Below, piece by piece: positions 1 through 64,000 of a stretch of 64,000 nucleotides of DNA (the stretch's first letter is position 1; each line of letters begins with the position of its first letter). Origin of the DNA: Alkalihalobacillus pseudalcaliphilus (GTDB lineage: Bacteria > Bacillota > Bacilli > Bacillales > Bacillaceae_D); the NCBI GenBank assembly GCA_001038565.1, contig LFJO01000003.1, positions 18,426 to 82,425 of the forward strand, read 5' to 3'. The notes beneath the pieces were generated by a model. That model saw only the letters and a list, made by a program, of their open reading frames with translations. It ran no database searches and was not told where the DNA came from. The position numbers and the translations under genes are program-made.

Positions 1-326
1 TGGAGGTGCATCCTTCATCAGTAACAAAAATGGTGCAAAAGTTAGATAAGAGCGATTATCTCGTATATGAGCGGTATCGCGGCTTAATCCTGACGGCCAA
101 AGGGAAAAAGATTGGAAAACGTTTAGTGTATCGCCATGACTTATTAGAAGATTTTATGAAAATGATTGGCGTTAATGAAGATACGATTTATCAAGATGTG
201 GAAGGAATTGAGCATCATCTGAGCTGGGATGCTATTGACCGGATTGGTGATTTAGTCCAATATTTTCAAGAGGATGAGAAGCGCCTTTATGACCTAAAAG
301 AAGTTCAAAAGAAAAATGAAGAATAG
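1..326 (+). CDS. mntR: MntR, manganese-responsive DtxR-family repressor (5' end cut by window)
   Basis: Partial gene: the frame is open to the window edge and the visible part begins inside the DNA-recognition helix ([13 protein letters not shown]), so the true start lies upstream. The rest closely matches Bacillus MntR, including the metal-site and dimer region [18 protein letters not shown]. Known role of the family: Mn(II)-bound MntR represses manganese uptake genes and activates efflux genes. The GTG at position 6 is an internal Val codon, not a start. It ends in a strong terminator hairpin. Its place before yqhO/yqhP/yqhR matches the B. subtilis order. Confidence 0.95.
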
Positions 327-330
327 AGCA

Positions 331-364
331 AAGAATTCACTCGGTGTTGAGTGGATTCTTTTTT
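331..364 (+). terminator. Rho-independent terminator of mntR
   Basis: A 12-bp stem (AAGAATTCACTC pairing with GAGTGGATTCTT, one mismatch) with a short loop, followed by a T run, five bases after the mntR stop codon. Confidence 0.85.
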
Positions 365-581
365 GGTGAAAAGGTCCCTGTTATTAAAAGAAAACTACAT
401 CTTTTTGATGAAGAAGTGCTTGTAATAGGGGATATTTTCTTATAACCACGAATAAAAAATAAAGGAGCATAAAAATAGTAACGGAAGATACCGTTTTATT
501 TCAGCTTGAAAAGTTAAACCAAAATAGAAAGCTTAGATTCCCGTTCATTTATTCATAGTCTAGAATGAAGGAGGGCAATTG

Positions 582-1478
582 ATGAAAATCGATGGTGTTT
601 TTGCCGGTGGTGGTGTTAAGGCGTTTGCTTTTGTTGGTGCTCTTCAAGTGATGGAAGAAAAGGGGATTCAATTTGAACGTGTCGCGGGTACTAGTGCCGG
701 GGCAATCGTTGCAGCGTTAATAAAAGCAGGCTACACGAGTGAGGAATTGTTTACGCTATTAGATAGCTTAGAAATTGAAGAATTTAAAGATGAGCGCATG
801 TCTTGGCTCCCTTTTACTGTAGCCAAGTGGTTACATTTATACTTTAAATTAGGGTTGTACAGGGGGGACCGATTAGAAGAGTGGTTGCGCGAAGCCTTGT
901 TAGCTAAAGGGGTCTCAACCTTCGCTGATTTACCCGACCAATCGATAAAAATCGTAGCATCCGATTTGACACGTGGTCGAATTATTGTTCTGCCGGATGA
1001 TTTACCACAGTTTGGGTTGTTGCCAGAGCGTTATTCAGTGGCTAGAGCGGTGAGGATGAGCTGTAGCATTCCTTTTTTCTTTGAGCCGGTTAAATTGTAT
1101 GACCGAAGGAATCGTGGACAATTTTCCTATATTGTCGATGGGGCTTTATTAAGTAATTTTCCGATATGGGTTTTTATTGATAAGCGCACTAAGAAAAGGA
1201 AGAGGCCAGTTATTGGCTTTAAGCTCTCTCCTAACATGGATGAACGTCCTCCAAATGAAATAAAAAATGCATTAGGCTTGTACAAGGCATTATTTGAAAC
1301 GATGACCAACGCCCATGATACACGTTATGTTGAAAAAGATGAGGCAAAGGATATTGTGTTTATTCCAATTAATCAATCGATTAAAGCAACAAATTTTTCG
1401 ATTACGGAAGATGAAAAGGAAGAGCTTGTACAACTCGGAAGGAGTAAAACATCGCTCTTTTTGCAGACATGGTCTTAA
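582..1478 (+). CDS. yqhO: Patatin-like phospholipase family protein (YqhO)
   Basis: 298-aa predicted serine lipid acyl hydrolase. The patatin fold signature is complete: oxyanion loop GGGVKA near residues 9-14, nucleophile elbow GTSAG with Ser38, and the catalytic Asp186 in VDGALL. A basic, hydrophobic segment between them (LPFTVAKWLHLYFKLGLYRG) may contact membrane. ATG 582 is chosen because AAGGAGGG ends seven bases upstream; a TTG three bases earlier is too close. No signal peptide, so it should act in the cytosol or on the inner membrane face. The family includes phospholipases and related acyl hydrolases; the substrate here is unknown. Same neighbourhood as B. subtilis yqhO. Confidence 0.85.
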   Translation: MKIDGVFAGGGVKAFAFVGALQVMEEKGIQFERVAGTSAGAIVAALIKAGYTSEELFTLLDSLEIEEFKDERMSWLPFTVAKWLHLYFKLGLYRGDRLEEWLREALLAKGVSTFADLPDQSIKIVASDLTRGRIIVLPDDLPQFGLLPERYSVARAVRMSCSIPFFFEPVKLYDRRNRGQFSYIVDGALLSNFPIWVFIDKRTKKRKRPVIGFKLSPNMDERPPNEIKNALGLYKALFETMTNAHDTRYVEKDEAKDIVFIPINQSIKATNFSITEDEKEELVQLGRSKTSLFLQTWS

Positions 1479-1485
1479 TATATAG

Positions 1486-1520
1486 AAGCCCCAGCTCTAC
1501 TTAAGAGACTGGGGCTTTCT
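1486..1520. terminator. Bidirectional terminator between yqhO and yqhP
   Basis: Perfect 9-bp stem AAGCCCCAG/CTGGGGCTT with a 14-nt loop between convergent genes; followed by TTTCT on the plus strand. Confidence 0.8.
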
Positions 1521-1524
1521 CGTA

Positions 1525-1938
1525 TTAAAATAAAGCACGATTCTTTTTTTTATTTTTTTTGCCTTCAATAACGGTCAGGTTATGAGACCGATTCCGTTGC
1601 ACGGGCTTTTTCTTTTTTAAAGGAGCTACTTTTGAATGACTAGTTGGAGATTGAACATTTCGTAATGGAAACTTAGAAGGAGCACTTTTGTTAACGGTAC
1701 TCGTTCGTTTTGCTTTTTGTAATTGTTTTCTAGATGGTCCAGAGCGCTGTGGCAAAAAGGGTGTTCCATATTGCTTCATCATAAACAGACGATAAACAAC
1801 AAAGATACCAACGATAAATAGAGCGATAAAGAGTAGTGTTCTTAATAATCCAAGTGGGTTCGTAACGATTTGGTGACTCAAGCCAACGATTGCCAAAATA
1901 ACGACTGCTGGTACAAGGAATTGAAAAGCACGATGCAT
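1525..1938 (-). CDS. yqhP: YqhP-like small membrane protein
   Basis: 137-aa protein with two N-terminal hydrophobic segments (FLVPAVVILAIVGLSHQIV and LLFIALFIVGIFVVYRLFM) followed by a long, strongly basic, low-complexity Lys/Arg/Ser/Pro tail. The tail is predicted to be cytosolic and could bind nucleic acid or acidic lipid (inference). Start chosen at ATG 1938 because GGAGGTGA lies just upstream; an in-frame ATG at 1956 would put that Shine-Dalgarno inside the gene. Gene position, size and topology match B. subtilis YqhP. Function unknown. Convergent with yqhO, sharing its terminator. Confidence 0.75.
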   Translation of the reverse strand: MHRAFQFLVPAVVILAIVGLSHQIVTNPLGLLRTLLFIALFIVGIFVVYRLFMMKQYGTPFLPQRSGPSRKQLQKAKRTSTVNKSAPSKFPLRNVQSPTSHSKVAPLKKKKPVQRNRSHNLTVIEGKKNKKKNRALF

Positions 1939-2182
1939 CTCCAGGTTCACCTCCATATTTATGTTAAATATGACACTTCTGTACTTAGTTATATTACAAA
2001 CTTACCCAAACATGTTGCGGTATAAACGGGTTAGATAGGATTATCTTTTTTTGTACGTCATACATGTATTCGACAAGTTGGATTGTTTTCCTTTTGCCTG
2101 TTATTTAATTATACAATCTTTCTTACTATTTTTGCATGTGAAAATGAAAGTTCTGGATATACTAATTTTTGAGGTGAATGAG

Positions 2183-2665
2183 ATGGTCGAAAAACGTTTA
2201 GAACAAAATGAAAAAGAGCAGCAAATGTCTTTTCATACTAAAGTCGTTCTTATTGGTTTTTTTGGAGGACTTATTTGGTCAAGTGTTTGGTATTTTTCTT
2301 TCTTTTTTAATTTCATTCGAGTCGGTCCGGCCTTAATGTTATTGCCTTGGACGTTAGGAGATTGGAAGGATACATATATCGGACAACTTGTTGGGATTGC
2401 CGTTATTATGATTTTATCAATCGGACTTGCTTATTTGTATAAGGTGACCTTGCAGAAGGTGAAGTCGATGTGGGCTGGGGTGGGCTTTGGTATATTATTG
2501 TGGGTGCTTGTCTTTTATATATTAAACCCATTATTTCCAGGCTTAAAAACCGTCCAAAATTTAGATTCTAATACAATCGTCACTTCCATTTGCTTGTTTG
2601 CTTTATATGGATTGTTTGTGGGCTATTCGATTTCATATGAATATGGTGAGCAAAAGCGCGGATAA
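2183..2665 (+). CDS. yqhR: YqhR-like conserved membrane protein
   Basis: 160-aa integral membrane protein with four predicted hydrophobic segments (VVLIGFFGGLIWSSVWYFSF; an amphipathic stretch; VGIAVIMILSIGLAYLY; GFGILLWVLVFYIL; and VTSICLFALYGLFVGYSI) and charged termini. Start at ATG 2183, preceded by GAGGTGA; the open frame continues upstream to 2051 but without a ribosome site there. Conserved in sporulating Bacillaceae directly before aroQ. Function unknown. The yqhQ gene that separates yqhP and yqhR in B. subtilis is absent. Confidence 0.8.
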   Translation: MVEKRLEQNEKEQQMSFHTKVVLIGFFGGLIWSSVWYFSFFFNFIRVGPALMLLPWTLGDWKDTYIGQLVGIAVIMILSIGLAYLYKVTLQKVKSMWAGVGFGILLWVLVFYILNPLFPGLKTVQNLDSNTIVTSICLFALYGLFVGYSISYEYGEQKRG

Positions 2666-2703
2666 TCATTTGACTCACAAGTTGATTGGCTCATTTCCGT
2701 GCG

Positions 2704-2748
2704 AACTTTGGTCCGTGGTTAAGTGAACTTAGCTTACGGTCCAAAGTT
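2704..2748. terminator. Long inverted repeat after yqhR, possible terminator
   Basis: AACTTTGGTCCGT (2704-2716) pairs with ACGGTCCAAAGTT (about 2735-2747) with one mismatch around an approximately 19-nt loop. The U tract is weak (TTCTCAA), so termination is uncertain. A similar TTTGGTCCGTT/AACGGACCAAA pair occurs inside the dispersed repeat at 54297-54347, so it may instead be a repeat relic. Confidence 0.5.
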
Positions 2749-2828
2749 TCTCAACCCCTTTTGTTTCTTTCCAGTTGATAAAATCATTGGTCATATTGGA
2801 ATGAGTTTACGCTTATTTCCGACAATTA

Positions 2829-2837
2829 TGTTACAAT
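2829..2837 (+). promoter_or_regulatory. Extended -10 promoter of aroQ
   Basis: TGTTACAAT fits an extended -10 (TGnTACAAT) for sigma-A about 36 bases before the aroQ start. No good -35 is visible. Confidence 0.4.
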
Positions 2838-2872
2838 AGAAAGGATTGTACATATAAAAAGGGGGTGAATCT

Positions 2873-3313
2873 TTGAAAACGATTCTAGTCTTAAACGGTC
2901 CTAATTTAAACCGACTTGGCCTTCGAGAACCTGGTGTTTATGGTCACCAAACATTAGTAGACTTAGAGAATACACTTCATGAAGAAGCTGCAAAATTAAA
3001 TGCTCAGGTGATTTGTAAGCAATCTAACCATGAAGGTCAGTTAATTGATTGGATACATGAATATGCAGATGATGTCGCTGGATTGGTGATAAATCCTGGT
3101 GCATTTACTCATTACAGCTATGCGATAAGAGATGCAATTGCCTCGGTTTCGTACCCTGTTATTGAGGTTCATATATCTAATGTGCATGCTCGCGAAACGT
3201 TTAGGCATCATTCCGTGACAGCACCCGTAACTAAGGGACAAATTGTAGGCTTAGGTTTACAAGGGTATCACCTCGCTTTATTAGCGTTATTATCGGAAGG
3301 GGACAAATCATAA
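2873..3313 (+). CDS. aroQ: Type II 3-dehydroquinate dehydratase
   Basis: 146-aa enzyme that converts 3-dehydroquinate to 3-dehydroshikimate in the shikimate pathway. Diagnostic type II motifs are present: LNGPNLNRLGLREP followed by the catalytic Tyr23, QSNHEGQLIDWIH, NPGAFTHYS, and EVHISN with catalytic His100. The length is typical for the dodecameric enzyme. The start is TTG, six bases after GGGGGTGA. The stop overlaps the start of the next gene by one base (TAATG), showing translational coupling to the peptidase. Confidence 0.97.
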   Translation: MKTILVLNGPNLNRLGLREPGVYGHQTLVDLENTLHEEAAKLNAQVICKQSNHEGQLIDWIHEYADDVAGLVINPGAFTHYSYAIRDAIASVSYPVIEVHISNVHARETFRHHSVTAPVTKGQIVGLGLQGYHLALLALLSEGDKS

Positions 3314-4380
3314 TGAGTCGAATTGAAGCTTTACGTGCGAAATTATCTGAAAACAAAGTCGATGCCCTAATTATTGCAAGTGGTATCAATAGACGTTATG
3401 TCACTGGTTTTTCTGGTTCTGCTGGAATTGCGTTAGTAAGTGAAAAAGAAGCTTTATTTATTACGGATTTCCGTTATGTGGAGCAGGCTAAGGAACAAGC
3501 AAAAGGTTTTGAAATTATTCAACATACAGGTCCAATTACAGAGGAGCTTGCAAAGCAAATTGAAAGACTTGGAGTTAAGTATGTAGGGTTTGAAAAAACA
3601 CATGTAACCTATTCGACTTTTGAAGCGTATAAGGCGGCGGTAACTTCCGCACAACTAGTACCTGTCGGTGGTATTGTTGAAGGTTTACGACTTTATAAGG
3701 ATGAGGCAGAAATTTCTGTGATGAAAGAAGCGGCAAAGATTGCTGATGCGGCATTTGAGCATATTATTACGTTCATTAAGCCTGGAGTTAGAGAAATTGA
3801 TGTTTCTAATGAGTTAGAGTTTTTCATGAGAAAACAAGGGGCGATTAGTTCTTCATTTGATATTATCGTTGCCTCTGGTTACCGATCTGCCTTACCACAC
3901 GGTGTGGCGAGTGATAAAGTAATTAATGAAGGTGAACTAGTCACGTTAGATTATGGAGCTTATTATCAAGGCTATTGTTCAGATATAACTCGTACCTTGG
4001 CAGTTGGCGAAATTAGTGATGAGCTACGTAAAATTTATGATACGGTTTTTGAAGCTCAAAAACGTGGCATGGAAGGCATTAAGGCTGGTATAACAGGTAT
4101 TCAAGCAGATGCATTAACTCGTGACTATATTAAAGAACAGGGCTATGGTGAATATTTTGGGCACTCAACTGGGCATGGCTTAGGTATGGAAGTTCATGAG
4201 GCACCTGGTCTATCCTTTAAATCTGATACCGTTTTAGAACCAGGTATGGTTGTCACGGTTGAACCAGGCATTTATATCCCTAACGTAGGTGGGACGAGGA
4301 TTGAAGATGATATTTTAATAACAAAAGAAGGAAATGAATCCTTCACTTCATCTCCAAAGGAATTAATCACATTAGGATAA
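3313..4380 (+). CDS. yqhT: M24 family Xaa-Pro peptidase (YqhT/PepP-like)
   Basis: 355-aa aminopeptidase P/prolidase-type enzyme predicted to cleave the bond before proline in short peptides. The N-terminal creatinase domain (about 1-125) is followed by the pita-bread domain with all five metal ligands: Asp in LDYGAYYQGY, Asp in SDITRT, His in GHSTGHGLG, Glu in VTVEPGIYI and Glu in GTRIEDD. It should be a cytosolic dinuclear metal enzyme. Coupled to aroQ and directly upstream of efp; its association with the polyproline-rescue factor EF-P is conserved in Bacillus. Confidence 0.93.
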   Translation: MSRIEALRAKLSENKVDALIIASGINRRYVTGFSGSAGIALVSEKEALFITDFRYVEQAKEQAKGFEIIQHTGPITEELAKQIERLGVKYVGFEKTHVTYSTFEAYKAAVTSAQLVPVGGIVEGLRLYKDEAEISVMKEAAKIADAAFEHIITFIKPGVREIDVSNELEFFMRKQGAISSSFDIIVASGYRSALPHGVASDKVINEGELVTLDYGAYYQGYCSDITRTLAVGEISDELRKIYDTVFEAQKRGMEGIKAGITGIQADALTRDYIKEQGYGEYFGHSTGHGLGMEVHEAPGLSFKSDTVLEPGMVVTVEPGIYIPNVGGTRIEDDILITKEGNESFTSSPKELITLG

Positions 4381-4527
4381 CCATATCAAAATGGATGACA
4401 AAGCAACCCATCACAAACAAGTTTAAAAGTGTGGTTTGGCTCTTTAACTGTTGGCACATCCTTCAATTTGATATTGTTCTTTTTCGTTCTAAAGAAAAGT
4501 ATTAAAGTATTAGATTGTATTAATACT

Positions 4528-4656
4528 TGAGAATCAGCAGTAACCCAGCGGACGAGTCATGCGGAGACTCCCGCGGGAGATAGTGGAAGAGCATGATTTT
4601 CGGTAGCGATGAGTAGAGCTCCGTTCATGAGTATCAGCACTAACTTTCATATAAAA
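4528..4656. repeat. Dispersed GC-rich repeat (family A), internally deleted copy
   Basis: Starts TTGAGAATCAGCA, contains CAGCGGACGA and GGAGACTCCCGCGGGA, and ends in ACTAACTTTCATATAAAA. It aligns end to end with the copy at 39751-39926 except that the central roughly 50-base palindromic arm is missing. The stretch 4381-4527 before it carries only a fragment (TTTAACTGTTGGCAC) of another repeat family. Confidence 0.75.
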
Positions 4657-4741
4657 ATATAGGTAGCTAACCATATCTATGGTATAGTATTGATTGTGAC
4701 TTTGTTCTGCAATAGCAGGCGATAAGATGGAGGAAACAATA

Positions 4742-5299
4742 ATGATTTCAGTAAATGATTTTAAAACAGGATTAACGATTGAAGTGGATAATGGAATTTG
4801 GCAAGTAATGGAATTCCAACATGTAAAGCCAGGTAAAGGTGCGGCATTTGTTCGTACTAAGCTTCGTAACTTACGTACGGGCTCAGTCCAAGAAAGAACA
4901 TTCCGTGCCGGTGAAAAAGTAGCCAAAGCTCATATTGAAAATCGTCGTATGGCGTATTTATATGCAAGTGGCGATACACATACCTTCATGGATAACCAAT
5001 CCTATGAGCAATTAGAGCTGCAAACGGGACAAATTGAACATGAGCTTCAATTTTTAAAGGAAAACATGGAAGTTCAAATTATGAGCTACCAAGGTGAGAC
5101 TTTAGGAGTTGAGGTACCAAACACAGTGGAATTAGAAGTAACAGAAACAGAACCGGGCATTAAAGGTGATACAGCCTCTGGTGGTACGAAACCAGCAACA
5201 CTTGAGACAGGTTTAATTGTTCAAGTACCTTTCTTCATTAACCAAGGTGATGTTTTGATTATCGATACGCGTAGCTCTAGTTATGTATCAAGAGCTTAG
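4742..5299 (+). CDS. efp: Translation elongation factor P
   Basis: 185-aa EF-P, which binds between the P and E sites and rescues ribosomes stalled at consecutive prolines. Three-domain architecture: KOW-like N domain, OB domain, and C-terminal OB domain with [14 protein letters not shown]. The loop KPGKGAAF carries Lys32, the residue known to be modified with 5-aminopentanol in B. subtilis. Start ATG 4742 aligns with known EF-P and follows GGAGGAAACAATA; an earlier in-frame ATG at 4727 overlaps the ribosome site. Confidence 0.98.
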
Positions 5300-5316
5300 T
5301 GATATAGAAGAAATGA

Positions 5317-5353
5317 GATTCAAGGTCAAATATGATCTTGGGTCTTTTTTTTG
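5317..5353 (+). terminator. Terminator of efp
   Basis: 12-bp stem, with some G-U pairs, between GATTCAAGGTCA and TGATCTTGGGTC, four-base loop, then eight T residues. Confidence 0.85.
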
Positions 5354-5499
5354 TCTAATTTTATGAAAGAGAGTGGGGTGGTCTTTTAATAAAGGTATCA
5401 AATGGCCATTGTTGGATCTGTTGCTCATTTTTGTTCTTAACTCGTCCTTTTCTACATAAAGTTTTATAAAGCCGAATGGATCTAATTAGAGGTGAATAG

Positions 5500-5781
5500 A
5501 TGAAATCTTGGTTTATTTCGATAGAGTTAGCCTTAATTGTCATGGTGATGTTACGGATTTTTTCAGGTTTGATTGAAATAAGTGCAGCAATGTTAATGCT
5601 CAAGCTCAACTCCATAGAAAAAGCGATAGGAGTAAATGCTGCATTGGCTATTATTGGGCCAACGGTTTTTTTAACATCCATTCTTGTAGGATTAGTAGGG
5701 ATGTCTGATAAATTATCACTTTCCAAATTTCTCTTTATCGGTGCAGGTGTCATTTTAATCTTTATTGGAATTCGAAAGTAG
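5500..5781 (+). CDS. yqhV: YqhV (DUF2619) small membrane protein
   Basis: 93 aa with three predicted transmembrane helices (5-22, 43-65, 72-91) and almost no soluble part. Same size and position as B. subtilis yqhV, directly upstream of spoIIIAA with 11 bases between them. AGAGGTGA precedes the ATG. Molecular function unknown; linkage to the spoIIIA operon suggests sporulation co-expression. Confidence 0.85.
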   Translation: MKSWFISIELALIVMVMLRIFSGLIEISAAMLMLKLNSIEKAIGVNAALAIIGPTVFLTSILVGLVGMSDKLSLSKFLFIGAGVILIFIGIRK

Positions 5782-5792
5782 GAGGAGCTCTC

Positions 5793-6725
5793 ATGCATGC
5801 AGAAATTTTAGCGGTTTTACCCGAGAGTATTAAAAGTATATTACATGCGGTTCCCAACCATATCGCAGTCAAGGTAGAAGAAATACGGATCAGAATTGGT
5901 AGGCCACTGGAAGTAATTGCTGAGGGGAGACCCTTTTACCCCGAGCGCAATCAGGCGATGTATGTGATTAAAGGAGAGGATGGGCAATATGTTCTGAATC
6001 AACTTAGTCATTATTCCTTTTATGCGTTTGAAGAAGAGTTAAAGAGAGGATATATTACGATTCGAGGTGGCCACCGTGTAGGGCTGAGTGGCAGGGTGAT
6101 ATTAGAAAAGGGACAAGTTAAAACTTTAAAAGAGATTAGTTCGTACAATATTCGCATTGCCAGACAGACAATTGGTGTGGCGAATAAAATTATCACTCAG
6201 ATTTATCAAAAAAATTGGTTAAATACATTAATTATTGGCCCTCCACAAGCTGGGAAAACAACCTTACTACGTGATATAGCAAGGTTAATTAGTGAAGGGG
6301 ATAGAAAAAGAGCGATAGATCCAATGAAGGTAGGAATTGTTGATGAGAGGTCTGAAATAGCGGCAAGTGTCAAAGGCGTTCCGCAACATCAACTAGGTAA
6401 TCGTGTTGATGTGCTTGATGGTTGTCCAAAAGTGGAAGGTATGATGATGCTGATAAGGACGATGAGTCCTGATGTTATTATCGTTGATGAAATTGGCAGG
6501 GAAGAAGATCGATTTGCGATTGAGGAAGCGATGTTTGCAGGAGTGAAAGTGATAACGACAGCACATGGTAACTCCGTTCAGGAATTAAAGAAACGACCTG
6601 CTTTAAAAGGGCTGATTGAACAAGGTGCATTTGAACGATTTATCATTCTCTCAAAAGGACAAACACCGGGTGTGATTAAAAAAATTGAAAATCAGCACAT
6701 ATATGAGAGGAGAGAAGTATGGTGA
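5793..6725 (+). CDS. spoIIIAA: Stage III sporulation protein AA (ATPase)
   Basis: 310-aa ATPase of the SpoIIIA-SpoIIQ channel connecting mother cell and forespore. Walker A GPPQAGKTT at about 149-157 and Walker B VIIVDEIG near 228-235 are intact, with the arginine-rich loop IRTMSPD between. It resembles secretion-type ATPases and should sit on the mother-cell side of the outer forespore membrane, powering the complex. AGGAGGAG precedes the ATG. First gene of an eight-gene operon; the 3' end overlaps spoIIIAB. Confidence 0.97.
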   Translation: MHAEILAVLPESIKSILHAVPNHIAVKVEEIRIRIGRPLEVIAEGRPFYPERNQAMYVIKGEDGQYVLNQLSHYSFYAFEEELKRGYITIRGGHRVGLSGRVILEKGQVKTLKEISSYNIRIARQTIGVANKIITQIYQKNWLNTLIIGPPQAGKTTLLRDIARLISEGDRKRAIDPMKVGIVDERSEIAASVKGVPQHQLGNRVDVLDGCPKVEGMMMLIRTMSPDVIIVDEIGREEDRFAIEEAMFAGVKVITTAHGNSVQELKKRPALKGLIEQGAFERFIILSKGQTPGVIKKIENQHIYERREVW

Positions 6726-7234
6726 AGCTCCTAGGGGCGGTCTTAATCTTGATCACTACGACCATTATCGGATTTGAGTATGCAAAACGATTGAGTGACA
6801 GGCCCAGACAAATTAGGCAGTTAATGACGGCCATGCAATCATTAGAAGCTGAAATGCTCTATGGGTTAACACCTCTTGCCCAAGCGAGCTCAAACATTGC
6901 TGCCCAGCTTTCAAAACCTATTGCGGGCTTATTTGACCGCTTCGCTCATCGACTATTAGAAAAAGAAGAGTCAGCAGCACAGGCCTGGAGTGAAAGTGTG
7001 CAAGAAACTTGGTCTCAAACTGCCATGTTAGAAAGTGAAAAAGAAATAATGACTCAGTTCGGAGCAACGATCGGGCAGCAGGATCACGACCAACAAAAAA
7101 AACAAATTCAATTAGTGTTGACTCATTTAAAAAGAGAAGAATGGGAAGCACGAGAAAAACAATTAAAATACGAAAAGATGTTGAAGAGCTTAGGTTTTTT
7201 AAGTGGATTATTAATCGTCATCGTCTTTATATAA
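6719..7234 (+). CDS. spoIIIAB: Stage III sporulation protein AB
   Basis: 171 aa with an N-terminal membrane segment (LLGAVLILITTTIIGFEYA), a Gln/Glu-rich helical domain with likely coiled coil (about 30-150), and a C-terminal hydrophobic segment (SGLLIVIVFI). SpoIIIAB resembles T2SS GspF-type proteins. The ATG lies inside the end of spoIIIAA (seven-base overlap), and AGGAGAG upstream supports translational coupling. Confidence 0.95.
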   Translation: MVKLLGAVLILITTTIIGFEYAKRLSDRPRQIRQLMTAMQSLEAEMLYGLTPLAQASSNIAAQLSKPIAGLFDRFAHRLLEKEESAAQAWSESVQETWSQTAMLESEKEIMTQFGATIGQQDHDQQKKQIQLVLTHLKREEWEAREKQLKYEKMLKSLGFLSGLLIVIVFI

Positions 7235-7273
7235 AAGTGGTTGTAAAGGTCGTGTAGAAAAGGAGAGATCGCG

Positions 7274-7477
7274 GTGTATGATGTAAACACCATTTTTCAA
7301 ATAGCTGGCATTGGCATTGTCGTAGCGATGATTCATACCGTTTTGAAACAAATGGGAAAAGAAGATTGGGCTCATTGGGTAACCTTAATTGGATTTGTGG
7401 TTGTCTTATATATGGTCGCAACCATCGTAGATGATTTGTTTCAAAAAATTAAAGGCGTATTTCTTTTCCAAGGTTAG
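7274..7477 (+). CDS. spoIIIAC: Stage III sporulation protein AC
   Basis: 67-aa membrane protein with two helices, very similar to B. subtilis SpoIIIAC (DVNTIFQIAGIGIVVA; VATIVDDLFQKI; VFLFQG end). GTG start at 7274 after AAAAGGAGAG. Component of the feeding-tube complex. Full family length. Confidence 0.95.
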   Translation: MYDVNTIFQIAGIGIVVAMIHTVLKQMGKEDWAHWVTLIGFVVVLYMVATIVDDLFQKIKGVFLFQG

Positions 7478-7488
7478 GAGGAGTGGCA

Positions 7489-7881
7489 ATGGATATTATT
7501 CAAATTGTTGGGCTGGGACTCATTGCTACCTTTCTAGCCCTTATTGTTAAGGAACAAAAACCGCAATTTGCCTTTTTACTTACCGTATTTGTTGGAGCAC
7601 TAATTTTCCTATTTTTAATTGATGAAGTTGTAAAGGTGATGCAAATGCTTCATAACATCGCCGCTCAAGCTGATATGAATGTCGTGTATTTACAAACGAT
7701 ATTAAAAATTATCGGGATAGCTTATATCGCTGAATTTGGTGCACAAATAGCCAAAGATGCTGGACAAGCTGCGATCGCTTCGAAAATTGAGTTGGCAGGT
7801 AAAGTACTGATATTGGTCATGGCAATCCCAATCCTAACTGCTGTCATAGAAATGGTTATCTCCATTTTGCCGACCGCTTAA
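7489..7881 (+). CDS. spoIIIAD: Stage III sporulation protein AD
   Basis: 130-aa protein with about four transmembrane helices. Highly conserved stretches LGLIATFLALIVKEQKP and ILKIIGIAYIAEFGAQIAKDAGQ match SpoIIIAD. ATG 7489 is preferred because AGGAGG ends six bases before it; an in-frame GTG at 7483 overlaps that site. Confidence 0.95.
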   Translation: MDIIQIVGLGLIATFLALIVKEQKPQFAFLLTVFVGALIFLFLIDEVVKVMQMLHNIAAQADMNVVYLQTILKIIGIAYIAEFGAQIAKDAGQAAIASKIELAGKVLILVMAIPILTAVIEMVISILPTA

Positions 7882-7908
7882 ACATGGATGAAAGAAAGGA
7901 GGTATGAG

Positions 7909-9108
7909 GTGAAAAAGTGGTATGTCTATATGTTTTTGCTAGTTTTTCCGTTCTTTATCGTTTCTACTCAGCCTATATCAGCTGAAACGATCAATGAAGG
8001 ACAAGCTGAGGAGAAAGAGAAACAAGGCTTTGTTGATGAGCAAATACAAAGGTTAAACTTGGACGATATTATTCAATACTGGGAACAAATTTCAACCGAA
8101 TATGGTGGCTATTTACCAGAAAGTCAAAAGGGATCTTTATTCGATTTTTTAACAGGAGATAAGACTTTCTCCTTTAAGGAATGGGCAATTGGATTATTAA
8201 AATTCTTATTTCATGAAATTATTGCGGGTGGAAGGTTGCTAGGAAGCTTGATTTTACTTACGGTTTTTTGTTTGATTTTACAGTCGATTCAAAATGCATT
8301 TGAACATCAAACAGTAAGTAAAGTGGCTTACGCAATTACGTATTTAGTATTAATGATTTTAGCTTTAAATAGTTTCAGGCTAGCCATTGATTATGCAGAA
8401 TATGCGGTTAGTAATATGACAAACTTTATGGTTGCGATGTTGCCGCTTTTACTTGCTCTAATGGCGACCATTGGCAATATAACCTCTGCCGCCCTTTTCC
8501 ATCCGTTAATTGTTTTTCTTGTGCACACGAGCGGCTTACTCATTCAATATCTCGTCTTTCCTTTACTATTTTTATCTACGGTATTGCATATCGTTAGTAC
8601 ATTGACTGACCACTATAAAGTAACAAAGCTCGCTGGCTTATTAAGAACCATTGCGGTAGGAGCATTAGGTGTTTTTCTAACCGTTTTCCTTGGCGTTATT
8701 TCCGTACAAGGTGCATCGACAGCTGTGGCAGATGGTCTAACCGTTAGGACGGCAAAGTTTATCGCGGGAAACTTTGTGCCTGTTGTTGGAAGAATGTTTA
8801 CCGATGCTGCCGATACAGTGTTAAGTGCGTCTTTACTTTTGAAAAATACGATTGGTATAGCAGGTCTTGTCATTATGTTAATCCTATGTGCATTCCCTGC
8901 TATCAAGATATTAGGACTAGCCTTTATTTTTAACTTTACTGCAGCTGTTTTACAACCATTAGGTGGTGGACCTATTATTGATTGTTTATCGATAATTGGT
9001 CGAGCGATCATTTATGTTTTTGCTGCTTTAGCTATCGTTTGTTTAATGTTTTTCTTGGCGATAACCATTATGATTTCGGCGAGTAATGTCTCATTTATGA
9101 TTAGGTAA
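7909..9108 (+). CDS. spoIIIAE: Stage III sporulation protein AE
   Basis: 399-aa polytopic protein, the same length as B. subtilis SpoIIIAE. It begins with a signal peptide (KKWYVYMFLLVFPFFIVSTQPISA, likely cleaved after Ala), then a charged extracytoplasmic region (about 28-90), then seven or eight transmembrane helices. It is the largest membrane subunit of the SpoIIIA complex. GTG 7909 is the start: AGAAAGGAGG ends six bases upstream, whereas the in-frame ATG at 7888 would encode that site. Confidence 0.95.
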   Translation: MKKWYVYMFLLVFPFFIVSTQPISAETINEGQAEEKEKQGFVDEQIQRLNLDDIIQYWEQISTEYGGYLPESQKGSLFDFLTGDKTFSFKEWAIGLLKFLFHEIIAGGRLLGSLILLTVFCLILQSIQNAFEHQTVSKVAYAITYLVLMILALNSFRLAIDYAEYAVSNMTNFMVAMLPLLLALMATIGNITSAALFHPLIVFLVHTSGLLIQYLVFPLLFLSTVLHIVSTLTDHYKVTKLAGLLRTIAVGALGVFLTVFLGVISVQGASTAVADGLTVRTAKFIAGNFVPVVGRMFTDAADTVLSASLLLKNTIGIAGLVIMLILCAFPAIKILGLAFIFNFTAAVLQPLGGGPIIDCLSIIGRAIIYVFAALAIVCLMFFLAITIMISASNVSFMIR

Positions 9109-9121
9109 AGGAGGGGTGTGA

Positions 9122-9790
9122 ATGTCCTTTGTTATCACATGGCTAACGAATATTATTTTACTCATTCTTCTTGCTACGATCTTAGAGTTATTACTTCCGA
9201 AAAATGCCCTACAAAAATATGTAAAGATGGTTGTTGGGTTATTACTTCTTATTGTGTTATTACAACCTGTGTTTACTATATTTACCGAAGATTTCGATAG
9301 ATGGCTATACCAAATCGCGGCTAATCAGTCAAAGGAAGAAAATTCGATGGAAGAATTAATAAATTTGCAAAAAAGAGAAATAGAGTTGGGACAATCTGCA
9401 TATATTTCTAAACAGATGGCGGATCTTTTACTAGAGGAAGTGAATGGGCACCTAAAAACCACATATGGTCTCGTCGTTGTTGATTTACACATAGAGTTCA
9501 ATGAAGGATACCAGCCTGGTTCTCAGTCTTCTGTAGAAGATATTGCTTCTATACAGGTACAGATTCAGCCCGTTTCGGAAAGTGAGTTAAAGGAAGAGCC
9601 AGAGATAAAAGAGGTTTCTATTGATATGGTAGAGATTGATACGAGTCTTCCTCCTATAAAAAAAGAAGAGGAAGATACATCCGATCAATTATTAGAAGAA
9701 GTCAAAGAAGACCTTATTAAAAGCTGGGAAATTCCGGAACAAACTCTCTCAGTCGTTTGGAAAGGAGGGACGAGTGCCATTGAAGAATAA
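9122..9790 (+). CDS. spoIIIAF: Stage III sporulation protein AF
   Basis: 222 aa: two N-terminal transmembrane helices (TWLTNIILLILLATILELLL and VKMVVGLLLLIVLLQPVFTIF) and a soluble ring-building domain (about 65-222). Slightly longer than the B. subtilis protein because of an acidic insert around 150-185 (many Glu residues). AAAGGAGGGGTG precedes the ATG. The 3' end overlaps spoIIIAG. Confidence 0.93.
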   Translation: MSFVITWLTNIILLILLATILELLLPKNALQKYVKMVVGLLLLIVLLQPVFTIFTEDFDRWLYQIAANQSKEENSMEELINLQKREIELGQSAYISKQMADLLLEEVNGHLKTTYGLVVVDLHIEFNEGYQPGSQSSVEDIASIQVQIQPVSESELKEEPEIKEVSIDMVEIDTSLPPIKKEEEDTSDQLLEEVKEDLIKSWEIPEQTLSVVWKGGTSAIEE

Positions 9791-10469
9791 GTCAAAATCA
9801 GATGAGCAATGGTTTAAAAAATTGTTTGCAACATCAAATCAAGAAACGAAAAAGAAGATTCCACTGCATTATGTGCTGCTCGTTGGCTGTGTCGGTTTAA
9901 TGATGATGCTTTTAGCTAATTGGGTACTTCCAGAAGAAGAGCGTAGTTTAAACGAGACACCAAGTGAACCAGTATATAGTGACCCACCAAGAGAAAACGA
10001 CGAGAGCGATGAAGTAGAAGAGACATTTGGTAGGTCTAATGAAAACTTAGAAACAATGCAAGACTATGAAATGCGCTATGAAAATCAACTCAGAGACATT
10101 CTAAATGAAATAACAGGTGTAAGTAACACGACAGTTATGATTACTTTTTCGGAAACAGAGAAGAAAATATTTGAAAAAAATCGAAATCGTAAACAACAGC
10201 ATACAGAGGAGGTAGACAGAGAAGGGGGAACAAGGCAGGTAGAAGATATTAGTGAAGATGAACAGGTGGTTACCATTCAAACAGGAGATTCCGAGGAACC
10301 CTTGTTAGTTAAGACAGAAAAGCCTGAGGTTAGTGGGGTACTAGTAGTGGCTAGGGGTGTAGAAAATGTACAAGTAAAAAGTTTTGTCGTGGAAGCGGTA
10401 AGTCGTGTTTTAGATGTACCTGCCCATCGCGTTTCTGTTATGCCTAAAAAAATAGAGGAGGATGAATAA
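9774..10469 (+). CDS. spoIIIAG: Stage III sporulation protein AG
   Basis: 231 aa: short cytosolic N terminus, one transmembrane helix (YVLLVGCVGLMMMLLANWVL), an acidic linker (about 60-95), and a ring-building motif domain containing NEITGVSNTTVMITFSETE. SpoIIIAG forms a large oligomeric ring in the intermembrane space. GTG 9774 overlaps spoIIIAF by 17 bases, five after AAAGGAGGG; a TTG at 9780 is a possible alternative. Stop and next start share a base (TAATG). Confidence 0.93.
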   Translation: MPLKNKSKSDEQWFKKLFATSNQETKKKIPLHYVLLVGCVGLMMMLLANWVLPEEERSLNETPSEPVYSDPPRENDESDEVEETFGRSNENLETMQDYEMRYENQLRDILNEITGVSNTTVMITFSETEKKIFEKNRNRKQQHTEEVDREGGTRQVEDISEDEQVVTIQTGDSEEPLLVKTEKPEVSGVLVVARGVENVQVKSFVVEAVSRVLDVPAHRVSVMPKKIEEDE

Positions 10470-11170
10470 TGGTCTTAAAAAAACAAACAGTATGGTTATT
10501 AACAATGTTAAGTTTAATTGTTGTGTTGGCAGTGTATTATGTACTGCCTCCTGCCGAGCAAACAGATCTTGCTGCAATTGGAACTGAGGATGAGCATGAG
10601 CAAATGAATCAAACTGAAGATGGTAAGAAAGAAGAAGATAAAGCTGAAGATGGTCAAGATGAAGAGGTTGCTGATAAAGAAGAAGCTGATAAAGAAGAAG
10701 GAACAAAAGATGACGAAAAAGGAGAGACTAAAGGAGATCAAGAGGCCGATAATCAAGATTCTGTCGTGAATATCCAAGAAGTATTTGAAGAGGAGGAAGG
10801 TTCTGTGGAAAACCCAGCTACTACTGATGTGTTTGCCCAGACAAGAACCTCACTAATGGAAAGCCGTGGTAAGCAGGAAGAGGCTAATAGCAAGGTGGTC
10901 AGTGCACCTGAATCATCGCCATCTGAAGTGTCGAATGCTTTAGATAATACGAAGGAATTGCAACTTCTTGTGCAAAAAGAAGAAGAGCTTGAACGTGAGA
11001 TTATGCTTAAAGGTGGATATGAGGATGTCCTTGTTTTATTAACGGAAGGTGCTGCAGAGATTAATGTAAATGTTTCGGAGTTAACGGCAGAGCAAAGTGT
11101 TCAAATTATGGATATTGCTCAAGAAAAGCTTGGTACAAAGGTTACAGTGGCTGTTAATTATGTGAATTGA
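10469..11170 (+). CDS. spoIIIAH: Stage III sporulation protein AH
   Basis: 233-aa last gene of the operon. The N-terminal helix LKKQTVWLLTMLSLIVVLAVYYVL is almost identical to B. subtilis SpoIIIAH. Then comes an unusually long Glu/Asp/Lys linker (about 40-110), and the C-terminal YscJ/FliF-like ring-building domain (about 150-233) that in the known system docks with forespore SpoIIQ. The linker is more acidic than in neutrophiles, consistent with an alkaline or saline habitat (inference). Confidence 0.94.
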   Translation: MVLKKQTVWLLTMLSLIVVLAVYYVLPPAEQTDLAAIGTEDEHEQMNQTEDGKKEEDKAEDGQDEEVADKEEADKEEGTKDDEKGETKGDQEADNQDSVVNIQEVFEEEEGSVENPATTDVFAQTRTSLMESRGKQEEANSKVVSAPESSPSEVSNALDNTKELQLLVQKEEELEREIMLKGGYEDVLVLLTEGAAEINVNVSELTAEQSVQIMDIAQEKLGTKVTVAVNYVN

Positions 11171-11189
11171 TAAAGTGATGAATTTGATT

Positions 11190-11232
11190 AAAAGTCGTTA
11201 ACATTTACTTGTAGATGTTAGCGGCTTTTTAT
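11190..11232 (+). terminator. Terminator of the spoIIIA operon
   Basis: AAGTCGTTAACAT pairs with ATGTTAGCGGCTT (G-U pairs allowed), seven-base loop, then T5. Confidence 0.85.
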
Positions 11233-11282
11233 TTAAGAATATGTTATGGTTAACGAATTAGTGTGCATTGCATTTTGGGACA

Positions 11283-11291
11283 TGGTATAAT
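11283..11291 (+). promoter_or_regulatory. Extended -10 promoter before the 125-aa gene
   Basis: TGGTATAAT is a perfect extended -10 (TGnTATAAT). The -35 region is poor (GTGCAT at 17 bp). Between it and the start lies a GC-rich leader (11309-11340) with a small hairpin GGGC-AGTGA-GCCC. Confidence 0.55.
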
Positions 11292-11376
11292 ACGACAATG
11301 TAACTTGATCCCGCACGAATGGGCAGTGAGCCCCGCTGATTGAAGTTTTACTTTATGATAATAAGGAGCGATAATA

Positions 11377-11754
11377 ATGGAATGGACGGATTTAACAGAA
11401 GGAGCTAAGGCTGTTCTTGAACAAACGAGGAATTTAAAAAATGATCATATTCAAATTGTGGAATTTGAAATTGGATTCGAGCAACATTTTGAAGGTAATG
11501 ATGGTGATTCATACACGGTTTCCATTCAAGAAGAAGATTATGCTAATTTAAAAAAATATACACTAGAAAACAGCTATGATGAAAGATATCATATGGCTCG
11601 TAATAAAGATATTGTGAAGATCATTCTATTAGAAGATGGAAAGATTCCAGATAACTTATCAGAATTCCCGGTTTTCCGTCAATATAAAAAAGAAGCTTTA
11701 ATCAAAGCTGAAAATGATGCAAATGAAGCTATCCAAGAAGAGACAAGAAACTAA
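11377..11754 (+). CDS. Hypothetical acidic cytosolic protein, 125 aa
   Basis: Not recognised. It is a soluble protein without signal or membrane segment, rich in Glu and Asp, with predicted alpha/beta content (HIQIVEFEIGFEQHF; DSYTVSIQEEDYANLKKY) and a charged helical C terminus. It has its own promoter, a good ribosome site (AAGGAGCG), and its own terminator, so it is a monocistronic real gene. It sits between spoIIIAH and accB, where B. subtilis has no gene, so it is lineage-specific. Confidence 0.7.
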   Translation: MEWTDLTEGAKAVLEQTRNLKNDHIQIVEFEIGFEQHFEGNDGDSYTVSIQEEDYANLKKYTLENSYDERYHMARNKDIVKIILLEDGKIPDNLSEFPVFRQYKKEALIKAENDANEAIQEETRN

Positions 11755-11801
11755 TTAAAAAATGGTCTGCAATTTTTGTAGAAACTTATCAATAAAAAAT
11801 A

Positions 11802-11837
11802 AGCCTCCATTATCATAAATAATGGAGGTTTTTTTTA
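11802..11837 (+). terminator. Terminator of the 125-aa gene
   Basis: Stem AAGCCTCCATTAT with ATAATGGAGGTTT, five-base loop, followed by T8. Confidence 0.9.
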
Positions 11838-11931
11838 TTAAAAAGCGAATAATTACTATAAAGTTGGAAAGGGTTTTATAGAAAAGAATATTTCGTCAAA
11901 TCGATCTTGTGTTATACTATGATATGTACTT

Positions 11932-11948
11932 CTATTATGAGGTACTAA
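11932..11948 (+). promoter_or_regulatory. Candidate FapR operator in the accB promoter region
   Basis: Reading the minus strand, TTAGTACCTCATAATAG has an exact left half TTAGTACCT of the FapR palindrome and about 13 of 17 matches to the consensus as I recall it. It lies 14-30 bases after a -10-like TATACT (11913-11918), where a repressor would block initiation. In B. subtilis FapR controls fatty acid and phospholipid genes. Inference. Confidence 0.4.
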
Positions 11949-11975
11949 TTATTGCGATTAAAGGAGCGTACATAT

Positions 11976-12467
11976 ATGCTATCCGTTAAGGAAATCAAAG
12001 AATTAATTAAAGCTGTTAATGAATCTGATTTAGAAGAATTTTTGTTTGAAGAAGATGGAACAAAAGTTCATTTCAAAAAGTCTACACAGGCATCCTATAC
12101 ACATATTCCTGCTGCTTCAGTACCGGTGGTAACAGCACCGATCGAAGGAAAGGCTCAACCACAAGTACAAGAGCATGCTTCAGTTGAGAAGGAGCCAGCT
12201 GCTAAAAAAGCTGAAAGCAAAGGAAATTTGCATACAATCACATCACCAATGGTTGGAACTTTTTACTCAGCGCCATCTCCGGATTCAGCTGACTATGTGA
12301 GTGAAGGTGACGATGTATCCGAGAGTTCTGTCGTTTGTATCGTAGAAGCGATGAAGTTGATGAATGAAATTGAAGCTGAGATAAAAGGTAAAATTGTAGA
12401 GGTTTTAGCTGAGAACGGGGAACTTGTAGAATACGGTCAGCCATTATTTGTTGTTGAGCCAAGATAA
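11976..12467 (+). CDS. accB: Biotin carboxyl carrier protein of acetyl-CoA carboxylase
   Basis: 163-aa BCCP. N-terminal helical segment (1-35), a Pro/Ala/Lys linker (about 40-80) and the C-terminal biotinyl domain with EAMKLMNE, where Lys127 carries biotin. It shuttles carboxybiotin between AccC and the carboxyltransferase in malonyl-CoA synthesis. ATG 11976 follows AAAGGAGCG with nine-base spacing; the open frame upstream of it overlaps the promoter region. Co-transcribed with accC, 17 bases downstream. Confidence 0.97.
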   Translation: MLSVKEIKELIKAVNESDLEEFLFEEDGTKVHFKKSTQASYTHIPAASVPVVTAPIEGKAQPQVQEHASVEKEPAAKKAESKGNLHTITSPMVGTFYSAPSPDSADYVSEGDDVSESSVVCIVEAMKLMNEIEAEIKGKIVEVLAENGELVEYGQPLFVVEPR

Positions 12468-12484
12468 ACAGGAGAGGGTAAGTC

Positions 12485-13852
12485 ATGATAAAAAAATTAC
12501 TAGTAGCAAATCGTGGAGAAATCGCGGTTCGAATTATCCGTGCCTGCCAAGAGTTAGACATTGAAACAGTAGCTGTATTTTCTGAGGCAGATCGTGATGC
12601 TTTACATGTTAGATTGGCGGATGAAGCTTATTGTATTGGTCCAACACCTGCAAGTCAAAGTTATTTAAACTTTACTAACATTATGAGTGTCGCAACATTA
12701 ACGGAATCAGATGCCATTCATCCAGGGTATGGCTTCTTGTCGGAAAATCCTGATTTTGCGGAGATTTGTGCAGCTTGTAACATTAAATTTGTTGGACCAA
12801 GCCCACAAGCAATTAGCAAAATGGGAACAAAAGATGTAGCTAGAAAAACCATGGAGGCAGCTCGTGTCCCAATTGTTCCAGGTTCAAATGGTATTGTAGA
12901 GGATGCTGTCGCTGGCCTTGAAATTGCTGAGGGCATTGGATTCCCCGTTATTATCAAAGCCACAGCTGGTGGTGGAGGAAAAGGGATTCGTGTGGCACGG
13001 ACACCGGAGGAATTAACAAAAGGAATTCATATTACCCAAAAAGAGGCGCAGGCTAATTTTGGTAACCCTGGTGTCTATATTGAGAAATATATTGAAGATT
13101 TTCGCCACGTGGAAATTCAAATTATTGCCGATGATTATGGAAATACGGTTCATCTTGGTGAGCGTGACTGCACCATTCAACGTCGTTTACAAAAGCTGGT
13201 TGAAGAAACACCGTCACCTGCTATCTCACCAGAAAAAAGAACGGAAATGGGAGCGGCGGCAGTACGAGCAGCTGAAGCGGTTGAATATTCAGGGGCAGGT
13301 ACGATAGAATTTATTTACGATCATCGTACAGGTGATTTTTACTTTATGGAGATGAATACACGCATTCAAGTTGAGCACCCAGTTACCGAAATGGTTACAG
13401 GAATCGATTTAATTAAAGAACAAATTAATGTGGCTAATGGAAAGCCTTTATCTTTTTCACAAGAAGATGTAAAATTTAATGGTTGGTCAATAGAATGTCG
13501 TATAAATGCTGAAAATGCGAAAAAGAATTTTATGCCATCGCCAGGAAAGGTTACATCTTATATTGTGCCTGGTGGATTAGGTGTTCGAATCGATTCTGCG
13601 GTATACTCAGGTTATACGATTTCACCTTTTTACGATTCTATGGTTGCTAAAGTGATCACACATGGTGCGACAAGAGAAGAAGCGATTGCTAGAATGAAGC
13701 GAGCACTTTTAGAATATGAAATCGAAGGTATCGATACAACGATTCCATTTCATTTGCGCTTATTAGATCATGAGGTTTTTGTATCAGGAGATTTTAATAC
13801 TAAATTCCTTGAAACTTATGCAGTTATGAATCAAGATGAAGGTAATGAGTAG
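12485..13852 (+). CDS. accC: Biotin carboxylase subunit of acetyl-CoA carboxylase
   Basis: 455-aa ATP-grasp enzyme that carboxylates the biotin of AccB using bicarbonate and ATP. The N-terminal domain starts [15 protein letters not shown]; the ATP-grasp glycine loop is [26 protein letters not shown] and [14 protein letters not shown] complete the active site. Length is typical. Ribosome site AGGAGAGGG. The accA/accD subunits are not in this window. Confidence 0.98.
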
Positions 13853-13869
13853 ATTGGAGGAAGTATAGT

Positions 13870-14274
13870 ATGAACGAAAATCATATTTTAGAGTTAGACG
13901 AACAAAAAAATGAATTAGGTAAAGTTGAGATTTCACCTGAGGTCATAGAGGTCATTGCTGGTATTGCGGCAGCAGAAGTTGATGGTGTGGCCAATATGCG
14001 TGGCAACTTTGCATCAGGGGTAGCTGAAAGACTTGGCAAGAAAAATCACGGCAAAGGTGTACGAGTCGAATTAAATGACGACGGTATCTTAGTAGACGTG
14101 TCCGTTGTTATTATGTATGGGGTATCAGTGCCAGAAGTAGCTAAATTAATTCAGGAAAATATCCAACAAGCATTACAAACAATGACAGCGATCCATTTAT
14201 CCGCGATTAATGTCCATGTTGTTGGTGTACAGTTTGAGCAACCTGAAACAGCAGCTACTATTGAAGAAAAATAA
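13870..14274 (+). CDS. yqhY: YqhY, Asp23/Gls24-family protein
   Basis: 134-aa Asp23-family protein with the typical core GKVEISPEVIEVIAGIAAAEVDGVANMRG and a C-terminal FEQPE tail. In B. subtilis, YqhY is linked with accBC and its loss perturbs acetyl-CoA carboxylase control; the same tight linkage (17 bases after accC) is seen here. Cytosolic, no membrane segment. Confidence 0.92.
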   Translation: MNENHILELDEQKNELGKVEISPEVIEVIAGIAAAEVDGVANMRGNFASGVAERLGKKNHGKGVRVELNDDGILVDVSVVIMYGVSVPEVAKLIQENIQQALQTMTAIHLSAINVHVVGVQFEQPETAATIEEK

Positions 14275-14291
14275 GAACTTACATGCTCAGT

Positions 14292-14326
14292 AGGCAGTCA
14301 AGGTAAAATACTTGGCTGTCTTTTTA
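14292..14326 (+). terminator. Terminator of accB-accC-yqhY
   Basis: Stem AGGCAGTCAAG/CTTGGCTGTCT with a GU pair, eight-base loop, then T5. Confidence 0.85.
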
Positions 14327-14482
14327 ATGTTGAGCTAAGAGTGTGCTAAAGCATCGTTTGATATGGCTGTTTATCATACGAGTAACCTCTTGCGTGTAAT
14401 GAAGCGTTATCTGTACGTAAGTGCTCAATAGACTATAGGTGAGAATAACAGAATGAGCTCATTGCAGTTTCGGCGGATAAGC

Positions 14483-14511
14483 TGTAAAATTAGCGTTTAG
14501 TATGTTATGAT
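14483..14511 (+). promoter_or_regulatory. Putative sigma-A promoter of nusB operon
   Basis: TGTTATGAT extended -10 at 14503-14511 with a weak TGTAAA -35 at 17 bp. It is the best candidate in the 274-bp gap between yqhY and nusB. Confidence 0.35.
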
Positions 14512-14548
14512 GAAGCGTATTAATAAGCTTAAAGGAGCAAAATAGAAC

Positions 14549-14938
14549 ATGAACCGAAGAGTGGCAAGATTAAGAGCGGCACAAGCTCTCTACCAAGTAG
14601 ATGTAGCACATACACAACCATTAGAAGCACTGGAAAGTGTACTCGATGATCATGAAGAAGCAAGTCCATTTTTGAAGGAATTAATTGACGGCACGATTGA
14701 GCATAAAGCAAAAATTGATCACATTATTTCTGAACACCTTGTTGGTTGGACAATCGATAGGATGGGAAATGTAGATCGAGCAATTGTAAGAATGGCTATT
14801 TATGAGATGCTTTATATTGAAGACATCCCTAAAAATGTTACGTTTAATGAAGCGATTGAATTGGCAAAAGCCTTCGGAGGAGAGGAATCAGGTAAGTTTG
14901 TCAATGGGATTTTATCCAAAGCGATGCCGAGTAATTAA
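14549..14938 (+). CDS. nusB: Transcription antitermination factor NusB
   Basis: 129-aa all-helical NusB. Signature pieces RRVARLRAAQALYQVD at the N terminus, WTIDRMGNVDRAIVRMAIYEM in the middle and NEAIELAKAFGGEESGKFVNGIL at the end. It binds boxA RNA with NusE (S10) in rRNA antitermination. AAAGGAGC precedes the ATG. First gene of the nusB-folD-xseA-xseB-ispA operon. Confidence 0.97.
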   Translation: MNRRVARLRAAQALYQVDVAHTQPLEALESVLDDHEEASPFLKELIDGTIEHKAKIDHIISEHLVGWTIDRMGNVDRAIVRMAIYEMLYIEDIPKNVTFNEAIELAKAFGGEESGKFVNGILSKAMPSN

Positions 14939-14970
14939 AGCTAACAAGCTTATATAAAAGGAGTGTGGCC

Positions 14971-15828
14971 ATGACAGCAAAGATACTTAACGGAAAAGAA
15001 ATTGCCAAAAGTAAACGAGCGGATATTAAAGTAAAGGTGGATTCTTTAAAGAAAAAGGGAATTATTCCAGGACTTGCTGTCATTCTTGTTGGGGAGGACT
15101 CAGCTTCCCAAACGTATGTACGCTCAAAACAAAAAGCATGTCAAACTGCAGGGATTCACTCTGTATTAATTGAATTACCAGAGAGCACATCTGAACAACA
15201 GCTCTTAACGGAAATCGAGCGATTAAATCAAGATCAATCAATCGATGGGATTCTTGTCCAACTGCCTTTACCAACTCAAATTAGTGAATACGCGATCTTG
15301 GAGAAAATAACACCACATAAGGATGTCGATGGTTTTCATCCAAGTAATATCGGTAAATTGGTCATTGGTGAAAGAGGATTTATCCCTTGTACACCTTATG
15401 GAATATTAGAAATGTTGAGAGCGTCAGAAGTTCACATTGAAGGCAAACATGTTGTCGTTGTTGGTAGAAGTAATATTGTTGGTAAACCAGTAGGTCAGTT
15501 ATTATTAAACGAGCATGCTACTGTGACATATTGCCACTCTAAAACGGAAAATCTAGAAATGATAACAAGTCAAGCCGATATTCTCATCGTCGCAGTGGGG
15601 CGTGCTAGGTTTATTAAGGCAACTGCTGTAAAAAAGGGTGCGGTTGTCATTGATGTAGGTATTAATCGGGTTCAAGAACAATTAGTAGGTGATGTTGATT
15701 TCCATGAAGTCAAGGAAGTAGCAAGTTACATCACACCTGTACCTGGTGGGGTCGGTCCTATGACGATTACTATGCTCTTAGAAAACACGGTGCAATCGGC
15801 AAGTAGACGGGAGTTATGGTCATGTTAA
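14971..15828 (+). CDS. folD: Methylenetetrahydrofolate dehydrogenase / methenyl-THF cyclohydrolase
   Basis: 285-aa bifunctional enzyme that interconverts 5,10-methylene-THF and 10-formyl-THF with NADP. Catalytic Lys in YVRSKQKAC, GILVQLPLP substrate loop, GRSNIVGKP nucleotide loop and TPVPGGVGPMT end. ATG 14971 lies seven bases after AAAGGAG; a GTG at 14965 is in frame but too close to it. The 3' end overlaps xseA. Confidence 0.97.
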   Translation: MTAKILNGKEIAKSKRADIKVKVDSLKKKGIIPGLAVILVGEDSASQTYVRSKQKACQTAGIHSVLIELPESTSEQQLLTEIERLNQDQSIDGILVQLPLPTQISEYAILEKITPHKDVDGFHPSNIGKLVIGERGFIPCTPYGILEMLRASEVHIEGKHVVVVGRSNIVGKPVGQLLLNEHATVTYCHSKTENLEMITSQADILIVAVGRARFIKATAVKKGAVVIDVGINRVQEQLVGDVDFHEVKEVASYITPVPGGVGPMTITMLLENTVQSASRRELWSC

Positions 15829-17180
15829 AGCAGACGATTTTAACGGTTACAGAAGTGACCAAACAAATTAAAGCAATTATTGAGTCAGACGTACGAATGC
15901 AAAATTGTTGGATACGTGGTGAAATTTCCAATTATAAGCGACATAGTCGGGGTCATATGTATTTTACAATCAAAGATGAAGGTTCAAGATTACAGGCTGT
16001 TATGTTTGCTGGGAACAATCGATACCTAGGATTTGAACCAGAAAATGGCATGAAAGTGATCGTAAACGGCGAAATAAGTGTTTATGAACCTTATGGATCG
16101 TATCAAATGTATGTACGTGAAATGCAACCTGATGGTATAGGTAATTTATATTTAGCTTATGAAAAGCTAAAGGAACAATTACAAAGGGAAGGTCTTTTTG
16201 CAGAAGAAAGGAAAAAGCCTTTACCAACTTACCCGAAACAAATTGCGATTATCACTTCCCCAACTGGAGCAGCAGTAAAAGATATGGTCTCTACCATAAA
16301 AAGGCGTTATCCAATTGCCCATATTACTTTGCTACCAGTCTTAGTTCAAGGTGAGCATGCACCTAGTTCCATTCATTATGCGATCAATCAAGCCAATATT
16401 ATAAACCAATTTGATATCATTTTATTAGGACGTGGTGGCGGATCGATTGAAGAGCTATGGGCCTTTAATGACGAAGGGGTAGCCCGGGCGATAGCCGCTT
16501 CTACGATTCCAATTATTTCGGCTGTCGGACATGAAACGGATTATACGATTAGTGATTTCGTGGCTGACTTACGAGCACCTACACCAACAGGAGCTGCTGA
16601 ATTAGCGGTGCCTGATATTCAAGACATTATGCGTCAGGTTAAACAGAATCAGTTAAGACTAAAACGAATTGTTTCAGAGAACATCCAAAAACAAAAGAAA
16701 CAATTAGAGCGTTATCAGCGTTCCTATGCATTTCGTTATCCAGTCAAACTCGTTGAGCAAAAAGAACAAGAGCTTGATCATTTATTAGAACGAAAAAAGC
16801 GTGTTTTTGATTCAATCTTGGCTCAACGCTTACAAAAGATTCAACATTTACATAAAGATTTATTACGTCAACATCCAGCAGATAAAATTAATCAAACAAA
16901 AGAAAAGGTAGAGCTATTAGAAAAGCGCCTACTGAACAAAATGAATGAACAATACAAAATTAAACAAAGCAGCTTTTTATCTTTAATAGCACAGCTTAAG
17001 TTAATAAACCCTTTGCAGATTATGGAGAGGGGTTACAGTGTTGTTTACAGTAAAGAGAATGATATCGTTAAAAAAGTTGAGCAAGTGCACGTTGGAGACA
17101 ATCTTAATCTTAAAGTAACAGATGGCCAAATTTATTGTCAGGTTATGAAGGTTGAAAAAAGTAGCAAGGAGGAGAAGTAA
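15822..17180 (+). CDS. xseA: Exodeoxyribonuclease VII large subunit
   Basis: 452-aa nuclease subunit: N-terminal OB-fold (about 1-105, with CWIRGEISNYKRHSRGHMYFTIKD), catalytic domain with ITSPTGAAVKD and GRGGGSIEELWAFNDE, and a long basic coiled-coil region (about 265-400). With XseB it degrades single-stranded DNA from both ends. ATG 15822 is eight bases from GGGAG; an ATG at 15816 is possible. Overlaps folD by seven bases and abuts xseB with no gap. Confidence 0.96.
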   Translation: MLKQTILTVTEVTKQIKAIIESDVRMQNCWIRGEISNYKRHSRGHMYFTIKDEGSRLQAVMFAGNNRYLGFEPENGMKVIVNGEISVYEPYGSYQMYVREMQPDGIGNLYLAYEKLKEQLQREGLFAEERKKPLPTYPKQIAIITSPTGAAVKDMVSTIKRRYPIAHITLLPVLVQGEHAPSSIHYAINQANIINQFDIILLGRGGGSIEELWAFNDEGVARAIAASTIPIISAVGHETDYTISDFVADLRAPTPTGAAELAVPDIQDIMRQVKQNQLRLKRIVSENIQKQKKQLERYQRSYAFRYPVKLVEQKEQELDHLLERKKRVFDSILAQRLQKIQHLHKDLLRQHPADKINQTKEKVELLEKRLLNKMNEQYKIKQSSFLSLIAQLKLINPLQIMERGYSVVYSKENDIVKKVEQVHVGDNLNLKVTDGQIYCQVMKVEKSSKEEK

Positions 17181-17417
17181 ATGAGTGAGCAAAAAAACGA
17201 AACAGTCAGTTTTGAGGAAGCGATGGGTGAGTTAGAGCAAATTGTTGAAAAGCTAGAACAAGGAGACGTAGCTTTAGACGATGCCATTGCTATGTTCCAA
17301 CAAGGAATGGAATTATCGAAACAATGTCACGATAAACTAGAAGAAGTTGAAAAGAAAATGGATCGTATTTTGCATCCTGATGGTGAAATTGAAACCGTTC
17401 ATTTAGTGGAGGAATAA
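17181..17417 (+). CDS. xseB: Exodeoxyribonuclease VII small subunit
   Basis: 78-aa helical hairpin protein with the family signature [31 protein letters not shown], split here as residues 10-40. Starts one base after the xseA stop, with GGAGGAGAA at the end of xseA as ribosome site. Binds the XseA coiled coil. Confidence 0.96.
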
Positions 17418-17421
17418 GAGA

Positions 17422-18303
17422 ATGAACGAACAGCTTCAGTTGTTTTTAAATGAAACCAAATATTTAGTAGAAGAGCATTTGATAGAATCGATAAAGGCCT
17501 TACAAGCTCCAGCTTCGTTAAAGGATGCGATGATTTATTCACTTAAAGCTGGTGGAAAACGAATTCGTCCACTCTTACTTTTAGCTACTTTACAAGGGTT
17601 CAATCAACCTGTTGAAAAAGGGTTGGATGTAGCCTGTTCAATCGAAATGATCCATACCTATTCACTTATTCATGATGACTTACCGGCGATGGATGATGAT
17701 GACCTTCGTAGAGGTAAACCTACCAACCATAAAGTCTTTGGTGAAGCAACGGCAATTTTAGCTGGAGACGCCTTATTAACCCATAGCTTTGAAAGAATGA
17801 GTATGGTCGATTTACCTCCAGCTCAAGTCATTCGTTTAATTCGTGAATTAAGTATAGCTAGTGGTCCAATTGGAATGATTGGCGGTCAAGTATTAGATAT
17901 GGAAGGTGAAGACCGAGCATTGACTTTAGAAGAACTATCTTCTATTCATGAACATAAAACGGGTGATTTACTCTCTTATTCTATAGTTGCTGGTGCTATC
18001 ATTGCCGGTGCAAAAGAAGTTGATATATTCCACCTCCGACATTTTGCTTATGATTTAGGTCTTTTATTTCAGATTAAAGATGATTTATTAGATATAGAAG
18101 GTGACGAAGCACTAATTGGTAAACCGGTAGGTAGTGATAGTGAGAATAATAAAAGCACATATCCACATCTTTTAGGTGTTGATGGAGCACGCACTAAACT
18201 GGATGAACATTATCGTTTTGCACTCTCATCGCTTGAAAAGGTCAAGATGGATACTGAATACCTTGAATTACTGACCACGTATATTATGGAACGTAACCAC
18301 TAA
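17422..18303 (+). CDS. ispA: (2E,6E)-farnesyl diphosphate synthase
   Basis: 293-aa trans-prenyltransferase. First Asp-rich motif DDLPAMDD (near residue 85), second motif DDLLDIEGD (near 221), and GGKRIRP substrate loop. Two residues before the first DDxxD are Ser-Leu/Ile-His as expected for a C15 product. It condenses IPP with DMAPP/GPP; dxs, the first enzyme of the MEP route that supplies IPP, lies next. Ends in a terminator, so dxs has its own promoter. Confidence 0.95.
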   Translation: MNEQLQLFLNETKYLVEEHLIESIKALQAPASLKDAMIYSLKAGGKRIRPLLLLATLQGFNQPVEKGLDVACSIEMIHTYSLIHDDLPAMDDDDLRRGKPTNHKVFGEATAILAGDALLTHSFERMSMVDLPPAQVIRLIRELSIASGPIGMIGGQVLDMEGEDRALTLEELSSIHEHKTGDLLSYSIVAGAIIAGAKEVDIFHLRHFAYDLGLLFQIKDDLLDIEGDEALIGKPVGSDSENNKSTYPHLLGVDGARTKLDEHYRFALSSLEKVKMDTEYLELLTTYIMERNH

Positions 18304-18321
18304 TAGCATAAGGCAGATGTG

Positions 18322-18369
18322 TAAAGCTTCTCGATTGAACGTTGATAACGCAGTCGAAAAGCTTTTTTT
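18322..18369 (+). terminator. Terminator after ispA
   Basis: AAAGCTT-CTCGA pairs with TCGA-AAAGCTTT around an approximately 20-base loop, followed by T7. Confidence 0.7.
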
Positions 18370-18407
18370 ATCATTTCTGGAAGCGTTTACTTCGTCTTGG
18401 CAATTAA

Positions 18408-18436
18408 TTGAGCAAAGGGTTTGCCCGTGTTATAAT
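18408..18436 (+). promoter_or_regulatory. Sigma-A promoter upstream of dxs
   Basis: TTGAGC, 17-bp spacer, TATAAT: near-consensus. It would give a leader of about 200 bases before dxs. Confidence 0.6.
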
Positions 18437-18545
18437 GAAATTTAAGTTTTATTCATAAAAAGAGTTAGTTGAATTTAGAGTATGGGTATAGTAAATGATT
18501 AGATAGCAGAAGCTAAAGGGTTTTACTTTTCATCTGGACAATTTC

Positions 18546-18554
18546 TGATACAAT
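18546..18554 (+). promoter_or_regulatory. Second, extended -10 promoter upstream of dxs
   Basis: TGATACAAT (TGnTACAAT) with no clear -35; about 92 bases before the dxs start. The rest of the 342-base gap 18304-18645 shows no further gene or structured RNA that I can identify. Confidence 0.4.
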
Positions 18555-18645
18555 AATGGGAAGACTACATGATGATACGAACGTAAATGGTAAATGGAAT
18601 CAATAGAATATAAAGACAAACTGACTCGAAAGTGAGTGTTTTAAC

Positions 18646-20535
18646 ATGAGGTTAGAAGATATCAAGGATCCGCGATTAATTAAGGGATACAGTAAAAAGG
18701 AATTAGAAGAGTTAGGACAGGACATTCGCCGCTTCTTAATTGAAAAGTTATCAGTTACAGGAGGGCATTTAGGTCCTAATTTAGGTGTTGTAGAATTGAC
18801 GCTTGTGTTACATCAATTATTTGATAGTCCTAAAGATAAGTTTATCTGGGACGTGGGCCACCAAGCCTATGTTCACAAAATTCTAACCGGACGAGCTGAT
18901 CAGTTTGATAAGTTAAGACAGTATCAGGGTCTTTGTGGTTTTCCAAAAAGAAGTGAGAGTGAACATGATGTATGGGAAACTGGCCATAGTTCTACTTCAT
19001 TATCAGCTGCGATGGGAATGGCAACGGCAAGAGATATTAAAGGTGAGGATAATAGCGTTGTTGCTATTATTGGCGATGGAGCATTAACAGGTGGAATGGC
19101 TTTAGAAGCTCTTAATCATATCGGTCATGAGCAAAAAGATCTCATTGTCGTTTTAAATGATAATGAAATGTCGATTGCTCCTAACGTTGGTGCCTTGCAT
19201 AATGTTTTAGGGAAACTACGTACGGCAGGTAAATATCATAAGGCAAAAGAAGAGTTGGAAATGTTAATTAAGAAAATTCCAGCTTTTGGTGGGAAATTAG
19301 CAGCTACAGCAGAACGTGTCAAGGATAGTCTGAAGTATCTATTAGTTTCAGGAATTTTCTTTGAAGAAATGGGTTTCACATACTTAGGACCGGTTGATGG
19401 ACATGACTTAGATGATTTAACCGAGAATATGAAATATGCAAAGAAAACAAAAGGACCTGTATTAATTCACGTTATAACTAAAAAAGGAAAAGGTTATGAG
19501 CCAGCCGAAAATGATGCATTAGGAACTTGGCATGGACTCGGACCATATAAAATGGAGTCTGGAGAAGTGGTGAAAAAACCTGGACCCCCTAGTTATAGTG
19601 GAGTTTTTGCCGAAACATTAAAAAAGATCGCTCAAGAAGATGAGCGTGTCGTAGCTATTACTGCAGCTATGCCAGGTGGAACAAAGCTAGACTTATTTGC
19701 AAAGGAATTCCCTGATCGAATGTTTGATGTTGGAATTGCTGAGCAGCATGCAACGACAATGGCTGGAGGTTTGGCCACACAAGGGTTAAAGCCTGTATTT
19801 GCTGTTTACTCGACGTTTTTACAAAGAGGTTATGATCAAATAGTCCATGATATTTGTCGACAAAATTTAAACGTACTATTTGCTATTGACCGAGCTGGCT
19901 TAGTTGGAGCAGATGGTGAAACACATCAAGGTGTATTTGATATTGCTTATTTACGTCACTTGCCAAATATGACGATATTAATGCCTAAGGATGAAAATGA
20001 ATTACAACATATGATTTATACGGCGATTCAATACGATGATGGCCCTATTGCTGTACGTTATCCGCGTGGTAATGGTTATGGTATTAAAATGGATTCACAA
20101 TTGAAGCAGGTAGAGATTGGAAAGTGGGAAGTGTTGCAAGAAGGTAAGGATGCCTGTATTTTATCTTTTGGTACGATGCTTCCTGTTGCAGAAGAAGCGA
20201 TTAAATATTTAGAGAAACAAGGCGTTCAAGTAACGTTAATTAATGCGAATTCAGCTAAACCATTAGATGAAAAGTTACTTGAGCAATTAGCTGAAAGAAA
20301 TATTCCTATGTTAACTTTAGAAGAAGCAGCATTGCAAGGTGGTTTTGGAAGTGCGGTGCTTGAATTTTTTAATGGGTCAGGTTATCAAGACCTGACGATT
20401 AAACGTATGGGAATTCCAGATTACTTTATTGAGCATGGAAGTGTTTCTCAACTTTTAGAAGAGATTGGATTAACCTCCAATCAAGTTGCTGAGAATATTT
20501 TAACAATGGTACCTAGACAGAGGCAAAGGGCGTAG
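18646..20535 (+). CDS. dxs: 1-deoxy-D-xylulose-5-phosphate synthase
   Basis: 629-aa thiamine-diphosphate enzyme joining pyruvate and glyceraldehyde-3-phosphate, the first step of the MEP isoprenoid pathway. Landmarks: [28 protein letters not shown], the ThDP motif [18 protein letters not shown]...[27 protein letters not shown], and AIRYPRGNG-type C terminus. ATG 18646 aligns with family N termini, but the ribosome site (GAAAGTGAG) is weak. Four bases separate it from tlyA. Confidence 0.97.
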
Positions 20536-20539
20536 TTTA

Positions 20540-21355
20540 ATGGCAAAGAAAGAACGAGTGGATGTATTGCTTGTTGAACAAGGATTGTTTGAAACAAGAG
20601 AAAAGGCGAAACGAGCAATTATGGCAGGCTTAGTCTATGTAGATACGGAAAGAATAGATAAGCCGGGCATGAAAATAGAGGCTGCACTAGAGTTACAGGT
20701 TAAAGGTAAGGTATTACCTTATGTGAGCCGTGGTGGATTAAAGTTAGAAAAGGCCATTCAGTTATACGATCTTGACCTTACCAATAAAACGGTTCTTGAT
20801 ATTGGTGCTTCTACAGGAGGTTTTACGGATTGTTCGCTACAAAATGGAGCTCAAACGGTGTATGCTTTGGATGTTGGTTATAACCAATTAGCATGGAAGC
20901 TAAGACAGGATGAGCGTGTGGTTGTCATGGAAAGAACCAACTTCCGATATGTAACACCAACTGACTTACAAAAAGGGCTACCGGATTTTGCGACGATTGA
21001 CGTCTCGTTTATCTCTTTAAAACTTATCTTTCCTGTATTAAAGGTACTTCTGCAACAAGATGGTGAAGTTATCGCTTTGGTTAAGCCACAATTTGAGGCG
21101 GGTAAAGAACAAGTTGGTAAAAAAGGAATTGTCAGAGATCCTAAAGTTCATGAGCACGTACTTAATAAAATGTGCGAATTTGTACAGTCGGAAGGCTTTG
21201 AGATAAAAGGAATTAGCTTTTCACCAATAACAGGCGGGGAAGGTAATATTGAATTTTTACTTTACCTTTGTTCCCGTGATGATATAGAAAAACAACCTAT
21301 GACTGAACAAATTGGTCAAATTGTCCAAGATGCTCACGAAACATTTAAAAAATAA
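20540..21355 (+). CDS. yqxC: TlyA-family rRNA 2'-O-methyltransferase (YqxC)
   Basis: 271 aa: an S4 RNA-binding domain (about 4-65, RVDVLLVEQGLFETREKAKRA) and an FtsJ-like Rossmann methyltransferase domain with SAM motif LDIGASTGGFTDCSLQNGA and catalytic-tetrad region around ATIDVSFISL and LVKPQFE. TlyA enzymes methylate ribose in 16S/23S rRNA; some members act as haemolysins. Linked with dxs and argR-recN as in other Bacilli. Ends in a terminator. Confidence 0.93.
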   Translation: MAKKERVDVLLVEQGLFETREKAKRAIMAGLVYVDTERIDKPGMKIEAALELQVKGKVLPYVSRGGLKLEKAIQLYDLDLTNKTVLDIGASTGGFTDCSLQNGAQTVYALDVGYNQLAWKLRQDERVVVMERTNFRYVTPTDLQKGLPDFATIDVSFISLKLIFPVLKVLLQQDGEVIALVKPQFEAGKEQVGKKGIVRDPKVHEHVLNKMCEFVQSEGFEIKGISFSPITGGEGNIEFLLYLCSRDDIEKQPMTEQIGQIVQDAHETFKK

Positions 21356-21382
21356 CTACTTCAACCTATTCAATTTAATACT

Positions 21383-21435
21383 TAAACAGCCACCAACAAC
21401 GATGAAAGTTATACATTGCTGGTGGCTGTTTATTT
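21383..21435 (+). terminator. Terminator of dxs-yqxC
   Basis: 12-bp stem AAACAGCCACCA/TGGTGGCTGTTT with a long loop that contains AACGATGAAAGT, the end motif of the local dispersed repeats, so a repeat module seems to have been recruited as the hairpin loop. Confidence 0.7.
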
Positions 21436-21445
21436 AACTATTGAG

Positions 21446-21613
21446 TTTGTATGAAAGTGTACTCAGGGGTGATAGTCCGTGCCTTGAAGTTAGCTGGTCA
21501 TCTATCTGGCGATTATGACCTTAACAGGGTACTGCTCCCTTTTTGTGCGTGTGGATTCCTAGAGGTGATGGAGTTGTAAACGGGCCAATTGTTTAAATAG
21601 TCGCCACTACTTT
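21446..21613 (-). repeat. Dispersed repeat family B, minus-oriented copy
   Basis: On the minus strand it reads AGTGGCGACTATTTAAAC..., CCGTTTACAACTC, ...AGCTAACTTCAAGGCAC and ends ACTTTCATACAAA. It aligns along its whole length with plus-strand copies at 44547-44717 and 54456-54620, which share CGTTTACAACTCGATCAC, CACTGTCCT.CTAAGGTCAT and GAGCTAACTTCACGGCAC. Confidence 0.75.
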
Positions 21614-21794
21614 GATTTTTGTTGGTTGCGAAGTGAATGGAGTATTGTTACTTTTACAATTTTCAAAAAATAAAAATGAAAAAATGAATATTAAGTTAAC
21701 GAAAAGCCGAAACGACTCTTTAACTGCTGGCTTTTTATTCAATAATGGTTTTGAATATGCTCACATTTAGCCGTAACGCCGCAATTCAGTAAAC

Positions 21795-22049
21795 GCTGAA
21801 TCACGGGGTTGCAAGCTGAAAAAGGTGTAGGAAGCCCGAGCAAAAGCTGAATCACGGGGTTGCGAGCTGAAAAAGGTGTAGGAAGCCCGAGCAAAAGCTG
21901 AATCACGGGGTTGCGAGCTGAAAAAGGTGTAGGAAGCCCGAGCAAAAGCTGAATCGCGGGGTTGCGAGTTGAAAAAGGTGTAGGAAGCCCGAGCAAAAGC
22001 TGAATCACGGGGATGCGAGTTGAAAAAGATGCGGAGCAAATCAAAATAC
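21795..22049. repeat. 51-bp tandem repeat, about five units
   Basis: Units begin with GCTGAATCACGGGGTTGC at 21795, 21846, 21897, 21948 and 21999, an exact 51-base period, with only scattered substitutions. Each holds GAGCTGAAAAAGGTGTAGG and AAGCCCGAGCAAAA. A single diverged unit lies at 54104-54148. Because 51 is divisible by three, the minus strand is open in two frames (113 codons); these reading frames lack ribosome sites and coding character. Confidence 0.9.
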
Positions 22050-22234
22050 GCCGCAATGAAGCCGAAAAAAGAACCTTCAATTCGGCGTAAATGAAAAAGA
22101 GTGCTCATTTGACATCGAAAAACAGCCTGTATTTACCGCCATTATACAACTGGTAATTAATCCAAGACGATCTAGATTTTGAATTCAAAAATATTTATTT
22201 AATTTCCTTTTTAACTGGTGGCTTTTCATTCATA

Positions 22235-22461
22235 AACGGTTTTGAGGATGCTCATATTATGCCGTAACCCCGCCATTTTTTGAAGTTGCCCGAAAGGGCT
22301 TGCCCAAAAAGATTCAGTGCACCGCACAAACAACCACCACCAACAAAAAGAGAGAGTAGTAATTCATCAGGATTAGTATCTAAAATCCAAGTGTTTTTGG
22401 ACAAGTAGCCAAGCTCGCTTGGCTACTTCACACCACCCATTCATTAAACTTTCATATAAAA
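22235..22461. repeat. Dispersed repeat family E (about 225 bp), copy 1
   Basis: Shares ACGGTTTTGAGGATGCTC, TGCCGTAACCCCGCCA, GCCCAAAAAGATTCAG, CACCGCACAAACA, ATCCAAGTGTTTTTGG and the end ACTTTCATATAAAA with 54149-54410. It contains a perfect hairpin GTAGCCAAG-CTCG-CTTGGCTAC at 22405-22426. A shorter relic of the same start lies at 21740-21790. Confidence 0.75.
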
Positions 22462-22594
22462 TACTCTTGAAAACCAGTGGTCATCTTTTTTTCATTTTGA
22501 TCGTTTTATACATAAATATACATAAAAGGTTGTCAATTGATCGGGAATTGTGGATAATGAAAACAACAATAAAACCCAGAATAGGTGATTCATT

Positions 22595-23044
22595 TTGAAT
22601 AAAGGACAACGCCATATCAAAATTAGAGATCTCATTACCAATAATGAAATCGAAACACAGGATGAACTAGTTGAACGACTCAAATCAGAAGGCTACAACG
22701 TTACACAAGCAACCGTTTCAAGAGATATCAAGGAATTACATTTAGTAAAAGTACCAATGATCGACGGAAGGTATAAATATAGCTTACCTGCAGACCAACG
22801 CTTTAATCCACTGCAAAAATTAAAAAGAGCCTTAATGGATAGTTTCGTAAATGTCGATCTCACAGAAAATCTGATCGTCATGAAAACTCTGCCAGGTAAC
22901 GCCAACTCAATTGCCATTTTAATTGACAACCTTGATTGGCCAGAGGTTATGGGAACGATATGTGGAGACGATACGATTTTAATTATTTGTAAAGATAAAC
23001 AAGAAACGCCAACGATCACACAAAAATTCTTGGACATGCTTTAA
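22595..23044 (+). CDS. argR: Arginine repressor ArgR/AhrC
   Basis: 149 aa, the same length as B. subtilis AhrC. N-terminal winged helix ([38 protein letters not shown]) and C-terminal arginine-binding hexamerisation domain with [13 protein letters not shown]. With arginine it represses biosynthesis and activates catabolism genes. TTG start after TAGGTGAT. Eleven bases before recN, as in most Bacilli. Confidence 0.97.
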
Positions 23045-23055
23045 GGTGGGATTAG

Positions 23056-24756
23056 ATGCTTGAAGAATTGACGATCAAAAATTTTGCTATTATTGATCAA
23101 ATATCGATTTCATTTGAGAAAGGTTTAACAGTACTTACTGGTGAAACTGGTGCAGGGAAATCGATCATTATTGATGCCATTGGTCTCTTATTAGGTGGTA
23201 GAGGATCCGTTGAATATGTTCGTTACGGGGAATCTAGGGCTGAAATTGAAGGTCTATTTATTGTTACTAAAAATCATCCAGTGATTGCAAAAGCTCAGGA
23301 ACTAGGGATCGAAGTAGAAGAAGAAATGATGATTCTTAGACGTGATCTCACCAATCAAGGGAAAAGTATTTGTCGGGTTAACGGGAAATTAGTTACATTA
23401 GGAATATTACGTGAAATTGGGCAGACTCTTGTTGATATTTACGGTCAACATGAGCATCAAACATTAATGCAGCCTGAATTTCATCTTCATATGGTTGATA
23501 GTTATGCTAAAACGGATAAAGAGGAATATCAGAGAATTTTCCGAGAAGCAAAAGGCCTACAAAAGCGACTGCAGCAATTTACACAAAATGAGCAAGAAAT
23601 CGCACAAAAAATTGATTTATATCAGTATCAATTAAATGAAATTGAAGGGGCTCAACTCCAACCAAATGAAGATGTTACACTTTCAGAAGAACGTTATAAA
23701 TTAGCTAACAGTGAGAAACTATATAGTCATTTGCAGGATGGTTACCAAAACTTATATGGGGAAGGAAAAGGTTTAGATTTTATTTCTAATGCCCTCTCAA
23801 ATTTAGAAACCGCGGCTACCATAGATAAAGATTTAGGGTCCTTGTTGGAACAAATGTCGAGTAGTTTCTACTTGTTAGAAGAAGCAACTTTTCACTTCCG
23901 CGATCAATTAGAGGCGATTGATTTCGATCCGGAACGTTTAACGATGATTGAATCACGCTTAAATGAACTTCAGCAGCTAAAAAGAAAATATGGCCAATCC
24001 GTTGAAGAGATTTTAGAATACGCAGCAAAAATTGAAGAAGAACTTCATTCTATGGTTCATAAAGATGAGCAAATTGATAAGTTGCAAAATAAATTAGAGA
24101 GCTTGTGGCTTGATGTAAAGGTGGAAGCACACGCCATTACAGAGCAAAGAGAGAGAGCAGCAAAAGAACTCATTGATGCCATACATCAGCAGTTAAAAGA
24201 ACTTTATATGGAAAAAACGAAATTTGAAATCAGAATTTCTGAAAAACAAGGTCAGGTTGAACATGAACGTTTTAACTTGGAAGGCAAAGATGATGTAGAA
24301 TTTTTTATTTCAACCAATCAAGGTGAACCATTAAAACCATTAACAAAAGTTGCCTCGGGTGGAGAAATTTCAAGAATTATGCTTGCCATCAAAACCATTT
24401 TTTCTTCAAATCAAGGATTAACGTCCGTAATATTTGATGAGGTGGATACCGGTGTTAGTGGCCGAGTTGCCCAAGCGATCGCTGAGAAGATTCATACTGT
24501 CTCGGTTGGATCGCAAGTATTATGTATTACACATTTACCTCAAGTGGCAGCGATGGCAGATACACATTTATATATATCCAAGCATGAATGGAATGAGCGC
24601 GTCCATACAAAAGTCAAAGCACTGAATAAAAATGAAAAAACGAATGAAATTGCCAGAATGATTTCGGGCGTTGAAGTGACCGATTTAACAAGAAAACACG
24701 CGGAAGAATTACTTGAACTTGCTAATAAACATAAATGGGTTGATATGAAAAGCTAA
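23056..24756 (+). CDS. recN: DNA repair protein RecN
   Basis: 566-aa SMC-like ATPase acting early in double-strand break repair. Walker A GETGAGKS at 29-36, long central coiled coil (about 150-370), ABC signature VASGGEISRIMLAIK, Walker B SVIFDEVDTGVSG and the H-loop CITHLPQVAAM. Its stop codon lies inside the stem of its own terminator. Confidence 0.97.
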   Translation: MLEELTIKNFAIIDQISISFEKGLTVLTGETGAGKSIIIDAIGLLLGGRGSVEYVRYGESRAEIEGLFIVTKNHPVIAKAQELGIEVEEEMMILRRDLTNQGKSICRVNGKLVTLGILREIGQTLVDIYGQHEHQTLMQPEFHLHMVDSYAKTDKEEYQRIFREAKGLQKRLQQFTQNEQEIAQKIDLYQYQLNEIEGAQLQPNEDVTLSEERYKLANSEKLYSHLQDGYQNLYGEGKGLDFISNALSNLETAATIDKDLGSLLEQMSSSFYLLEEATFHFRDQLEAIDFDPERLTMIESRLNELQQLKRKYGQSVEEILEYAAKIEEELHSMVHKDEQIDKLQNKLESLWLDVKVEAHAITEQRERAAKELIDAIHQQLKELYMEKTKFEIRISEKQGQVEHERFNLEGKDDVEFFISTNQGEPLKPLTKVASGGEISRIMLAIKTIFSSNQGLTSVIFDEVDTGVSGRVAQAIAEKIHTVSVGSQVLCITHLPQVAAMADTHLYISKHEWNERVHTKVKALNKNEKTNEIARMISGVEVTDLTRKHAEELLELANKHKWVDMKS

Positions 24757-24778
24757 CCAAATTAGGTTAGCTTTTTTC
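24747..24778 (+). terminator. Terminator of argR-recN
   Basis: Perfect stem AAAAGCTAACC/GGTTAGCTTTT, six-base loop, T6; overlaps the recN stop codon. Confidence 0.92.
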
Positions 24779-24870
24779 TCATGTTCCAGTTATAAATGTT
24801 CTCTCAGAAGGCAACATTAGTAATACAGCCATCATGGAGGTGTGGGCTAGGAGCTAGGAGAGTGAAGTGT

Positions 24871-26175
24871 GTGAGAGGCGAATTTTTTAGAAAAGCAATA
24901 GGGGTTTTAGTAATAATCGGCCTTCTTAGCTTAGGAACATCAACTTATTTTAAAGATTGGCTTGCCATTCCGCTAGGTGTGACGGTATTTGAAGGCATCG
25001 AGACGAATGTAAGCGAAACAACAAAATTAAACATGGAACGTTTTTTAGAAAAAAGTAATGAACTAACCTACAAAAGTACGTCTGAGCAAGACCACGAAAG
25101 TTTGGCAATAACCGCTCAGGAGGTTGGTGAACAGGCAATGACAATGGTCGTAGGTGGAGTTCCTATAAAAGAAGTTAAGGTTAATGTGCTTCCTAAAGTA
25201 GAAGTTATTCCTGGCGGGCAATCAATAGGGGTGAAGCTTAATACGGAAGGTGTGCTTGTCGTTGGTCACCATCTTATCTCCACATCAATTGGAGAGGAAT
25301 CTCCAGGGGAAGACGCAGGAATCAAAGTTGGCGATATGATTGTTAAAATTAACGATGAGCCTATCCAACACATTACGGAAGTAGCTAATATTGTCCAAAA
25401 AGCAGGAGAAGGCAATAAGCCTTTGGAAATCAAAATTAAAAGAAATAATCAACTATATGATAAAACATTAACGCCAATTAAAGCCCAAAATGAACATTCC
25501 TATCGATTAGGGTTATATATAAGGGATTCAGCGGCAGGCATTGGCACTCTCACTTTCCACGACCCTGTTACTAAAAAGTATGGGGCATTAGGACATGTTA
25601 TTTCAGATGTCGATACAAAGAAACCAATTATTGTTCACGATGGTCAAATTATTCGCTCTTCAGTTAATTCCATTGAAAAGGGTAGTAACGGTGACCCTGG
25701 CGAAAAGTTAGCAAGCTTTAAGAATGTACGTGACATTTTAGGTTCGATTGAAAAGAATAGTCCTTATGGCATTTTTGGGACATTAAAAAACAGTGATTTA
25801 AGAAATAACCATTATGACGAGGCTATGCCAATTGCTATGCCTTTTGAAGTCAAAGATGGTCCAGCAAAGATATTAACAGTTGTTAATGGGGAAGAGATTG
25901 AGGAATTTGATATTGAAGTTGTAAGTTCTATCCCACAAAAAGAAGCAGCGACCAAAGGAATGGTCATTCGAGTTACTGATCCTAAGCTCTTAAATGCGAC
26001 TGGAGGCATTGTACAGGGTATGAGTGGTAGTCCGATCATTCAAAATGGAAAAATTATTGGGGCGGTAACTCACGTATTTGTCAATGATCCAAAAAGCGGT
26101 TACGGCTGTCATATAAGCTGGATGTTAGAAGAAGCGGGTGTCATGGAAAAACTAACTGGAGCCAAAGCGAGTTAA
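24871..26175 (+). CDS. spoIVB: SpoIVB serine peptidase (S55 family)
   Basis: 434-aa forespore-secreted signalling protease that triggers sigma-K activation by cleaving SpoIVFA. N-terminal membrane anchor ([17 protein letters not shown]), PDZ domain (about 125-205, [17 protein letters not shown]) and S55 peptidase domain with His242 in GHVISD and Ser385 in GMSGSP; both match B. subtilis His236 and Ser378 after a small length offset. GTG 24871 is chosen: AGGAG ends ten bases upstream and the protein start fits the family. Sits before spo0A as usual. Confidence 0.95.
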
Positions 26176-26193
26176 TTCGCTTGGCTTTTTTTC
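26160..26193 (+). terminator. Terminator of spoIVB
   Basis: AGCCAAAGCGA pairs with TCGCTTGGCT with one bulged A, then T7; overlaps the end of the gene. Confidence 0.85.
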
Positions 26194-26241
26194 TATCCCA
26201 CTATAAAGTAATCTATGTTAAAGTTAAGTTAATAAAGATAA

Positions 26242-26248
26242 TTCGACA
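26242..26248 (-). promoter_or_regulatory. 0A box (Spo0A-binding site), distal
   Basis: TTCGACA, the exact reverse complement of the consensus TGTCGAA, 186 bases before the spo0A start. Confidence 0.6.
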
Positions 26249-26293
26249 AAAATGAATGCTGTAATAAAAAAGTTATCGAATAGTATCGAAAAC

Positions 26294-26321
26294 AGGAGAA
26301 AATAAGAGTAAATCAAAGAAT
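26294..26321 (+). promoter_or_regulatory. Possible sigma-H promoter of spo0A
   Basis: AGGAGAAAA followed by AAAGAAT resembles the sigma-H elements (AGGAWWW / RnnGAAT) of the sporulation promoter Ps, but the spacing is about two bases longer than usual. Confidence 0.3.
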
Positions 26322-26372
26322 TCATATAAAAATTGATAAATTTTAAATAATTTAAAGGAAATGAAGCGAGCT

Positions 26373-26379
26373 TGTCGAA
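26373..26379 (+). promoter_or_regulatory. 0A box (Spo0A-binding site), proximal
   Basis: Exact TGTCGAA, 48 bases before the spo0A start. With the opposite-facing box at 26242 it flanks the putative promoter, as expected for Spo0A autoregulation. Confidence 0.65.
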
Positions 26380-26427
26380 AACGTTAAAGACAAAATTAAC
26401 ATGGATAAAACGAGGAGGAAATATTTC

Positions 26428-27240
26428 GTGGAAAAGATTAAAGTGGGGATTTCAGATGATAACCGAGAGCTTGTTCATTTATTGAATGAATATATTTCAG
26501 CACAGGATGATATGGAAGTAATTGGAGTTGCTTATAACGGTCAGGATTGTTTGAATTTAATTGAAAACAAACAGCCGGACGTTTTAATTCTAGATATTAT
26601 TATGCCACATCTAGATGGTCTTGCTGTGTTAGAACGTTTATCGCAAATGAACTTATCTCATAAGCCAAATATTATCATGCTTACCGCTTTTGGACAGGAG
26701 GATGTAACTAAAAAGGCCGTTGATTTAGGTGCGTCCTATTATGTATTAAAGCCATTTGATATCGAGATTTTAGTCTCTAATATTCGTGAAATTGGAGGCG
26801 GCAAGAAAAGTTTTATCCAAAAGTCAAACTCAGCTTCGTCTCTCCTAATTAAAAATCAAACAGTATCAAAGTCAGAAAATAAAAGACATAACTTAGATGC
26901 GAGCATTACAAGTATTATTCATGAAATTGGCGTCCCAGCTCACATTAAGGGTTATATGTATTTACGTGAAGCGATTACGATGGTTTATAATGATATTGAG
27001 CTATTAGGCTCTATTACAAAAGTGTTATACCCAGATATAGCAAAGAAATTTAACACAACAGCTAGCCGAGTGGAACGAGCTATTCGTCATGCAATTGAAG
27101 TAGCATGGAGTCGTGGTAATATTGATTCTATCTCTAGTCTTTTTGGCTACACGGTCAGTCATACTAAAGCCAAACCAACGAATTCGGAATTTATTGCCAT
27201 GGTTGCTGATAAGTTAAGAATTGAACATAAGGTAAGTTGA
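26428..27240 (+). CDS. spo0A: Sporulation master regulator Spo0A
   Basis: 270-aa response regulator. Receiver domain (1-125) with acidic pocket Asp10/Asp11, phosphorylation site Asp56 in [12 protein letters not shown], Thr in [14 protein letters not shown] and Lys in VLKPFD. A variable linker (about 128-150) precedes the C-terminal effector domain, nearly identical to B. subtilis ([37 protein letters not shown]). GTG 26428 lies seven bases after GAGGAGGAA and gives the family N terminus; an in-frame ATG at 26401 lies upstream of that site. Confidence 0.99.
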
Positions 27241-27262
27241 AAGCCTTCTAAATAATGAATTT

Positions 27263-27308
27263 CAAGGTTGTACGAGAGAAAAAATTCTCAGCGTACAGCC
27301 TTTTTTTA
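27263..27308 (+). terminator. Terminator of spo0A
   Basis: Long stem GGTTGTACG-AGAG with TCTC-A-GCGTACAGCC and T7 tail. Confidence 0.85.
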
Positions 27309-27372
27309 TTTTTCGGTTAGCTTTAACTACTTTGGCTCATACTAAGACCAATATAATGAGGAGTGTCTTTTT

Positions 27373-28527
27373 ATGAATCAAGGTATAGAAGGAATTGCTA
27401 TATATCATCGTAAAACAAAAAAAGTAATCGAAAATATTCAGCACCCGTCTTCTTATGTACTTGTTGACCATCAAGATCTTGATCCTGTTGCTGTGGAGGG
27501 ATTAATTGAAAAGAAAGTGAGAGCAGTCATTAATTTAAGCGCTTCTTTTAGTGGTGTTTATTTGCATAATCAAGTGCAGCGTCTTCAGGAACATGGTATT
27601 GAGGTTTTTGACTTGAGTAATCGCACTGAATATTTGGATCAACAAGTTAATCGACCCATTACGATTAAAGTGACGAATCATCAATTATTTGTTAAGAGAA
27701 TGGACGAGTGGGAATATGGTGGTGATTTACAGCCTTACACGAACGAGCTTATAACCATTAGGCAAAAAAAAGCGGATCAAAATTACCCACAAATTTTCTC
27801 TGCCTTTGTTGAAAATAGTTTGAGGTTTGCATCAAATGAAATTCCATTCTTATTAGAAAATAAAAACTATCCAGATTATTTTAAAGAAATGCGTCATAAA
27901 GATGTGTTTATTGTCGCCCGTAATAAAACGTACCTGGAGGATTTGCAGACGATTAAATCAAAAATGAGAACGGCAAGTTATTATATTATTGCTGTAGACG
28001 GTGCGGCAGATGGATTGTTAAAAGTCGGTATTCAACCTCATATGATTATAGGAGACATGGATTCTGTTTCTGATCACTCACTAACTTGTGGGGCAAAGTT
28101 AATTTGTCATCAATTTTTAGACGGTCGCTCTCCAGGGGCTGAACGATTAAAGAACATACCGAATCTCGTTTGGGATGAGCTAGCTTTTATTGGAACAAGT
28201 GAAGATTTGGCCATTTATTCGGCACACCAATCCGGCGCTAATCATTTATATCTAGTTGGATGTAGACTCGGCATGCGAGAATTTTTAGAAAAGGGCAGGA
28301 AAGGTATGGGTTCTAGTATTATCTGTCGTATCCAAGCAGGAGATAAAATTACAGACTTAAAAGGTATTCATCGACTTTACCCAAGAAAAAATCGCTTTTC
28401 TGAGCAGATTCATATACGTTTGGATATATTTTTAACGCAATTAGAAAAAGTGCTTGTCACGATTCGTCTAAAAATATGGTCTGAGCAAAGCTGGTTTTCG
28501 TTCAAGCGTAAAAAGGAGAGTTTATAG
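27373..28527 (+). CDS. SteA-like protein with thiamine-pyrophosphokinase-like domain (COG4825 type)
   Basis: 384 aa. N-terminal region (about 1-170) is unlike characterised enzymes; the middle holds a thiamin-pyrophosphokinase-like core with AVDGAADGLLKVGIQPHMIIGDMDSVSD. In actinobacteria SteA proteins with this domain control cell separation with SteB and the RipA hydrolase. I see no clear C-terminal membrane helix here; the end is basic and amphipathic. Ribosome site GAGGAGTG. Two bases separate it from a glycosyltransferase gene. Role in Firmicutes unknown. Confidence 0.75.
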   Translation: MNQGIEGIAIYHRKTKKVIENIQHPSSYVLVDHQDLDPVAVEGLIEKKVRAVINLSASFSGVYLHNQVQRLQEHGIEVFDLSNRTEYLDQQVNRPITIKVTNHQLFVKRMDEWEYGGDLQPYTNELITIRQKKADQNYPQIFSAFVENSLRFASNEIPFLLENKNYPDYFKEMRHKDVFIVARNKTYLEDLQTIKSKMRTASYYIIAVDGAADGLLKVGIQPHMIIGDMDSVSDHSLTCGAKLICHQFLDGRSPGAERLKNIPNLVWDELAFIGTSEDLAIYSAHQSGANHLYLVGCRLGMREFLEKGRKGMGSSIICRIQAGDKITDLKGIHRLYPRKNRFSEQIHIRLDIFLTQLEKVLVTIRLKIWSEQSWFSFKRKKESL

Positions 28528-28529
28528 TC

Positions 28530-29186
28530 ATGGAAATGAGTGTGATCATTCCAGCGTATAATGAGCAATCTAGAATTGAACAGACATTACAAACGATCAA
28601 AAAGCTGCCTTATCCTATTGAACTAATCGTTGTTAATGATGGGAGTACAGATTTGACTGGGGAAATTGCAGAAAAATATGCGGATATTTTGATCTCATTT
28701 ACTAAAAACCAAGGAAAAGGTGTTGCATTACGTGCTGGCTGTGCAAAAGCTAATTGTGAATGGATTCTTTGTTTAGATGCGGATTTAACTACAAGTGCTA
28801 ACGAAGCAGTGGAACTAATCAAACCAGCTCTGTTAAGGAAAGCGGATTTAATCATTTCAAAAGTATCGCCTGGTAGAAAAGCTGGGTTTGGTATGGTCAA
28901 AAGACAAGCACAAGAAATAATTCAATCGAAAACGGGGGTCTGGATGGAATCGCCGTTGTCAGGTCAGCGGGTTTTTCATCGTGATTGGCTTCCACTCATT
29001 CAATCACTCAAAGCAGAACGGTTTGGGATAGAGACAGAGATGAATTTACGGTTCATAGAAGCCGGTGCTTCCATTCTTGAAGTTGAAACGGAAATGAGTC
29101 ATCGGGAAATGGGGAAATCACTCAAAGGACTTTGGCATCGTTATAAACAATGGCTTGATATTGTGAAGTTTCGAAAAGAGGTATAA
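28530..29186 (+). CDS. Family 2 glycosyltransferase
   Basis: 218-aa GT-A fold enzyme resembling dolichyl-phosphate-mannose synthase-type transferases. MSVIIPAYNEQSRIEQTL start, VVNDGSTD nucleotide site, metal-binding CLDADLT (DxD-like), and SGQRVFHRDW acceptor loop. No membrane helix, so it would work on a lipid-linked or cytosolic acceptor. AAAGGAGAG ribosome site lies in the end of the SteA-like gene; four bases separate it from the next gene. Confidence 0.85.
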   Translation: MEMSVIIPAYNEQSRIEQTLQTIKKLPYPIELIVVNDGSTDLTGEIAEKYADILISFTKNQGKGVALRAGCAKANCEWILCLDADLTTSANEAVELIKPALLRKADLIISKVSPGRKAGFGMVKRQAQEIIQSKTGVWMESPLSGQRVFHRDWLPLIQSLKAERFGIETEMNLRFIEAGASILEVETEMSHREMGKSLKGLWHRYKQWLDIVKFRKEV

Positions 29187-29190
29187 TCCA

Positions 29191-29994
29191 ATGATGTACT
29201 TTTATATCTTTATCCTGCCAGTCATCGCACTATTAAGTATGTATGGCTTTATGTCAGTTAATTGGACAGTGAACAATTATGAAGGCCATCAGGTTCCTTA
29301 TAGCTTAGGTATCTTTATTCTTATCGCTTATGCGTTGATGGTGGATTATTTTTATATTGATTACTTAGCATTAAGTCACTATGCGTTAATTTATTTGGTG
29401 CTCATTTGGTTTATTGGTTTTATAGATGATAAGTTTGGACAAACAACTCCAAAAGGAATTAAAGGACACCTTTCTTATTTGATTAAGAAGAGGAGACCGA
29501 CAACAGGTATTTTCAAAATTATTGGTACTTTGGTAGGGTCACTGTTTATACTTCTTTTATTTGAACCAGAGTCTGTATATGTAGTACTCCGATATTTGGG
29601 TCTCTTATTACTATTTCCCCATATGATGAATGCATTAGATACAAGACCTTTGAGGGTATGGAAAAGCAGCCTTTTTTTCTTTATCATTTTACTTTTCTCT
29701 GGGTTTGTACCATCATTTCTCGTTGTTATTTACATCGTAACGATTTTCTATTTACTATTAGTAATGGAAGGTCACCGGATTGCGATGCTTGGGGATAACG
29801 GTGCAACAGTCATTGGCAGTATATTAGCGTTGTGGACGATCACAATTGTACCAGAACTAGGACAATGGCTGATTCTAGCCTTTTTAGTCATGATGAGTGG
29901 AATGGTGGAACGGATTTCGCTCACAGCCGTAATAGCTAGAAAGCCCTTCCTCAATTGGTTCGATCAATTAGGTGTAACAACGAAAAAAACCTGA
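29191..29994 (+). CDS. MraY/WecA-like (GT4-type) polytopic membrane protein
   Basis: 267-aa membrane protein with about eight helices. Motifs of the polyprenyl-phosphate HexNAc-1-phosphate transferase superfamily are recognisable: FIGFIDDKFG (Asp-Asp), MNALDTRPLRVWK (N-x-x-D), and MLGDNGATVIGS (GDxG). It is shorter than MraY (about 320 aa) and lacks the C-terminal His motif region, so it may be a divergent family member. With the SteA-like and GT2 genes it forms an apparent three-gene operon after spo0A, probably for an envelope glycan (inference). Confidence 0.7.
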   Translation: MMYFYIFILPVIALLSMYGFMSVNWTVNNYEGHQVPYSLGIFILIAYALMVDYFYIDYLALSHYALIYLVLIWFIGFIDDKFGQTTPKGIKGHLSYLIKKRRPTTGIFKIIGTLVGSLFILLLFEPESVYVVLRYLGLLLLFPHMMNALDTRPLRVWKSSLFFFIILLFSGFVPSFLVVIYIVTIFYLLLVMEGHRIAMLGDNGATVIGSILALWTITIVPELGQWLILAFLVMMSGMVERISLTAVIARKPFLNWFDQLGVTTKKT

Positions 29995-30016
29995 TCACGA
30001 TTCAGGTTTTTTTTTG
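29983..30016. terminator. Bidirectional terminator between the MraY-like gene and the DUF2627 gene
   Basis: AAAAAACCTGA/TCAGGTTTTTT palindrome with seven-base loop, A and T tracts on both sides, between convergent genes whose stop codons are adjacent. Confidence 0.92.
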
Positions 30017-30243
30017 GTGAATTTAGGGGAGATTTTTCCGTTTTTCTTATCACGGTAAAAAATAAATCCGCCGATAAAGGCAACTCCCGCGATAAATAAA
30101 ACAAGTCCCAAAATAAATTCAAAAGCTAATGGTATAAAAGAAATATTACTTATTTGAAAAAAAGAATCTCTCATTAATTTGATTCCATACCCAGCTATAA
30201 AGACAGGTATAAGCATAATGACTAATGCGATAAAACGCCCCAT
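29995..30243 (-). CDS. yqzF: DUF2627 (YqzF-like) small membrane protein
   Basis: 82 aa with two transmembrane helices (FIALVIMLIPVFIAGYGIKLM and FEFILGLVLFIAGVAFIGGFIFY) and a Lys-rich tail. Same type and position (before the bkd cluster) as B. subtilis yqzF. ATG 30243 is preferred, as AAAGAGG lies eight bases upstream; ATG 30261 has no ribosome site. Function unknown. Confidence 0.8.
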   Translation of the reverse strand: MGRFIALVIMLIPVFIAGYGIKLMRDSFFQISNISFIPLAFEFILGLVLFIAGVAFIGGFIFYRDKKNGKISPKFTKKKPES

Positions 30244-30599
30244 TTTAAAAGCCTCTTTCATTGGTTTTGTTTGATAACATCCTTTATTCTAACAAAAAAT
30301 AATCAAATTTGACACTATTAATGGTTGCAACTTTTTGATATTTGAGTAATAGTAGAAGAAGGAAAACTAAGAGCTACAATTAGGAGTTAGTCTTAATTTT
30401 AAGTTGATTGATGATTAATATTGAAATATAGTCAAATAAAACAAATATCTTTTATTATTTACTCTGTTACAGGACGTACGTGCTTCCTTCTTATGAATCA
30501 ATTATGATAGTAGTAAAGCATTCTCATTATTCAATATTAATCAATCATGTCTCAATGCTTTTAAATTCATAACAGCTCATTAGCTCAAGGAGGTTCACC
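30244..30599. other. 356-base intergenic region upstream of bcd
   Basis: AT-rich divergent promoter region. I found no sigma-54 element (TGGCAC-N5-TTGCA) of the kind that drives the B. subtilis bkd operon, and no gene for BkdR. TATGAT at 30504 is a possible -10 without a convincing -35. No repeat module is recognisable. Confidence 0.5.
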
Positions 30600-31697
30600 A
30601 TGCAGTTATTCAAAGAATTAGAACGATATGATTACGAACAAGTTGTGATATGCCATGATAAAAGTTCAGGTTTAAAAGCCATTATTGCCATTCATGATAC
30701 GACCTTAGGGCCTGCTTTAGGTGGAACTAGAATGTGGATGTATGAAAATGAAGAGGCTGCCTTTCAAGATGCATTACGTTTAGCAAGAGGAATGACTTAT
30801 AAAAATGCTGCAGCAGGATTGAATTTAGGCGGGGGTAAGACCGTTATTATAGGTGACCCAAGAAAAGATAAAAACGAAGAAATGTTCCGAGCATTCGGGC
30901 GTTATATTCAAGGCTTAAATGGTCGATATATAACAGCAGAGGATGTAGGAACAACCGTTGAGGATATGGATTTAATTTATCAAGAAACCAATTATGTTAC
31001 AGGTATTTCGCAAGCTTATGGATCATCAGGAAATCCATCACCTGTGACAGCGTATGGTGTTTTTGTGGGAATGAAGGCGAGTGCTAAGGCGGCATTTGGC
31101 TCAGATGATTTGACAGGAAAGAAAGTAGCTGTACAAGGGGTTGGGAATGTTTCTTATCACTTATGCCGTTATTTACATGATGCAGGTGCCGAGTTAATTG
31201 TAACCGATATTAATGCCGATGCTGTAAAAAGAGCAGTGACTGATTTTGGTGCTGTGGCTGTCGATGTTCATGATATTTATCAAGTTGATTGTGATATTTT
31301 TGCACCTTGTGCATTAGGTGCGATTATTAATGACGAGACGATCAAACAATTAAAAGCCAAGGTCATTGCAGGGTCTGCCAATAATCAGCTTAAAGATGAA
31401 ATTCATGGGGCAATTTTACATGAGCGTGGTATTGTATACGCACCTGATTATGTTATTAATGCTGGTGGTGTCATTAATGTCGCCGATGAACTTTTAGGGT
31501 ATAATCGAGAGCGTGCCTTAAAAAAGGTAGAAACGATTTATCAAAGCTTAGAAACCGTGTTTGACATCTCGAATCGTGAAAATATCCCGACTTTTAAAGC
31601 AGCAAACCGTATGGCTGAACAAAGAATTGAACGCATGAAACAATCAAGACGTCAATTTTTACAAGATGGGCACCATACTTTGTCAAGGAGATGCTAA
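30600..31697 (+). CDS. bcd: Leucine (branched-chain amino acid) dehydrogenase
   Basis: 365-aa NAD-dependent oxidative deaminase giving branched-chain 2-oxo acids from Leu/Val/Ile. Glu/Leu/Phe/Val dehydrogenase signature [14 protein letters not shown] with catalytic Lys near residue 80, [12 protein letters not shown], and Rossmann loop [13 protein letters not shown]. Length equals the Bacillus enzyme. CAAGGAGG ribosome site. First gene of the branched-chain keto acid operon, supplying substrate to the dehydrogenase complex encoded downstream. Confidence 0.96.
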
Positions 31698-31721
31698 AGT
31701 GGGAAGGCAGGAGGACTTTTT

Positions 31722-33146
31722 ATGGCTAACGAATATGATTTAGTAATACTTGGTGGAGGGACGGGTGGATATGTTGCCGCCATTAAAGCTGCCCAGTATG
31801 GACAAAAAGTGGCGATCGTCGAGCAAGGGAAGCTTGGCGGTACTTGTTTACATAAAGGCTGTATACCGAGCAAAGCGTTACTAAGAAGTGCTGAGGTCTA
31901 TGCACAGGCAAAAGAAGCGAATGAGTTTGGTATACAACTTGAAGGTATAGGCTTTGATTTTAACAAGGTTCAGGAACGAAAGAACCGAATTATTGAGCAG
32001 CTGCATCAAGGGATTACAGCGCTAATAAAAAAAGGTAAAATCGATGTTTATGAAGGAAAAGGAAGAATATTAGGTCCTTCTATTTTTTCACCCCGACCTG
32101 GAACTATATCAGTTGAAATGAACGACCAATCTGAAAATCAAATGCTACTTCCGGAAAATATTATTATTGCAACGGGATCATCTCCACGAACGTTAGCTGG
32201 TATAGAAGTAGATGGTGATTATATTATTAATTCCGACCATGCCTTAGAGTTAGAGGAGTTACCTAAGACGATCATCATTGTTGGTGGTGGAGTCATTGGT
32301 GTTGAGTGGGCATCCTTGCTCGCAGATTTTGGTGTGGAGGTTACCATTGTTGAATATGGTGATTCGATTTTGCCACAATTAGATCAAGACATCCGAAAAG
32401 AAGCTACGAAGCTTTTGAAGAAAAAAGGAATTAGCATTATGACCAATTTTCAATTGCAGTCAAATGATGTAACCATTCAGGATAATCAAGTACATGCTAG
32501 AGGCTCTTTAAATGGTCAATCAACAGAATTGGTCGCAGAAAAAATGCTCATGTCTGTCGGTCGTCGTGCTAATGTTGATGATATTGGACTCGTGAACACG
32601 GAGATTGAAGTTGCTGATGGATTTATTCAAGTTAACGATCGTTACCAAACGAAAGAAAGTCATATTTATGCAATTGGAGATGTAATTGGTGGCTTACAGC
32701 TTGCCCATGTAGCTTCACATGAAGGGATGTTAGCTGTGAACCATATTGTTGGGAAAGAGATTGAACAGCTTAATGAATTAACCGTTGCGACGTGTATCTA
32801 TAGTCGTCCTGAAATTGCTAGTGTTGGATTAACAGAGGAAAAAGCCATTGAATTAGGCTATTCAATTAATGTCGGTAAATTCCCTTTCCAGGCTAATGGT
32901 AAAGCATTGGTGCACGGAGAGGCTTCAGGTTTTATCAAGGTTATTACGAATAAAGATAATCGAGATTTATTAGGGGTTCATATGATTGGTCCTCATGTGA
33001 CAGATTTAATATCAGAGGCTGCTCTAGCAAAATATTTAGATGCAGCTGATATTGAAATTCAAGAAATGATTCATCCACATCCAACATTGTCTGAAGTGTT
33101 TGGAGAGGCGGCCTTAGCAACTGAGGGAAAAGCCATTCATATTTAA
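31722..33146 (+). CDS. lpdV: Dihydrolipoyl dehydrogenase (E3) of branched-chain keto acid dehydrogenase
   Basis: 474-aa FAD flavoprotein that reoxidises dihydrolipoyl E2 with NAD. FAD loop LGGGTGGYVAAIKAAQ, redox disulfide GGTCLHKGCIPSKALL, NAD loop IVGGGVIGVEWAS, YAIGDVIGG and the C-terminal active-site HPHPTLSE. AGGAGG ribosome site. Follows bcd directly, without the butyrate kinase gene seen in B. subtilis. Confidence 0.96.
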   Translation: MANEYDLVILGGGTGGYVAAIKAAQYGQKVAIVEQGKLGGTCLHKGCIPSKALLRSAEVYAQAKEANEFGIQLEGIGFDFNKVQERKNRIIEQLHQGITALIKKGKIDVYEGKGRILGPSIFSPRPGTISVEMNDQSENQMLLPENIIIATGSSPRTLAGIEVDGDYIINSDHALELEELPKTIIIVGGGVIGVEWASLLADFGVEVTIVEYGDSILPQLDQDIRKEATKLLKKKGISIMTNFQLQSNDVTIQDNQVHARGSLNGQSTELVAEKMLMSVGRRANVDDIGLVNTEIEVADGFIQVNDRYQTKESHIYAIGDVIGGLQLAHVASHEGMLAVNHIVGKEIEQLNELTVATCIYSRPEIASVGLTEEKAIELGYSINVGKFPFQANGKALVHGEASGFIKVITNKDNRDLLGVHMIGPHVTDLISEAALAKYLDAADIEIQEMIHPHPTLSEVFGEAALATEGKAIHI

Positions 33147-33168
33147 AACGGATAAAGGAGGAAAAATA

Positions 33169-34164
33169 ATGAGTGAAAATCGTCATCAACGCTTGGGTTT
33201 AGCGGATGAGCAAGTGATTGAGATGTATAAAACGATGCTCCTTGCAAGAAAAATTGATGAGAGAATGTGGTTATTAAATCGAGCAGGTAAAATTCCGTTC
33301 GTTGTTTCTTGTCAAGGTCATGAAGCAGCACAGGTAGGTTCTGCATTTGCCTTAGATCGTGATAAGGATTACTTACTTCCTTATTATCGAGATGTGGGAA
33401 TGGTATTAACATTTGGTGTAACAACAAGAGATTTATTATTATCTGCATTTGCTAAAGCGGAGGATCCAAGTTCAGGTGGTAGACAAATGCCTGGTCACTT
33501 TGGTTCTAAGAAAAGAAGAATTGTCACGGGTTCATCACCTGTTACCACTCAAGTTCCCCACGCTGTTGGCGTTGCCTTGGCAGGTAAATTAAATAACGAT
33601 CCATTCGTATGCTTAACGAGTTTTGGAGAAGGGTCTTCCAATCAAGGTGATTTTCATGAGGGCTTAAATTTTGCAGGTGTACACAAATTACCCGTAATCT
33701 TTATTTGCGAAAATAATAAATATGCGATTTCGATCCCTGTGGAGAAACAATTAGCGTGTGAAAATGTATCGGATCGGGCTAGTGGTTATGGAATGCCTGG
33801 TTTTACTGTAGATGGAAATGACCCATTAGCTGTCTATGAAGTGGTCAAGCAGGCAAGAGAGCGTGCTGAAAAAGGTGAGGGACCAACATTAATTGAAACG
33901 ATTGGTTATCGTTTAATGCCGCATTCTAGTGATGATGATGATCGTACCTATCGCTCAGGGGAAGAAGTAGAAGGAGCCAAAGAAAAGGATTCTATTCATA
34001 CATTTGCTGCTTATTTAAAAGAAGTGAATGTATTAGATGAAGAGAACCTACAAAAAATCCATCAAGAGTTGGACCAATTAGTCAATGAAGCAACCGAATA
34101 TGCCGAGAAAGCACCGTATGCTGACCCTGCTTCAGGATTAGATTATGTCTACGCTCAAAAATAG
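33169..34164 (+). CDS. bkdAA: 2-oxoisovalerate dehydrogenase E1 alpha
   Basis: 331-aa ThDP-dependent E1 alpha subunit; with E1 beta it decarboxylates branched-chain 2-oxo acids. Motifs: RAGKIPFVVSCQGHEAAQVG, ThDP site SFGEGSSNQGDFHEGLNFA...ENNKYAIS, and the phosphorylation-loop-like YRLMPHSSDDDD. Family length. AAAGGAGGAAA ribosome site. Confidence 0.96.
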   Translation: MSENRHQRLGLADEQVIEMYKTMLLARKIDERMWLLNRAGKIPFVVSCQGHEAAQVGSAFALDRDKDYLLPYYRDVGMVLTFGVTTRDLLLSAFAKAEDPSSGGRQMPGHFGSKKRRIVTGSSPVTTQVPHAVGVALAGKLNNDPFVCLTSFGEGSSNQGDFHEGLNFAGVHKLPVIFICENNKYAISIPVEKQLACENVSDRASGYGMPGFTVDGNDPLAVYEVVKQARERAEKGEGPTLIETIGYRLMPHSSDDDDRTYRSGEEVEGAKEKDSIHTFAAYLKEVNVLDEENLQKIHQELDQLVNEATEYAEKAPYADPASGLDYVYAQK

Positions 34165-34179
34165 AGAGGAGGGAATCGA

Positions 34180-35163
34180 ATGGCTATTCGTTCATATATT
34201 GAAGCTGTAACATTAGCGTTAAAAGAAGAGATGGAACGTAATGACCAAGTATTTGTATTAGGTGAGGATGTAGGAGCAAGAGGTGGCGTATTCCGAGCGA
34301 CGATGGGATTGCATGAGCAATTCGGAGAGGCAAGAGTTATGGATACACCATTAGCCGAATCAGCAATCGTTGGTGTAGGAATTGGTGCTGCTATGTATGG
34401 GATGAGACCAGTAGCAGAAATTCAATTTGCAGATTTTATTATGCCAGCTGTTAATCAAATTGTTTCTGAGGCTGCCAAAATTCGTTATCGTTCTAATAAT
34501 GATTGGTCTTGTCCTATTACGATCAGAGCACCGTATGGCGGCGGAATTCACGGAGCTTTATATCATTCACAATCTGTAGAAGCGATGTTTGCCAATGTAC
34601 CAGGGCTGAAGATTGTGATGCCTTCTACGCCTTATGATGTGAAAGGATTATTAAAATCAGCGATTCGTGATGATGATCCTGTTTTATTCTTTGAACATAA
34701 ACGTGCTTATCGTTTAATAAAAGGTGAGGTACCTGATGATGATTATACATTGCCACTCGGTAAGGCAGATGTAAAAAGAAAAGGTAGTGACCTAACCGTT
34801 ATTACATATGGTTTAGCTGTTCACTTTGCTTTGCAGGCTGCTGAGAAATTGGCCCATGATGGCATTGATGTGGAAGTTGTTGATTTACGTACCGTCTATC
34901 CTCTTGATCAAGAGACGATCATTGAATCGGCAAGTAAGACAGGAAAAGTCTTATTAGTCACGGAAGATAATAAAGAAGGCAGTATTATGAGTGAGGTCGC
35001 GGCAATTGTTGCTGAGCATTGTTTATTTGATTTAGATGCTCCTATCGCACGATTAGCAGCTCCGGATGTTCCGGCGATGCCTTATGCTCCGACTATGGAA
35101 AAATATTATATGATTAATCCGGACAAGGTTGAAAAGGCAATGAGAGAACTTGCGGAGTTTTAA
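34180..35163 (+). CDS. bkdAB: 2-oxoisovalerate dehydrogenase E1 beta
   Basis: 327-aa E1 beta. Conserved VFVLGEDVGARGGVFRAT, DTPLAESAIVGVGIGAA, RAPYGGGIHGALYHSQS and the C-terminal APDVPAMPYAPTMEKYY. Fifteen bases after bkdAA with AGAGGAGGG. Confidence 0.97.
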   Translation: MAIRSYIEAVTLALKEEMERNDQVFVLGEDVGARGGVFRATMGLHEQFGEARVMDTPLAESAIVGVGIGAAMYGMRPVAEIQFADFIMPAVNQIVSEAAKIRYRSNNDWSCPITIRAPYGGGIHGALYHSQSVEAMFANVPGLKIVMPSTPYDVKGLLKSAIRDDDPVLFFEHKRAYRLIKGEVPDDDYTLPLGKADVKRKGSDLTVITYGLAVHFALQAAEKLAHDGIDVEVVDLRTVYPLDQETIIESASKTGKVLLVTEDNKEGSIMSEVAAIVAEHCLFDLDAPIARLAAPDVPAMPYAPTMEKYYMINPDKVEKAMRELAEF

Positions 35164-35180
35164 TCTGAAAGGAGAAAAAA

Positions 35181-36467
35181 ATGGCCACAGAGATTAAGAT
35201 GCCTCAATTAGGCGAGAGTGTGACAGAGGGGACAATTAGTAATTGGCTAGTATCGCCTGGGGACCGAGTAAATAAGTATGAACCCTTGGCAGAAGTCGTC
35301 ACAGATAAGGTCAATGCAGAAATCCCATCTACTTTTACTGGAACGATTAAAGATATCATGGTTCAAGTAGATGAAACTGTAGCTGTCGGAACAGTAATTT
35401 GTTCGATTATTCCAGATGAAGAGTCTGCTTCATCTGACCAACAAGAGGAAAGTAGCACAGAACGGAATACTCAAGACGAATCAACGAATACTTCAGCTCA
35501 GGGGAGCGACCAAAGCCAGAAAAAGCGTTATTCGCCAGCGGTTATTAGACTAGCAGGTGAACATCAAATTGATCTTGCCTTAGTTGATGGTACTGGTAGA
35601 GGCGGCCGTATAACACGTAAAGATATTGAAGCTGTCATAGAATCAGGGAAGCATCAAACGAAGGCTCCGCAACCAGCAGTCAAGAGAGAAGCTACATCGC
35701 AGCCTGCTACTATTGAAAAAACGACGTCTAAAGTTAATTCGTATCAAGCAGGAGATAGGGAAGAGGTACTTGCGGTTAGTCCTGTGCGTAAAGCAATTGC
35801 TAACAATATGGTGAAAAGCAAACATGAGGCACCTCACGCCTGGTTAACCATAGAAGTAGATGTGACAAATCTAGTGGAATATCGCAATCGCATCAAAAAT
35901 CACTTTAAGGAAAAAGAAGGTTTTTCCATTACGTATTTACCTTTCTTTATGAAAGCGACTGTTGAAGCGCTAAAAGAATTTCCACAGCTTAATTCCATGT
36001 GGGCTGGGGATAAGATTATTAGAAAGAAAGATATTAACTTATCCATGGCTGTAGCAACGGAGGATTCTTTATTCGTACCAGTCATAAAAAATGCTGATGA
36101 TAAAACGATTAAAGGTCTAGCAAAGGAGGTTGTTGAGTTATCTTCCAAAGTTAGAAGTGGAACGTTAACCTCACAGGATAGTCAAGGTGGTACGTTCACG
36201 ATTAATAATACAGGTGCATTTGGCTCGATTATGTCAGCTCCTATTATTAATCATCCTCAAGCTGCGATTTTATCGGTTGAATCGATCGTTAAACGACCTG
36301 TTGTTATGGAGACAAAACAAGGTGATATGATTGCTATTCGTCATATGGTAAACCTTTGTCTATCACTTGATCACCGTGTCTTAGACGGGCTTGTATGTGG
36401 AAAATTCTTAGCTGCAATAAAATCAAAACTAGAAAACATGGATGAATCAAACCTGTCCGTATACTAA
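35181..36467 (+). CDS. bkdB: Dihydrolipoyl acyltransferase (E2) of branched-chain keto acid dehydrogenase
   Basis: 428 aa: lipoyl domain (1-77; lipoyl-Lys in VTDKVNAEIPS), Glu/Ser/Thr/Gln linker, peripheral subunit-binding domain (about 116-152, YSPAVIRLAGEHQIDLALV), second linker, and the catalytic acyltransferase domain with LSLDHRVLDG near the C terminus. It forms the complex core and makes branched acyl-CoA primers for iso/anteiso fatty acids. Last gene of the operon, followed by a strong terminator. Confidence 0.97.
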   Translation: MATEIKMPQLGESVTEGTISNWLVSPGDRVNKYEPLAEVVTDKVNAEIPSTFTGTIKDIMVQVDETVAVGTVICSIIPDEESASSDQQEESSTERNTQDESTNTSAQGSDQSQKKRYSPAVIRLAGEHQIDLALVDGTGRGGRITRKDIEAVIESGKHQTKAPQPAVKREATSQPATIEKTTSKVNSYQAGDREEVLAVSPVRKAIANNMVKSKHEAPHAWLTIEVDVTNLVEYRNRIKNHFKEKEGFSITYLPFFMKATVEALKEFPQLNSMWAGDKIIRKKDINLSMAVATEDSLFVPVIKNADDKTIKGLAKEVVELSSKVRSGTLTSQDSQGGTFTINNTGAFGSIMSAPIINHPQAAILSVESIVKRPVVMETKQGDMIAIRHMVNLCLSLDHRVLDGLVCGKFLAAIKSKLENMDESNLSVY

Positions 36468-36472
36468 TAAAG

Positions 36473-36509
36473 AAAAGCATGTGACCATTAGATGGTCACA
36501 TGCTTTTTT
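36473..36509 (+). terminator. Terminator of the bkd operon
   Basis: Perfect 15-bp stem AAGCATGTGACCAT/ATGGTCACATGCTT with a short loop, then T6. Confidence 0.95.
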
Positions 36510-36633
36510 GCTCGTGGTGGCTATTAAACTCCATCACCAAAATGTTTGATTAGCTTTATGCCATGTTAGTTTTGTATGAAAAGGTTTTTTTGGGTCAATC
36601 TATATATAAAGCTTAGAAAGGGAGTGTAAGAGT

Positions 36634-37095
36634 ATGGATAAGAGTCAAAGAAAATTTTCGTGGTACTTATCAATAATGACTACTAGTATTATCATGTTAC
36701 TAGTCACAAGTTCAATTGTTCAAGCAACGGAAGATGTGAAAGAACAGCAAGTAGAAAAGCATCACTCACATCAAAGTTTTATCATTCATATGGATTATTA
36801 TTTTGAATTACTGGCAGAAAAGTATGCACCAGAACAGGTGGATACTTGGAATGAAATAAGAAAGCAAAGAAAAGTACTAATGAAGCAGTGGCACGAGAAA
36901 AAGAAAGATAAAAAGTATGAACAACTAAAGAAAGATTCAACTTGGAAAAAGGAACATAATGATTTACAAGAAGAATTTGAAAAAGCTGTAGAAATACGAG
37001 ATGAAGCAAAAATCAAAGAGTTACTACCGAAACTGTTTGAGCATTATCAAAACATGAATAAACGAATGGAAGAAAAACTAACAGATAACGAATAA
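36634..37095 (+). CDS. Small secreted helical protein, 153 aa
   Basis: Not recognised. Signal peptide: basic N terminus, hydrophobic core YLSIMTTSIIMLLVTSSIV, likely cleavage after QA-T. The mature part is highly charged and helical, with His-rich KHHSHQSF near its start and Lys/Glu-rich coiled-coil propensity. Own ribosome site (AAAGGGAG), own terminator. It lies just before the zinc-binding lipoprotein, and the His cluster could bind metal, but function is unknown. Confidence 0.75.
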   Translation: MDKSQRKFSWYLSIMTTSIIMLLVTSSIVQATEDVKEQQVEKHHSHQSFIIHMDYYFELLAEKYAPEQVDTWNEIRKQRKVLMKQWHEKKKDKKYEQLKKDSTWKKEHNDLQEEFEKAVEIRDEAKIKELLPKLFEHYQNMNKRMEEKLTDNE

Positions 37096-37109
37096 AAAGA
37101 ATACGAAGA

Positions 37110-37142
37110 CAAAATCCACTGGCGAAGTCAGTGGATTTTGGC
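37110..37142 (+). terminator. Terminator after the 153-aa gene
   Basis: Perfect stem CAAAATCCACTG/CAGTGGATTTTG with a seven-base loop; the downstream T run is short. Confidence 0.75.
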
Positions 37143-37266
37143 ATCATTTGTGTCAAAAGGGATGAGAATGTATTCTTGGGGCACATTTTGAGAACAGGAA
37201 TAATGGAATAAAATAGGAATATCATTACTTGGATTTAGTTTACAGAAACAAAAAGATAAAAACATA

Positions 37267-37295
37267 TTTACAAATCGTAAAGATTCCTATATAAT
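37267..37295 (+). promoter_or_regulatory. Sigma-A promoter of the zinc-binding lipoprotein gene
   Basis: TTTACA (37267-37272), 17-bp spacer, TATAAT (37290-37295). Confidence 0.75.
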
Positions 37296-37308
37296 TCAAA
37301 AGTGATAA

Positions 37309-37325
37309 AACGTAATGATTACGAA
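37309..37325 (+). promoter_or_regulatory. Zur operator (zinc uptake repressor box)
   Basis: CGTAATGATTACG core palindrome, matching the Bacillus Zur box TCGTAATnATTACGA except one outer base. It begins 14 bases after the -10, overlapping the likely transcription start region, and lies 18 bases before the start codon, so Zn-Zur would block the gene. Confidence 0.8.
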
Positions 37326-37342
37326 TAATGGAGTGTATGGTT

Positions 37343-38497
37343 ATGAAACATATAAAAGGATTTATTTTCATAGGACTTATTTTAATATTATTAAATGCTT
37401 GTCAAACAGCAGAAGAAGGACAGCAAAGTATTGCTGAAGAGGATGATATTTTAACTGTCTATACGACTATTTTTCCACTACAAGATTTTGCCCAAAAAAT
37501 TGGTGGTGAGTTCGTAGAGGTTCATAATATGATTCCAGCAGGTGCAGATGCTCATACATATGATCCTTCTGCAAAAGATATGATTGATGTAGCAGAAGGT
37601 GATGTATTTCTTTATAATGGTTCAGGCTTAGAAGGTTTTGTAGACTCATTAATTGAGACATTAAAAAATGAAGAAGTAGCCATTGTGGAAGCTTCAGCAA
37701 ACATAGAACTAATGGAAGGTTCACATTCACATCAACATCATGAGCATGAAGGCCATGAAGAAGACGAACATGAGCATCACGAGCATGGGGGCCATGAAGA
37801 AGACGAACATGAGCATCATGATCATGGGGGCCATGAAGAAGACGAACATGAGCATCACGAGCATGAGGGGCATGAAGAAGACGAACATGAGCATCACGAG
37901 CATGAGGGGCATGAAGAAGACGAACATGAGCATCACGAGCATGAAGAGGGTGGACATGAACACCATCACCATGGTGATGAAGATCCTCATGTTTGGTTGG
38001 ATCCATTATTATCAATTGAACTGGCAGAAAACATCAAAAATGCTTTTGTTGATGTAAAACCTGAGCAAGCAGATCTATTTGAAAGTAATTTCGAACAGTT
38101 AAAAGAAGAATTGAATACCTTACATCAAGAGTTCGAAAAGATGGCTAAAGAAGCTGAGAAAAATACATTTATTGTCTCGCATGCTGGTTATGGCTATTGG
38201 GAACAACGTTATGGACTCCATCAAGTTGGTATTACTGGTTTAACAGGAACTAATGAGCCTTCACATAAACAAATACAAGACATTATTCAATTAGTTGAAG
38301 AAAATGATATTAACTATATTATGTTTGAACAAAACATTCCATCTAAAATATCAGAAGTAGTTCAAGTGGAAACGAACACGGATGCTTTAACTTTGCACAA
38401 CTTAGAAGTATTGACACAAGAAGATATTAATAATAAAGAAGACTATTTCTCATTAATGCAACAAAATATTCAAGTCTTAGAACAAGCCTTGAATTAA
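37343..38497 (+). CDS. Zinc ABC transporter substrate-binding lipoprotein (ZnuA/AdcA type) with long His-rich insert
   Basis: 384 aa. Lipobox LLNAC gives a lipid-anchored mature protein. Cluster A-I binding fold: TIFPLQDFAQKIGG, first His in GADAHTYDP, then an extreme His/Glu/Asp insert (about 130-212) of roughly five 13-residue repeats of the type GHEEDEHEHHEH, followed by DPHVWLDP, SHAGYGYWEQRY and MFEQNIPSK. It should capture Zn(II) for an ABC importer; no permease or ATPase gene is adjacent. ATG 37343 is nine bases from GGAG. Zur-type control is visible upstream. Confidence 0.92.
   Translation: MKHIKGFIFIGLILILLNACQTAEEGQQSIAEEDDILTVYTTIFPLQDFAQKIGGEFVEVHNMIPAGADAHTYDPSAKDMIDVAEGDVFLYNGSGLEGFVDSLIETLKNEEVAIVEASANIELMEGSHSHQHHEHEGHEEDEHEHHEHGGHEEDEHEHHDHGGHEEDEHEHHEHEGHEEDEHEHHEHEGHEEDEHEHHEHEEGGHEHHHHGDEDPHVWLDPLLSIELAENIKNAFVDVKPEQADLFESNFEQLKEELNTLHQEFEKMAKEAEKNTFIVSHAGYGYWEQRYGLHQVGITGLTGTNEPSHKQIQDIIQLVEENDINYIMFEQNIPSKISEVVQVETNTDALTLHNLEVLTQEDINNKEDYFSLMQQNIQVLEQALN
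37746..37950 (+). repeat. 39-bp in-frame tandem repeat encoding the His-rich insert
   Basis: Units start with GGCCATGAAGAAGACGAACA or close variants at 37751, 37790, 37829, 37868 and 37907, exact 39-base period (13 codons), with few silent or E/G and E/D changes. Recent in-frame amplification; copy number is likely to vary between strains. Confidence 0.92.
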
Positions 38498-38542
38498 ATG
38501 ACCACTAATCAATCACAGTATAGTTTTTTGGAGGGGAAGGCC

Positions 38543-38615
38543 TAAGCGCAGCATGATTTTCGGTAGCGGCAAGTAGAACTCCGCACATAATCATTAGCAT
38601 CACTTTCATACAAAA
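38543..38615. repeat. Family A repeat relic upstream of brxB
   Basis: Carries GCATGATTTTCGGTAGCGGC, GTAGAACTCCGCACAT and the end ACTTTCATACAAAA; aligns with 4592-4656 and 46443-46510. Confidence 0.7.
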
Positions 38616-38708
38616 ATAGTATGGGTATAAGTAAATTAGTTGGTTTTATCTGAATTTCCATGTACAATGTCAATAAAGTTATTAAGCGTTTTATGAGGAG
38701 GAGTTATC

Positions 38709-39134
38709 TTGGAATTTAATTTCTTTATGAATGATGTGGTACAAGTGGCAAGACAAGAAATGGTAACAGCTGGTTACCAAGAGTTAAAGACCGCAGAAGA
38801 AGTAGAGGGTATTTTAAAAGAATCAGGTACAACACTTGTAATGGTTAATTCAGTTTGTGGCTGTGCTGGTGGTATTGCACGTCCGGCAGCAGCATATATG
38901 AGGAATTACGAAATCCAACCAGATCGATATGTAACTGTGTTTGCAGGGCAGGATAAGGAAGCAACAGCTAAGGCTCGTGAATACTTTAAAGGTTATGCAC
39001 CTTCTTCTCCTTCATTTGCATTATTAAAAGATGGTGAAATTCAAATGATGGTTGAAAGACATGAAATTGAAGGACATGAACCAATTCAAGTAGTACAAAA
39101 GCTAGAACAAGCATTAGATGAAGTTGTGAATTAA
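38709..39134 (+). CDS. brxB: Bacilliredoxin BrxB (YqiW, UPF0403)
   Basis: 141-aa thioredoxin-like protein that removes bacillithiol from S-bacillithiolated proteins. The CGC active site (Cys50-Gly51-Cys52) is in [26 protein letters not shown] and [17 protein letters not shown] segments follow. TTG start at 38709 after GAGGAGG aligns with the B. subtilis start. Its position downstream of bkd matches yqiW. Confidence 0.93.
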
Positions 39135-39146
39135 ACATAATAAAAA

Positions 39147-39187
39147 TCACATGTCATAGTTTATGTCTATGACATGTGTTTTTTTAT
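39147..39187 (+). terminator. Terminator of brxB
   Basis: Perfect stem CACATGTCATAG/CTATGACATGTG, seven-base loop, T8. Confidence 0.92.
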
Positions 39188-39308
39188 GAGCGGCCATCGG
39201 GCTACGAAGATAATGGTAACCTTTTTTCATGTGCTTTAGTGGCAGTGATTTTACTTATAGTAGATAAATGATATAATAAGCTGAGATTATTAAAGGAGTG
39301 TCCAATGA

Positions 39309-39662
39309 ATGCAAACATTATATGAACAAATTCAAGTATATCTGAATATGGATGAGGAGATTTCATATAAAGAATTTAATGACTTTTATAAAAAAGTAGT
39401 AGACGAATTAGGGAAATCCCATGAATCATTTGATGAAGAGAATGTATGGAAAGCACTTTATATCGTTGAAAATATTATGTCAAATGCCAACGGTCGAGCA
39501 AATGATAAAAAAGGAAGCGAAGCCAAGAAGTATGCAAAAATGGCACAGCGCTTAGAGTTGTGGGCAAAAAACCTTTCAGCAAGATTAGCGAAAGCAGGCT
39601 ATACGGAAGATGATGTCAACGAACGCTTTAATCAAATGCTTGAAGAAGGACCACAACAATAA
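39309..39662 (+). CDS. Hypothetical cytosolic helical protein, 117 aa
   Basis: Not recognised. No signal or membrane segment; mostly helical, charged, with NANGRANDKKGSEAKKYAKMAQRL in the middle. Ribosome site AAAGGAGTG. The start is ATG 39309; an ATG at 39305 would yield only six codons, a possible tiny overlapping reading frame. Monocistronic between brxB and a repeat-filled gap. Confidence 0.7.
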   Translation: MQTLYEQIQVYLNMDEEISYKEFNDFYKKVVDELGKSHESFDEENVWKALYIVENIMSNANGRANDKKGSEAKKYAKMAQRLELWAKNLSARLAKAGYTEDDVNERFNQMLEEGPQQ

Positions 39663-39750
39663 TTTTGTGTGATTTTGATTTTCTTCTTTGCTTGGTGACT
39701 CTTCATTGACTTTGTTTTTGTTGTTATTTTTTTATGAATGCAATTTGTAC

Positions 39751-39926
39751 TTGAGAATGAGCAAACACCCAGCGGACGGAAATATGCGAAGACTCCCGCG
39801 GGACGTAGTGGCGGGCTGAGATCAACTGACTGTGCCAGTTAGTTCAGCGCCACCCCGCAGGACGCGGAGCATAATTTTAAGTAGCGATGAGCAATGCTCC
39901 ATGTTCGCACTAACTTTCAAATAAAG
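39751..39926. repeat. Dispersed GC-rich palindromic repeat (family A), full-length copy
   Basis: About 176 bp, distinctly more GC-rich than its surroundings. It begins TTGAGAATGAGCA, contains GAAGACTCCCGCGGGA, a central foldback with GTGGCG (39808-39813) pairing CGCCAC (39848-39853) around CTGACTGTGCCAGTTAG, then CGCAGGACGCGGAGC, GTAGCGATGAGCAATGCTCC and the end ACTAACTTTCAAATAAAG. The motif GnAGACTCCCGCGGGA is, from memory, common in intergenic repeats of several Bacillaceae. Confidence 0.8.
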
Positions 39927-40034
39927 GAAATCCCGTAAAGGTCATCTCTTCCTTTTGTATATTTTTACTCTTGTATGAATACCTTGACATTATTTTCATT
40001 TTATATTAAATTAAATATTGTCGTTTTAATTCGT

Positions 40035-40106
40035 GCGCCTATGGTGAAAGGGATATCATTCAAGATTCCGGTTCTTGCGTTGTAGGTTCGAGTCCTACTA
40101 GGCGCG
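40035..40106 (+). tRNA. tRNA-Arg (anticodon CCG)
   Basis: Full cloverleaf: acceptor GCGCCTA/TAGGCGC, D stem GTGA/TCAT, anticodon stem CAAGA/TCTTG with loop TTCCGGT (CCG at 40068-40070), T stem GTAGG/CCTAC with loop TTCGAGT, discriminator G. CCA is not encoded. Confidence 0.96.
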
Positions 40107-40120
40107 TTAAAAGTCGATAT

Positions 40121-40152
40121 AAAAAAGTCTAGTAAACTACTAGGCTTTTTTT
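40121..40152 (+). terminator. Terminator of tRNA-Arg
   Basis: AAAAAAGTCTAGTA pairs with TACTAGGCTTTTTT, three-base loop, T7. Confidence 0.9.
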
Positions 40153-40300
40153 GTTGCTAAGGATTTAGGCGTAGGTATGGTTGTCAAAAGATGATCGAAA
40201 TAGTCATGAGTCATACGGACTTAGTTTTTAATAATTAATATTTTTAGGTTGTCAGTCCGTAGATACAACTTTTATAATAGGAGTAAGGGGGTATTTGAAA

Positions 40301-41239
40301 GTGAAGAAAATATACATAATGTTTACGGTTGTAGCTTTGTTTCTAGTTGCTTGCTCATCAGATGTATACCAAGAACATAAGGATGAAGCTCTAGAAGCAA
40401 TTAAAGAAGAAAGATATGAAGATGCTAAAGAAGCATTAGAGGCGGCATATGATGAAAATGGTGAGGAAGAAGACCTTGTCATTATTAATGACGTTGAGAG
40501 TATGATTTGGTTTTTACACGCTTTAGATGAAGGTAAATTAGTCGATGCTAGAACTTATGTGACAGCAATACAAGAAAGTCAATCAGAATCTGAAGAAACA
40601 AGTCTATTGAAAGAGCAAGCATCATCGAAAATGGAGGAACTAGAGAAGTTAGAACAAACATATCTTGAATTGGAAGAGTTGCTTGCAGAAGTTTCTGGGC
40701 TGTATGAAGAAGAAAACTACGAAGAGGCTATGGAAAAAATTGAAGCGTATGAGATTCCAGAAGAGCCACATGGTAGCTTAGCAGACTTGCTTGTGCAATT
40801 AGAAGAGTGGAAAGGTCGCATAGAAGAGGCGATCGAAATTCGTGAAAATGAAGCTGCTGAAGAAGCAGCCGAGGAAGAAGTAGAGGAAGAAGTAGAGGTT
40901 GAAGAGCCAGCAGAGGAAGCGGAAGGAAATACAGATAATACAAATTCAGGAAATTCTAGTCAAGATACAGCAGGTGGAGGAGCTAACTCAGATTCGGATA
41001 CATCAGATGGTTCTTTTAATAAAGAAGAGGCGGCAGAGCTTGTAGCAGAATTTGCAGGTGTAGGCGATAATTCAAGCTACCAAGTGCAGTTTGACCATGA
41101 AAACGATGCTCGTCAATGGGTATTCCAAGTGTTTGAAATTGTCATTACAGATGCTAATACAAATGAAGGTCACCAAACGACATGGGGTTGGTATAGTGTT
41201 GACCCGAATACGAAAAATGTTGTTGACTTAATGGACTAA
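40301..41239 (+). CDS. Acidic lipoprotein, 312 aa, unknown function
   Basis: Not recognised. Lipobox LVAC with Cys18, so lipid anchored. Residues about 25-160 form a Glu-rich helical/coiled-coil region (YQEHKDEALEAIKEERYEDAKEALEAAY suggests TPR-like repeats); then a Glu/Ala run and a Ser/Asn/Gly/Asp linker (about 190-240); a C-terminal compact domain (FAGVGDNSSYQVQFDHENDA, then HQTTWGWYSVDPNTKNVVDLM) resembles small extracytoplasmic beta domains. GTG 40301 is nine bases after AAGGGGG; TTG 40295 is too close. Strongly acidic. Confidence 0.75.
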   Translation: MKKIYIMFTVVALFLVACSSDVYQEHKDEALEAIKEERYEDAKEALEAAYDENGEEEDLVIINDVESMIWFLHALDEGKLVDARTYVTAIQESQSESEETSLLKEQASSKMEELEKLEQTYLELEELLAEVSGLYEEENYEEAMEKIEAYEIPEEPHGSLADLLVQLEEWKGRIEEAIEIRENEAAEEAAEEEVEEEVEVEEPAEEAEGNTDNTNSGNSSQDTAGGGANSDSDTSDGSFNKEEAAELVAEFAGVGDNSSYQVQFDHENDARQWVFQVFEIVITDANTNEGHQTTWGWYSVDPNTKNVVDLMD

Positions 41240-41246
41240 AAGATGA

Positions 41247-41289
41247 AAAGAAACATGCCCTAGTTGGTCTTAAGGCATGTTTCTTTTTT
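41247..41289. terminator. Bidirectional terminator
   Basis: AAGAAACATGCC/GGCATGTTTCTT stem with T6 on the plus strand and T-rich on the minus strand; serves the lipoprotein and the convergent lactonase gene. Confidence 0.88.
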
Positions 41290-41320
41290 GATCGATACTC
41301 GTCTCACCCAATTAAACGAC

Positions 41321-42364
41321 TTAGCGATAATGTAAGAATTTAATACACACAGGGTTTGGAATCGATATTTCTTTTTCGGTTTTTGTTAATCGTCCCGTAT
41401 TATCGTCCTTTATATACATCACAATGTTACTCGAATCTTTGTTGGCTACAAACATGTATTTACCACTCGGGTCAAAAATGAAATCGCGAGGATGCTCACC
41501 ACCACTTGTTACGGAAGAACGAAAAGTAATCATACCTGTTGATTCATCAATTTCATAAACATAGACGCTATCATGTCCACGGTTTGAGACATAAATAAAT
41601 TTGCCATCATTAGAAAGGTGAAGAGCACCACTAGTGTTATCGCCTAAGAAATCTTCTGGTAATGTTCCTACCGTTTGAATTTCTTTTAACTCCCCATGTT
41701 TATACTCAAAAACAATGATTTCAGAACTTAATTCGGCATTCACATACGCGTACTTACCGTTGGGATGGAAGGCGATATGTCTTGGCCCACTCCCTGGCTT
41801 TACAAAGATCTCCTGGAATGGAATCAATCCTTGCCCGTCTAAACGATAAATGGCTACCTTATCTGTGCCAAGGTCACAAACGACAACAAATTTTCCATCT
41901 GGTGTTAATCCAGCGTAATGGGCATGGGCTTTTTCCTGTCTTTCTTGATTAGGTCCAGATCCTGTATGTGTAACTGTACTTGATGGATTTTCTAAGTGTC
42001 CGTAATTAGAAATCGGATAAACATCGGCTTGTCCTCGGTGGTAATTAGCTGAAAAAAGAGTGCTTGAATCGTTATCCAAACTGACGTGACATGGACTTGG
42101 ACCATCAGAAATAACGCTATTAATGAATTCGAGTTCTTCATTGTCTGTAATTTGATAAGCGGCTATACCGCCTCCTTCATCACTTTTTGCAACAGCATAT
42201 AGGTATTGATTATCTTGGCTAATGGTTAAATAAGTTGGTCCCTCTAATTCTGCTACGAGTTCGGGTGTATCAATCACTCCACTTGTAGGGTCAAAAGAAA
42301 AACGATAAATTCCTTTACTGTCTCCATTAGTATAAGTGCCAACATAGGCGGTTAATTGACTCAT
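41321..42364 (-). CDS. Lactonase family protein (6-phosphogluconolactonase type, YkgB-like)
   Basis: 347-aa seven-bladed beta-propeller. Typical repeats: YVGTYTNGDSKGIYRFSFD, PSPCHVSLD, GPRHIAFHPNGKYAYVNAE, SNRGHDSVYVYEID, HPRDFIFDPSGKYMFVANKDS. Such proteins hydrolyse 6-phosphogluconolactone or related sugar lactones. Cytosolic. AAGGATGA ribosome site. A paralogue lies at 61143-62180. Confidence 0.88.
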   Translation of the reverse strand: MSQLTAYVGTYTNGDSKGIYRFSFDPTSGVIDTPELVAELEGPTYLTISQDNQYLYAVAKSDEGGGIAAYQITDNEELEFINSVISDGPSPCHVSLDNDSSTLFSANYHRGQADVYPISNYGHLENPSSTVTHTGSGPNQERQEKAHAHYAGLTPDGKFVVVCDLGTDKVAIYRLDGQGLIPFQEIFVKPGSGPRHIAFHPNGKYAYVNAELSSEIIVFEYKHGELKEIQTVGTLPEDFLGDNTSGALHLSNDGKFIYVSNRGHDSVYVYEIDESTGMITFRSSVTSGGEHPRDFIFDPSGKYMFVANKDSSNIVMYIKDDNTGRLTKTEKEISIPNPVCIKFLHYR

Positions 42365-42510
42365 CTAATCATCCTTTTCGTTAAATACTTTTAATACTTA
42401 GTCACTTGAGTAGCTAATTCTATCATTCATTTATGAAATTATGAACAAAGGTAGTTACATTTTATCATATCCTCTTGGGTGGAATGGACAGACATTCTTT
42501 TCAATGATAC

Positions 42511-42978
42511 TTAAGTTTTCCCTGCTAGGTCTTTTGTTAAACGAAGCATATCGACGGCTTGAATGCCGTTTTCATAGATGGGTTGTTTATAATGCTTTAA
42601 AAAGAAATTAGTGTCGATACTTGTTATTCTAAAGCCGACTTTCTGATAAAGAGCCAGTTGTGAAAGACTAGAATTAGCTGTTCCAATCTCAACAGTTCGA
42701 TAGTCTTGCTGTTTCGCTATCTGAATAGCATGGATAAGAAGTTGTTTACCGTAGCCTTTTCCCTGAATACTTTTATCAACAGCGAGATTAACGATTTCAA
42801 TCGTATGGGGTCGGGTTGGCAATAAAACATAAACGCCCATCACTTTTTCTTTTTGATTATATCCAATATAACATGTACCTCTTTGCAGATAATTTTGAAC
42901 GATTTCTTCAGAAGGATCAGCTAATAATAATAAAGGATATGGAGGAGACTCTTCATGTTTGAGAAGTCTAATTTGCAT
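42511..42978 (-). CDS. GNAT family N-acetyltransferase, 155 aa
   Basis: Acetyl-CoA pyrophosphate loop QGKGYGKQLL preceded by the beta strand IEIVNLAVDKSI, and a C-terminal ALYQKVGFRITSIDTNFF strand; a complete GNAT fold. Substrate unknown. GAGGTGAT ribosome site. Divergent from the next acetyltransferase gene across a 144-base gap. Confidence 0.85.
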   Translation of the reverse strand: MQIRLLKHEESPPYPLLLLADPSEEIVQNYLQRGTCYIGYNQKEKVMGVYVLLPTRPHTIEIVNLAVDKSIQGKGYGKQLLIHAIQIAKQQDYRTVEIGTANSSLSQLALYQKVGFRITSIDTNFFLKHYKQPIYENGIQAVDMLRLTKDLAGKT

Positions 42979-43122
42979 GGTATCACCTCATTTTTATTCA
43001 TGCTCATTTTATCAAATTTTCATTAGATTTAAAGTAATTCATCTTAAATTAATCATTTTTATAGGTTTATTGTTTCTGAAAATTAGGTTAATTATAATGA
43101 GAAAGAATAGGAGGAATTTGGA

Positions 43123-43617
43123 ATGGAATTAAGAACCGGTCATTTACGTTTAAGACCTATAAGATTAAATCAAGACATTGTATTTGCTGAAAAGTGGTAT
43201 CAGGATGCTGAAATTTTAAAGTTCTCTGAAGGGAGCGGAACGAAACCGTATTCGATAGAAACCGTAGAAAGGATGTATAAATACTTACTAACAATAGGTG
43301 AGGTTTATATGATTGAAGTCTATGAAGAAGAAAATAATAGTTGGATTCCAATTGGAGATGTCACTCTTGCTGATGAAATGATCCCTATTATCATAGGGGA
43401 AAAGCAATTTCAAGGTAAGGGTTATGGTAAAATGGTTATTCAACTTTTACAAGAATATGCACGTCATAAAGGCTGGAAGAAACTTAAAGTGAGCAAAGTC
43501 TATAGTTATAATATTAGCTCGAAAAAATTATTTGAAAGTTGTGGGTTTAAAGAGAAATCTCAGTTTAAAGACGATCATGGAAGAGATTGTGTGGATTTCG
43601 AGAGGCATATAACCTGA
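43123..43617 (+). CDS. GNAT family N-acetyltransferase, 164 aa
   Basis: RimJ/RimL-like GNAT enzyme: N-terminal ELRTGHLRLRPI, acyl-CoA loop QFQGKGYGKMVIQLL, and late LFESCGFKEKSQF. Not closely related in sequence to its divergent neighbour. AGGAGGAA ribosome site. Substrate unknown. Confidence 0.85.
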   Translation: MELRTGHLRLRPIRLNQDIVFAEKWYQDAEILKFSEGSGTKPYSIETVERMYKYLLTIGEVYMIEVYEEENNSWIPIGDVTLADEMIPIIIGEKQFQGKGYGKMVIQLLQEYARHKGWKKLKVSKVYSYNISSKKLFESCGFKEKSQFKDDHGRDCVDFERHIT

Positions 43618-43649
43618 TTTATTAAAATCTTTTTGAGAAGGTGTCGATA

Positions 43650-43814
43650 ATGGGTATTGTTTTATTGCTGCTACCAATTGTCTCTATTGCACTTATTTTA
43701 TTTGCTTGCTTTACTCGTACGAAATCTACGAAACATTGGCTTTTGAGTTTTGGTTTAGTTGGTATTTTTGTGACATCTTTTTTATTATTCATTTTACCAA
43801 ACTTAACGAATTGA
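43650..43814 (+). CDS. Small membrane protein, 54 aa
   Basis: Short open frame starting MGIVLLLLPIVSIALILFAC and ending FVTSFLLFILPNLTN: two transmembrane helices with a basic loop (TRTKSTKHW) between. GAAGGTG lies at a suitable distance upstream. Codon choice and the hydrophobic pattern suggest a real small gene. Not recognised. Confidence 0.55.
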   Translation: MGIVLLLLPIVSIALILFACFTRTKSTKHWLLSFGLVGIFVTSFLLFILPNLTN

Positions 43815-43846
43815 TTTTGATTTGGAGGGAAGGGTGAGAACGGTTG

Positions 43847-43948
43847 ATGAACATTCGTGACGGACTTTTAGAATTTAATCAGGTTCTAACTAATTTAGGT
43901 GGAAAAGCAACAAACTATGAAGCTTGGCATCTGACCTCAGATCTTTGA
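43847..43948 (+). pseudogene. Short frame truncated by a repeat module, 33 aa
   Basis: Ribosome site AAGGGTGAG, ATG 43847, MNIRDGLLEFNQVLTNLGGK continuing to HLTSDL and a stop. The stop lies in the first bases of a dispersed hairpin repeat (GAGTAACTATACG). The protein looks like the N terminus of a longer soluble protein whose remainder was replaced by the repeat; the original family is not recognisable. Confidence 0.4.
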
Positions 43949-44085
43949 GTAACTATACGAAAACGTCTGAACGTGTCAGATACTCGAATGGGCATGATGT
44001 CACAATGAGCTCTTGAGCTTAATGATTAATCGTAATCTGTAACACTGGAAGTGAACTTGACGAGATTCCGTGCATCACCCATTGA

Positions 44086-44147
44086 ACTTTCTTATAAAAC
44101 CCGCATAGTGGAGCCAAAACCACTCCACCACTAACAAAAATGAAAGT
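44086..44147. repeat. 62-bp hairpin element (family C), copy 1
   Basis: Terminal inverted repeats ACTTTCTTATAAAA and AAAAATGAAAGT; central stem GTGGAG (44108-44113) pairing CTCCAC (44123-44128). Confidence 0.75.
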
Positions 44148-44191
44148 CATCTTTCATCATTTTAACAATTCTTTAAGGTTTGTGAAGAGCC

Positions 44192-44533
44192 GGAGGTCAA
44201 ACCAAGTAGTATCTGCACAAAGAGGGTGTTAATGTGCAGATACGGAGGTCAAACCAAGTAGTATCTGCACAAAGAGAGTGTTAATGTGCAGATACAGAGG
44301 CCAAACCAAGTAGTATCTGCACAAAGAGGGTGTTAATGTGCAGATACGGAGGTCAAACCAAGTAGTATCTGCACAAAGAGGGTGTTAATGTGCAGATACG
44401 GAGGTCAAACCAAGTAGTATCTGCACAAAGAGGGTGTTAATGTGCAGATACGGAAGTCAAACCAAGTAGTATCTGCACAAAGAGAGTGTTAATGTGCAGA
44501 TACGGAGGTCAAACCAAGTAGTATCTGCACAAA
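44192..44533. repeat. 52-bp tandem hairpin array, 6.5 units (family D)
   Basis: Units begin GGAGGTCAAACCAAGTA at 44192, 44244, 44296, 44348, 44400, 44452 and 44504 (exact 52-base period). Each complete unit carries a perfect 11-bp inverted repeat GTATCTGCACA...TGTGCAGATAC around AAGAGGGTGTTAA, giving six identical hairpins spaced 17 bases apart. The array lacks variable spacers, so it is not CRISPR. Single diverged relatives lie at 43946-43986, 46354-46390 and 51410-51492. Confidence 0.9.
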
Positions 44534-44546
44534 ACCATTTTTCGTG

Positions 44547-44717
44547 GATAGTGGCTACTTTTTAAACAGTTGGCACGTTTACAACTCGATCACTATTAGG
44601 AGTGGGGTCGGCCTGAACAAACAGGTAGCACTGTCCTGCTAAGGTCATTTATCGCGAGATGGATGACGAGCTAACTTCACGGCACTAATTATCGCCCTAA
44701 GCAACTTTCATTTAAAA
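44547..44717 (+). repeat. Dispersed repeat family B, copy 2
   Basis: AGTGGCTACTTTTTAAAC, then GTTGGCACGTTTACAACTC, GCACTGTCCTGCTAAGGTC, GAGCTAACTTCACGGCAC, and the end ACTTTCATTTAAAA. Aligns with 54456-54620 and the reverse complement of 21446-21613. Confidence 0.8.
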
Positions 44718-44885
44718 CTAAAATGAAACCATCTAAAAAGATTATACGTATATAAAGAAAAGCTTACATATAAGAATATAAAAAATTAATGAAATTATCA
44801 TAACTTTTTGGTTTTATCTATGGTAAAATGAACAAAATTTCTTAGTTTTGTATGAACTATCTAGTAAAAAGAAGGGGTGTTCTAC

Positions 44886-45539
44886 ATGCAAGGTGCGGTT
44901 TTAGTTTGTGTTAGTTATGGGAAAAATGCAGAAGCTCTAATAAAAAAAGGAAAATTTATAGCTGAATTATATAAACAAAGCTGTTATGTTCTTTCGATTG
45001 AAAATAAGGAGTACGACTCTAAAGATTTTACAATGGCTGAACATAAGAAATTCTTTGAGCAATTAGCGAATAAATATCAATGTGATTTCATTTGGAAAAT
45101 CAAAGGAAGTAAAAGAATATCAGATATTATTGCAAAAACGGTTGATGAAAAAAATATTAATCATGTTGTAATAGGTCAGCCACCGCTAACTAAATGGGAG
45201 GTTCTAACCAAGGGTTCGATCATACATGAACTTCTTCATATTTTAGAGGATGTTGATTTGCAAATTGTTTCTATGAAGAGGGAGCAAAATGAAGATGCAG
45301 AAGAACAATTTCAACGTGGTGTTACAGGTTATTTAGTGAAAGAAAATGATAAATATGAACTCGTCCTTGATCATTGTGAGGAGTATGTTGTAAAAGGGAT
45401 TTATTTTCAAGCTGTAGCAACAGAATTTACAAATGGTGTCTTTAAGTGTGATTTAAAGGGGAAAGAAGCTATTATTCGTATTCAAGATAGTAAAGCAGAA
45501 TTAGTTCAGTTAGATTTAAATAAAGAAGTCAAATCATAA
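44886..45539 (+). CDS. Universal-stress-protein-like / KdpD Usp-domain-like protein, 217 aa
   Basis: N-terminal half (about 1-135) resembles the Usp-type nucleotide-binding domain found in KdpD kinases: AVLVCVSYGKNAEALIKKGKFIAEL...CYVLSIE, then INHVVIGQPPLTKWEVLTKGSIIHELL. The C-terminal 80 residues form an unassigned mixed domain. No kinase domain follows, so it is a stand-alone sensor-like protein. ATG 44886 is eight bases after AAGGGG. Terminator downstream. Confidence 0.6.
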   Translation: MQGAVLVCVSYGKNAEALIKKGKFIAELYKQSCYVLSIENKEYDSKDFTMAEHKKFFEQLANKYQCDFIWKIKGSKRISDIIAKTVDEKNINHVVIGQPPLTKWEVLTKGSIIHELLHILEDVDLQIVSMKREQNEDAEEQFQRGVTGYLVKENDKYELVLDHCEEYVVKGIYFQAVATEFTNGVFKCDLKGKEAIIRIQDSKAELVQLDLNKEVKS

Positions 45540-45542
45540 TTT

Positions 45543-45586
45543 ATAAGCTACATAGGTAGAGGTATGAATATCTATGTAGCTTTTTA
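45543..45586 (+). terminator. Terminator of the Usp-like gene
   Basis: AAGCTACATAGGT with ATATCTATGTAGCTT (10-12 bp), T5. Its presence upstream of ATG 45633 argues against a longer N terminus for the next gene. Confidence 0.8.
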
Positions 45587-45632
45587 TGAGCACACATTCG
45601 GAACGTACGTTCTTTTAAAAGGAGGGTTTAAA

Positions 45633-46238
45633 ATGAATTCTGATTTTTACGCAATTATAAGTCAAAGCGAAGTAATGAATCATGTATTAGCGATAAGTAA
45701 AGAACTTCATCTTCCTAATTGGTATATAAGTGCAGGTTTTATAAGATCGACCGTTTGGGACTCTTTACATGGTTATGAAGAGCGTACACCTATTGTTGAT
45801 ATTGACCTCATCTATTTTGACAGCGAATATGTAGACGAAAAGATAGAAAAGCAATTTGAACGTACCTTAAAACAGAAAGCACCCGAGTACCCTTGGTCCG
45901 TGAAAAATCAAGCACGCATGCACATGATCAATGGAGTACAGCCATATCACACGACGGAAGAAGGGATTGCTCATTTCCCTGAAACGGTTACAGCGATAGG
46001 AATAAGGATGCAGCCAAATGGTCAAATTCAAACAGCGGCACCTTATGGTTTGGATGACTTAATGAGTATGAAGGTCCGACCAACACCCCCTTTTCAAAAA
46101 GACACTAAACTACTAGAAATTTATCTAAAAAGAGTAAAGCAAAAAAATTGGCAAGAAAAATGGCCGCGTATCGAAGTAGAACACCCTTCTATTGGCAAAA
46201 TCCATATGAATAATACGCGCACCGCATACAACAAGTAA
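45633..46238 (+). CDS. Nucleotidyltransferase family protein (DUF925/COG3575 type)
   Basis: 201 aa. Family features: NWYISAGFIRSTVWDSLHGY, the metal-binding DIDLIYFD, then WSVKNQARMHMINGVQPY and the late FPETVTAIGIRM...PYGLDDLMSMKVRPTP. It is a member of the Pol-beta-like nucleotidyltransferase superfamily; substrate unknown. ATG 45633 follows AAAAGGAGGG. Its stop codon overlaps the first base of a family C hairpin element. Confidence 0.85.
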   Translation: MNSDFYAIISQSEVMNHVLAISKELHLPNWYISAGFIRSTVWDSLHGYEERTPIVDIDLIYFDSEYVDEKIEKQFERTLKQKAPEYPWSVKNQARMHMINGVQPYHTTEEGIAHFPETVTAIGIRMQPNGQIQTAAPYGLDDLMSMKVRPTPPFQKDTKLLEIYLKRVKQKNWQEKWPRIEVEHPSIGKIHMNNTRTAYNK

Positions 46239-46299
46239 CTTTCATATAAAGCGCCCATGTCGGAGCTAGAACAGCTCCGACACTAACAAAGATGAAAGT
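46238..46299. repeat. 62-bp hairpin element (family C), copy 2
   Basis: ACTTTCATATAAAG ... AACAAAGATGAAAGT ends; central stem GTCGGAGCT (46259-46267) pairing AGCTCCGAC (46273-46281), loop AGAAC. It begins on the last base of the preceding stop codon and likely serves as that gene's 3' end. Confidence 0.8.
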
Positions 46300-46327
46300 C
46301 ATTGATCGCCACTTCAACACTCCATAA

Positions 46328-46510
46328 GGTTTGTGCAGATGCTGGAGCGGGATCATGGAGTATCTGAACAAAGAGCCGAACGTGTCAGTTACTCATGGGG
46401 ACCAAGGAGTAACGAACTTCAAAGCGTCACGCGATTGTCGCGGAGCATGATTTTCGGTAGCGGTGAGCAAAGCTCCGCACATGAGCATCAGTATCAACTT
46501 TCATATAAAA
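46328..46510. repeat. Composite of family D and family A relics
   Basis: 46328-46400 holds GGTTTGTGCAGAT and a hairpin GAGTATCTGA...TCAGTTACTC (family D type); 46436-46510 holds GCGGAGCATGATTTTCGGTAGCGG, AAGCTCCGCACATGAGCATC and the end ACTTTCATATAAAA (family A). Together with the family C unit they fill the whole gap between two genes. Confidence 0.7.
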
Positions 46511-46523
46511 GAAAGGAGAACAC

Positions 46524-46982
46524 ATGGATTACATTAAAAAGATAAGAAGTAAAGTAGGGCATGATCAAATTATTCTCAATTTTGCTGGTGGATGTGTAAA
46601 AAATGAAAAAGGTCAGATTTTGTTGCACAAGCGCAAAGATAATAAGAAATGGAGTTTCCCTGGAGGGGCCATTGAGTTAGGTGAATCAGCAGAAGAAGCA
46701 GCCTTAAGAGAAATACAAGAAGAAACAGGTTATCAAGTAAAAACCACGGATTTAATTGGGATTTATACTAAGTACACAGACAAATATGCAAATGGAGACC
46801 GAGCACAAACGATACTTTTTTTCTTTGAATGCGAAATAATTAATAATACGAATCAATATGATAAACAAGAGACGATGGAATTAGCTTTTTTTGACCTAGA
46901 CACGATTCCTGAACTCATGAACCAACAGCATCAAGATTGTTTACACGATTACATAAACGGGGTTTTCCCTGTTTGTCGTTAA
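46524..46982 (+). CDS. Nudix hydrolase, 152 aa
   Basis: Complete Nudix box GGAIELGESAEEAALREIQEETG with all Glu ligands, after HKRKDNKKWSFP. ADP-ribose/NTP pyrophosphatase-type housekeeping enzyme; substrate unknown. AAAGGAG is eight bases before the ATG and only 14 bases after a repeat end, so the repeat must form the 5' flank of this gene. Confidence 0.9.
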   Translation: MDYIKKIRSKVGHDQIILNFAGGCVKNEKGQILLHKRKDNKKWSFPGGAIELGESAEEAALREIQEETGYQVKTTDLIGIYTKYTDKYANGDRAQTILFFFECEIINNTNQYDKQETMELAFFDLDTIPELMNQQHQDCLHDYINGVFPVCR

Positions 46983-47080
46983 AATTAAGTCTTAAGAGAC
47001 TCTTTTGTTCGAATGATGGTGTCATTTTTGTTAAACTACCAATATCATTGTATATTATCAAGATAAAATAGAGGTGCAGC

Positions 47081-47698
47081 ATGGATAGTCTTATTTTTGA
47101 TTTAGATGGAACGTTATGGGATTCGCGAGAGTCTGTTGTGAAAGTGTGGAATCAAGTGCTAACTGAAAACGGCATTAATAAAAAAACGACTTTAGATGAT
47201 TTTACGAAAACGATGGGTTTACAAGTGGAAGAAATTGGTGAAATCCTATTGCCTGAACTAACAAAAGAAAAGCGGCATGATATTTTAGAACAATGTAATC
47301 AAGCAGAAAATGAATACCTTCAAAAAAACGGTGGTATTTTGTATGAACAAGTGGAGGAAGTGTTAAAAGAACTAAAGCAACATTACCGCTTATTTATTGT
47401 TAGTAATTGTCAAGATGGCTATATTGAAGCGTTTTTAGATTATTATCAACTTCACCATTTCTTTATTGATTATGAAAATCCTGGTAGAACGGGGCTGTCA
47501 AAGGGAGAGAATATTAAGCTAATCATGAAAAGAAATCAATTAGTATCCCCTATTTATATCGGCGATACGACTGGAGATCAAGCTGCTTCAGAGTTTGCGG
47601 GAATCCCTTTTTATTACGCGGCTTATGGATTTGGAGAAGTAGGTGATTATACACATAAGTTAAAGAGGTTTAGTGATCTATTAGCGTTAAAGAAATGA
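47081..47698 (+). CDS. HAD superfamily hydrolase (phosphoglycolate phosphatase-like)
   Basis: 205 aa. HAD motif I FDLDGTLWDS with Asp7 and Asp9, motif II FIVSNCQDGY, motif III Lys near TGLSKGENIK, motif IV IGDTTGDQAAS; helical C1 cap between 15 and 85. Small-molecule phosphatase; substrate unknown. Followed 22 bases later by the 112-aa gene. Confidence 0.88.
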   Translation: MDSLIFDLDGTLWDSRESVVKVWNQVLTENGINKKTTLDDFTKTMGLQVEEIGEILLPELTKEKRHDILEQCNQAENEYLQKNGGILYEQVEEVLKELKQHYRLFIVSNCQDGYIEAFLDYYQLHHFFIDYENPGRTGLSKGENIKLIMKRNQLVSPIYIGDTTGDQAASEFAGIPFYYAAYGFGEVGDYTHKLKRFSDLLALKK

Positions 47699-47720
47699 GC
47701 GTTACCATGGGGAGGCAATT

Positions 47721-48059
47721 ATGGTTCTGTTTGAGGTTACAAGTACAAAACTAGGTGAAATAAAATCATTCGACCAAGAGTTAATTTGTGAGCAAATTGA
47801 GCAACAGGTGAGACTGCACAAATTAATAGTTACCCAAAAAACAACGTTAGTGACCAAAAAGGGCTCTTTTCATTGGCATTTCAAAAGGGAAAGTGAAAAA
47901 GGGGTCTTAGAAATCACGTATTGGCCAAAGCATGGGAGTTTGACATTAGAAGTGGCTAATAATCGCAAGGCAGAATGGAATATAAGAGTGGCTGAGCAAT
48001 TGGCTACAAGTTTTGCACAGCAATTTCAAGGCACTTTACATAAAAATAAAAAGCCTTGA
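47721..48059 (+). CDS. Hypothetical protein, 112 aa
   Basis: Not recognised. No signal or membrane segment; mixed alpha/beta with Lys/Gln/Thr-rich sequence and FHWHFKRESEKGVLEITYWPK, a segment common in small ligand- or coat-type proteins. GGGGAGG ribosome site. Probably co-transcribed with the HAD gene. Confidence 0.65.
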   Translation: MVLFEVTSTKLGEIKSFDQELICEQIEQQVRLHKLIVTQKTTLVTKKGSFHWHFKRESEKGVLEITYWPKHGSLTLEVANNRKAEWNIRVAEQLATSFAQQFQGTLHKNKKP

Positions 48060-48390
48060 TTCAAAGCTCAGGTTGTCGAGAACCTCATTAAAAGGCTCTT
48101 GAATATCAGGAACTATGTCAATTAGATTGTTAAAGGTACACACTTCTTGATAATCTCTGTCTCGCTAATTTTCCTGATATAAACATCAGAATCAATCACG
48201 CCAAATGAAAAATGAGTTGAGTTCTTGCTGGGTATCATCACTATGTCGCCAACGGATATTTGTTTAATAAATCTATCCATTTGCCCGTAAGTATGTCCTG
48301 GTCGTTTTTGATCAGGTTATTTTTTTCAATTTCTTTTTTTGAGTCCTATGTGAGATAATCCTAAGTATTTTCTGCTCCATTATAAAATCC
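48060..48390 (-). pseudogene. Decayed gene, possibly Mrr-N-like restriction protein fragment
   Basis: On the minus strand several overlapping frames carry coherent protein: KRPGHTYGQMDRFIKQISVG then DIVMIPSKNSTHFSFGVIDS (about 48310-48180), and after a frameshift NLIDIVPDIQEPFNEVLDNL (about 48140-48070); upstream, KKEIEKNNLIKN in a third frame. GDIVxxPSKN...FGxI resembles N-terminal domains of Mrr-type restriction/uncharacterised defence proteins (tentative). Multiple frameshifts and stops indicate decay. Confidence 0.5.
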
Positions 48391-48449
48391 ACTATTATCA
48401 TCGCCTTTTAAGATATTATATGAAAACATACGTTCTGCTATCGAGGTTG

Positions 48450-48471
48450 AAAAAGAGAGCTTTAAGCTCCC
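48450..48471 (-). terminator. Terminator of the DUF4352-like lipoprotein gene
   Basis: Minus strand GGGAGC-TTAAA-GCTCTC followed by T5. Confidence 0.6.
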
Positions 48472-48514
48472 TTGACTTTTAATTCTAATTTAACAATAGA
48501 TCAACAACCTTTGT

Positions 48515-49189
48515 TTAAAACTCTACTGTAATATCAACATCTTCACCAACATCATTCCAATCATCATCATGAGGAGAGTTGATAAGAATGCGAACCCATT
48601 CAATTTCTTCAGCTTTTGATTTTTCTAAAATGAAGAATTGAGAACCTTCTTTACTAACTTGCCCGATAAAATCACCATCAATATGATCGGACAACCACAA
48701 ATCTGATTCTAGTTGTTCACCAGTATTTGTAGTTATCGTAGCTTGAGCAGGATAAAATGAAATTGTGTCTCCAGAAGTATTCTCAACTTCCATATCAATT
48801 TGAATGTATTCAATGGAATCAGCTTCTAAAAATGCTTTCAAATCGCCTTTTAATTCAGCACTTGATGCATTAACTTGCGGTATAGTTAGTACCATAGGAC
48901 CTGTTTCAATTGTCTCGACTTCATCTTGACGAGCAATTAAAGTAAAAGTCCCACCTTCGTTCTCGACAGTTTCGCCAACTTTAGTTTCCCATCCATCCTC
49001 ATCAATTGTTTCATCTTCTGTAACATCTTCACCTGCATCATCTTCACTTGAATCAACTGTACCTGTGCCTTCTGTTTCTGTAGATTCTGGTTCTGTTTCT
49101 ACAGGATCAGTCGATGAATTACCATCTCCACATGCAGCCAAAGTCAATCCTCCGACTAAAATAGCCGTACCTAATAGATATTTTTTCAT
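48515..49189 (-). CDS. DUF4352-like lipoprotein, 224 aa
   Basis: Lipobox LAAC with Cys20, a low-complexity Glu/Thr/Asp linker (about 25-65), then an immunoglobulin-like domain (GETVENEGGTFTLIAR; YIQIDMEVENTSGDTISFYPAQATITT; VRILINSPHDDDWND) typical of DUF4352/telokin-like extracytoplasmic proteins. Anchored outside the membrane; function unknown. Strongly acidic. Ribosome site GGGGGAA. Confidence 0.8.
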   Translation of the reverse strand: MKKYLLGTAILVGGLTLAACGDGNSSTDPVETEPESTETEGTGTVDSSEDDAGEDVTEDETIDEDGWETKVGETVENEGGTFTLIARQDEVETIETGPMVLTIPQVNASSAELKGDLKAFLEADSIEYIQIDMEVENTSGDTISFYPAQATITTNTGEQLESDLWLSDHIDGDFIGQVSKEGSQFFILEKSKAEEIEWVRILINSPHDDDWNDVGEDVDITVEF

Positions 49190-49403
49190 AGTAAATTCCC
49201 CCTATATAAATTCAAACTAATTATACTGAACTACAATTAAAAAATAAAGAAAAATATGTTATATATGGTTAAATATTCTTAAAGGTGAAAAATATAAATA
49301 CAAAACTAAAATTAATTCTTGACGAGTGTGCTGATCTGAACAAAAAATCATAGCAAAAAAATAGGCATTACACATGCACTTATGAACGGGATAGAGAATG
49401 GTA

Positions 49404-49591
49404 ATGACCTATGAGCCTCCAAGTATTAAAGTATCACTCAAAAAAATTAATAAAAAAACAGCTACTCACCAATTAAAAGTAGGCTTAACTACATTAGCTG
49501 GTGATATAGCTGCCTTGTGCAACTCGTGCCCATGTTTATGCAAATAATTGTGGGTATTGGTGGCGATTGGTTAAAAGGAATTTTAAGTTAA
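49404..49591 (+). pseudogene. Frameshifted small membrane-type gene remnant
   Basis: Frame 1 reads MTYEPPSIKVSLKKINKKTA to GLTTLAGDIAAL; a one-base shift near 49512 restores CLVQLVPMFMQIIVGIGGDW to a natural end LKGILS. No good ribosome site. The joined product would be a roughly 62-aa protein with one hydrophobic segment. The parent family is not recognised. Confidence 0.4.
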
Positions 49592-49690
49592 AGAAAGTTA
49601 AGTAGGCATAAGAATGAAGTTTTCGCCTGTGAAATGTCTGTTTGACTGCCTGTTTTATACCGACATTACTTGTTTTAAGAATGAGGAAAT

Positions 49691-49720
49691 AAAAAGAACC
49701 CTTGATATACAAGAGTTCTA
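49691..49720 (-). terminator. Terminator of tRNA-Val
   Basis: Minus strand AGAACTCTTG-TATAT-CAAGGGTTCT followed by T5, immediately after the tRNA. Confidence 0.85.
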
Positions 49721-49725
49721 AACGA

Positions 49726-49798
49726 TGACCCGTACTGGGCTCGAACCAGTGACCTCCACCCTGTCAAGGTGGCGCTCTCCCAGCTGAGCTAACGGATC
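49726..49798 (-). tRNA. tRNA-Val (anticodon GAC)
   Basis: Minus-strand cloverleaf: acceptor GATCCGT/ACGGGTC, D stem GCTC/GAGC, anticodon stem CCACC/GGTGG with loop TTGACAG, T stem ACTGG/CCAGT with loop TTCGAGC, discriminator A. 73 nt, CCA not encoded. Confidence 0.95.
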
Positions 49799-49870
49799 GT
49801 ACTGGGATATGTATCGGACAAATATAAATATATAATTTTAATAGAGTTTTGTCAATATTTTTTTATAAAC

Positions 49871-49904
49871 AAGAAGAGAGCAGTTGGTTATTGCCCTCTT
49901 CTTT
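49871..49904 (-). terminator. Terminator of the spoIIP-like gene
   Basis: AAGAAGAGGGC/GCTCTCTTCTT on the minus strand with an eleven-base loop and a T-rich tail. Confidence 0.8.
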
Positions 49905-49914
49905 GTCTAGGCTA

Positions 49915-51045
49915 TTAGTTGTCTTTTTCAAGTTGTTCAAAGTAATATTCACTAAAAATTTCTGCAAATTTTTCGGCAGAACGATGTAATTCATTCATAT
50001 GGTTATCGACACCACCGAATTCAACAAGTAATGCTCCTTTACTTAAGTCCTGATTATATATTCCATTTCCCTGGGTTTTGTCTTTTCCAAAGACACCGCG
50101 TGATAATTGATCACCTAAACGTTTATGCATTTCAGTTGCTAGCTTTTCGTTGATTTCGTAATTAGAATGTGATTCACCAACTACAAACATAAGTCTTGCA
50201 AAATCTTCACCATCTAACTCTGTATGGGTAATATCGTAGCGGGCAGAATCTCGATGTAAGTCAATCACGTAGTCTATCGATTCATATTGATCCAAATAAC
50301 TTTGAACGATTCCCCTTGAAGCGGTGTAAGAGTAACCTGTCCCTTTTCCTAACTCGTTTAATTTTTTCGTCATATTGGTGGTATCAATGACTGTTTTTAT
50401 CCCTTGTTTTTCTAGTGCTTCTTTTAAATGATGCCCTACATCAATAATATTTACTTCGTTGCTAGCAGCACTATTAGGGTTTGCTTCACCAGGTAAGTGA
50501 GGCAAAAACGACTCCCAACTATGACTATGATATAAGAGCACAACCGGATCATCACCCTCACTAATGGTTGGTGGTTTCTCCTCTTGGTTCTGCTCTTCAT
50601 CCTCTGCCCAATCTTTAACAGCTTCTCTGTCTTCTAAAATCGTCTCTAATGGAGGTGGTGATTCATACGGTAAATTCGTAATGTCAGTACCTTCACCAGC
50701 AACAATAATACGTACATCACGACTATTAAGTCCAGGGATTTCGCGTCCAAGTAATGAGCGGAAGTCGCCGAGTTCAATGTTAGTGGCCAGTTCGAATGTA
50801 AAGCTTGTTAGTGATTTAGTAGAATATCCATCAGGTAATACTTGTCCCAAAAAATGATTCTCCATACTCATCACATGCAATAAAAACTGACCGTTAATTC
50901 CCTCCATACTTCGGTGTAAGTTCCTAGATTGAAAGTCTGATATGGTTACAAGACTAGTTAATAGAATACAAATACTTATCATAACAACAGCAAAATACGC
51001 TGTAGCGGTTTTGATAATCGTGAACTTTTTATAGAAATGTCGCAA
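49915..51045 (-). CDS. spoIIP: SpoIIP-family amidase (stage II sporulation protein P)
   Basis: 376 aa. N-terminal membrane anchor (AYFAVVMISICILLTSLVTI), then a SpoIIP N region (GREIPGLNSRDVRIIVAGEGTDITNLPYESPPPLE) and the amidase/endopeptidase domain: LYHSHSWESFLPH, VIDLHRDSARY, LLVEFGGVDNHMNELHRS. In engulfment SpoIIP cleaves stem peptides and glycan cross-links with SpoIID and SpoIIM. TTG start seven bases after AAAGGAGTG. It is not next to gpr, so it may be a second copy. An inverted repeat lies 20 bases upstream. Confidence 0.9.
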   Translation of the reverse strand: MRHFYKKFTIIKTATAYFAVVMISICILLTSLVTISDFQSRNLHRSMEGINGQFLLHVMSMENHFLGQVLPDGYSTKSLTSFTFELATNIELGDFRSLLGREIPGLNSRDVRIIVAGEGTDITNLPYESPPPLETILEDREAVKDWAEDEEQNQEEKPPTISEGDDPVVLLYHSHSWESFLPHLPGEANPNSAASNEVNIIDVGHHLKEALEKQGIKTVIDTTNMTKKLNELGKGTGYSYTASRGIVQSYLDQYESIDYVIDLHRDSARYDITHTELDGEDFARLMFVVGESHSNYEINEKLATEMHKRLGDQLSRGVFGKDKTQGNGIYNQDLSKGALLVEFGGVDNHMNELHRSAEKFAEIFSEYYFEQLEKDN

Positions 51046-51065
51046 AGAATCACTCCTTTTCCTGC

Positions 51066-51089
51066 TTTACTAGAGTCTATTCTAGTAAA
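51066..51089. promoter_or_regulatory. Perfect 9-bp inverted repeat upstream of spoIIP
   Basis: TTTACTAGA-GTCTAT-TCTAGTAAA, about 20 bases before the TTG start on the minus strand. It may be an operator or a 5'-leader hairpin; no known regulator consensus is recognised. Confidence 0.45.
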
Positions 51090-51169
51090 CCTCTGATTAT
51101 TATTAATTGATCAAAAAAAAGGACTTATTTAGTAGATTCATGAATACTCAAGTAGGAGTCCGTGAATAG

Positions 51170-51560
51170 CCATTACTAAAGTCAGCTCTCTCCTGCGGGT
51201 ACGTGCTTTCATATGTACTGACGACTTCTTAACCTGTGGATACGTTTACAACTAGTCTTCTCCGAACATATAAGTAGGGTTTCACTCTTTAACTGGTGGA
51301 ACTTTATTCAATTAGTATTTGCTTTTTATTTGTTGGCTTTTCATTCATTTGTTATGAAAGTTAGCTATCGCCAATTTTACGATTAATAAAGGTTTGTGCA
51401 GATAGAGACGCGAAACCATGGAGTAACTACACAAAGAGGCAGTTAATGTGAAGATACTGAGGCCAACCATGGAGTATCTGCACGAAAAGGTGCGAAGGGA
51501 ATAAAGAACCAGCTAACTTCACGGCACAAACGATCGTCCCTAGGTAACTTTCATATAAAA
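51170..51560. repeat. Mosaic of repeat relics filling the spoIIP-acylase gap
   Basis: Pieces, in order: GTGGATACGTTTACAACTAG (family B fragment), TCTTTAACTGGTGGAACTTT and TTGTTGGCTTTTCATTCATT, GTTATGAAAGTTAG, AAAGGTTTGTGCAGATAG with two CCATGGAGTATCTGCAC-type family D half units, and 51493-51560 GAACCAGCTAACTTCACGG to the end ACTTTCATATAAAA (family B 3' end). Confidence 0.7.
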
Positions 51561-51642
51561 TATAAAGTGCTTTGATTGTTTTGGAGGAAATTAGGAGTCA
51601 AAAGAGAAACAGTAATGATATAGACATATCGGGGGGATAAAA

Positions 51643-54021
51643 ATGGAGACTAGTTTAGAGAAAAGACGTCCAATGAAAAGATGGAAGAAAGTTAGCTTAT
51701 GGACACTGGGAATCATCATGGTGCTCATAATGATTGCTGTAGTAGGTGCGAATTGGTATTTAAACCGTTCACTTCCACAAATTTCTGGAGAAATCACCTT
51801 GCCACATTTAGAAGAAGCTGTAACCGTTTTACGTGATGAGCAAGGAGTGCCACATATAAGTGCAGAGAATGAAATGGACCTCTTTGTTGCTCAAGGTTAC
51901 ATCCAAGCACAAGATCGTTTATTTCAAATGGATATGAGTAGAAGGCAAGCATCAGGCACTTTAAGTGAAGTGATTGGAGAAGCACCAATAGACAACGATA
52001 AGTATTTTAGAACACTCGGTTTAAGAAGGGCAGCAGAAGATTCGTTACATATGTACTCTGATTATGGTAGGCAAGTACTAGAGGCTTTTGCAAATGGTGT
52101 TAACGCCTATATAGATGAATTACGTCTTAGTGGTAAATGGCCGATAGAATTTACAATTTTAGGCTATGAGCCCAATGAGTGGACGCCCATAGACTCGTTA
52201 ACAATTGGGAAGTATATGGCCTACGATTTAGGTGGTCATTGGGAAAGTCAGGCATTTAGACAATACTTATTACAAGAATTTGAAGAAGAAAAAGCCTTTG
52301 ATTTATTTCCGAGCTATCCTGCTGAAACACCTTATATTATTGGAAAAGATGAACTTGATTTAAAAGAAGCTTTTGCCAATGCGATAGTGCCACATAAATT
52401 TAATGGCAGCAATAACTGGGTTATCAGTGGTGATAAAACGGAAAGTGGACAGCCACTACTCGCTGATGATCCGCATCTAGGATTAGCAACGCCGTCCATC
52501 TGGTATCAAATGAAGTTAGACTCACCAACGGTTCAGGTAAGTGGAGTGATTTTTGCAGGTATTCCTGGAATTATACTAGGCCATAACGAGCATGTAGCAT
52601 GGGGGGTTACGAATACGGGACCAGATGTCCAAGACCTTTATATTGAAAAAAGACATGAGGAAGACCGCTATTTATTTCTATACAACGACGAATGGGAAAA
52701 GGCAATCGTTCATCCAGAACCGATACATGTAAAGGGACAAGAAACGCTAGATTATGAAGTTATTGAAACACGTCACGGCCCATTAATTTCGGAGTTTGCA
52801 GGTGAATCAAATCGGACTACAGTTCTTTCGTTACAATGGACGGCACTAGAACCGTCTGCTGAACTTGAGGCTATTTTAAATATGAATAAAGCCCAAAATT
52901 GGGAAGAGTTTGAAGAGGGATTGTTGGATTTCCATACACCGACTCAAAACTTTGTTATTGCAGATACAGAGGGTAATATTGCCTTTAAGGCAAATGGGAA
53001 AATTCCTATCCGGAAAAAGGGAGATGGTTTGTTACCAGTACCAGGTTGGACAGATGAATATGGCTGGGATGGTTATATACCCTTTGATGAGCTTCCGCGA
53101 ATTGAAAATCCAGAAAACGACTTTATTGCAACCGCTAATTATAAAGTAACAGAGGAAGATTATCCTTATCATATCAGCCACCATTGGGCTCAGCCATATA
53201 GACAAATGAGGATTGTAGAGGTATTAGAGCAAAATCAAATATTTACAGCTGAAGATATGATGGACTTACAAATGGACATTAAAAACCTCCATGCAGAAGA
53301 ATTTCTCCCGTTGTTTCTTTCACTACTTGAAGGTTCATTGGAACAAGGGAAAGGGAAGGAGAAGGAAGCTCTTGCTATTTTGGAAGAGTGGGACTACATG
53401 GATCGAGTCAAGGATGCGGCACCATACATCTTTAACCTCTGGATGAGGGAAATTGGTGACGTTTTATTTGAGGAACAAATTCCCAAAGATATGCGTGATT
53501 TATTTCATGGAGAGAGGGGGACCGTTGACCAAATGCTAAGAAATGCATTTGTGAATGAAGAAGGTCCATGGATCAAAGAGGCAGGAGGGCTGGAACACGT
53601 CTTGCTTGTCTCACTTCAAAGGACATTAGATTTTATTGAAGAGAGAGAAGGGGATAAAGTCGAGCAATGGCAGTGGGGTGATTTCCACCAAGTTCATTTT
53701 AGGCACCCATTATCAAGTGTTTCACCGCTTCATTTGCTATTTAATCCAAAGGGAGGAGTAGCGACCCCAGGTAGTCAAGTGACCGTACAAGCCGCCGCCT
53801 TTCGTGATGATGGAGTGGTAAATCATGGAGCCTCGTGGAGGTTTGTCATTGATATGGGTTATCCAAATGAATCCTATCACATCGTAGGGCCAGGACAATC
53901 CGAGCACCTGAAAAGTCAATGGTACGATGACCAGTTCCAATCGTGGATCGATGGTCATTACCATCAAACATACCTTCAACAAGAGGAAGGAGAGTTATTA
54001 AAGCTTATTCCAAAACAGTAG
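51643..54021 (+). CDS. Penicillin acylase family protein (Ntn hydrolase)
   Basis: 792 aa. N-terminal basic stretch and membrane anchor (about 17-38), alpha chain region with FVAQGYIQAQDRLFQMD, spacer, then FNGSNNWVISG where Ser256 should become the beta-chain N-terminal nucleophile after autocleavage, DPHLGLATPSIWYQ, and GHNEHVAWGVTNTGPDVQDLYIEK. The family includes penicillin, cephalosporin, and acyl-homoserine lactone acylases; substrate here unknown. Anchored with the catalytic part outside (inference). GGGGGGA ribosome site. Monocistronic. Confidence 0.92.
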   Translation: METSLEKRRPMKRWKKVSLWTLGIIMVLIMIAVVGANWYLNRSLPQISGEITLPHLEEAVTVLRDEQGVPHISAENEMDLFVAQGYIQAQDRLFQMDMSRRQASGTLSEVIGEAPIDNDKYFRTLGLRRAAEDSLHMYSDYGRQVLEAFANGVNAYIDELRLSGKWPIEFTILGYEPNEWTPIDSLTIGKYMAYDLGGHWESQAFRQYLLQEFEEEKAFDLFPSYPAETPYIIGKDELDLKEAFANAIVPHKFNGSNNWVISGDKTESGQPLLADDPHLGLATPSIWYQMKLDSPTVQVSGVIFAGIPGIILGHNEHVAWGVTNTGPDVQDLYIEKRHEEDRYLFLYNDEWEKAIVHPEPIHVKGQETLDYEVIETRHGPLISEFAGESNRTTVLSLQWTALEPSAELEAILNMNKAQNWEEFEEGLLDFHTPTQNFVIADTEGNIAFKANGKIPIRKKGDGLLPVPGWTDEYGWDGYIPFDELPRIENPENDFIATANYKVTEEDYPYHISHHWAQPYRQMRIVEVLEQNQIFTAEDMMDLQMDIKNLHAEEFLPLFLSLLEGSLEQGKGKEKEALAILEEWDYMDRVKDAAPYIFNLWMREIGDVLFEEQIPKDMRDLFHGERGTVDQMLRNAFVNEEGPWIKEAGGLEHVLLVSLQRTLDFIEEREGDKVEQWQWGDFHQVHFRHPLSSVSPLHLLFNPKGGVATPGSQVTVQAAAFRDDGVVNHGASWRFVIDMGYPNESYHIVGPGQSEHLKSQWYDDQFQSWIDGHYHQTYLQQEEGELLKLIPKQ

Positions 54022-54103
54022 ATGAAATAAAGATAGTAGCAAGAATGATACGGAATAAGGTAACAACTTAAGAATTCTAACCTTCAATCACTTTGAAGAA
54101 GAA

Positions 54104-54410
54104 TCCACGGGGTTGCGAGCTGAAAAAAAGAGTAGAAAGCCCTAGCAATAACGGTTTTGAGGATTCTCACATTTTGCCGTAACCCCGCCACTTTTTGGAA
54201 GTTAACTCGAAGAGCGTGCCCAAAAAAATTCAGCGCACCGCACAAACAGTCACCACCAAAAAAACTCATCGGGATTAATATCCAACATCCAAGTGTTTTT
54301 GGTCCGTTAGCCAAGCTCGCTTTCGATTTTCAAAAACGGACCAAAAACAAAGGTCGAAAGGTATGTTAACTTGAGAAATGAGCACCACCCATTGAACTTT
54401 CATATAAAAC
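54104..54410. repeat. Dispersed repeat family E, copy 2, preceded by a single 51-bp-type unit
   Basis: 54104-54148 is one diverged copy of the 51-bp tandem unit (CACGGGGTTGCGAGCTGAAA); 54149-54410 aligns with 22235-22461 (ACGGTTTTGAGGAT, GCCGTAACCCCGCCA, CACCGCACAAACAG, ATCCAAGTGTTTTTGG, final ACTTTCATATAAAA). It contains a TTTTTGGTCCGTT/AACGGACCAAAAA foldback (54296-54348) absent from copy 1. Confidence 0.75.
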
Positions 54411-54456
54411 GCTCATGGAGAAGACGGTTCACTTCGCCACCAACAAAGTTGAAAGT
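54396..54456. repeat. 61-bp hairpin element (family C), copy 3
   Basis: ACTTTCATATAAAA ... ACAAAGTTGAAAGT ends; central GAAG/CTTC stem (54420-54423 with 54432-54435) extended weakly. Its first 14 bases are also the last bases of the preceding family E unit, and its last bases start the following family B unit, so neighbouring modules share ends. Confidence 0.7.
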
Positions 54457-54620
54457 AGTGGCGACTGTTCAAACTGTTGGCACGTTTACAACTCGATCAC
54501 CATCAGCAGTCGGCCTGAACAAGCAGGCAGCACTGTCCTACTAAGGTCATTGATCGCGAGATGGATGTCGAGCTAACTTCACGGCACAAACTATCACCCC
54601 TATGTAACTTTCATACAAAG
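54456..54620 (+). repeat. Dispersed repeat family B, copy 3
   Basis: AGTGGCGACTGTTCAAAC, TTGGCACGTTTACAACTCG, AGCACTGTCCTACTAAGGTC, GAGCTAACTTCACGGCAC, end ACTTTCATACAAAG. Best-preserved copy. Confidence 0.8.
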
Positions 54621-54741
54621 AAGAACCAGACCTATATTACCGTTTTTATACATTTAAAAGGATTTGAACATTCTCTGTCTAATTAAAGATAAAATCACAT
54701 AAAATCTCGTAAGACAAACCACTATGCAAAGGGGAATGACT

Positions 54742-55428
54742 GTGAGAAAAATCTTACTGGGTTCGATTTTGATGTTGTCTTTAGGGAGTTTAATCGCATG
54801 CCAATCAACAGACAGTACTAATGTTCAAGAGTCGCAAAAAAACGATTATGTAACCAACCATGAAACCTCTCGTATCCTTCAAAAAGAGAAAGAGAAAGAA
54901 ACACTTGAACAGACATTAAGTATCGAGGATTCACAATGGATCCTTGGATTAGCTGAAGATGTTTTTCAGAAAATTAAAAGACACGACTTCCCATCGTTAG
55001 CTACAAACGTTCATCCAGATAAAAACCTAACCTTTGCTCTTTTTCCGCAATCAGAAATCAAAGCTATTTATGAAAGGACGTTTACCCAAGAACAATTAAC
55101 TAGTCTTGATGAACAGCAATCTTTTTTATGGGGAGTAGAAAATGACGGTGATGAAATTCAATTAACTGGTGGAGAGTTCGTATCTGAATATCTTTTAAAA
55201 GATAAAGGAGAGTTTGATATTCATTATAATGAAGTGATTTTCCATCAAAAAATTGAAACGGATGAGAGAAGTCAGTTATTATTTGACGCACATCCTCAAG
55301 CGGTATTTGTTGATTATTTAGCCGAATCATTCGAACAACCTGAAAAACAGCAAATGATTCGTTTTTTATTTGAAAGAGTCGAGGAGCAGTGGTATTTATT
55401 TGCGGTTATTCGGGAAGGTATTTTATAA
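54742..55428 (+). CDS. Lipoprotein, 228 aa, unknown function
   Basis: Not recognised. Lipobox LIAC with Cys near residue 20, Ser/Thr/Asn linker, then a soluble domain of about 170 aa (SIEDSQWILGLAEDVFQKIK; FPSLATNVHPDKNLTFALFPQSEI; VFVDYLAESFEQPEKQQMIRFLFERVEEQWYLFAV), with a pattern seen in secreted NTF2-like proteins. GTG 54742 is chosen because AAAGGGGA lies six bases upstream; ATG 54724 precedes that site. Monocistronic with its own terminator. Confidence 0.75.
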   Translation: MRKILLGSILMLSLGSLIACQSTDSTNVQESQKNDYVTNHETSRILQKEKEKETLEQTLSIEDSQWILGLAEDVFQKIKRHDFPSLATNVHPDKNLTFALFPQSEIKAIYERTFTQEQLTSLDEQQSFLWGVENDGDEIQLTGGEFVSEYLLKDKGEFDIHYNEVIFHQKIETDERSQLLFDAHPQAVFVDYLAESFEQPEKQQMIRFLFERVEEQWYLFAVIREGIL

Positions 55429-55432
55429 AAGT

Positions 55433-55477
55433 TAAAGCAGATAAGTGATATATACCATTACCTATCTGCTTTTTTAT
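55433..55477 (+). terminator. Terminator after the 228-aa lipoprotein gene
   Basis: AAAGCAGATA/TATCTGCTTT stem with inner extension and T6. Confidence 0.85.
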
Positions 55478-55548
55478 ATGGGGTTATTTTGTTATAATAT
55501 TCTGTAAGGTTTCTTTATTTGGAACAATCATAAAAAAGGATATAGGAG

Positions 55549-55924
55549 GTGGATTAACCAAAATCATCTGTGGTGGTGCAGCGGCGAGCAATGAGTATAG
55601 GCGTGATCGAGCTAGTATTTATAATTATAAGAACCTAAATAATGAGCGAATTAATGAGATTATGAATCTATTAAATAGTTCGGTGGTAAAAATGTCGGAA
55701 AGCGATTAATTTATGTTAATCAACATATTTACCCAACGATGGATTACCGTCCTTTCTTAAAAGATATTCAAGTACCAAGTTATATTTACGTCGGTCGCTT
55801 TGATTCTCAATGCCCAGCGAAACATGGTATAGAAATCGCCGATCTTATCCCGACTGCTCATTTAATCATTTTTGAAAAAAGTAATCATTTTCCTTTTAAC
55901 GAAGAAGAGAAGCTTAAAGTATAA
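55549..55924 (+). pseudogene. Alpha/beta hydrolase pseudogene (5'-truncated, frameshifted)
   Basis: The first part reads GLTKIICGGAAASNEYRRDR to INEIMNLLNSS; a shift then gives GKRLIYVNQHIYPTMDYRPF, LKDIQVPSYIYVGRFDSQCP and FEKSNHFPFNEEE. These are the mid and C-terminal parts of a proline-iminopeptidase-like hydrolase: the acid residue in YVGRFDSQCP and the catalytic His in KSNHFPF are present, but the nucleophile elbow and all before it are missing. The downstream piece alone has 61 codons open but no ribosome site. Confidence 0.75.
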
Positions 55925-55969
55925 GTAAGAGACACCATATGTGGGTGATGAAATAGGAGTGATACATAC

Positions 55970-57583
55970 ATGAACAAGATTGATGCGAATTATTATCCAT
56001 ATCCATCACAAAGAATGACTACCTTTGCCAAAAAAGGAATGGTCGCCACTTCACAACCATTAGCGGCACAGGCAGGGCTTGATATTATGAAAAAGGGTGG
56101 AAATGCGATCGATGCAGCGATTGCAACAGCCGCGTGTCTAACAGTCGTTGAACCTACTTCTAATGGTATTGGTGGCGATGCCTTTGCTCTAGTTTGGACC
56201 AAAGGAGAATTGCATGGATTAAATGCAAGTGGTTATTCTCCTGCTGGCATTTCTATCGAAAAGTTAAAAGATCGTGGTTTTGATGAAATTCCAAAGTATG
56301 GCTGGATTCCTGTCACAGTTCCTGGTGCCCCGGCGGCATGGGTAGAGCTGTCTGAACGATTTGGTCAGTTGCCTTTAGCAGAAGTGTTACAGCCAGCTAT
56401 CGATTATGCCAAAGAAGGATATCCGATATCCCCTGTGTTAGGCAAGATGTGGGAAAGGGCTTATCAACATTATCAAAGCTCCTTAAATGGTGAAGAGTTT
56501 AAAGCATGGTTTGAAACCTTTGCCCCTAACGGCCGTGCTCCTAAAATCGGTGAAGTTTGGTTTTCCGCAGGTCATGCTGAAACGTTAGAAAAGATTGCCG
56601 AGACACGAGGCGCGGCATTTTATCGAGGAGAAATTGCTGAACAAATTGTCGAGCACTCCAACCGTCATGGAGGCTATATGACCAAAGATGATCTAGCAAA
56701 TTATAAGCCAACATGGGTAAAGCCGATTCATGTTAATTATCGCGGTTATGAAGTTTGGGAAATCCCACCAAATGGACAAGGATTAATTGCATTATTAGCG
56801 TTAAATACATTAAAAGGTTATACGTTTCATCAGGAAGATAGCGTAGATAAATATCATAAACAAATTGAAGCGATAAAATTAGCATTTGCTGATGGACAAA
56901 CATATATTACTGAGCAAGAAAAAATGTCTGTAAAAGTAGAAGAATTATTATCTGATGAGTATGCGGATTTAAGAAGAGCTCAAATTCAAGAAGAGGCTAT
57001 ACTTCCTGAAGCAGGAACTCCGCCAAAAGGTGGAACAGTATATCTAGCTACTGCTGATGCAGAAGGTAATATGGTCTCTTTTATTCAAAGTAATTATATG
57101 GGCTTTGGCTCAGGTATTGTCATTCCTGGAACTGGAATTGGAATGCAGAATCGCGGCCATAACTTTTCATTCGATCCTCATCATGATAATTGTTTAGAAG
57201 GGAAGAAAAGAACGTTTCATACGATTATTCCAGGCTTCCTAACAAAAGGAAATCAAGCGATTGGACCATTTGGTGTCATGGGTGGTTTTATGCAGCCTCA
57301 AGGTCATGTTCAAGTAATAATGAATACAATTGATGCTCATTTGAATCCTCAATCAACACTAGATGCACCGAGATGGCAATGGATGGAGGGGAAAAAGATT
57401 ATTGTTGAACCTCACTTTCCTCCTCATTTTGCCCAAGCTCTACAACGTAAAGGTCATCATGTATCCTTTACGCTTGATTCAACACCGTTTGGTAGAGGTC
57501 AAATTATTTGGCGAGATGCAGAAACCGGTGTACTTCAAGGTGGCACGGAGTTTAGAACGGATGGTGCAATTGCAGCTTGGTAA
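55970..57583 (+). CDS. Gamma-glutamyltransferase (YwrD-like)
   Basis: 537-aa Ntn hydrolase of the GGT family. Mature small subunit should start at Thr356 in PPKGGTVYLATAD; SNYMGFGSGIVIPGTGI and the GGFMQPQGH segment are typical. No signal peptide, and the length is close to B. subtilis YwrD, so a cytosolic member rather than secreted Ggt is likely. It hydrolyses or transfers gamma-glutamyl groups from glutathione-like compounds. Ribosome site GGAGTGA. Ends in a terminator. Confidence 0.9.
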   Translation: MNKIDANYYPYPSQRMTTFAKKGMVATSQPLAAQAGLDIMKKGGNAIDAAIATAACLTVVEPTSNGIGGDAFALVWTKGELHGLNASGYSPAGISIEKLKDRGFDEIPKYGWIPVTVPGAPAAWVELSERFGQLPLAEVLQPAIDYAKEGYPISPVLGKMWERAYQHYQSSLNGEEFKAWFETFAPNGRAPKIGEVWFSAGHAETLEKIAETRGAAFYRGEIAEQIVEHSNRHGGYMTKDDLANYKPTWVKPIHVNYRGYEVWEIPPNGQGLIALLALNTLKGYTFHQEDSVDKYHKQIEAIKLAFADGQTYITEQEKMSVKVEELLSDEYADLRRAQIQEEAILPEAGTPPKGGTVYLATADAEGNMVSFIQSNYMGFGSGIVIPGTGIGMQNRGHNFSFDPHHDNCLEGKKRTFHTIIPGFLTKGNQAIGPFGVMGGFMQPQGHVQVIMNTIDAHLNPQSTLDAPRWQWMEGKKIIVEPHFPPHFAQALQRKGHHVSFTLDSTPFGRGQIIWRDAETGVLQGGTEFRTDGAIAAW

Positions 57584-57587
57584 CGAA

Positions 57588-57622
57588 GAGAAAGAGAGCC
57601 CAAAATGGTTCTCTTTCTTTTA
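57588..57622 (+). terminator. Terminator of the gamma-glutamyltransferase gene
   Basis: GAAAGAGA-GCC / GG-T-TCTCTTTC stem, six-base loop, T-rich tail. Confidence 0.8.
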
Positions 57623-57629
57623 ATTGATT

Positions 57630-57985
57630 GAAATTGGTATAGTCTACTATATTAAATGAAGGTAGTGAAGAACACTATCTAAATTTGTCGAAAGAAAGTT
57701 CTGAAATTGTTATACCAAATTTTATTAATTGTGTTACAATTATCATTATAATGTTGCGAATTATCAAACGAATCAGATGGGTATTTTAGCCATTATATGA
57801 ATTTTTGATAGAATATAGATTTTTCATGTTAATAAAATAGTGTTATCAATCATTACTATTATTATAATGTTACTATCTTTTATGTGAGATTATTGAGCCG
57901 ATCTTTTAATTAGGTATAGACAACTGAACATTATAATAGTTTAGTTGTTTTATCATAAAAAATCATTAAATAAAGGGGAGTTATT
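57630..57985 (+). promoter_or_regulatory. Control region of the sugar ABC operon
   Basis: AT-rich 356-base gap. It carries three similar GGTATA-type motifs: TTGGTATAGTCTACTATA (57635, with TATAGT/ACTATA arms), TTGTTATACCAAATT (57707, inverted GGTATAACAA) and TTAGGTATAGACAACTG (57911). Such spaced repeats suggest an operator for a sugar-responsive regulator not encoded nearby. A -10-like TATAAT lies at 57747-57752 without a good -35. Confidence 0.35.
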
Positions 57986-59275
57986 ATGCAAATGAAAAGA
58001 TTTGGTTTTCTATCATGTTTACTCATTTTTTCTTTATTAATGTTAGCTGCTTGTGGTGATAGTAGCGATGGCGATGCTAATGGTGGTAATGGAGGCACTG
58101 CCTCAGATGTTGGAACCGAAGAAGAGGTTGAATTACGAGTTGTTACAATGATGGCTGGAACAGACCCTTCTGGAAAAGCATTTGAAGAAGTGTTAGCTGA
58201 TTATCAATCAGAAAATCCGCATATTACGATTGTTAATGATTCACAATCCGCAGATGCAGAGATGATTCGTACAAAGGTTCAAACGGAGTATTCCTCAGGC
58301 AACGAACCCGATTTAATGTTTTTCTTTAATACAAATGCAGCAACAGGCATCATTAATGAAGGGAAAGTTATGAACCTTGAAGATATCGAGGGCTTAGATT
58401 TATCTGGATTTAATTCGATGTTGGAGCAACAGCGTAATGAAGATGGAGGCATCTATGCTGCCCCACAATCTGGGTTTTATGAAGCAATTTTTGTCAATGA
58501 GAAGTTATTCGAAGAACATGGGATAGAGTTACCTACGTCATGGGAGTTATATGAAAAAGCGATTGAAGAGTTTTCAAAAACAGACATTATTCCAATTGCG
58601 GCATCAACTGAAGCTTCTTATTATGTTGTAGAGCACTATATCTTAGCGGCAGGTGGAATAGATGCTTATCGAGCATCATTGGCTGACCAACACCCAGCAT
58701 GGGCTGAAGGTTTGGATAAAATTAAAGAACACGCTGAAATGGGAGCGTTTCCTCCAGATGCAGCTACTTTAGATTTATCTTTTGCTGCGGATTTATTTAA
58801 ACAAGAGCAGGCAGCGATGATTTTTGAAGGTTCTTGGTTCTGGGGTCAATTAACTGAAGCGGGAATTGCAGAGCAAGTATCAGTATTACCAATGCCTGGT
58901 TATGCAGATGGGTTTGAGTATGGAGAGCTTGTAGGTGGTTCGTCCTCTGGCTGGTTTATTAGCACAGAATCTTATGAAGACGAGTCAAAACGTGATGCTG
59001 TTGTAGATTTCTTTAATTATGTAACGGCAGAAGAGACATTACTTCGCCTTGTGCAGCCGACAGGACAGCCTCCAGCAAAAGGAGAGCTAACTGATTTAGC
59101 AGAACATATTGCTGGTGGTCATAAGTTAGTTGCAGATGCACCTGCGATAGAGTTACCAATTAACGACCGAATTTATGAAGAGTCATTTACTCATATGCGT
59201 CAAAGTGTACCTGAAATTGTAAACGGTTCTAAAACAGGTGCACAGGTTGTTGAAGAAGCAGCAGCTTTGGAATAA
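57986..59275 (+). CDS. Sugar ABC transporter substrate-binding lipoprotein
   Basis: 429 aa. Lipobox LAAC with Cys23, Asp/Gly/Ser linker, then a family 1 extracellular solute-binding fold: ELRVVTMMAGTDPSGKAFEEV, SGNEPDLMFFFNTNAA, AAPQSGFYEAIFVNEKLFEEHG, AAMIFEGSWFWGQL. Captures an oligo- or monosaccharide outside the membrane. First gene of the operon with the two permeases and the lactonase. AAAGGGGAG ribosome site. Confidence 0.92.
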   Translation: MQMKRFGFLSCLLIFSLLMLAACGDSSDGDANGGNGGTASDVGTEEEVELRVVTMMAGTDPSGKAFEEVLADYQSENPHITIVNDSQSADAEMIRTKVQTEYSSGNEPDLMFFFNTNAATGIINEGKVMNLEDIEGLDLSGFNSMLEQQRNEDGGIYAAPQSGFYEAIFVNEKLFEEHGIELPTSWELYEKAIEEFSKTDIIPIAASTEASYYVVEHYILAAGGIDAYRASLADQHPAWAEGLDKIKEHAEMGAFPPDAATLDLSFAADLFKQEQAAMIFEGSWFWGQLTEAGIAEQVSVLPMPGYADGFEYGELVGGSSSGWFISTESYEDESKRDAVVDFFNYVTAEETLLRLVQPTGQPPAKGELTDLAEHIAGGHKLVADAPAIELPINDRIYEESFTHMRQSVPEIVNGSKTGAQVVEEAAALE

Positions 59276-59355
59276 AGCTATAACAAAATGCTAGGGTTCC
59301 CTTAGCTCTAGAAATAGAGCAAGGGAACTGATCTTATAAATAAAGGAGCTTCTTT

Positions 59356-60219
59356 ATGAAGGGCGATAGACTTTATATCTTTTTGTTCATGACACCAGCC
59401 ATGTTGATGGCCGGTATCTTTCTTTATTATCCATTTTTTGAAAACATTAAATTAAGTTTTTATAGAACCGATGGTTTTTTTAACTCGACCTTTATAGGAT
59501 TTGACAACTATATCCGCTTATTAAATGATGATTTGGCTAAAAATGCCATGTTTAATACGTTGGAACTGATGATTTATGTTGCGATTTTCCAGGTAGGAAT
59601 CGCCTTATTACTTGCGATTATGGTTGATTCTATTAAGCGTGGTGTTGGCTTTTTTAGAACGACATTTTTCTTTCCAATTGTTATATCGGGTGCAGCCATT
59701 GGTCTTCTATTTTCCCTCATTTATAACTATCGAAATGGTTTGTTAAATGAAATTCTTGTTGGCTTTGGGTTGGAGAGGCAGGTCTGGTTAACAGAATCAT
59801 CGGCTTTATATATGGTAGCAATACCAACGATTTGGCACTATGTCGGTTTCTATTTCATTATAATCTTGACAGCAATTGCCAAAATTCCACAAGATTTCTA
59901 TGAGGCTGCGAAGCTTGAAGGTGTGACCTGGTGGAAACGTTTAACGAAAATTACACTACCATTAATTGTCTCAGATATGAAAACGTGTCTAATCTTAGCG
60001 ATTACCGGTGCATTAAAAATATTTGAACTTGTTTATATCATAACTCGTGGTGGGCCTGCTAGAAACTCTGAAGTTCTTGGGACTTATATGTATCAAAAAG
60101 CAATTGTAGATAATGCGATGGGTTATGGGGCTACGTTATCGATTCTTATGGTTGTAATTGGGTTAACTTTAGCATTTGTTACAAATAAATTATTAAAACG
60201 CGAAGAAGTAACTTATTAA
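59356..60219 (+). CDS. Sugar ABC transporter permease (MalF/UgpA type)
   Basis: 287 aa, six transmembrane helices, EAA loop EAAKLEGVTWWKRLTKITLP near residues 190-210 for ATPase docking. Starts with a short cytosolic N terminus (MKGDRLYIFLF). AAAGGAGC ribosome site. The first of two permeases. Confidence 0.94.
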   Translation: MKGDRLYIFLFMTPAMLMAGIFLYYPFFENIKLSFYRTDGFFNSTFIGFDNYIRLLNDDLAKNAMFNTLELMIYVAIFQVGIALLLAIMVDSIKRGVGFFRTTFFFPIVISGAAIGLLFSLIYNYRNGLLNEILVGFGLERQVWLTESSALYMVAIPTIWHYVGFYFIIILTAIAKIPQDFYEAAKLEGVTWWKRLTKITLPLIVSDMKTCLILAITGALKIFELVYIITRGGPARNSEVLGTYMYQKAIVDNAMGYGATLSILMVVIGLTLAFVTNKLLKREEVTY

Positions 60220-60238
60220 TGGAAAGTGGTGTTTCTCG

Positions 60239-61123
60239 ATGGCTGAAATAGAAAGAAATAAACTGACTTTTTGGGAGAGGTTACAAGATCAATATTTTCA
60301 TAAGTCAAAATTTGGTCGTTTGTTTGTTTATATTTGTTTGTCTCTTTGGGCAGTGACCACCATTTTTCCGTTAGTATGGGTGCTCTTAAATTCCTTTAAA
60401 AATTCAAGAGAAATTATTACGGATACATTTGCTTTTCCCTCCGATCCAACGTTTGCCAACTATTTAAATGCCTTTGAAACGGTGAATATTGGACGGAGTT
60501 ATTTGAATAGTTTTATTATGAGTGGCTCTGTTGTATTGTTTGCATTAATGTTAGGTGGATTAGCTGCATTTGCGATGTCGAGGATGAAATTTCGTTTACG
60601 TGGATTTATTCAAACTGCACTAGTGGCAAGCTTATTAATACCCGCTTTTGCGACAATCGTACCTGTATATCGAATGATGATTAGTATGGATTTAGTTAAC
60701 ACTCATTTAGCCTTTATCATTCCAATTACAGCAGCTAATATTCCATTTGCGATACTTGTCATTAGTGGATATATGGCGACAATACCAAAGGAATTAGAAG
60801 AAGCAGCGGTAATGGATGGTTGTAATCGTTGGACCATGTTTACGCGCATTTTCCTGCCGATATCACTACCGGCCTTTGGTACAGTAGGTACCTTTGTCTT
60901 TTTGTGGTCCTATAATGATTTATTTACTTCATTAGTACTCGTTCCACAAGAAAAGGTAGCGCCGATTGTTGTATTATTGTCTAATATTAGTTCGCAATAT
61001 GGGACTGATTACGGCTTGATGACGGCAGCGATTATGCTAACTGTTATTCCGATAATTATCTTTTATTTATTTGCTCAAAAAACATTTGAAAAAGGGGCAA
61101 CATCTGGAGCGGTTAAAGGATGA
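60239..61123 (+). CDS. Sugar ABC transporter permease (MalG/UgpE type)
   Basis: 294 aa, six helices, EAA loop ELEEAAVMDGCNRWTMFTRI. Ends AQKTFEKGATSGAVKG as in MalG-type permeases. No ATP-binding subunit is encoded here; in Bacilli such importers commonly use the shared ATPase MsmX (known for several systems; inference for this one). Confidence 0.94.
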   Translation: MAEIERNKLTFWERLQDQYFHKSKFGRLFVYICLSLWAVTTIFPLVWVLLNSFKNSREIITDTFAFPSDPTFANYLNAFETVNIGRSYLNSFIMSGSVVLFALMLGGLAAFAMSRMKFRLRGFIQTALVASLLIPAFATIVPVYRMMISMDLVNTHLAFIIPITAANIPFAILVISGYMATIPKELEEAAVMDGCNRWTMFTRIFLPISLPAFGTVGTFVFLWSYNDLFTSLVLVPQEKVAPIVVLLSNISSQYGTDYGLMTAAIMLTVIPIIIFYLFAQKTFEKGATSGAVKG

Positions 61124-61142
61124 CCATTTGAAGGAGGACACG

Positions 61143-62180
61143 ATGGGAGTAAAACGATATAACGGAAAGCTAATGTTTATTGGAACTTATCATACAAAAC
61201 AAGAAGACGCTATACTCGTCTACGAGCAGCAGTCTGACTATTCATGGCAACAAGTTGGTCGTACAAATGGGATTAGTAATCCATCATATGTGACCTTAAA
61301 TCAAAATGGTGATCGACTCTATGCAGTTAGTGAGGTTAAGGAAGGAGCTGTTGTTTGTTATGAGGTGGTTAGGAAAGACCATTCAATTCTTTTAAATGAA
61401 CTTAATAGAATTGACATTCAGCAACATTCCCCATGTTTTATTACTTTAAGCGAAGAAGAAGATGCTATTTTTGTTACCAATTATGGGGCAGGCACAGTTA
61501 CGGTTCTCTTATTAGATGAAGATGGACGATATAATCAGGTAAGACAACAGTTAGACTTTACAAACTTTGGACAACAGAGTCATCCACACCAAATAAAAAG
61601 ACTGACTCAAAATTACTACCTTATAACGGATTTAGCTTTAAATCGGCTATTTATTTATCAATGGGATACTAAGAGTAAGAAGTTCCATTTTTGTTTCGAG
61701 CAAGAAGCGAAGGCCGGTGCTGGTCCGAGGCATTGTGAATTTGATGAAAACTCAAATTCCGTTTATGTAATCAATGAACATGTATGGACGGTCAGTGCGT
61801 ATGATTTTAATATAACTGAGCAGAAGTTAACTCATAAACAAGAAATCGCGACAATTCCGAAAGAGTTTCATTTGAAAAATTATGGTGCAGATATTCATTT
61901 AGATCAGCATAATAGGGTTTTGTATACATCAAATAGGGGCCATCATAGTATTACAGCGTATAAATTAAATGAAAAAGGGGATTTACATATGCTCGACTAC
62001 ACGATGTTAGCAGGTGAGTGGCCGAGAAACTTTCATTTAGATGCTAAAAACCAGTTTTTATACGTGGCTAATGAACATACTAATTCTGTGCACCAGTTTA
62101 AAATAACAGGATTGGCTGATCTAAAAGAAGTGAGTGTTATCAATCATATACATAAGCCAGTCTGTCTGCAAATACGTTAA
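61143..62180 (+). CDS. Lactonase family protein coupled to the sugar ABC operon
   Basis: 345-aa seven-bladed propeller: MFIGTYHTKQEDAILVYEQ, QHSPCFITLSEEEDAIFVTN, GPRHCEFDENSNSVYVINEH, SNRGHHSITAYKLN, WPRNFHLDAKNQFLYVANEHT, HKPVCLQIR. Starts 19 bases after the permease with AAGGAGGACACG, so ATG 61143 is the start and the open frame overlapping the permease end is not used. It suggests that the imported compound yields, or is, a sugar (phospho)lactone. Distant paralogue of 41321-42364. Confidence 0.88.
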   Translation: MGVKRYNGKLMFIGTYHTKQEDAILVYEQQSDYSWQQVGRTNGISNPSYVTLNQNGDRLYAVSEVKEGAVVCYEVVRKDHSILLNELNRIDIQQHSPCFITLSEEEDAIFVTNYGAGTVTVLLLDEDGRYNQVRQQLDFTNFGQQSHPHQIKRLTQNYYLITDLALNRLFIYQWDTKSKKFHFCFEQEAKAGAGPRHCEFDENSNSVYVINEHVWTVSAYDFNITEQKLTHKQEIATIPKEFHLKNYGADIHLDQHNRVLYTSNRGHHSITAYKLNEKGDLHMLDYTMLAGEWPRNFHLDAKNQFLYVANEHTNSVHQFKITGLADLKEVSVINHIHKPVCLQIR

Positions 62181-62188
62181 CCAAAATA

Positions 62189-62217
62189 AAAAACCACGAG
62201 AAATCGTGGTTTTTTAT
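62189..62217. terminator. Terminator of the sugar ABC operon
   Basis: AAAAACCACGA/TCGTGGTTTTTT with a four-base loop; T6 on the plus strand, A6 upstream, so it can serve both directions. Confidence 0.92.
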
Positions 62218-62300
62218 TAGCTCAGCACGACCCCGCAGGACGCGAGGTATAATTTTTGGTAGCGACGAGTAGCGCTCTATGTTCCCACTAAATTTCAATT
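62218..62300. repeat. Family A repeat relic
   Basis: CTCAGCACGACCCCGCAGGACGCGAGG, TAATTTTTGGTAGCGACGAG, GCTCTATGTTCCCACTAAAT, TTCAATTAAAA; aligns with the 3' half of 39751-39926. Confidence 0.7.
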
Positions 62301-62318
62301 AAAAAATCTAGCTTTTAC

Positions 62319-62939
62319 TCATTGAATGAATTGCTGAATGAACTGTATTACATGGTCATCATTGGCAGAATTTTCATGCACCACTAGCATTGGATTGTAG
62401 CCGTCTAACCATTGAAAGGGATGAATATCAAAAAGTTGAATACCTTTGAAAGAAGGTGTCTTAACAGCGTTCAATTCAATTTCTATAAAACGATCCAACG
62501 GAATATTAAAAGGGGTTAACTGTAAGTTAGTAAATGGACCACTCTCAAAAAATTTTAAGTAATGTAATTCATCAAAGATATATAAATCAGGGGTCGTATC
62601 CTGAATCACAACTTGATTTTGATAAAACTGAGCTAAACCCTGATAATTATCAACCGATTCATTGGCATAAAGAAAATCAAGATGAATCGAATCCCAGCTA
62701 GGGAAAAGTAAATCAAGTTTTGTTTGAAAAGTATGTAAATTATCTTCGTTAAAATCACCAAAAATGATGATGTGAAGAGGTGCATCAATTTGTGAAGGGG
62801 AAGGGTTTGAATCTTTCTCTTGAAAAAAAACAAAGAATAAATAACCAATTAATAAAAGGGCAATCGCCGTTATCAGTGCGTGAAACTTATAATGGTAAAT
62901 AAAATGTTCCCATTTACTAGCAAGAGTTTTAAAATTCAT
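62319..62939 (-). CDS. Membrane-anchored protein with extracytoplasmic domain, 206 aa
   Basis: Not recognised. N-terminal cytosolic stretch, one transmembrane helix (FHALITAIALLLIGYLFFVFF), then an outside domain with alpha/beta pattern: HIIIFGDFNEDNLHTFQTKL, PSWDSIHLDFLYANES, DLYIFDELHYLKFFESG, LDRFIEIELN, NPMLVVHENS. The order recalls a truncated periplasmic-binding fold, but no family match can be named. AAGGAGC ribosome site. Convergent to the sugar operon. Confidence 0.7.
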   Translation of the reverse strand: MNFKTLASKWEHFIYHYKFHALITAIALLLIGYLFFVFFQEKDSNPSPSQIDAPLHIIIFGDFNEDNLHTFQTKLDLLFPSWDSIHLDFLYANESVDNYQGLAQFYQNQVVIQDTTPDLYIFDELHYLKFFESGPFTNLQLTPFNIPLDRFIEIELNAVKTPSFKGIQLFDIHPFQWLDGYNPMLVVHENSANDDHVIQFIQQFIQ

Positions 62940-63081
62940 AAGAAAAGCTCCTTATAATAAGTCGAATTTTTAGCAGATAATGAAACCATCATATCGACTA
63001 ATGGTGCTTCTTTATTATACTAAACAGCTAATTTAGTGGCTATATGTTTTCGTGGTTACTTGTCCTTTATATTTTGAAATC

Positions 63082-63109
63082 ACCTCCTTTTAGGCAAATG
63101 CATATCGTA
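63082..63109 (+). promoter_or_regulatory. Sigma-K-type promoter
   Basis: AC at 63082-63083, 17-bp spacer, CATATCGTA at 63101-63109, fitting the sigma-K pattern AC-N17-CATAnnnTA exactly. It predicts late mother-cell transcription starting near 63116, about 26 bases before the start codon. Confidence 0.6.
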
Positions 63110-63141
63110 TATAAATGATTTGTTATGAAAGGAGATTAATG

Positions 63142-63612
63142 ATGTACCCTAATTATCCACAATCATATACGCATTCTTATCCAAGCAATACAACGAACGG
63201 ACAATATATAAATGGAGACCGTTCATTTTTAGGAGGTTTTTTTCCACCTAATTTCCCACTTGGGCCGGGGAGTGGAGGACCTCCATTCAATCCGCCAGCT
63301 GGGCCGCCTTTTGGTCAAGGTCCCTTTAATCCGCCGTTTGGTGGAGGCAATCAAGCTCAGCCACCTTCAACACCTCCACCTGATATGAGTGTTTTGCAAA
63401 GTGCCGGTGTGACACCGTTTGCTGTTGATCCAGGTGCAATATCAGGTTGTATGTATCGATTTACTTTCATTCATCTAAATAACGGTCAATCGTTTTGGTT
63501 TTACCCAATTTTTGTAGGACGTACTTCAGTAGCTGGTTTCCGTTGGAATGGATTCCGCTGGACGTATTTCGGTATTGATACGAATAGAATTGCTTCATTC
63601 CAATGCGTATAA
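63142..63612 (+). CDS. Proline/glycine-rich protein, probable spore coat component, 156 aa
   Basis: N-terminal half (1-85) is rich in Tyr, Pro, Gly, Asn and Phe with short repeats (GGPPFNPPAGPPFGQGPFNPP); C-terminal 55 residues form a compact domain with GCMYRFTFIHLNNGQSFWF and RWNGFRWTYFGIDTNRI and two Cys. No signal peptide. Composition and the sigma-K-like promoter are those of mother-cell coat proteins (inference). ATG 63142 is chosen, seven bases after AAAGGAG; the in-frame ATG 63115 overlaps the -10/+1 region. Exact family not named. Confidence 0.65.
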   Translation: MYPNYPQSYTHSYPSNTTNGQYINGDRSFLGGFFPPNFPLGPGSGGPPFNPPAGPPFGQGPFNPPFGGGNQAQPPSTPPPDMSVLQSAGVTPFAVDPGAISGCMYRFTFIHLNNGQSFWFYPIFVGRTSVAGFRWNGFRWTYFGIDTNRIASFQCV

Positions 63613-63652
63613 GTATTATTTAATCAGCGAATATATGATATACGTATTTATC

Positions 63653-63698
63653 AAATAAAAGCCGTGACATTACAAATTATGTCAACGGCTTTTATTTG
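63653..63698. terminator. Terminator of the coat-like gene
   Basis: AATAAAAGCCGT-GACAT / ATGTC-AACGGCTTTTATT stem, eight-base loop. Confidence 0.88.
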
Positions 63699-63772
63699 AG
63701 CTTTTTAAGAACAAACATAATGAATAAGCATATGAACTAAAAGTCTAGAATCGTAAAATCAAGATGTTGATT

Positions 63773-63900
63773 GAGTGCATACAAAACGCACAAAGCGAAG
63801 CCCCATTCACTTCGCCACGAAAAAAGATGAAAGTGTGGTTTTGCTTTTAATTGGTGGCTTTTCATTCAATTCGTATAAGTGTTGTCAAGCTGCTGGCTTT
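63773..63900. repeat. Family C element (copy 4, degraded left end) plus repeat fragment
   Basis: Contains GCGAAG (63795-63800) pairing CTTCGC (63810-63815), CACGAAAAAAGATGAAAGT end at 63834, then GTGGTTTTGCTTTTAATTGG and GGTGGCTTTTCATTCAATTC, as near 22210 and 51330. The rest of the gap to the window end shows nothing else clear. Confidence 0.6.
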
Positions 63901-64000
63901 GATTCCCTTGAATAATTACACATGATACAAAGAAAATAAGAAGAACTTTAGTAAAAGTGTACACTTTATTGGATTAATCATATATAAATATAATATAGTG

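Follow-up and report, generated by a model that had tools for sequence, protein, structure and literature searches.

The window analysed here, a stretch of 64,000 nt from the Alkalihalobacillus pseudalcaliphilus genome, holds four copies of a hairpin (module A; 62, 62, 61 and 62 bp) along with the tails, arrays and short delimiters listed in Table 1. A sequence-only reading had drawn attention to these copies, and the coordinates, lengths and arms that it quoted were all found in the DNA. The ends it described as shared were similar but not constant: mismatches to the quoted 5' and 3' ends numbered 1 and 1, 1 and 0, 0 and 1, and 5 and 1 for copies 1 to 4, respectively, and none of the four carried both ends exactly. 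The deviating 5' end of copy 4 reads GAGTGCATACAAAA, and probably resembles a junction with host DNA more than simple decay. The arms were said to have changed while staying complementary; paired arms are present, but the stem of copy 3 is mismatched (GGAGAAG/CTTCGCC). When folded as single-stranded DNA and compared with shuffled sequences, copies 1, 2 and 4 gave z-scores of -2.63, -5.83 and -3.42, and copy 3 folded no better than its shuffles (z -1.18).

Around the second copy, a nucleotidyltransferase gene (PF06042; ORF 45564-46238) ends with a TAA stop that overlaps the first base of A. The AGGAG following the delimiter of chain 2 was judged by eye to be ribosome-binding-site-like, with a NUDIX gene at 46524. 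Within the array of E units behind copy 1, a tandem-repeat call covered 44191-44533 (6.6 copies, 96% matches). The absence of a transposase from the window, as claimed from the letters, met with nothing contradicting it in 46 of the 83 ORFs listed there; NCBIfam (E <= 1e-20) was used for 40 of these and Pfam for 8, two being in both sets.

Table 1. Modules and delimiters of the repeat family along the window, in window coordinates.
Feature	Position	Strand	Score or remark
C-D tail and delimiter, no A detected	4434..4655	+	
B tail and delimiter, no A detected	21446..21608	- (opposite strand)	
J part and delimiter	22371..22460	+	
D end and delimiter	38545..38614	+	
C-D tail and delimiter (one mismatch)	39685..39925	+	
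A copy 1, stem GTGGAG/CTCCAC	44086..44147	+	77.9 bits
E array, about 7 tandem 52-bp units behind a 33-bp linker	44181..44533	+	
B tail, chain 1	44550..44698	+	150.5 bits
Right delimiter, chain 1, ACTTTCATTTAAAA	44704..44717	+	
A copy 2, stem GTCGGAGCT/AGCTCCGAC	46238..46299	+	81.2 bits
Single E unit, chain 2	46332..46375	+	25.4 bits
D tail, 3' part, chain 2	46423..46491	+	
Right delimiter, chain 2	46497..46510	+	adjoins AGGAG
C part, two E units, B end, delimiter	51279..51559	+	
J module lacking its middle, 5' of A copy 3	54273..54362	+	
A copy 3, imperfect stem	54396..54456	+	75.2 bits
B tail, chain 3	54457..54604	+	156.2 bits
Right delimiter, chain 3, ACTTTCATACAAAG	54607..54620	+	
D part	62215..62278	+	
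A copy 4, left end probably a host-DNA junction	63773..63834	+	63.4 bits

We examined if further copies were present elsewhere in the genome, as the sequence-only reading had suggested should be done. A covariance model seeded with 13 A copies gave at least 150 matches over the whole genome (4,485,366 bases, 22 contigs), a lower bound since 150 were scored in all. These matches, leaving out nine of the weakest, were taken with flanks of about 1.5 kb at both ends and combined with the window into 124 blocks (452,627 bases), within which an iterated profile detected 161 copies of A. The element was therefore not confined to the four copies first seen, and its numbers were far above chance. The 62 bp are the constant head of a larger unit, and the genome holds at least 161 such heads.

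The unit consists of A followed by one tail (B; C+D; tandem copies of E; H; or J) and closed by ACTTTCATAYAAAA, which is a direct repeat of the first bases of A. Counted in the blocks, the 150-bp B tail occurred in 77 copies, the C+D tail of about 270 bp in 78 copies of C and 103 of D, the 52-bp hairpin E in 203 copies forming arrays of 1-23 units, and the rarer H and J in 18 and 23 copies. Heads were mostly followed by a tail on the same strand; behind 33 of the 161, no module was recognised within 60 bp. The modules are strongly polar, with 442 of 449 neighbouring pairs (<=60 bp apart) co-oriented; the main pairs were E-E (168), C-D (62), A-B (53), D-A and A-C (45 each), A-E (27) and B-A (12). 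Units are thus joined head-to-tail as polar chains: B, D, H and J tails stop just ahead of ACTTTCATAYAAAA, which within a chain opens the A that follows and at the right end of a chain stands alone, followed by host DNA. E arrays lay right behind A in 27 instances, the next module then being D, C, B or A. Array length, which reaches 23 units (arrays in the window at 44181-44533 and in two other stretches, L119 and L057), is likely to vary among strains.

The delimiter itself is abundant. The exact 13-mer ACTTTCATAYAAA was found 335 times in the genome and its reversed control 3 times; when one mismatch was allowed, the blocks held 243 delimiter sites, made up of 99 starts of A, 127 right ends of units and 17 that were neither. 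We conclude with certainty that this is a large, modular, polar and delimiter-bounded repeat family with a structured head. Nearest-neighbour identity among 51 A-B units, used as a proxy for age, had a median of 91.6% and a maximum of 96.6%; with such a median, the copies are not recent.

The arrangement of the unit bears upon the view, put forward in the sequence-only reading, that the hairpin is a miniature inverted-repeat element (MITE), in classical form moved by a cut-and-paste insertion sequence. The repeats are indeed small, dispersed, mostly intergenic and AT-rich at their ends, and an 8-mer is inverted at the start and end of A itself. But that 8-mer closes only the head; the unit is A plus its tail, and its outer ends are the direct repeat described above, so the inverted ends could not be upheld as the ends of a mobile element. 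As the left and right target sequences also failed to match significantly (see below), we hold a classical MITE to be quite unlikely.

The stems of the head were compared over the 152 of 161 A copies that were near full length. Four main inner stems recurred (GGCGAAG, GGCGGAG, GGTGGAG and GTCGGAG), each with its matching arm; a total of 86 arm combinations was seen, of which the most frequent was present in 33 copies, and a TGATGA..TCATCA stem set in the same frame gave 7 further pattern hits, some of them degenerate. Stems GGCGAAG and GGCGGAG occurred with B, C and E tails, GGTGGAG with C and E, and GTCGGAG with B, C, E and J. Since four paired versions recur, and since a second genus (described below) has other arms in both helices, the earlier claim of differing yet paired stems holds well beyond the window. 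Broken pairs were nonetheless common in single copies, so that arms varying without compensation were found for many individual copies but not for the subfamilies. We read the stems as a few paired versions, or subfamilies, exchanged among copies and tails, with decay superimposed.

Significant covariation, which had been proposed as a check, was not obtained in either of two data sets. A tree-aware test with an R-scape-like null gave best E-values of 1.3 and 3.2 (two nulls) for the copies of this genome and of 1.3 and 0.5 (two trees) for both genera; the top-ranked pair was a stem pair, though it was not significant. On a tree drawn from the unpaired columns there were 43 double switches from one paired state to another, versus 1-3 for slid partners; when every column was used for the tree these fell to 5 versus 0-4, and 171 of the 260 changes inferred at paired columns broke the pair. 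The claim that the arms reflect a selected fold, as opposed to decaying neutrally, accordingly holds only by half, given the non-significant covariation tests, the look of a few subfamilies reshuffled among tails and the large share of pair-breaking changes.

The frequent joint switches on the linker tree (43 versus 1-3), and the fact that one version is set off from another by multiple bases together (GGCGAAG against GTCGGAG; the TGATGA type), could also be produced by templated mutation, where hairpin-mediated template switching copies one arm from the other and no selection on the fold is involved. We judge this very unlikely, as a small set of versions turns up again and again behind different tails, which is what exchange between copies predicts, and as conservation at several of the linker bases flanking the stem is as strong as in the stem itself, which argues for recognition; moreover, templated mutation is no rival to mobility as such. 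Half-changes on the + strand gave 81 G-U and 102 A-C pairs (p 0.14); by helix, the inner had 34 G-U versus 54 A-C (p 0.04 towards A-C) and the outer 47 versus 48. With G-U not in excess over A-C, there is no sign of upkeep at the level of RNA. Of the two folds left open by the earlier claim, RNA or single-stranded DNA, it is DNA that is favoured by the replication-strand bias.

That bias was assessed with the leading strand assigned from GC skew. A lay on the leading strand in 127 of 161 copies, C in 65/78, D in 84/103, B in 56/77, H in 14/18 and E in 189/203. J (23 copies in the blocks) was without strand bias, at 12/23, unlike the other modules. Delimiter sites chosen without any model (the first 100 of 335) gave 40/50 on the leading strand for contig C13 and 35/45 for contig C14, so that the bias is independent of the ranking by the model. 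Among 126 chains with an ORF on both sides (ORFs called mechanically, >= 90 aa), 96 were on the leading strand. Because the flanking genes were biased too (182/252 on the leading strand), the chains were split by gene setting: 50/62 were leading where both genes were leading, 4/6 where both were lagging, 24/31 between convergent genes (p 0.003) and 18/27 between divergent genes (p 0.12). Convergent and divergent settings pooled gave 42/58 (p 0.0009), and thus the bias does not merely follow the direction of neighbouring genes. The overall chain bias (76%) is near that of the flanking genes, and may thus have been established by selection and not by insertion.

The sequence of the leading strand is that of the lagging-strand template, hence the orientation of A fits a preference for this template, which is used by IS608 and ISDra2 according to the account in PMC6006769; likewise, attC folding is described as favoured when the active strand is the lagging-strand template (PMC5371416). 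The same source gives 25 of 30 sedentary chromosomal integrons as oppositely oriented, limiting excision, and strand bias alone is therefore no proof of insertion.

A transcribed element would offer another explanation: the hairpins would function as RNA, for instance in mRNA decay, anti-termination or attenuation, and it is this role that would have preserved the repeats. Most chains do lie between ORFs (an A head fell inside an ORF of >= 90 aa in 10 of the 126), chains between co-directional genes ran with them in 52 cases and against them in 16, and some right ends are, by eye, directly 5' of a ribosome-binding site or of a terminator-like stem. Against this, the strand bias still holds in convergent and divergent gene settings, half-changes on the + strand gave G-U no advantage over A-C, and in the genomes searched the repeats were limited to a single species and a distant genus. 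Nor was a credible Rfam match obtained: at gathering scores the window gave two tRNAs only, and the weaker matches, examined for one 3.1-kb stretch and four loci, were at chance level. A role in RNA as the reason for the repeats appears distinctly unlikely to us.

The left edge was studied in 155 of the 161 copies of A, those dropped having an unrecognisable core or unread bases. For the 84 heads behind a tail, agreement with the consensus was 89-99% at ACTTT and 92-100% at ATAYAAAA; for the 71 with no recognised tail upstream, a class that still includes heads behind tails absent from the short tail list, it was 54-77% at ACTTT and 86-97% at ATAYAAAA. As agreement drops mainly at ACTTT, the ACTTT position at chain starts is often host sequence. 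(A set of 33 "strict" host-left copies was picked by mismatches to AACTTT, and its logo is uninformative on the left edge.) ATAYAAAAC is part of the unit or of a shared core. Copy 4 of the window is probably a chain start of this kind.

When the two cores of a chain, left and right, were compared with shuffled ones over 25 chains, they showed no significant correlation (p 0.083). The Y base was equal on both sides in 14 of these, with 11.8 expected, and two or three chains carried unusual letters common to both sides. A target-site duplication was thus looked for in these 25 chains and not found; by analogy with site-specific recombination, one core may come from the host site and the other from the unit. 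We also looked for empty sites in a congener, the only one matching at the DNA level. Six of 24 window proteins had a match in the four congener stretches examined (one match being paralogous), and no neighbourhood around any chain was kept; with genes 67-71% identical and chain neighbourhoods not conserved, no empty site could be shown.

Candidate enzymes for movement were sought in the source genome. A Y1 transposase or RAYT was rejected as the mover since PF01797 had 0 matches at E <= 0.001, in a search whose control was positive in 5 of 14 genomes. A TnpB of IS605 type was likewise rejected as the source: its one homologue is split into two ORFs in different frames, and neither module nor delimiter was present in the 3.2-kb stretch about it. 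Three reverse transcriptases were set aside, no module being found within the 3.6-3.7 kb examined round each. Two of these (L160 and L161, contig C14; the third, L162, is on contig C13) are retron-like, L160 being over the NCBIfam cut-off for retron Ec67 and L161 just under that for St85. Hundreds of delimiters in the genome, with no enzyme of the searched families to account for them, point to one still to be found; the mover may have been lost or be of another kind.

Tyrosine recombinases gave 8 matches, three of which were XerD, XerC and XerS by NCBIfam, while the remaining five scored under all the cut-offs listed. An XerS-type (L155) and an XerC/XerS-like (L156) recombinase lie about 11 kb apart on contig C22. 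These enzymes raise the prospect of an integron-like system, where a tyrosine recombinase would act on folded DNA cassettes, the delimiter plus head serving as the recombination site and the chains as arrays. Such a system would be in keeping with head-to-tail arrays, with unlike tails behind a constant hairpin in several paired versions, with the strand bias, and with host and element cores that look interchangeable. No integron integrase came over the cut-off, however: for TIGR02249 the best score among the 8 tyrosine-recombinase ORFs was 154 bits (this being XerD), as against a cut-off of 265. The core sites of attC are R' (GTTRRRY) and R'' (RYYYAAC); these motifs were found in 1 and 2 of the 161 heads, respectively, and both together in 0/161. 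The chains, moreover, are scattered over the genome and lack a single platform, and we regard an integron-like system as unlikely.

We next turn to other genomes. With stricter filters the covariance model found no match in 59 relatives, one of them a congener, and A-B DNA was not present in 40 other genomes of the family. Across the order (299 genomes including the source, stricter filters) there were weak matches in two genomes of a single genus belonging to another family, with 11 and 8 model matches (E 3e-5 to 9e-4) in assemblies 80% and 62% complete; a looser pattern gave 38 heads in this second genus. Its heads have the same frame, CATACAAAACNCNCATG-stem-CACCA..ATGAAA. The tails differ from those of the source genome (some appeared hairpin-like by eye), and the delimiter, TTTTCATACAAAA, differs together with the head arm. 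Pairs were compared over heads without indels in the frame (111 from the source genome and 23 from the second genus; 110 and 23 distinct). The outer pair was C-G in 82 of 110 source heads and T-A in 19 of 23 from the second genus, and the inner pair was G-C (76) or T-A (9) of 110 in the former and A-T in 13 of 23 in the latter. These differences between genera are compensatory, though few of them are independent.

The D module was rejected as a widespread Bacillales repeat, as BLAST gave 0/59 among the relatives. A profile located one D/H-related stretch in the congener G001 (L139:2281-2380), about 0.7 kb from a tRNA gene; ACATATAAAA lies upstream of it, the full delimiter is absent, and no A was found in this congener. 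The stretch is a possible source of the tail. Plasmid, phage and viral collections yielded one hit, in a stretch without the frame of the head (by eye), and a collection of genome contigs gave two hits. Titles and the starts of abstracts revealed no paper naming this repeat family, and the string tttcatacaaaac led to one unrelated paper, with a table of CodY sites.

The family may be compared with several known systems: by analogy, it would work like IS200/IS605-REP elements or attC sites and is built most like the pneumococcal BOX element, with membership in none of these shown. BOX of Streptococcus pneumoniae is described as boxA-boxB(n)-boxC (PMC3049150). The likeness, one of architecture, lies in a modular, structured, high-copy element with alternative sets of modules, the tandem E units corresponding to boxB. 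The differences are that here one head takes several tail types in head-to-tail units, that the outer ends are a direct repeat, that there is a replication-strand bias, and that the module after E varies (D, C, B or A), whereas boxC is fixed in the published description. With REP/BIME and IS200/IS605 elements, as portrayed in PMC6006769 and PMC8266576, the family has in common folded DNA, many intergenic copies and the lagging-strand template; it differs in its larger two-part units and in that no Y1/HUH transposase was found in the genome. A family-wide GTAG foot was also absent. Of the 161 heads, 75 had GTAG close to the joint with the tail, distributed as 50/53 before B, 16/45 before C, 0/27 before E and 9/36 for the others, and none was seen by eye at joints of the second genus. 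The likeness to attC, as outlined in PMC5371416, is in the weight given (in attC) to fold over sequence, in one-direction arrays of unlike cassettes and in dependence on the replication strand; the lack of an integron integrase over the cut-off, the lack of attC core motifs and the many scattered chains set the family apart. Among the bacilli, bcr1 of the Bacillus cereus group reportedly has mobile-element characteristics, as the title of its paper puts it. Bacterial stem-loop repeat families are similarly short structured repeats by their description in PMC2267715.

Taken together, the original observation was partly confirmed and its interpretation partly supported. Our main reading, to which we give a probability of about 0.5, is that A heads polar, putatively non-coding cassettes, mostly intergenic and on the leading strand, which likely spread as folded single-stranded DNA. 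Past mobility of the cassettes is likely; that folded single-stranded DNA was the substrate is plausible. The copies would have arisen through transposition or site-specific recombination, with the folded strand on the lagging-strand template as the plausible substrate, and a putative enzyme would have helped to insert them at CATAYAAAA-like sites. The 3' foot of the hairpin, ATGAAAGT, may help to recognise the delimiter by pairing with it, and chains could grow because each unit brings its own target at its right end. Pairing would be kept only in the few copies still multiplying, while settled copies decay. Weighing against this reading are the enzyme searches, which gave no candidate, the left and right cores without significant correlation, the failure to find an empty site, copies that are not recent, a chain bias close to that of the flanking genes, the unbiased J modules and the non-significant covariation tests.

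A new kind of cassette system might be envisaged in addition, where alternative pairing between foot and delimiter sets the points of cutting and joining of a folded single strand without a HUH transposase or an integron integrase. The foot (ATGAAAGT; ATGAAAA in the second genus) would pair with either the left or the right delimiter (ACTTTCAT; TTTTCAT there), and arrays of non-coding tails would build up in this way on the lagging-strand template, at CATAYAAAA sites. We offer this proposal as a speculative one and think it rather improbable.

For many small, structured intergenic repeats of bacteria, the machinery of spreading is unknown. Here, a single genome displays the unit, a polar rule of joining, an insertion core, and a strand bias that is seen away from co-directional genes. 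Together with a distant homologue whose head arm, foot and delimiter all differ in concert, this makes spread as a folded single strand directly testable.
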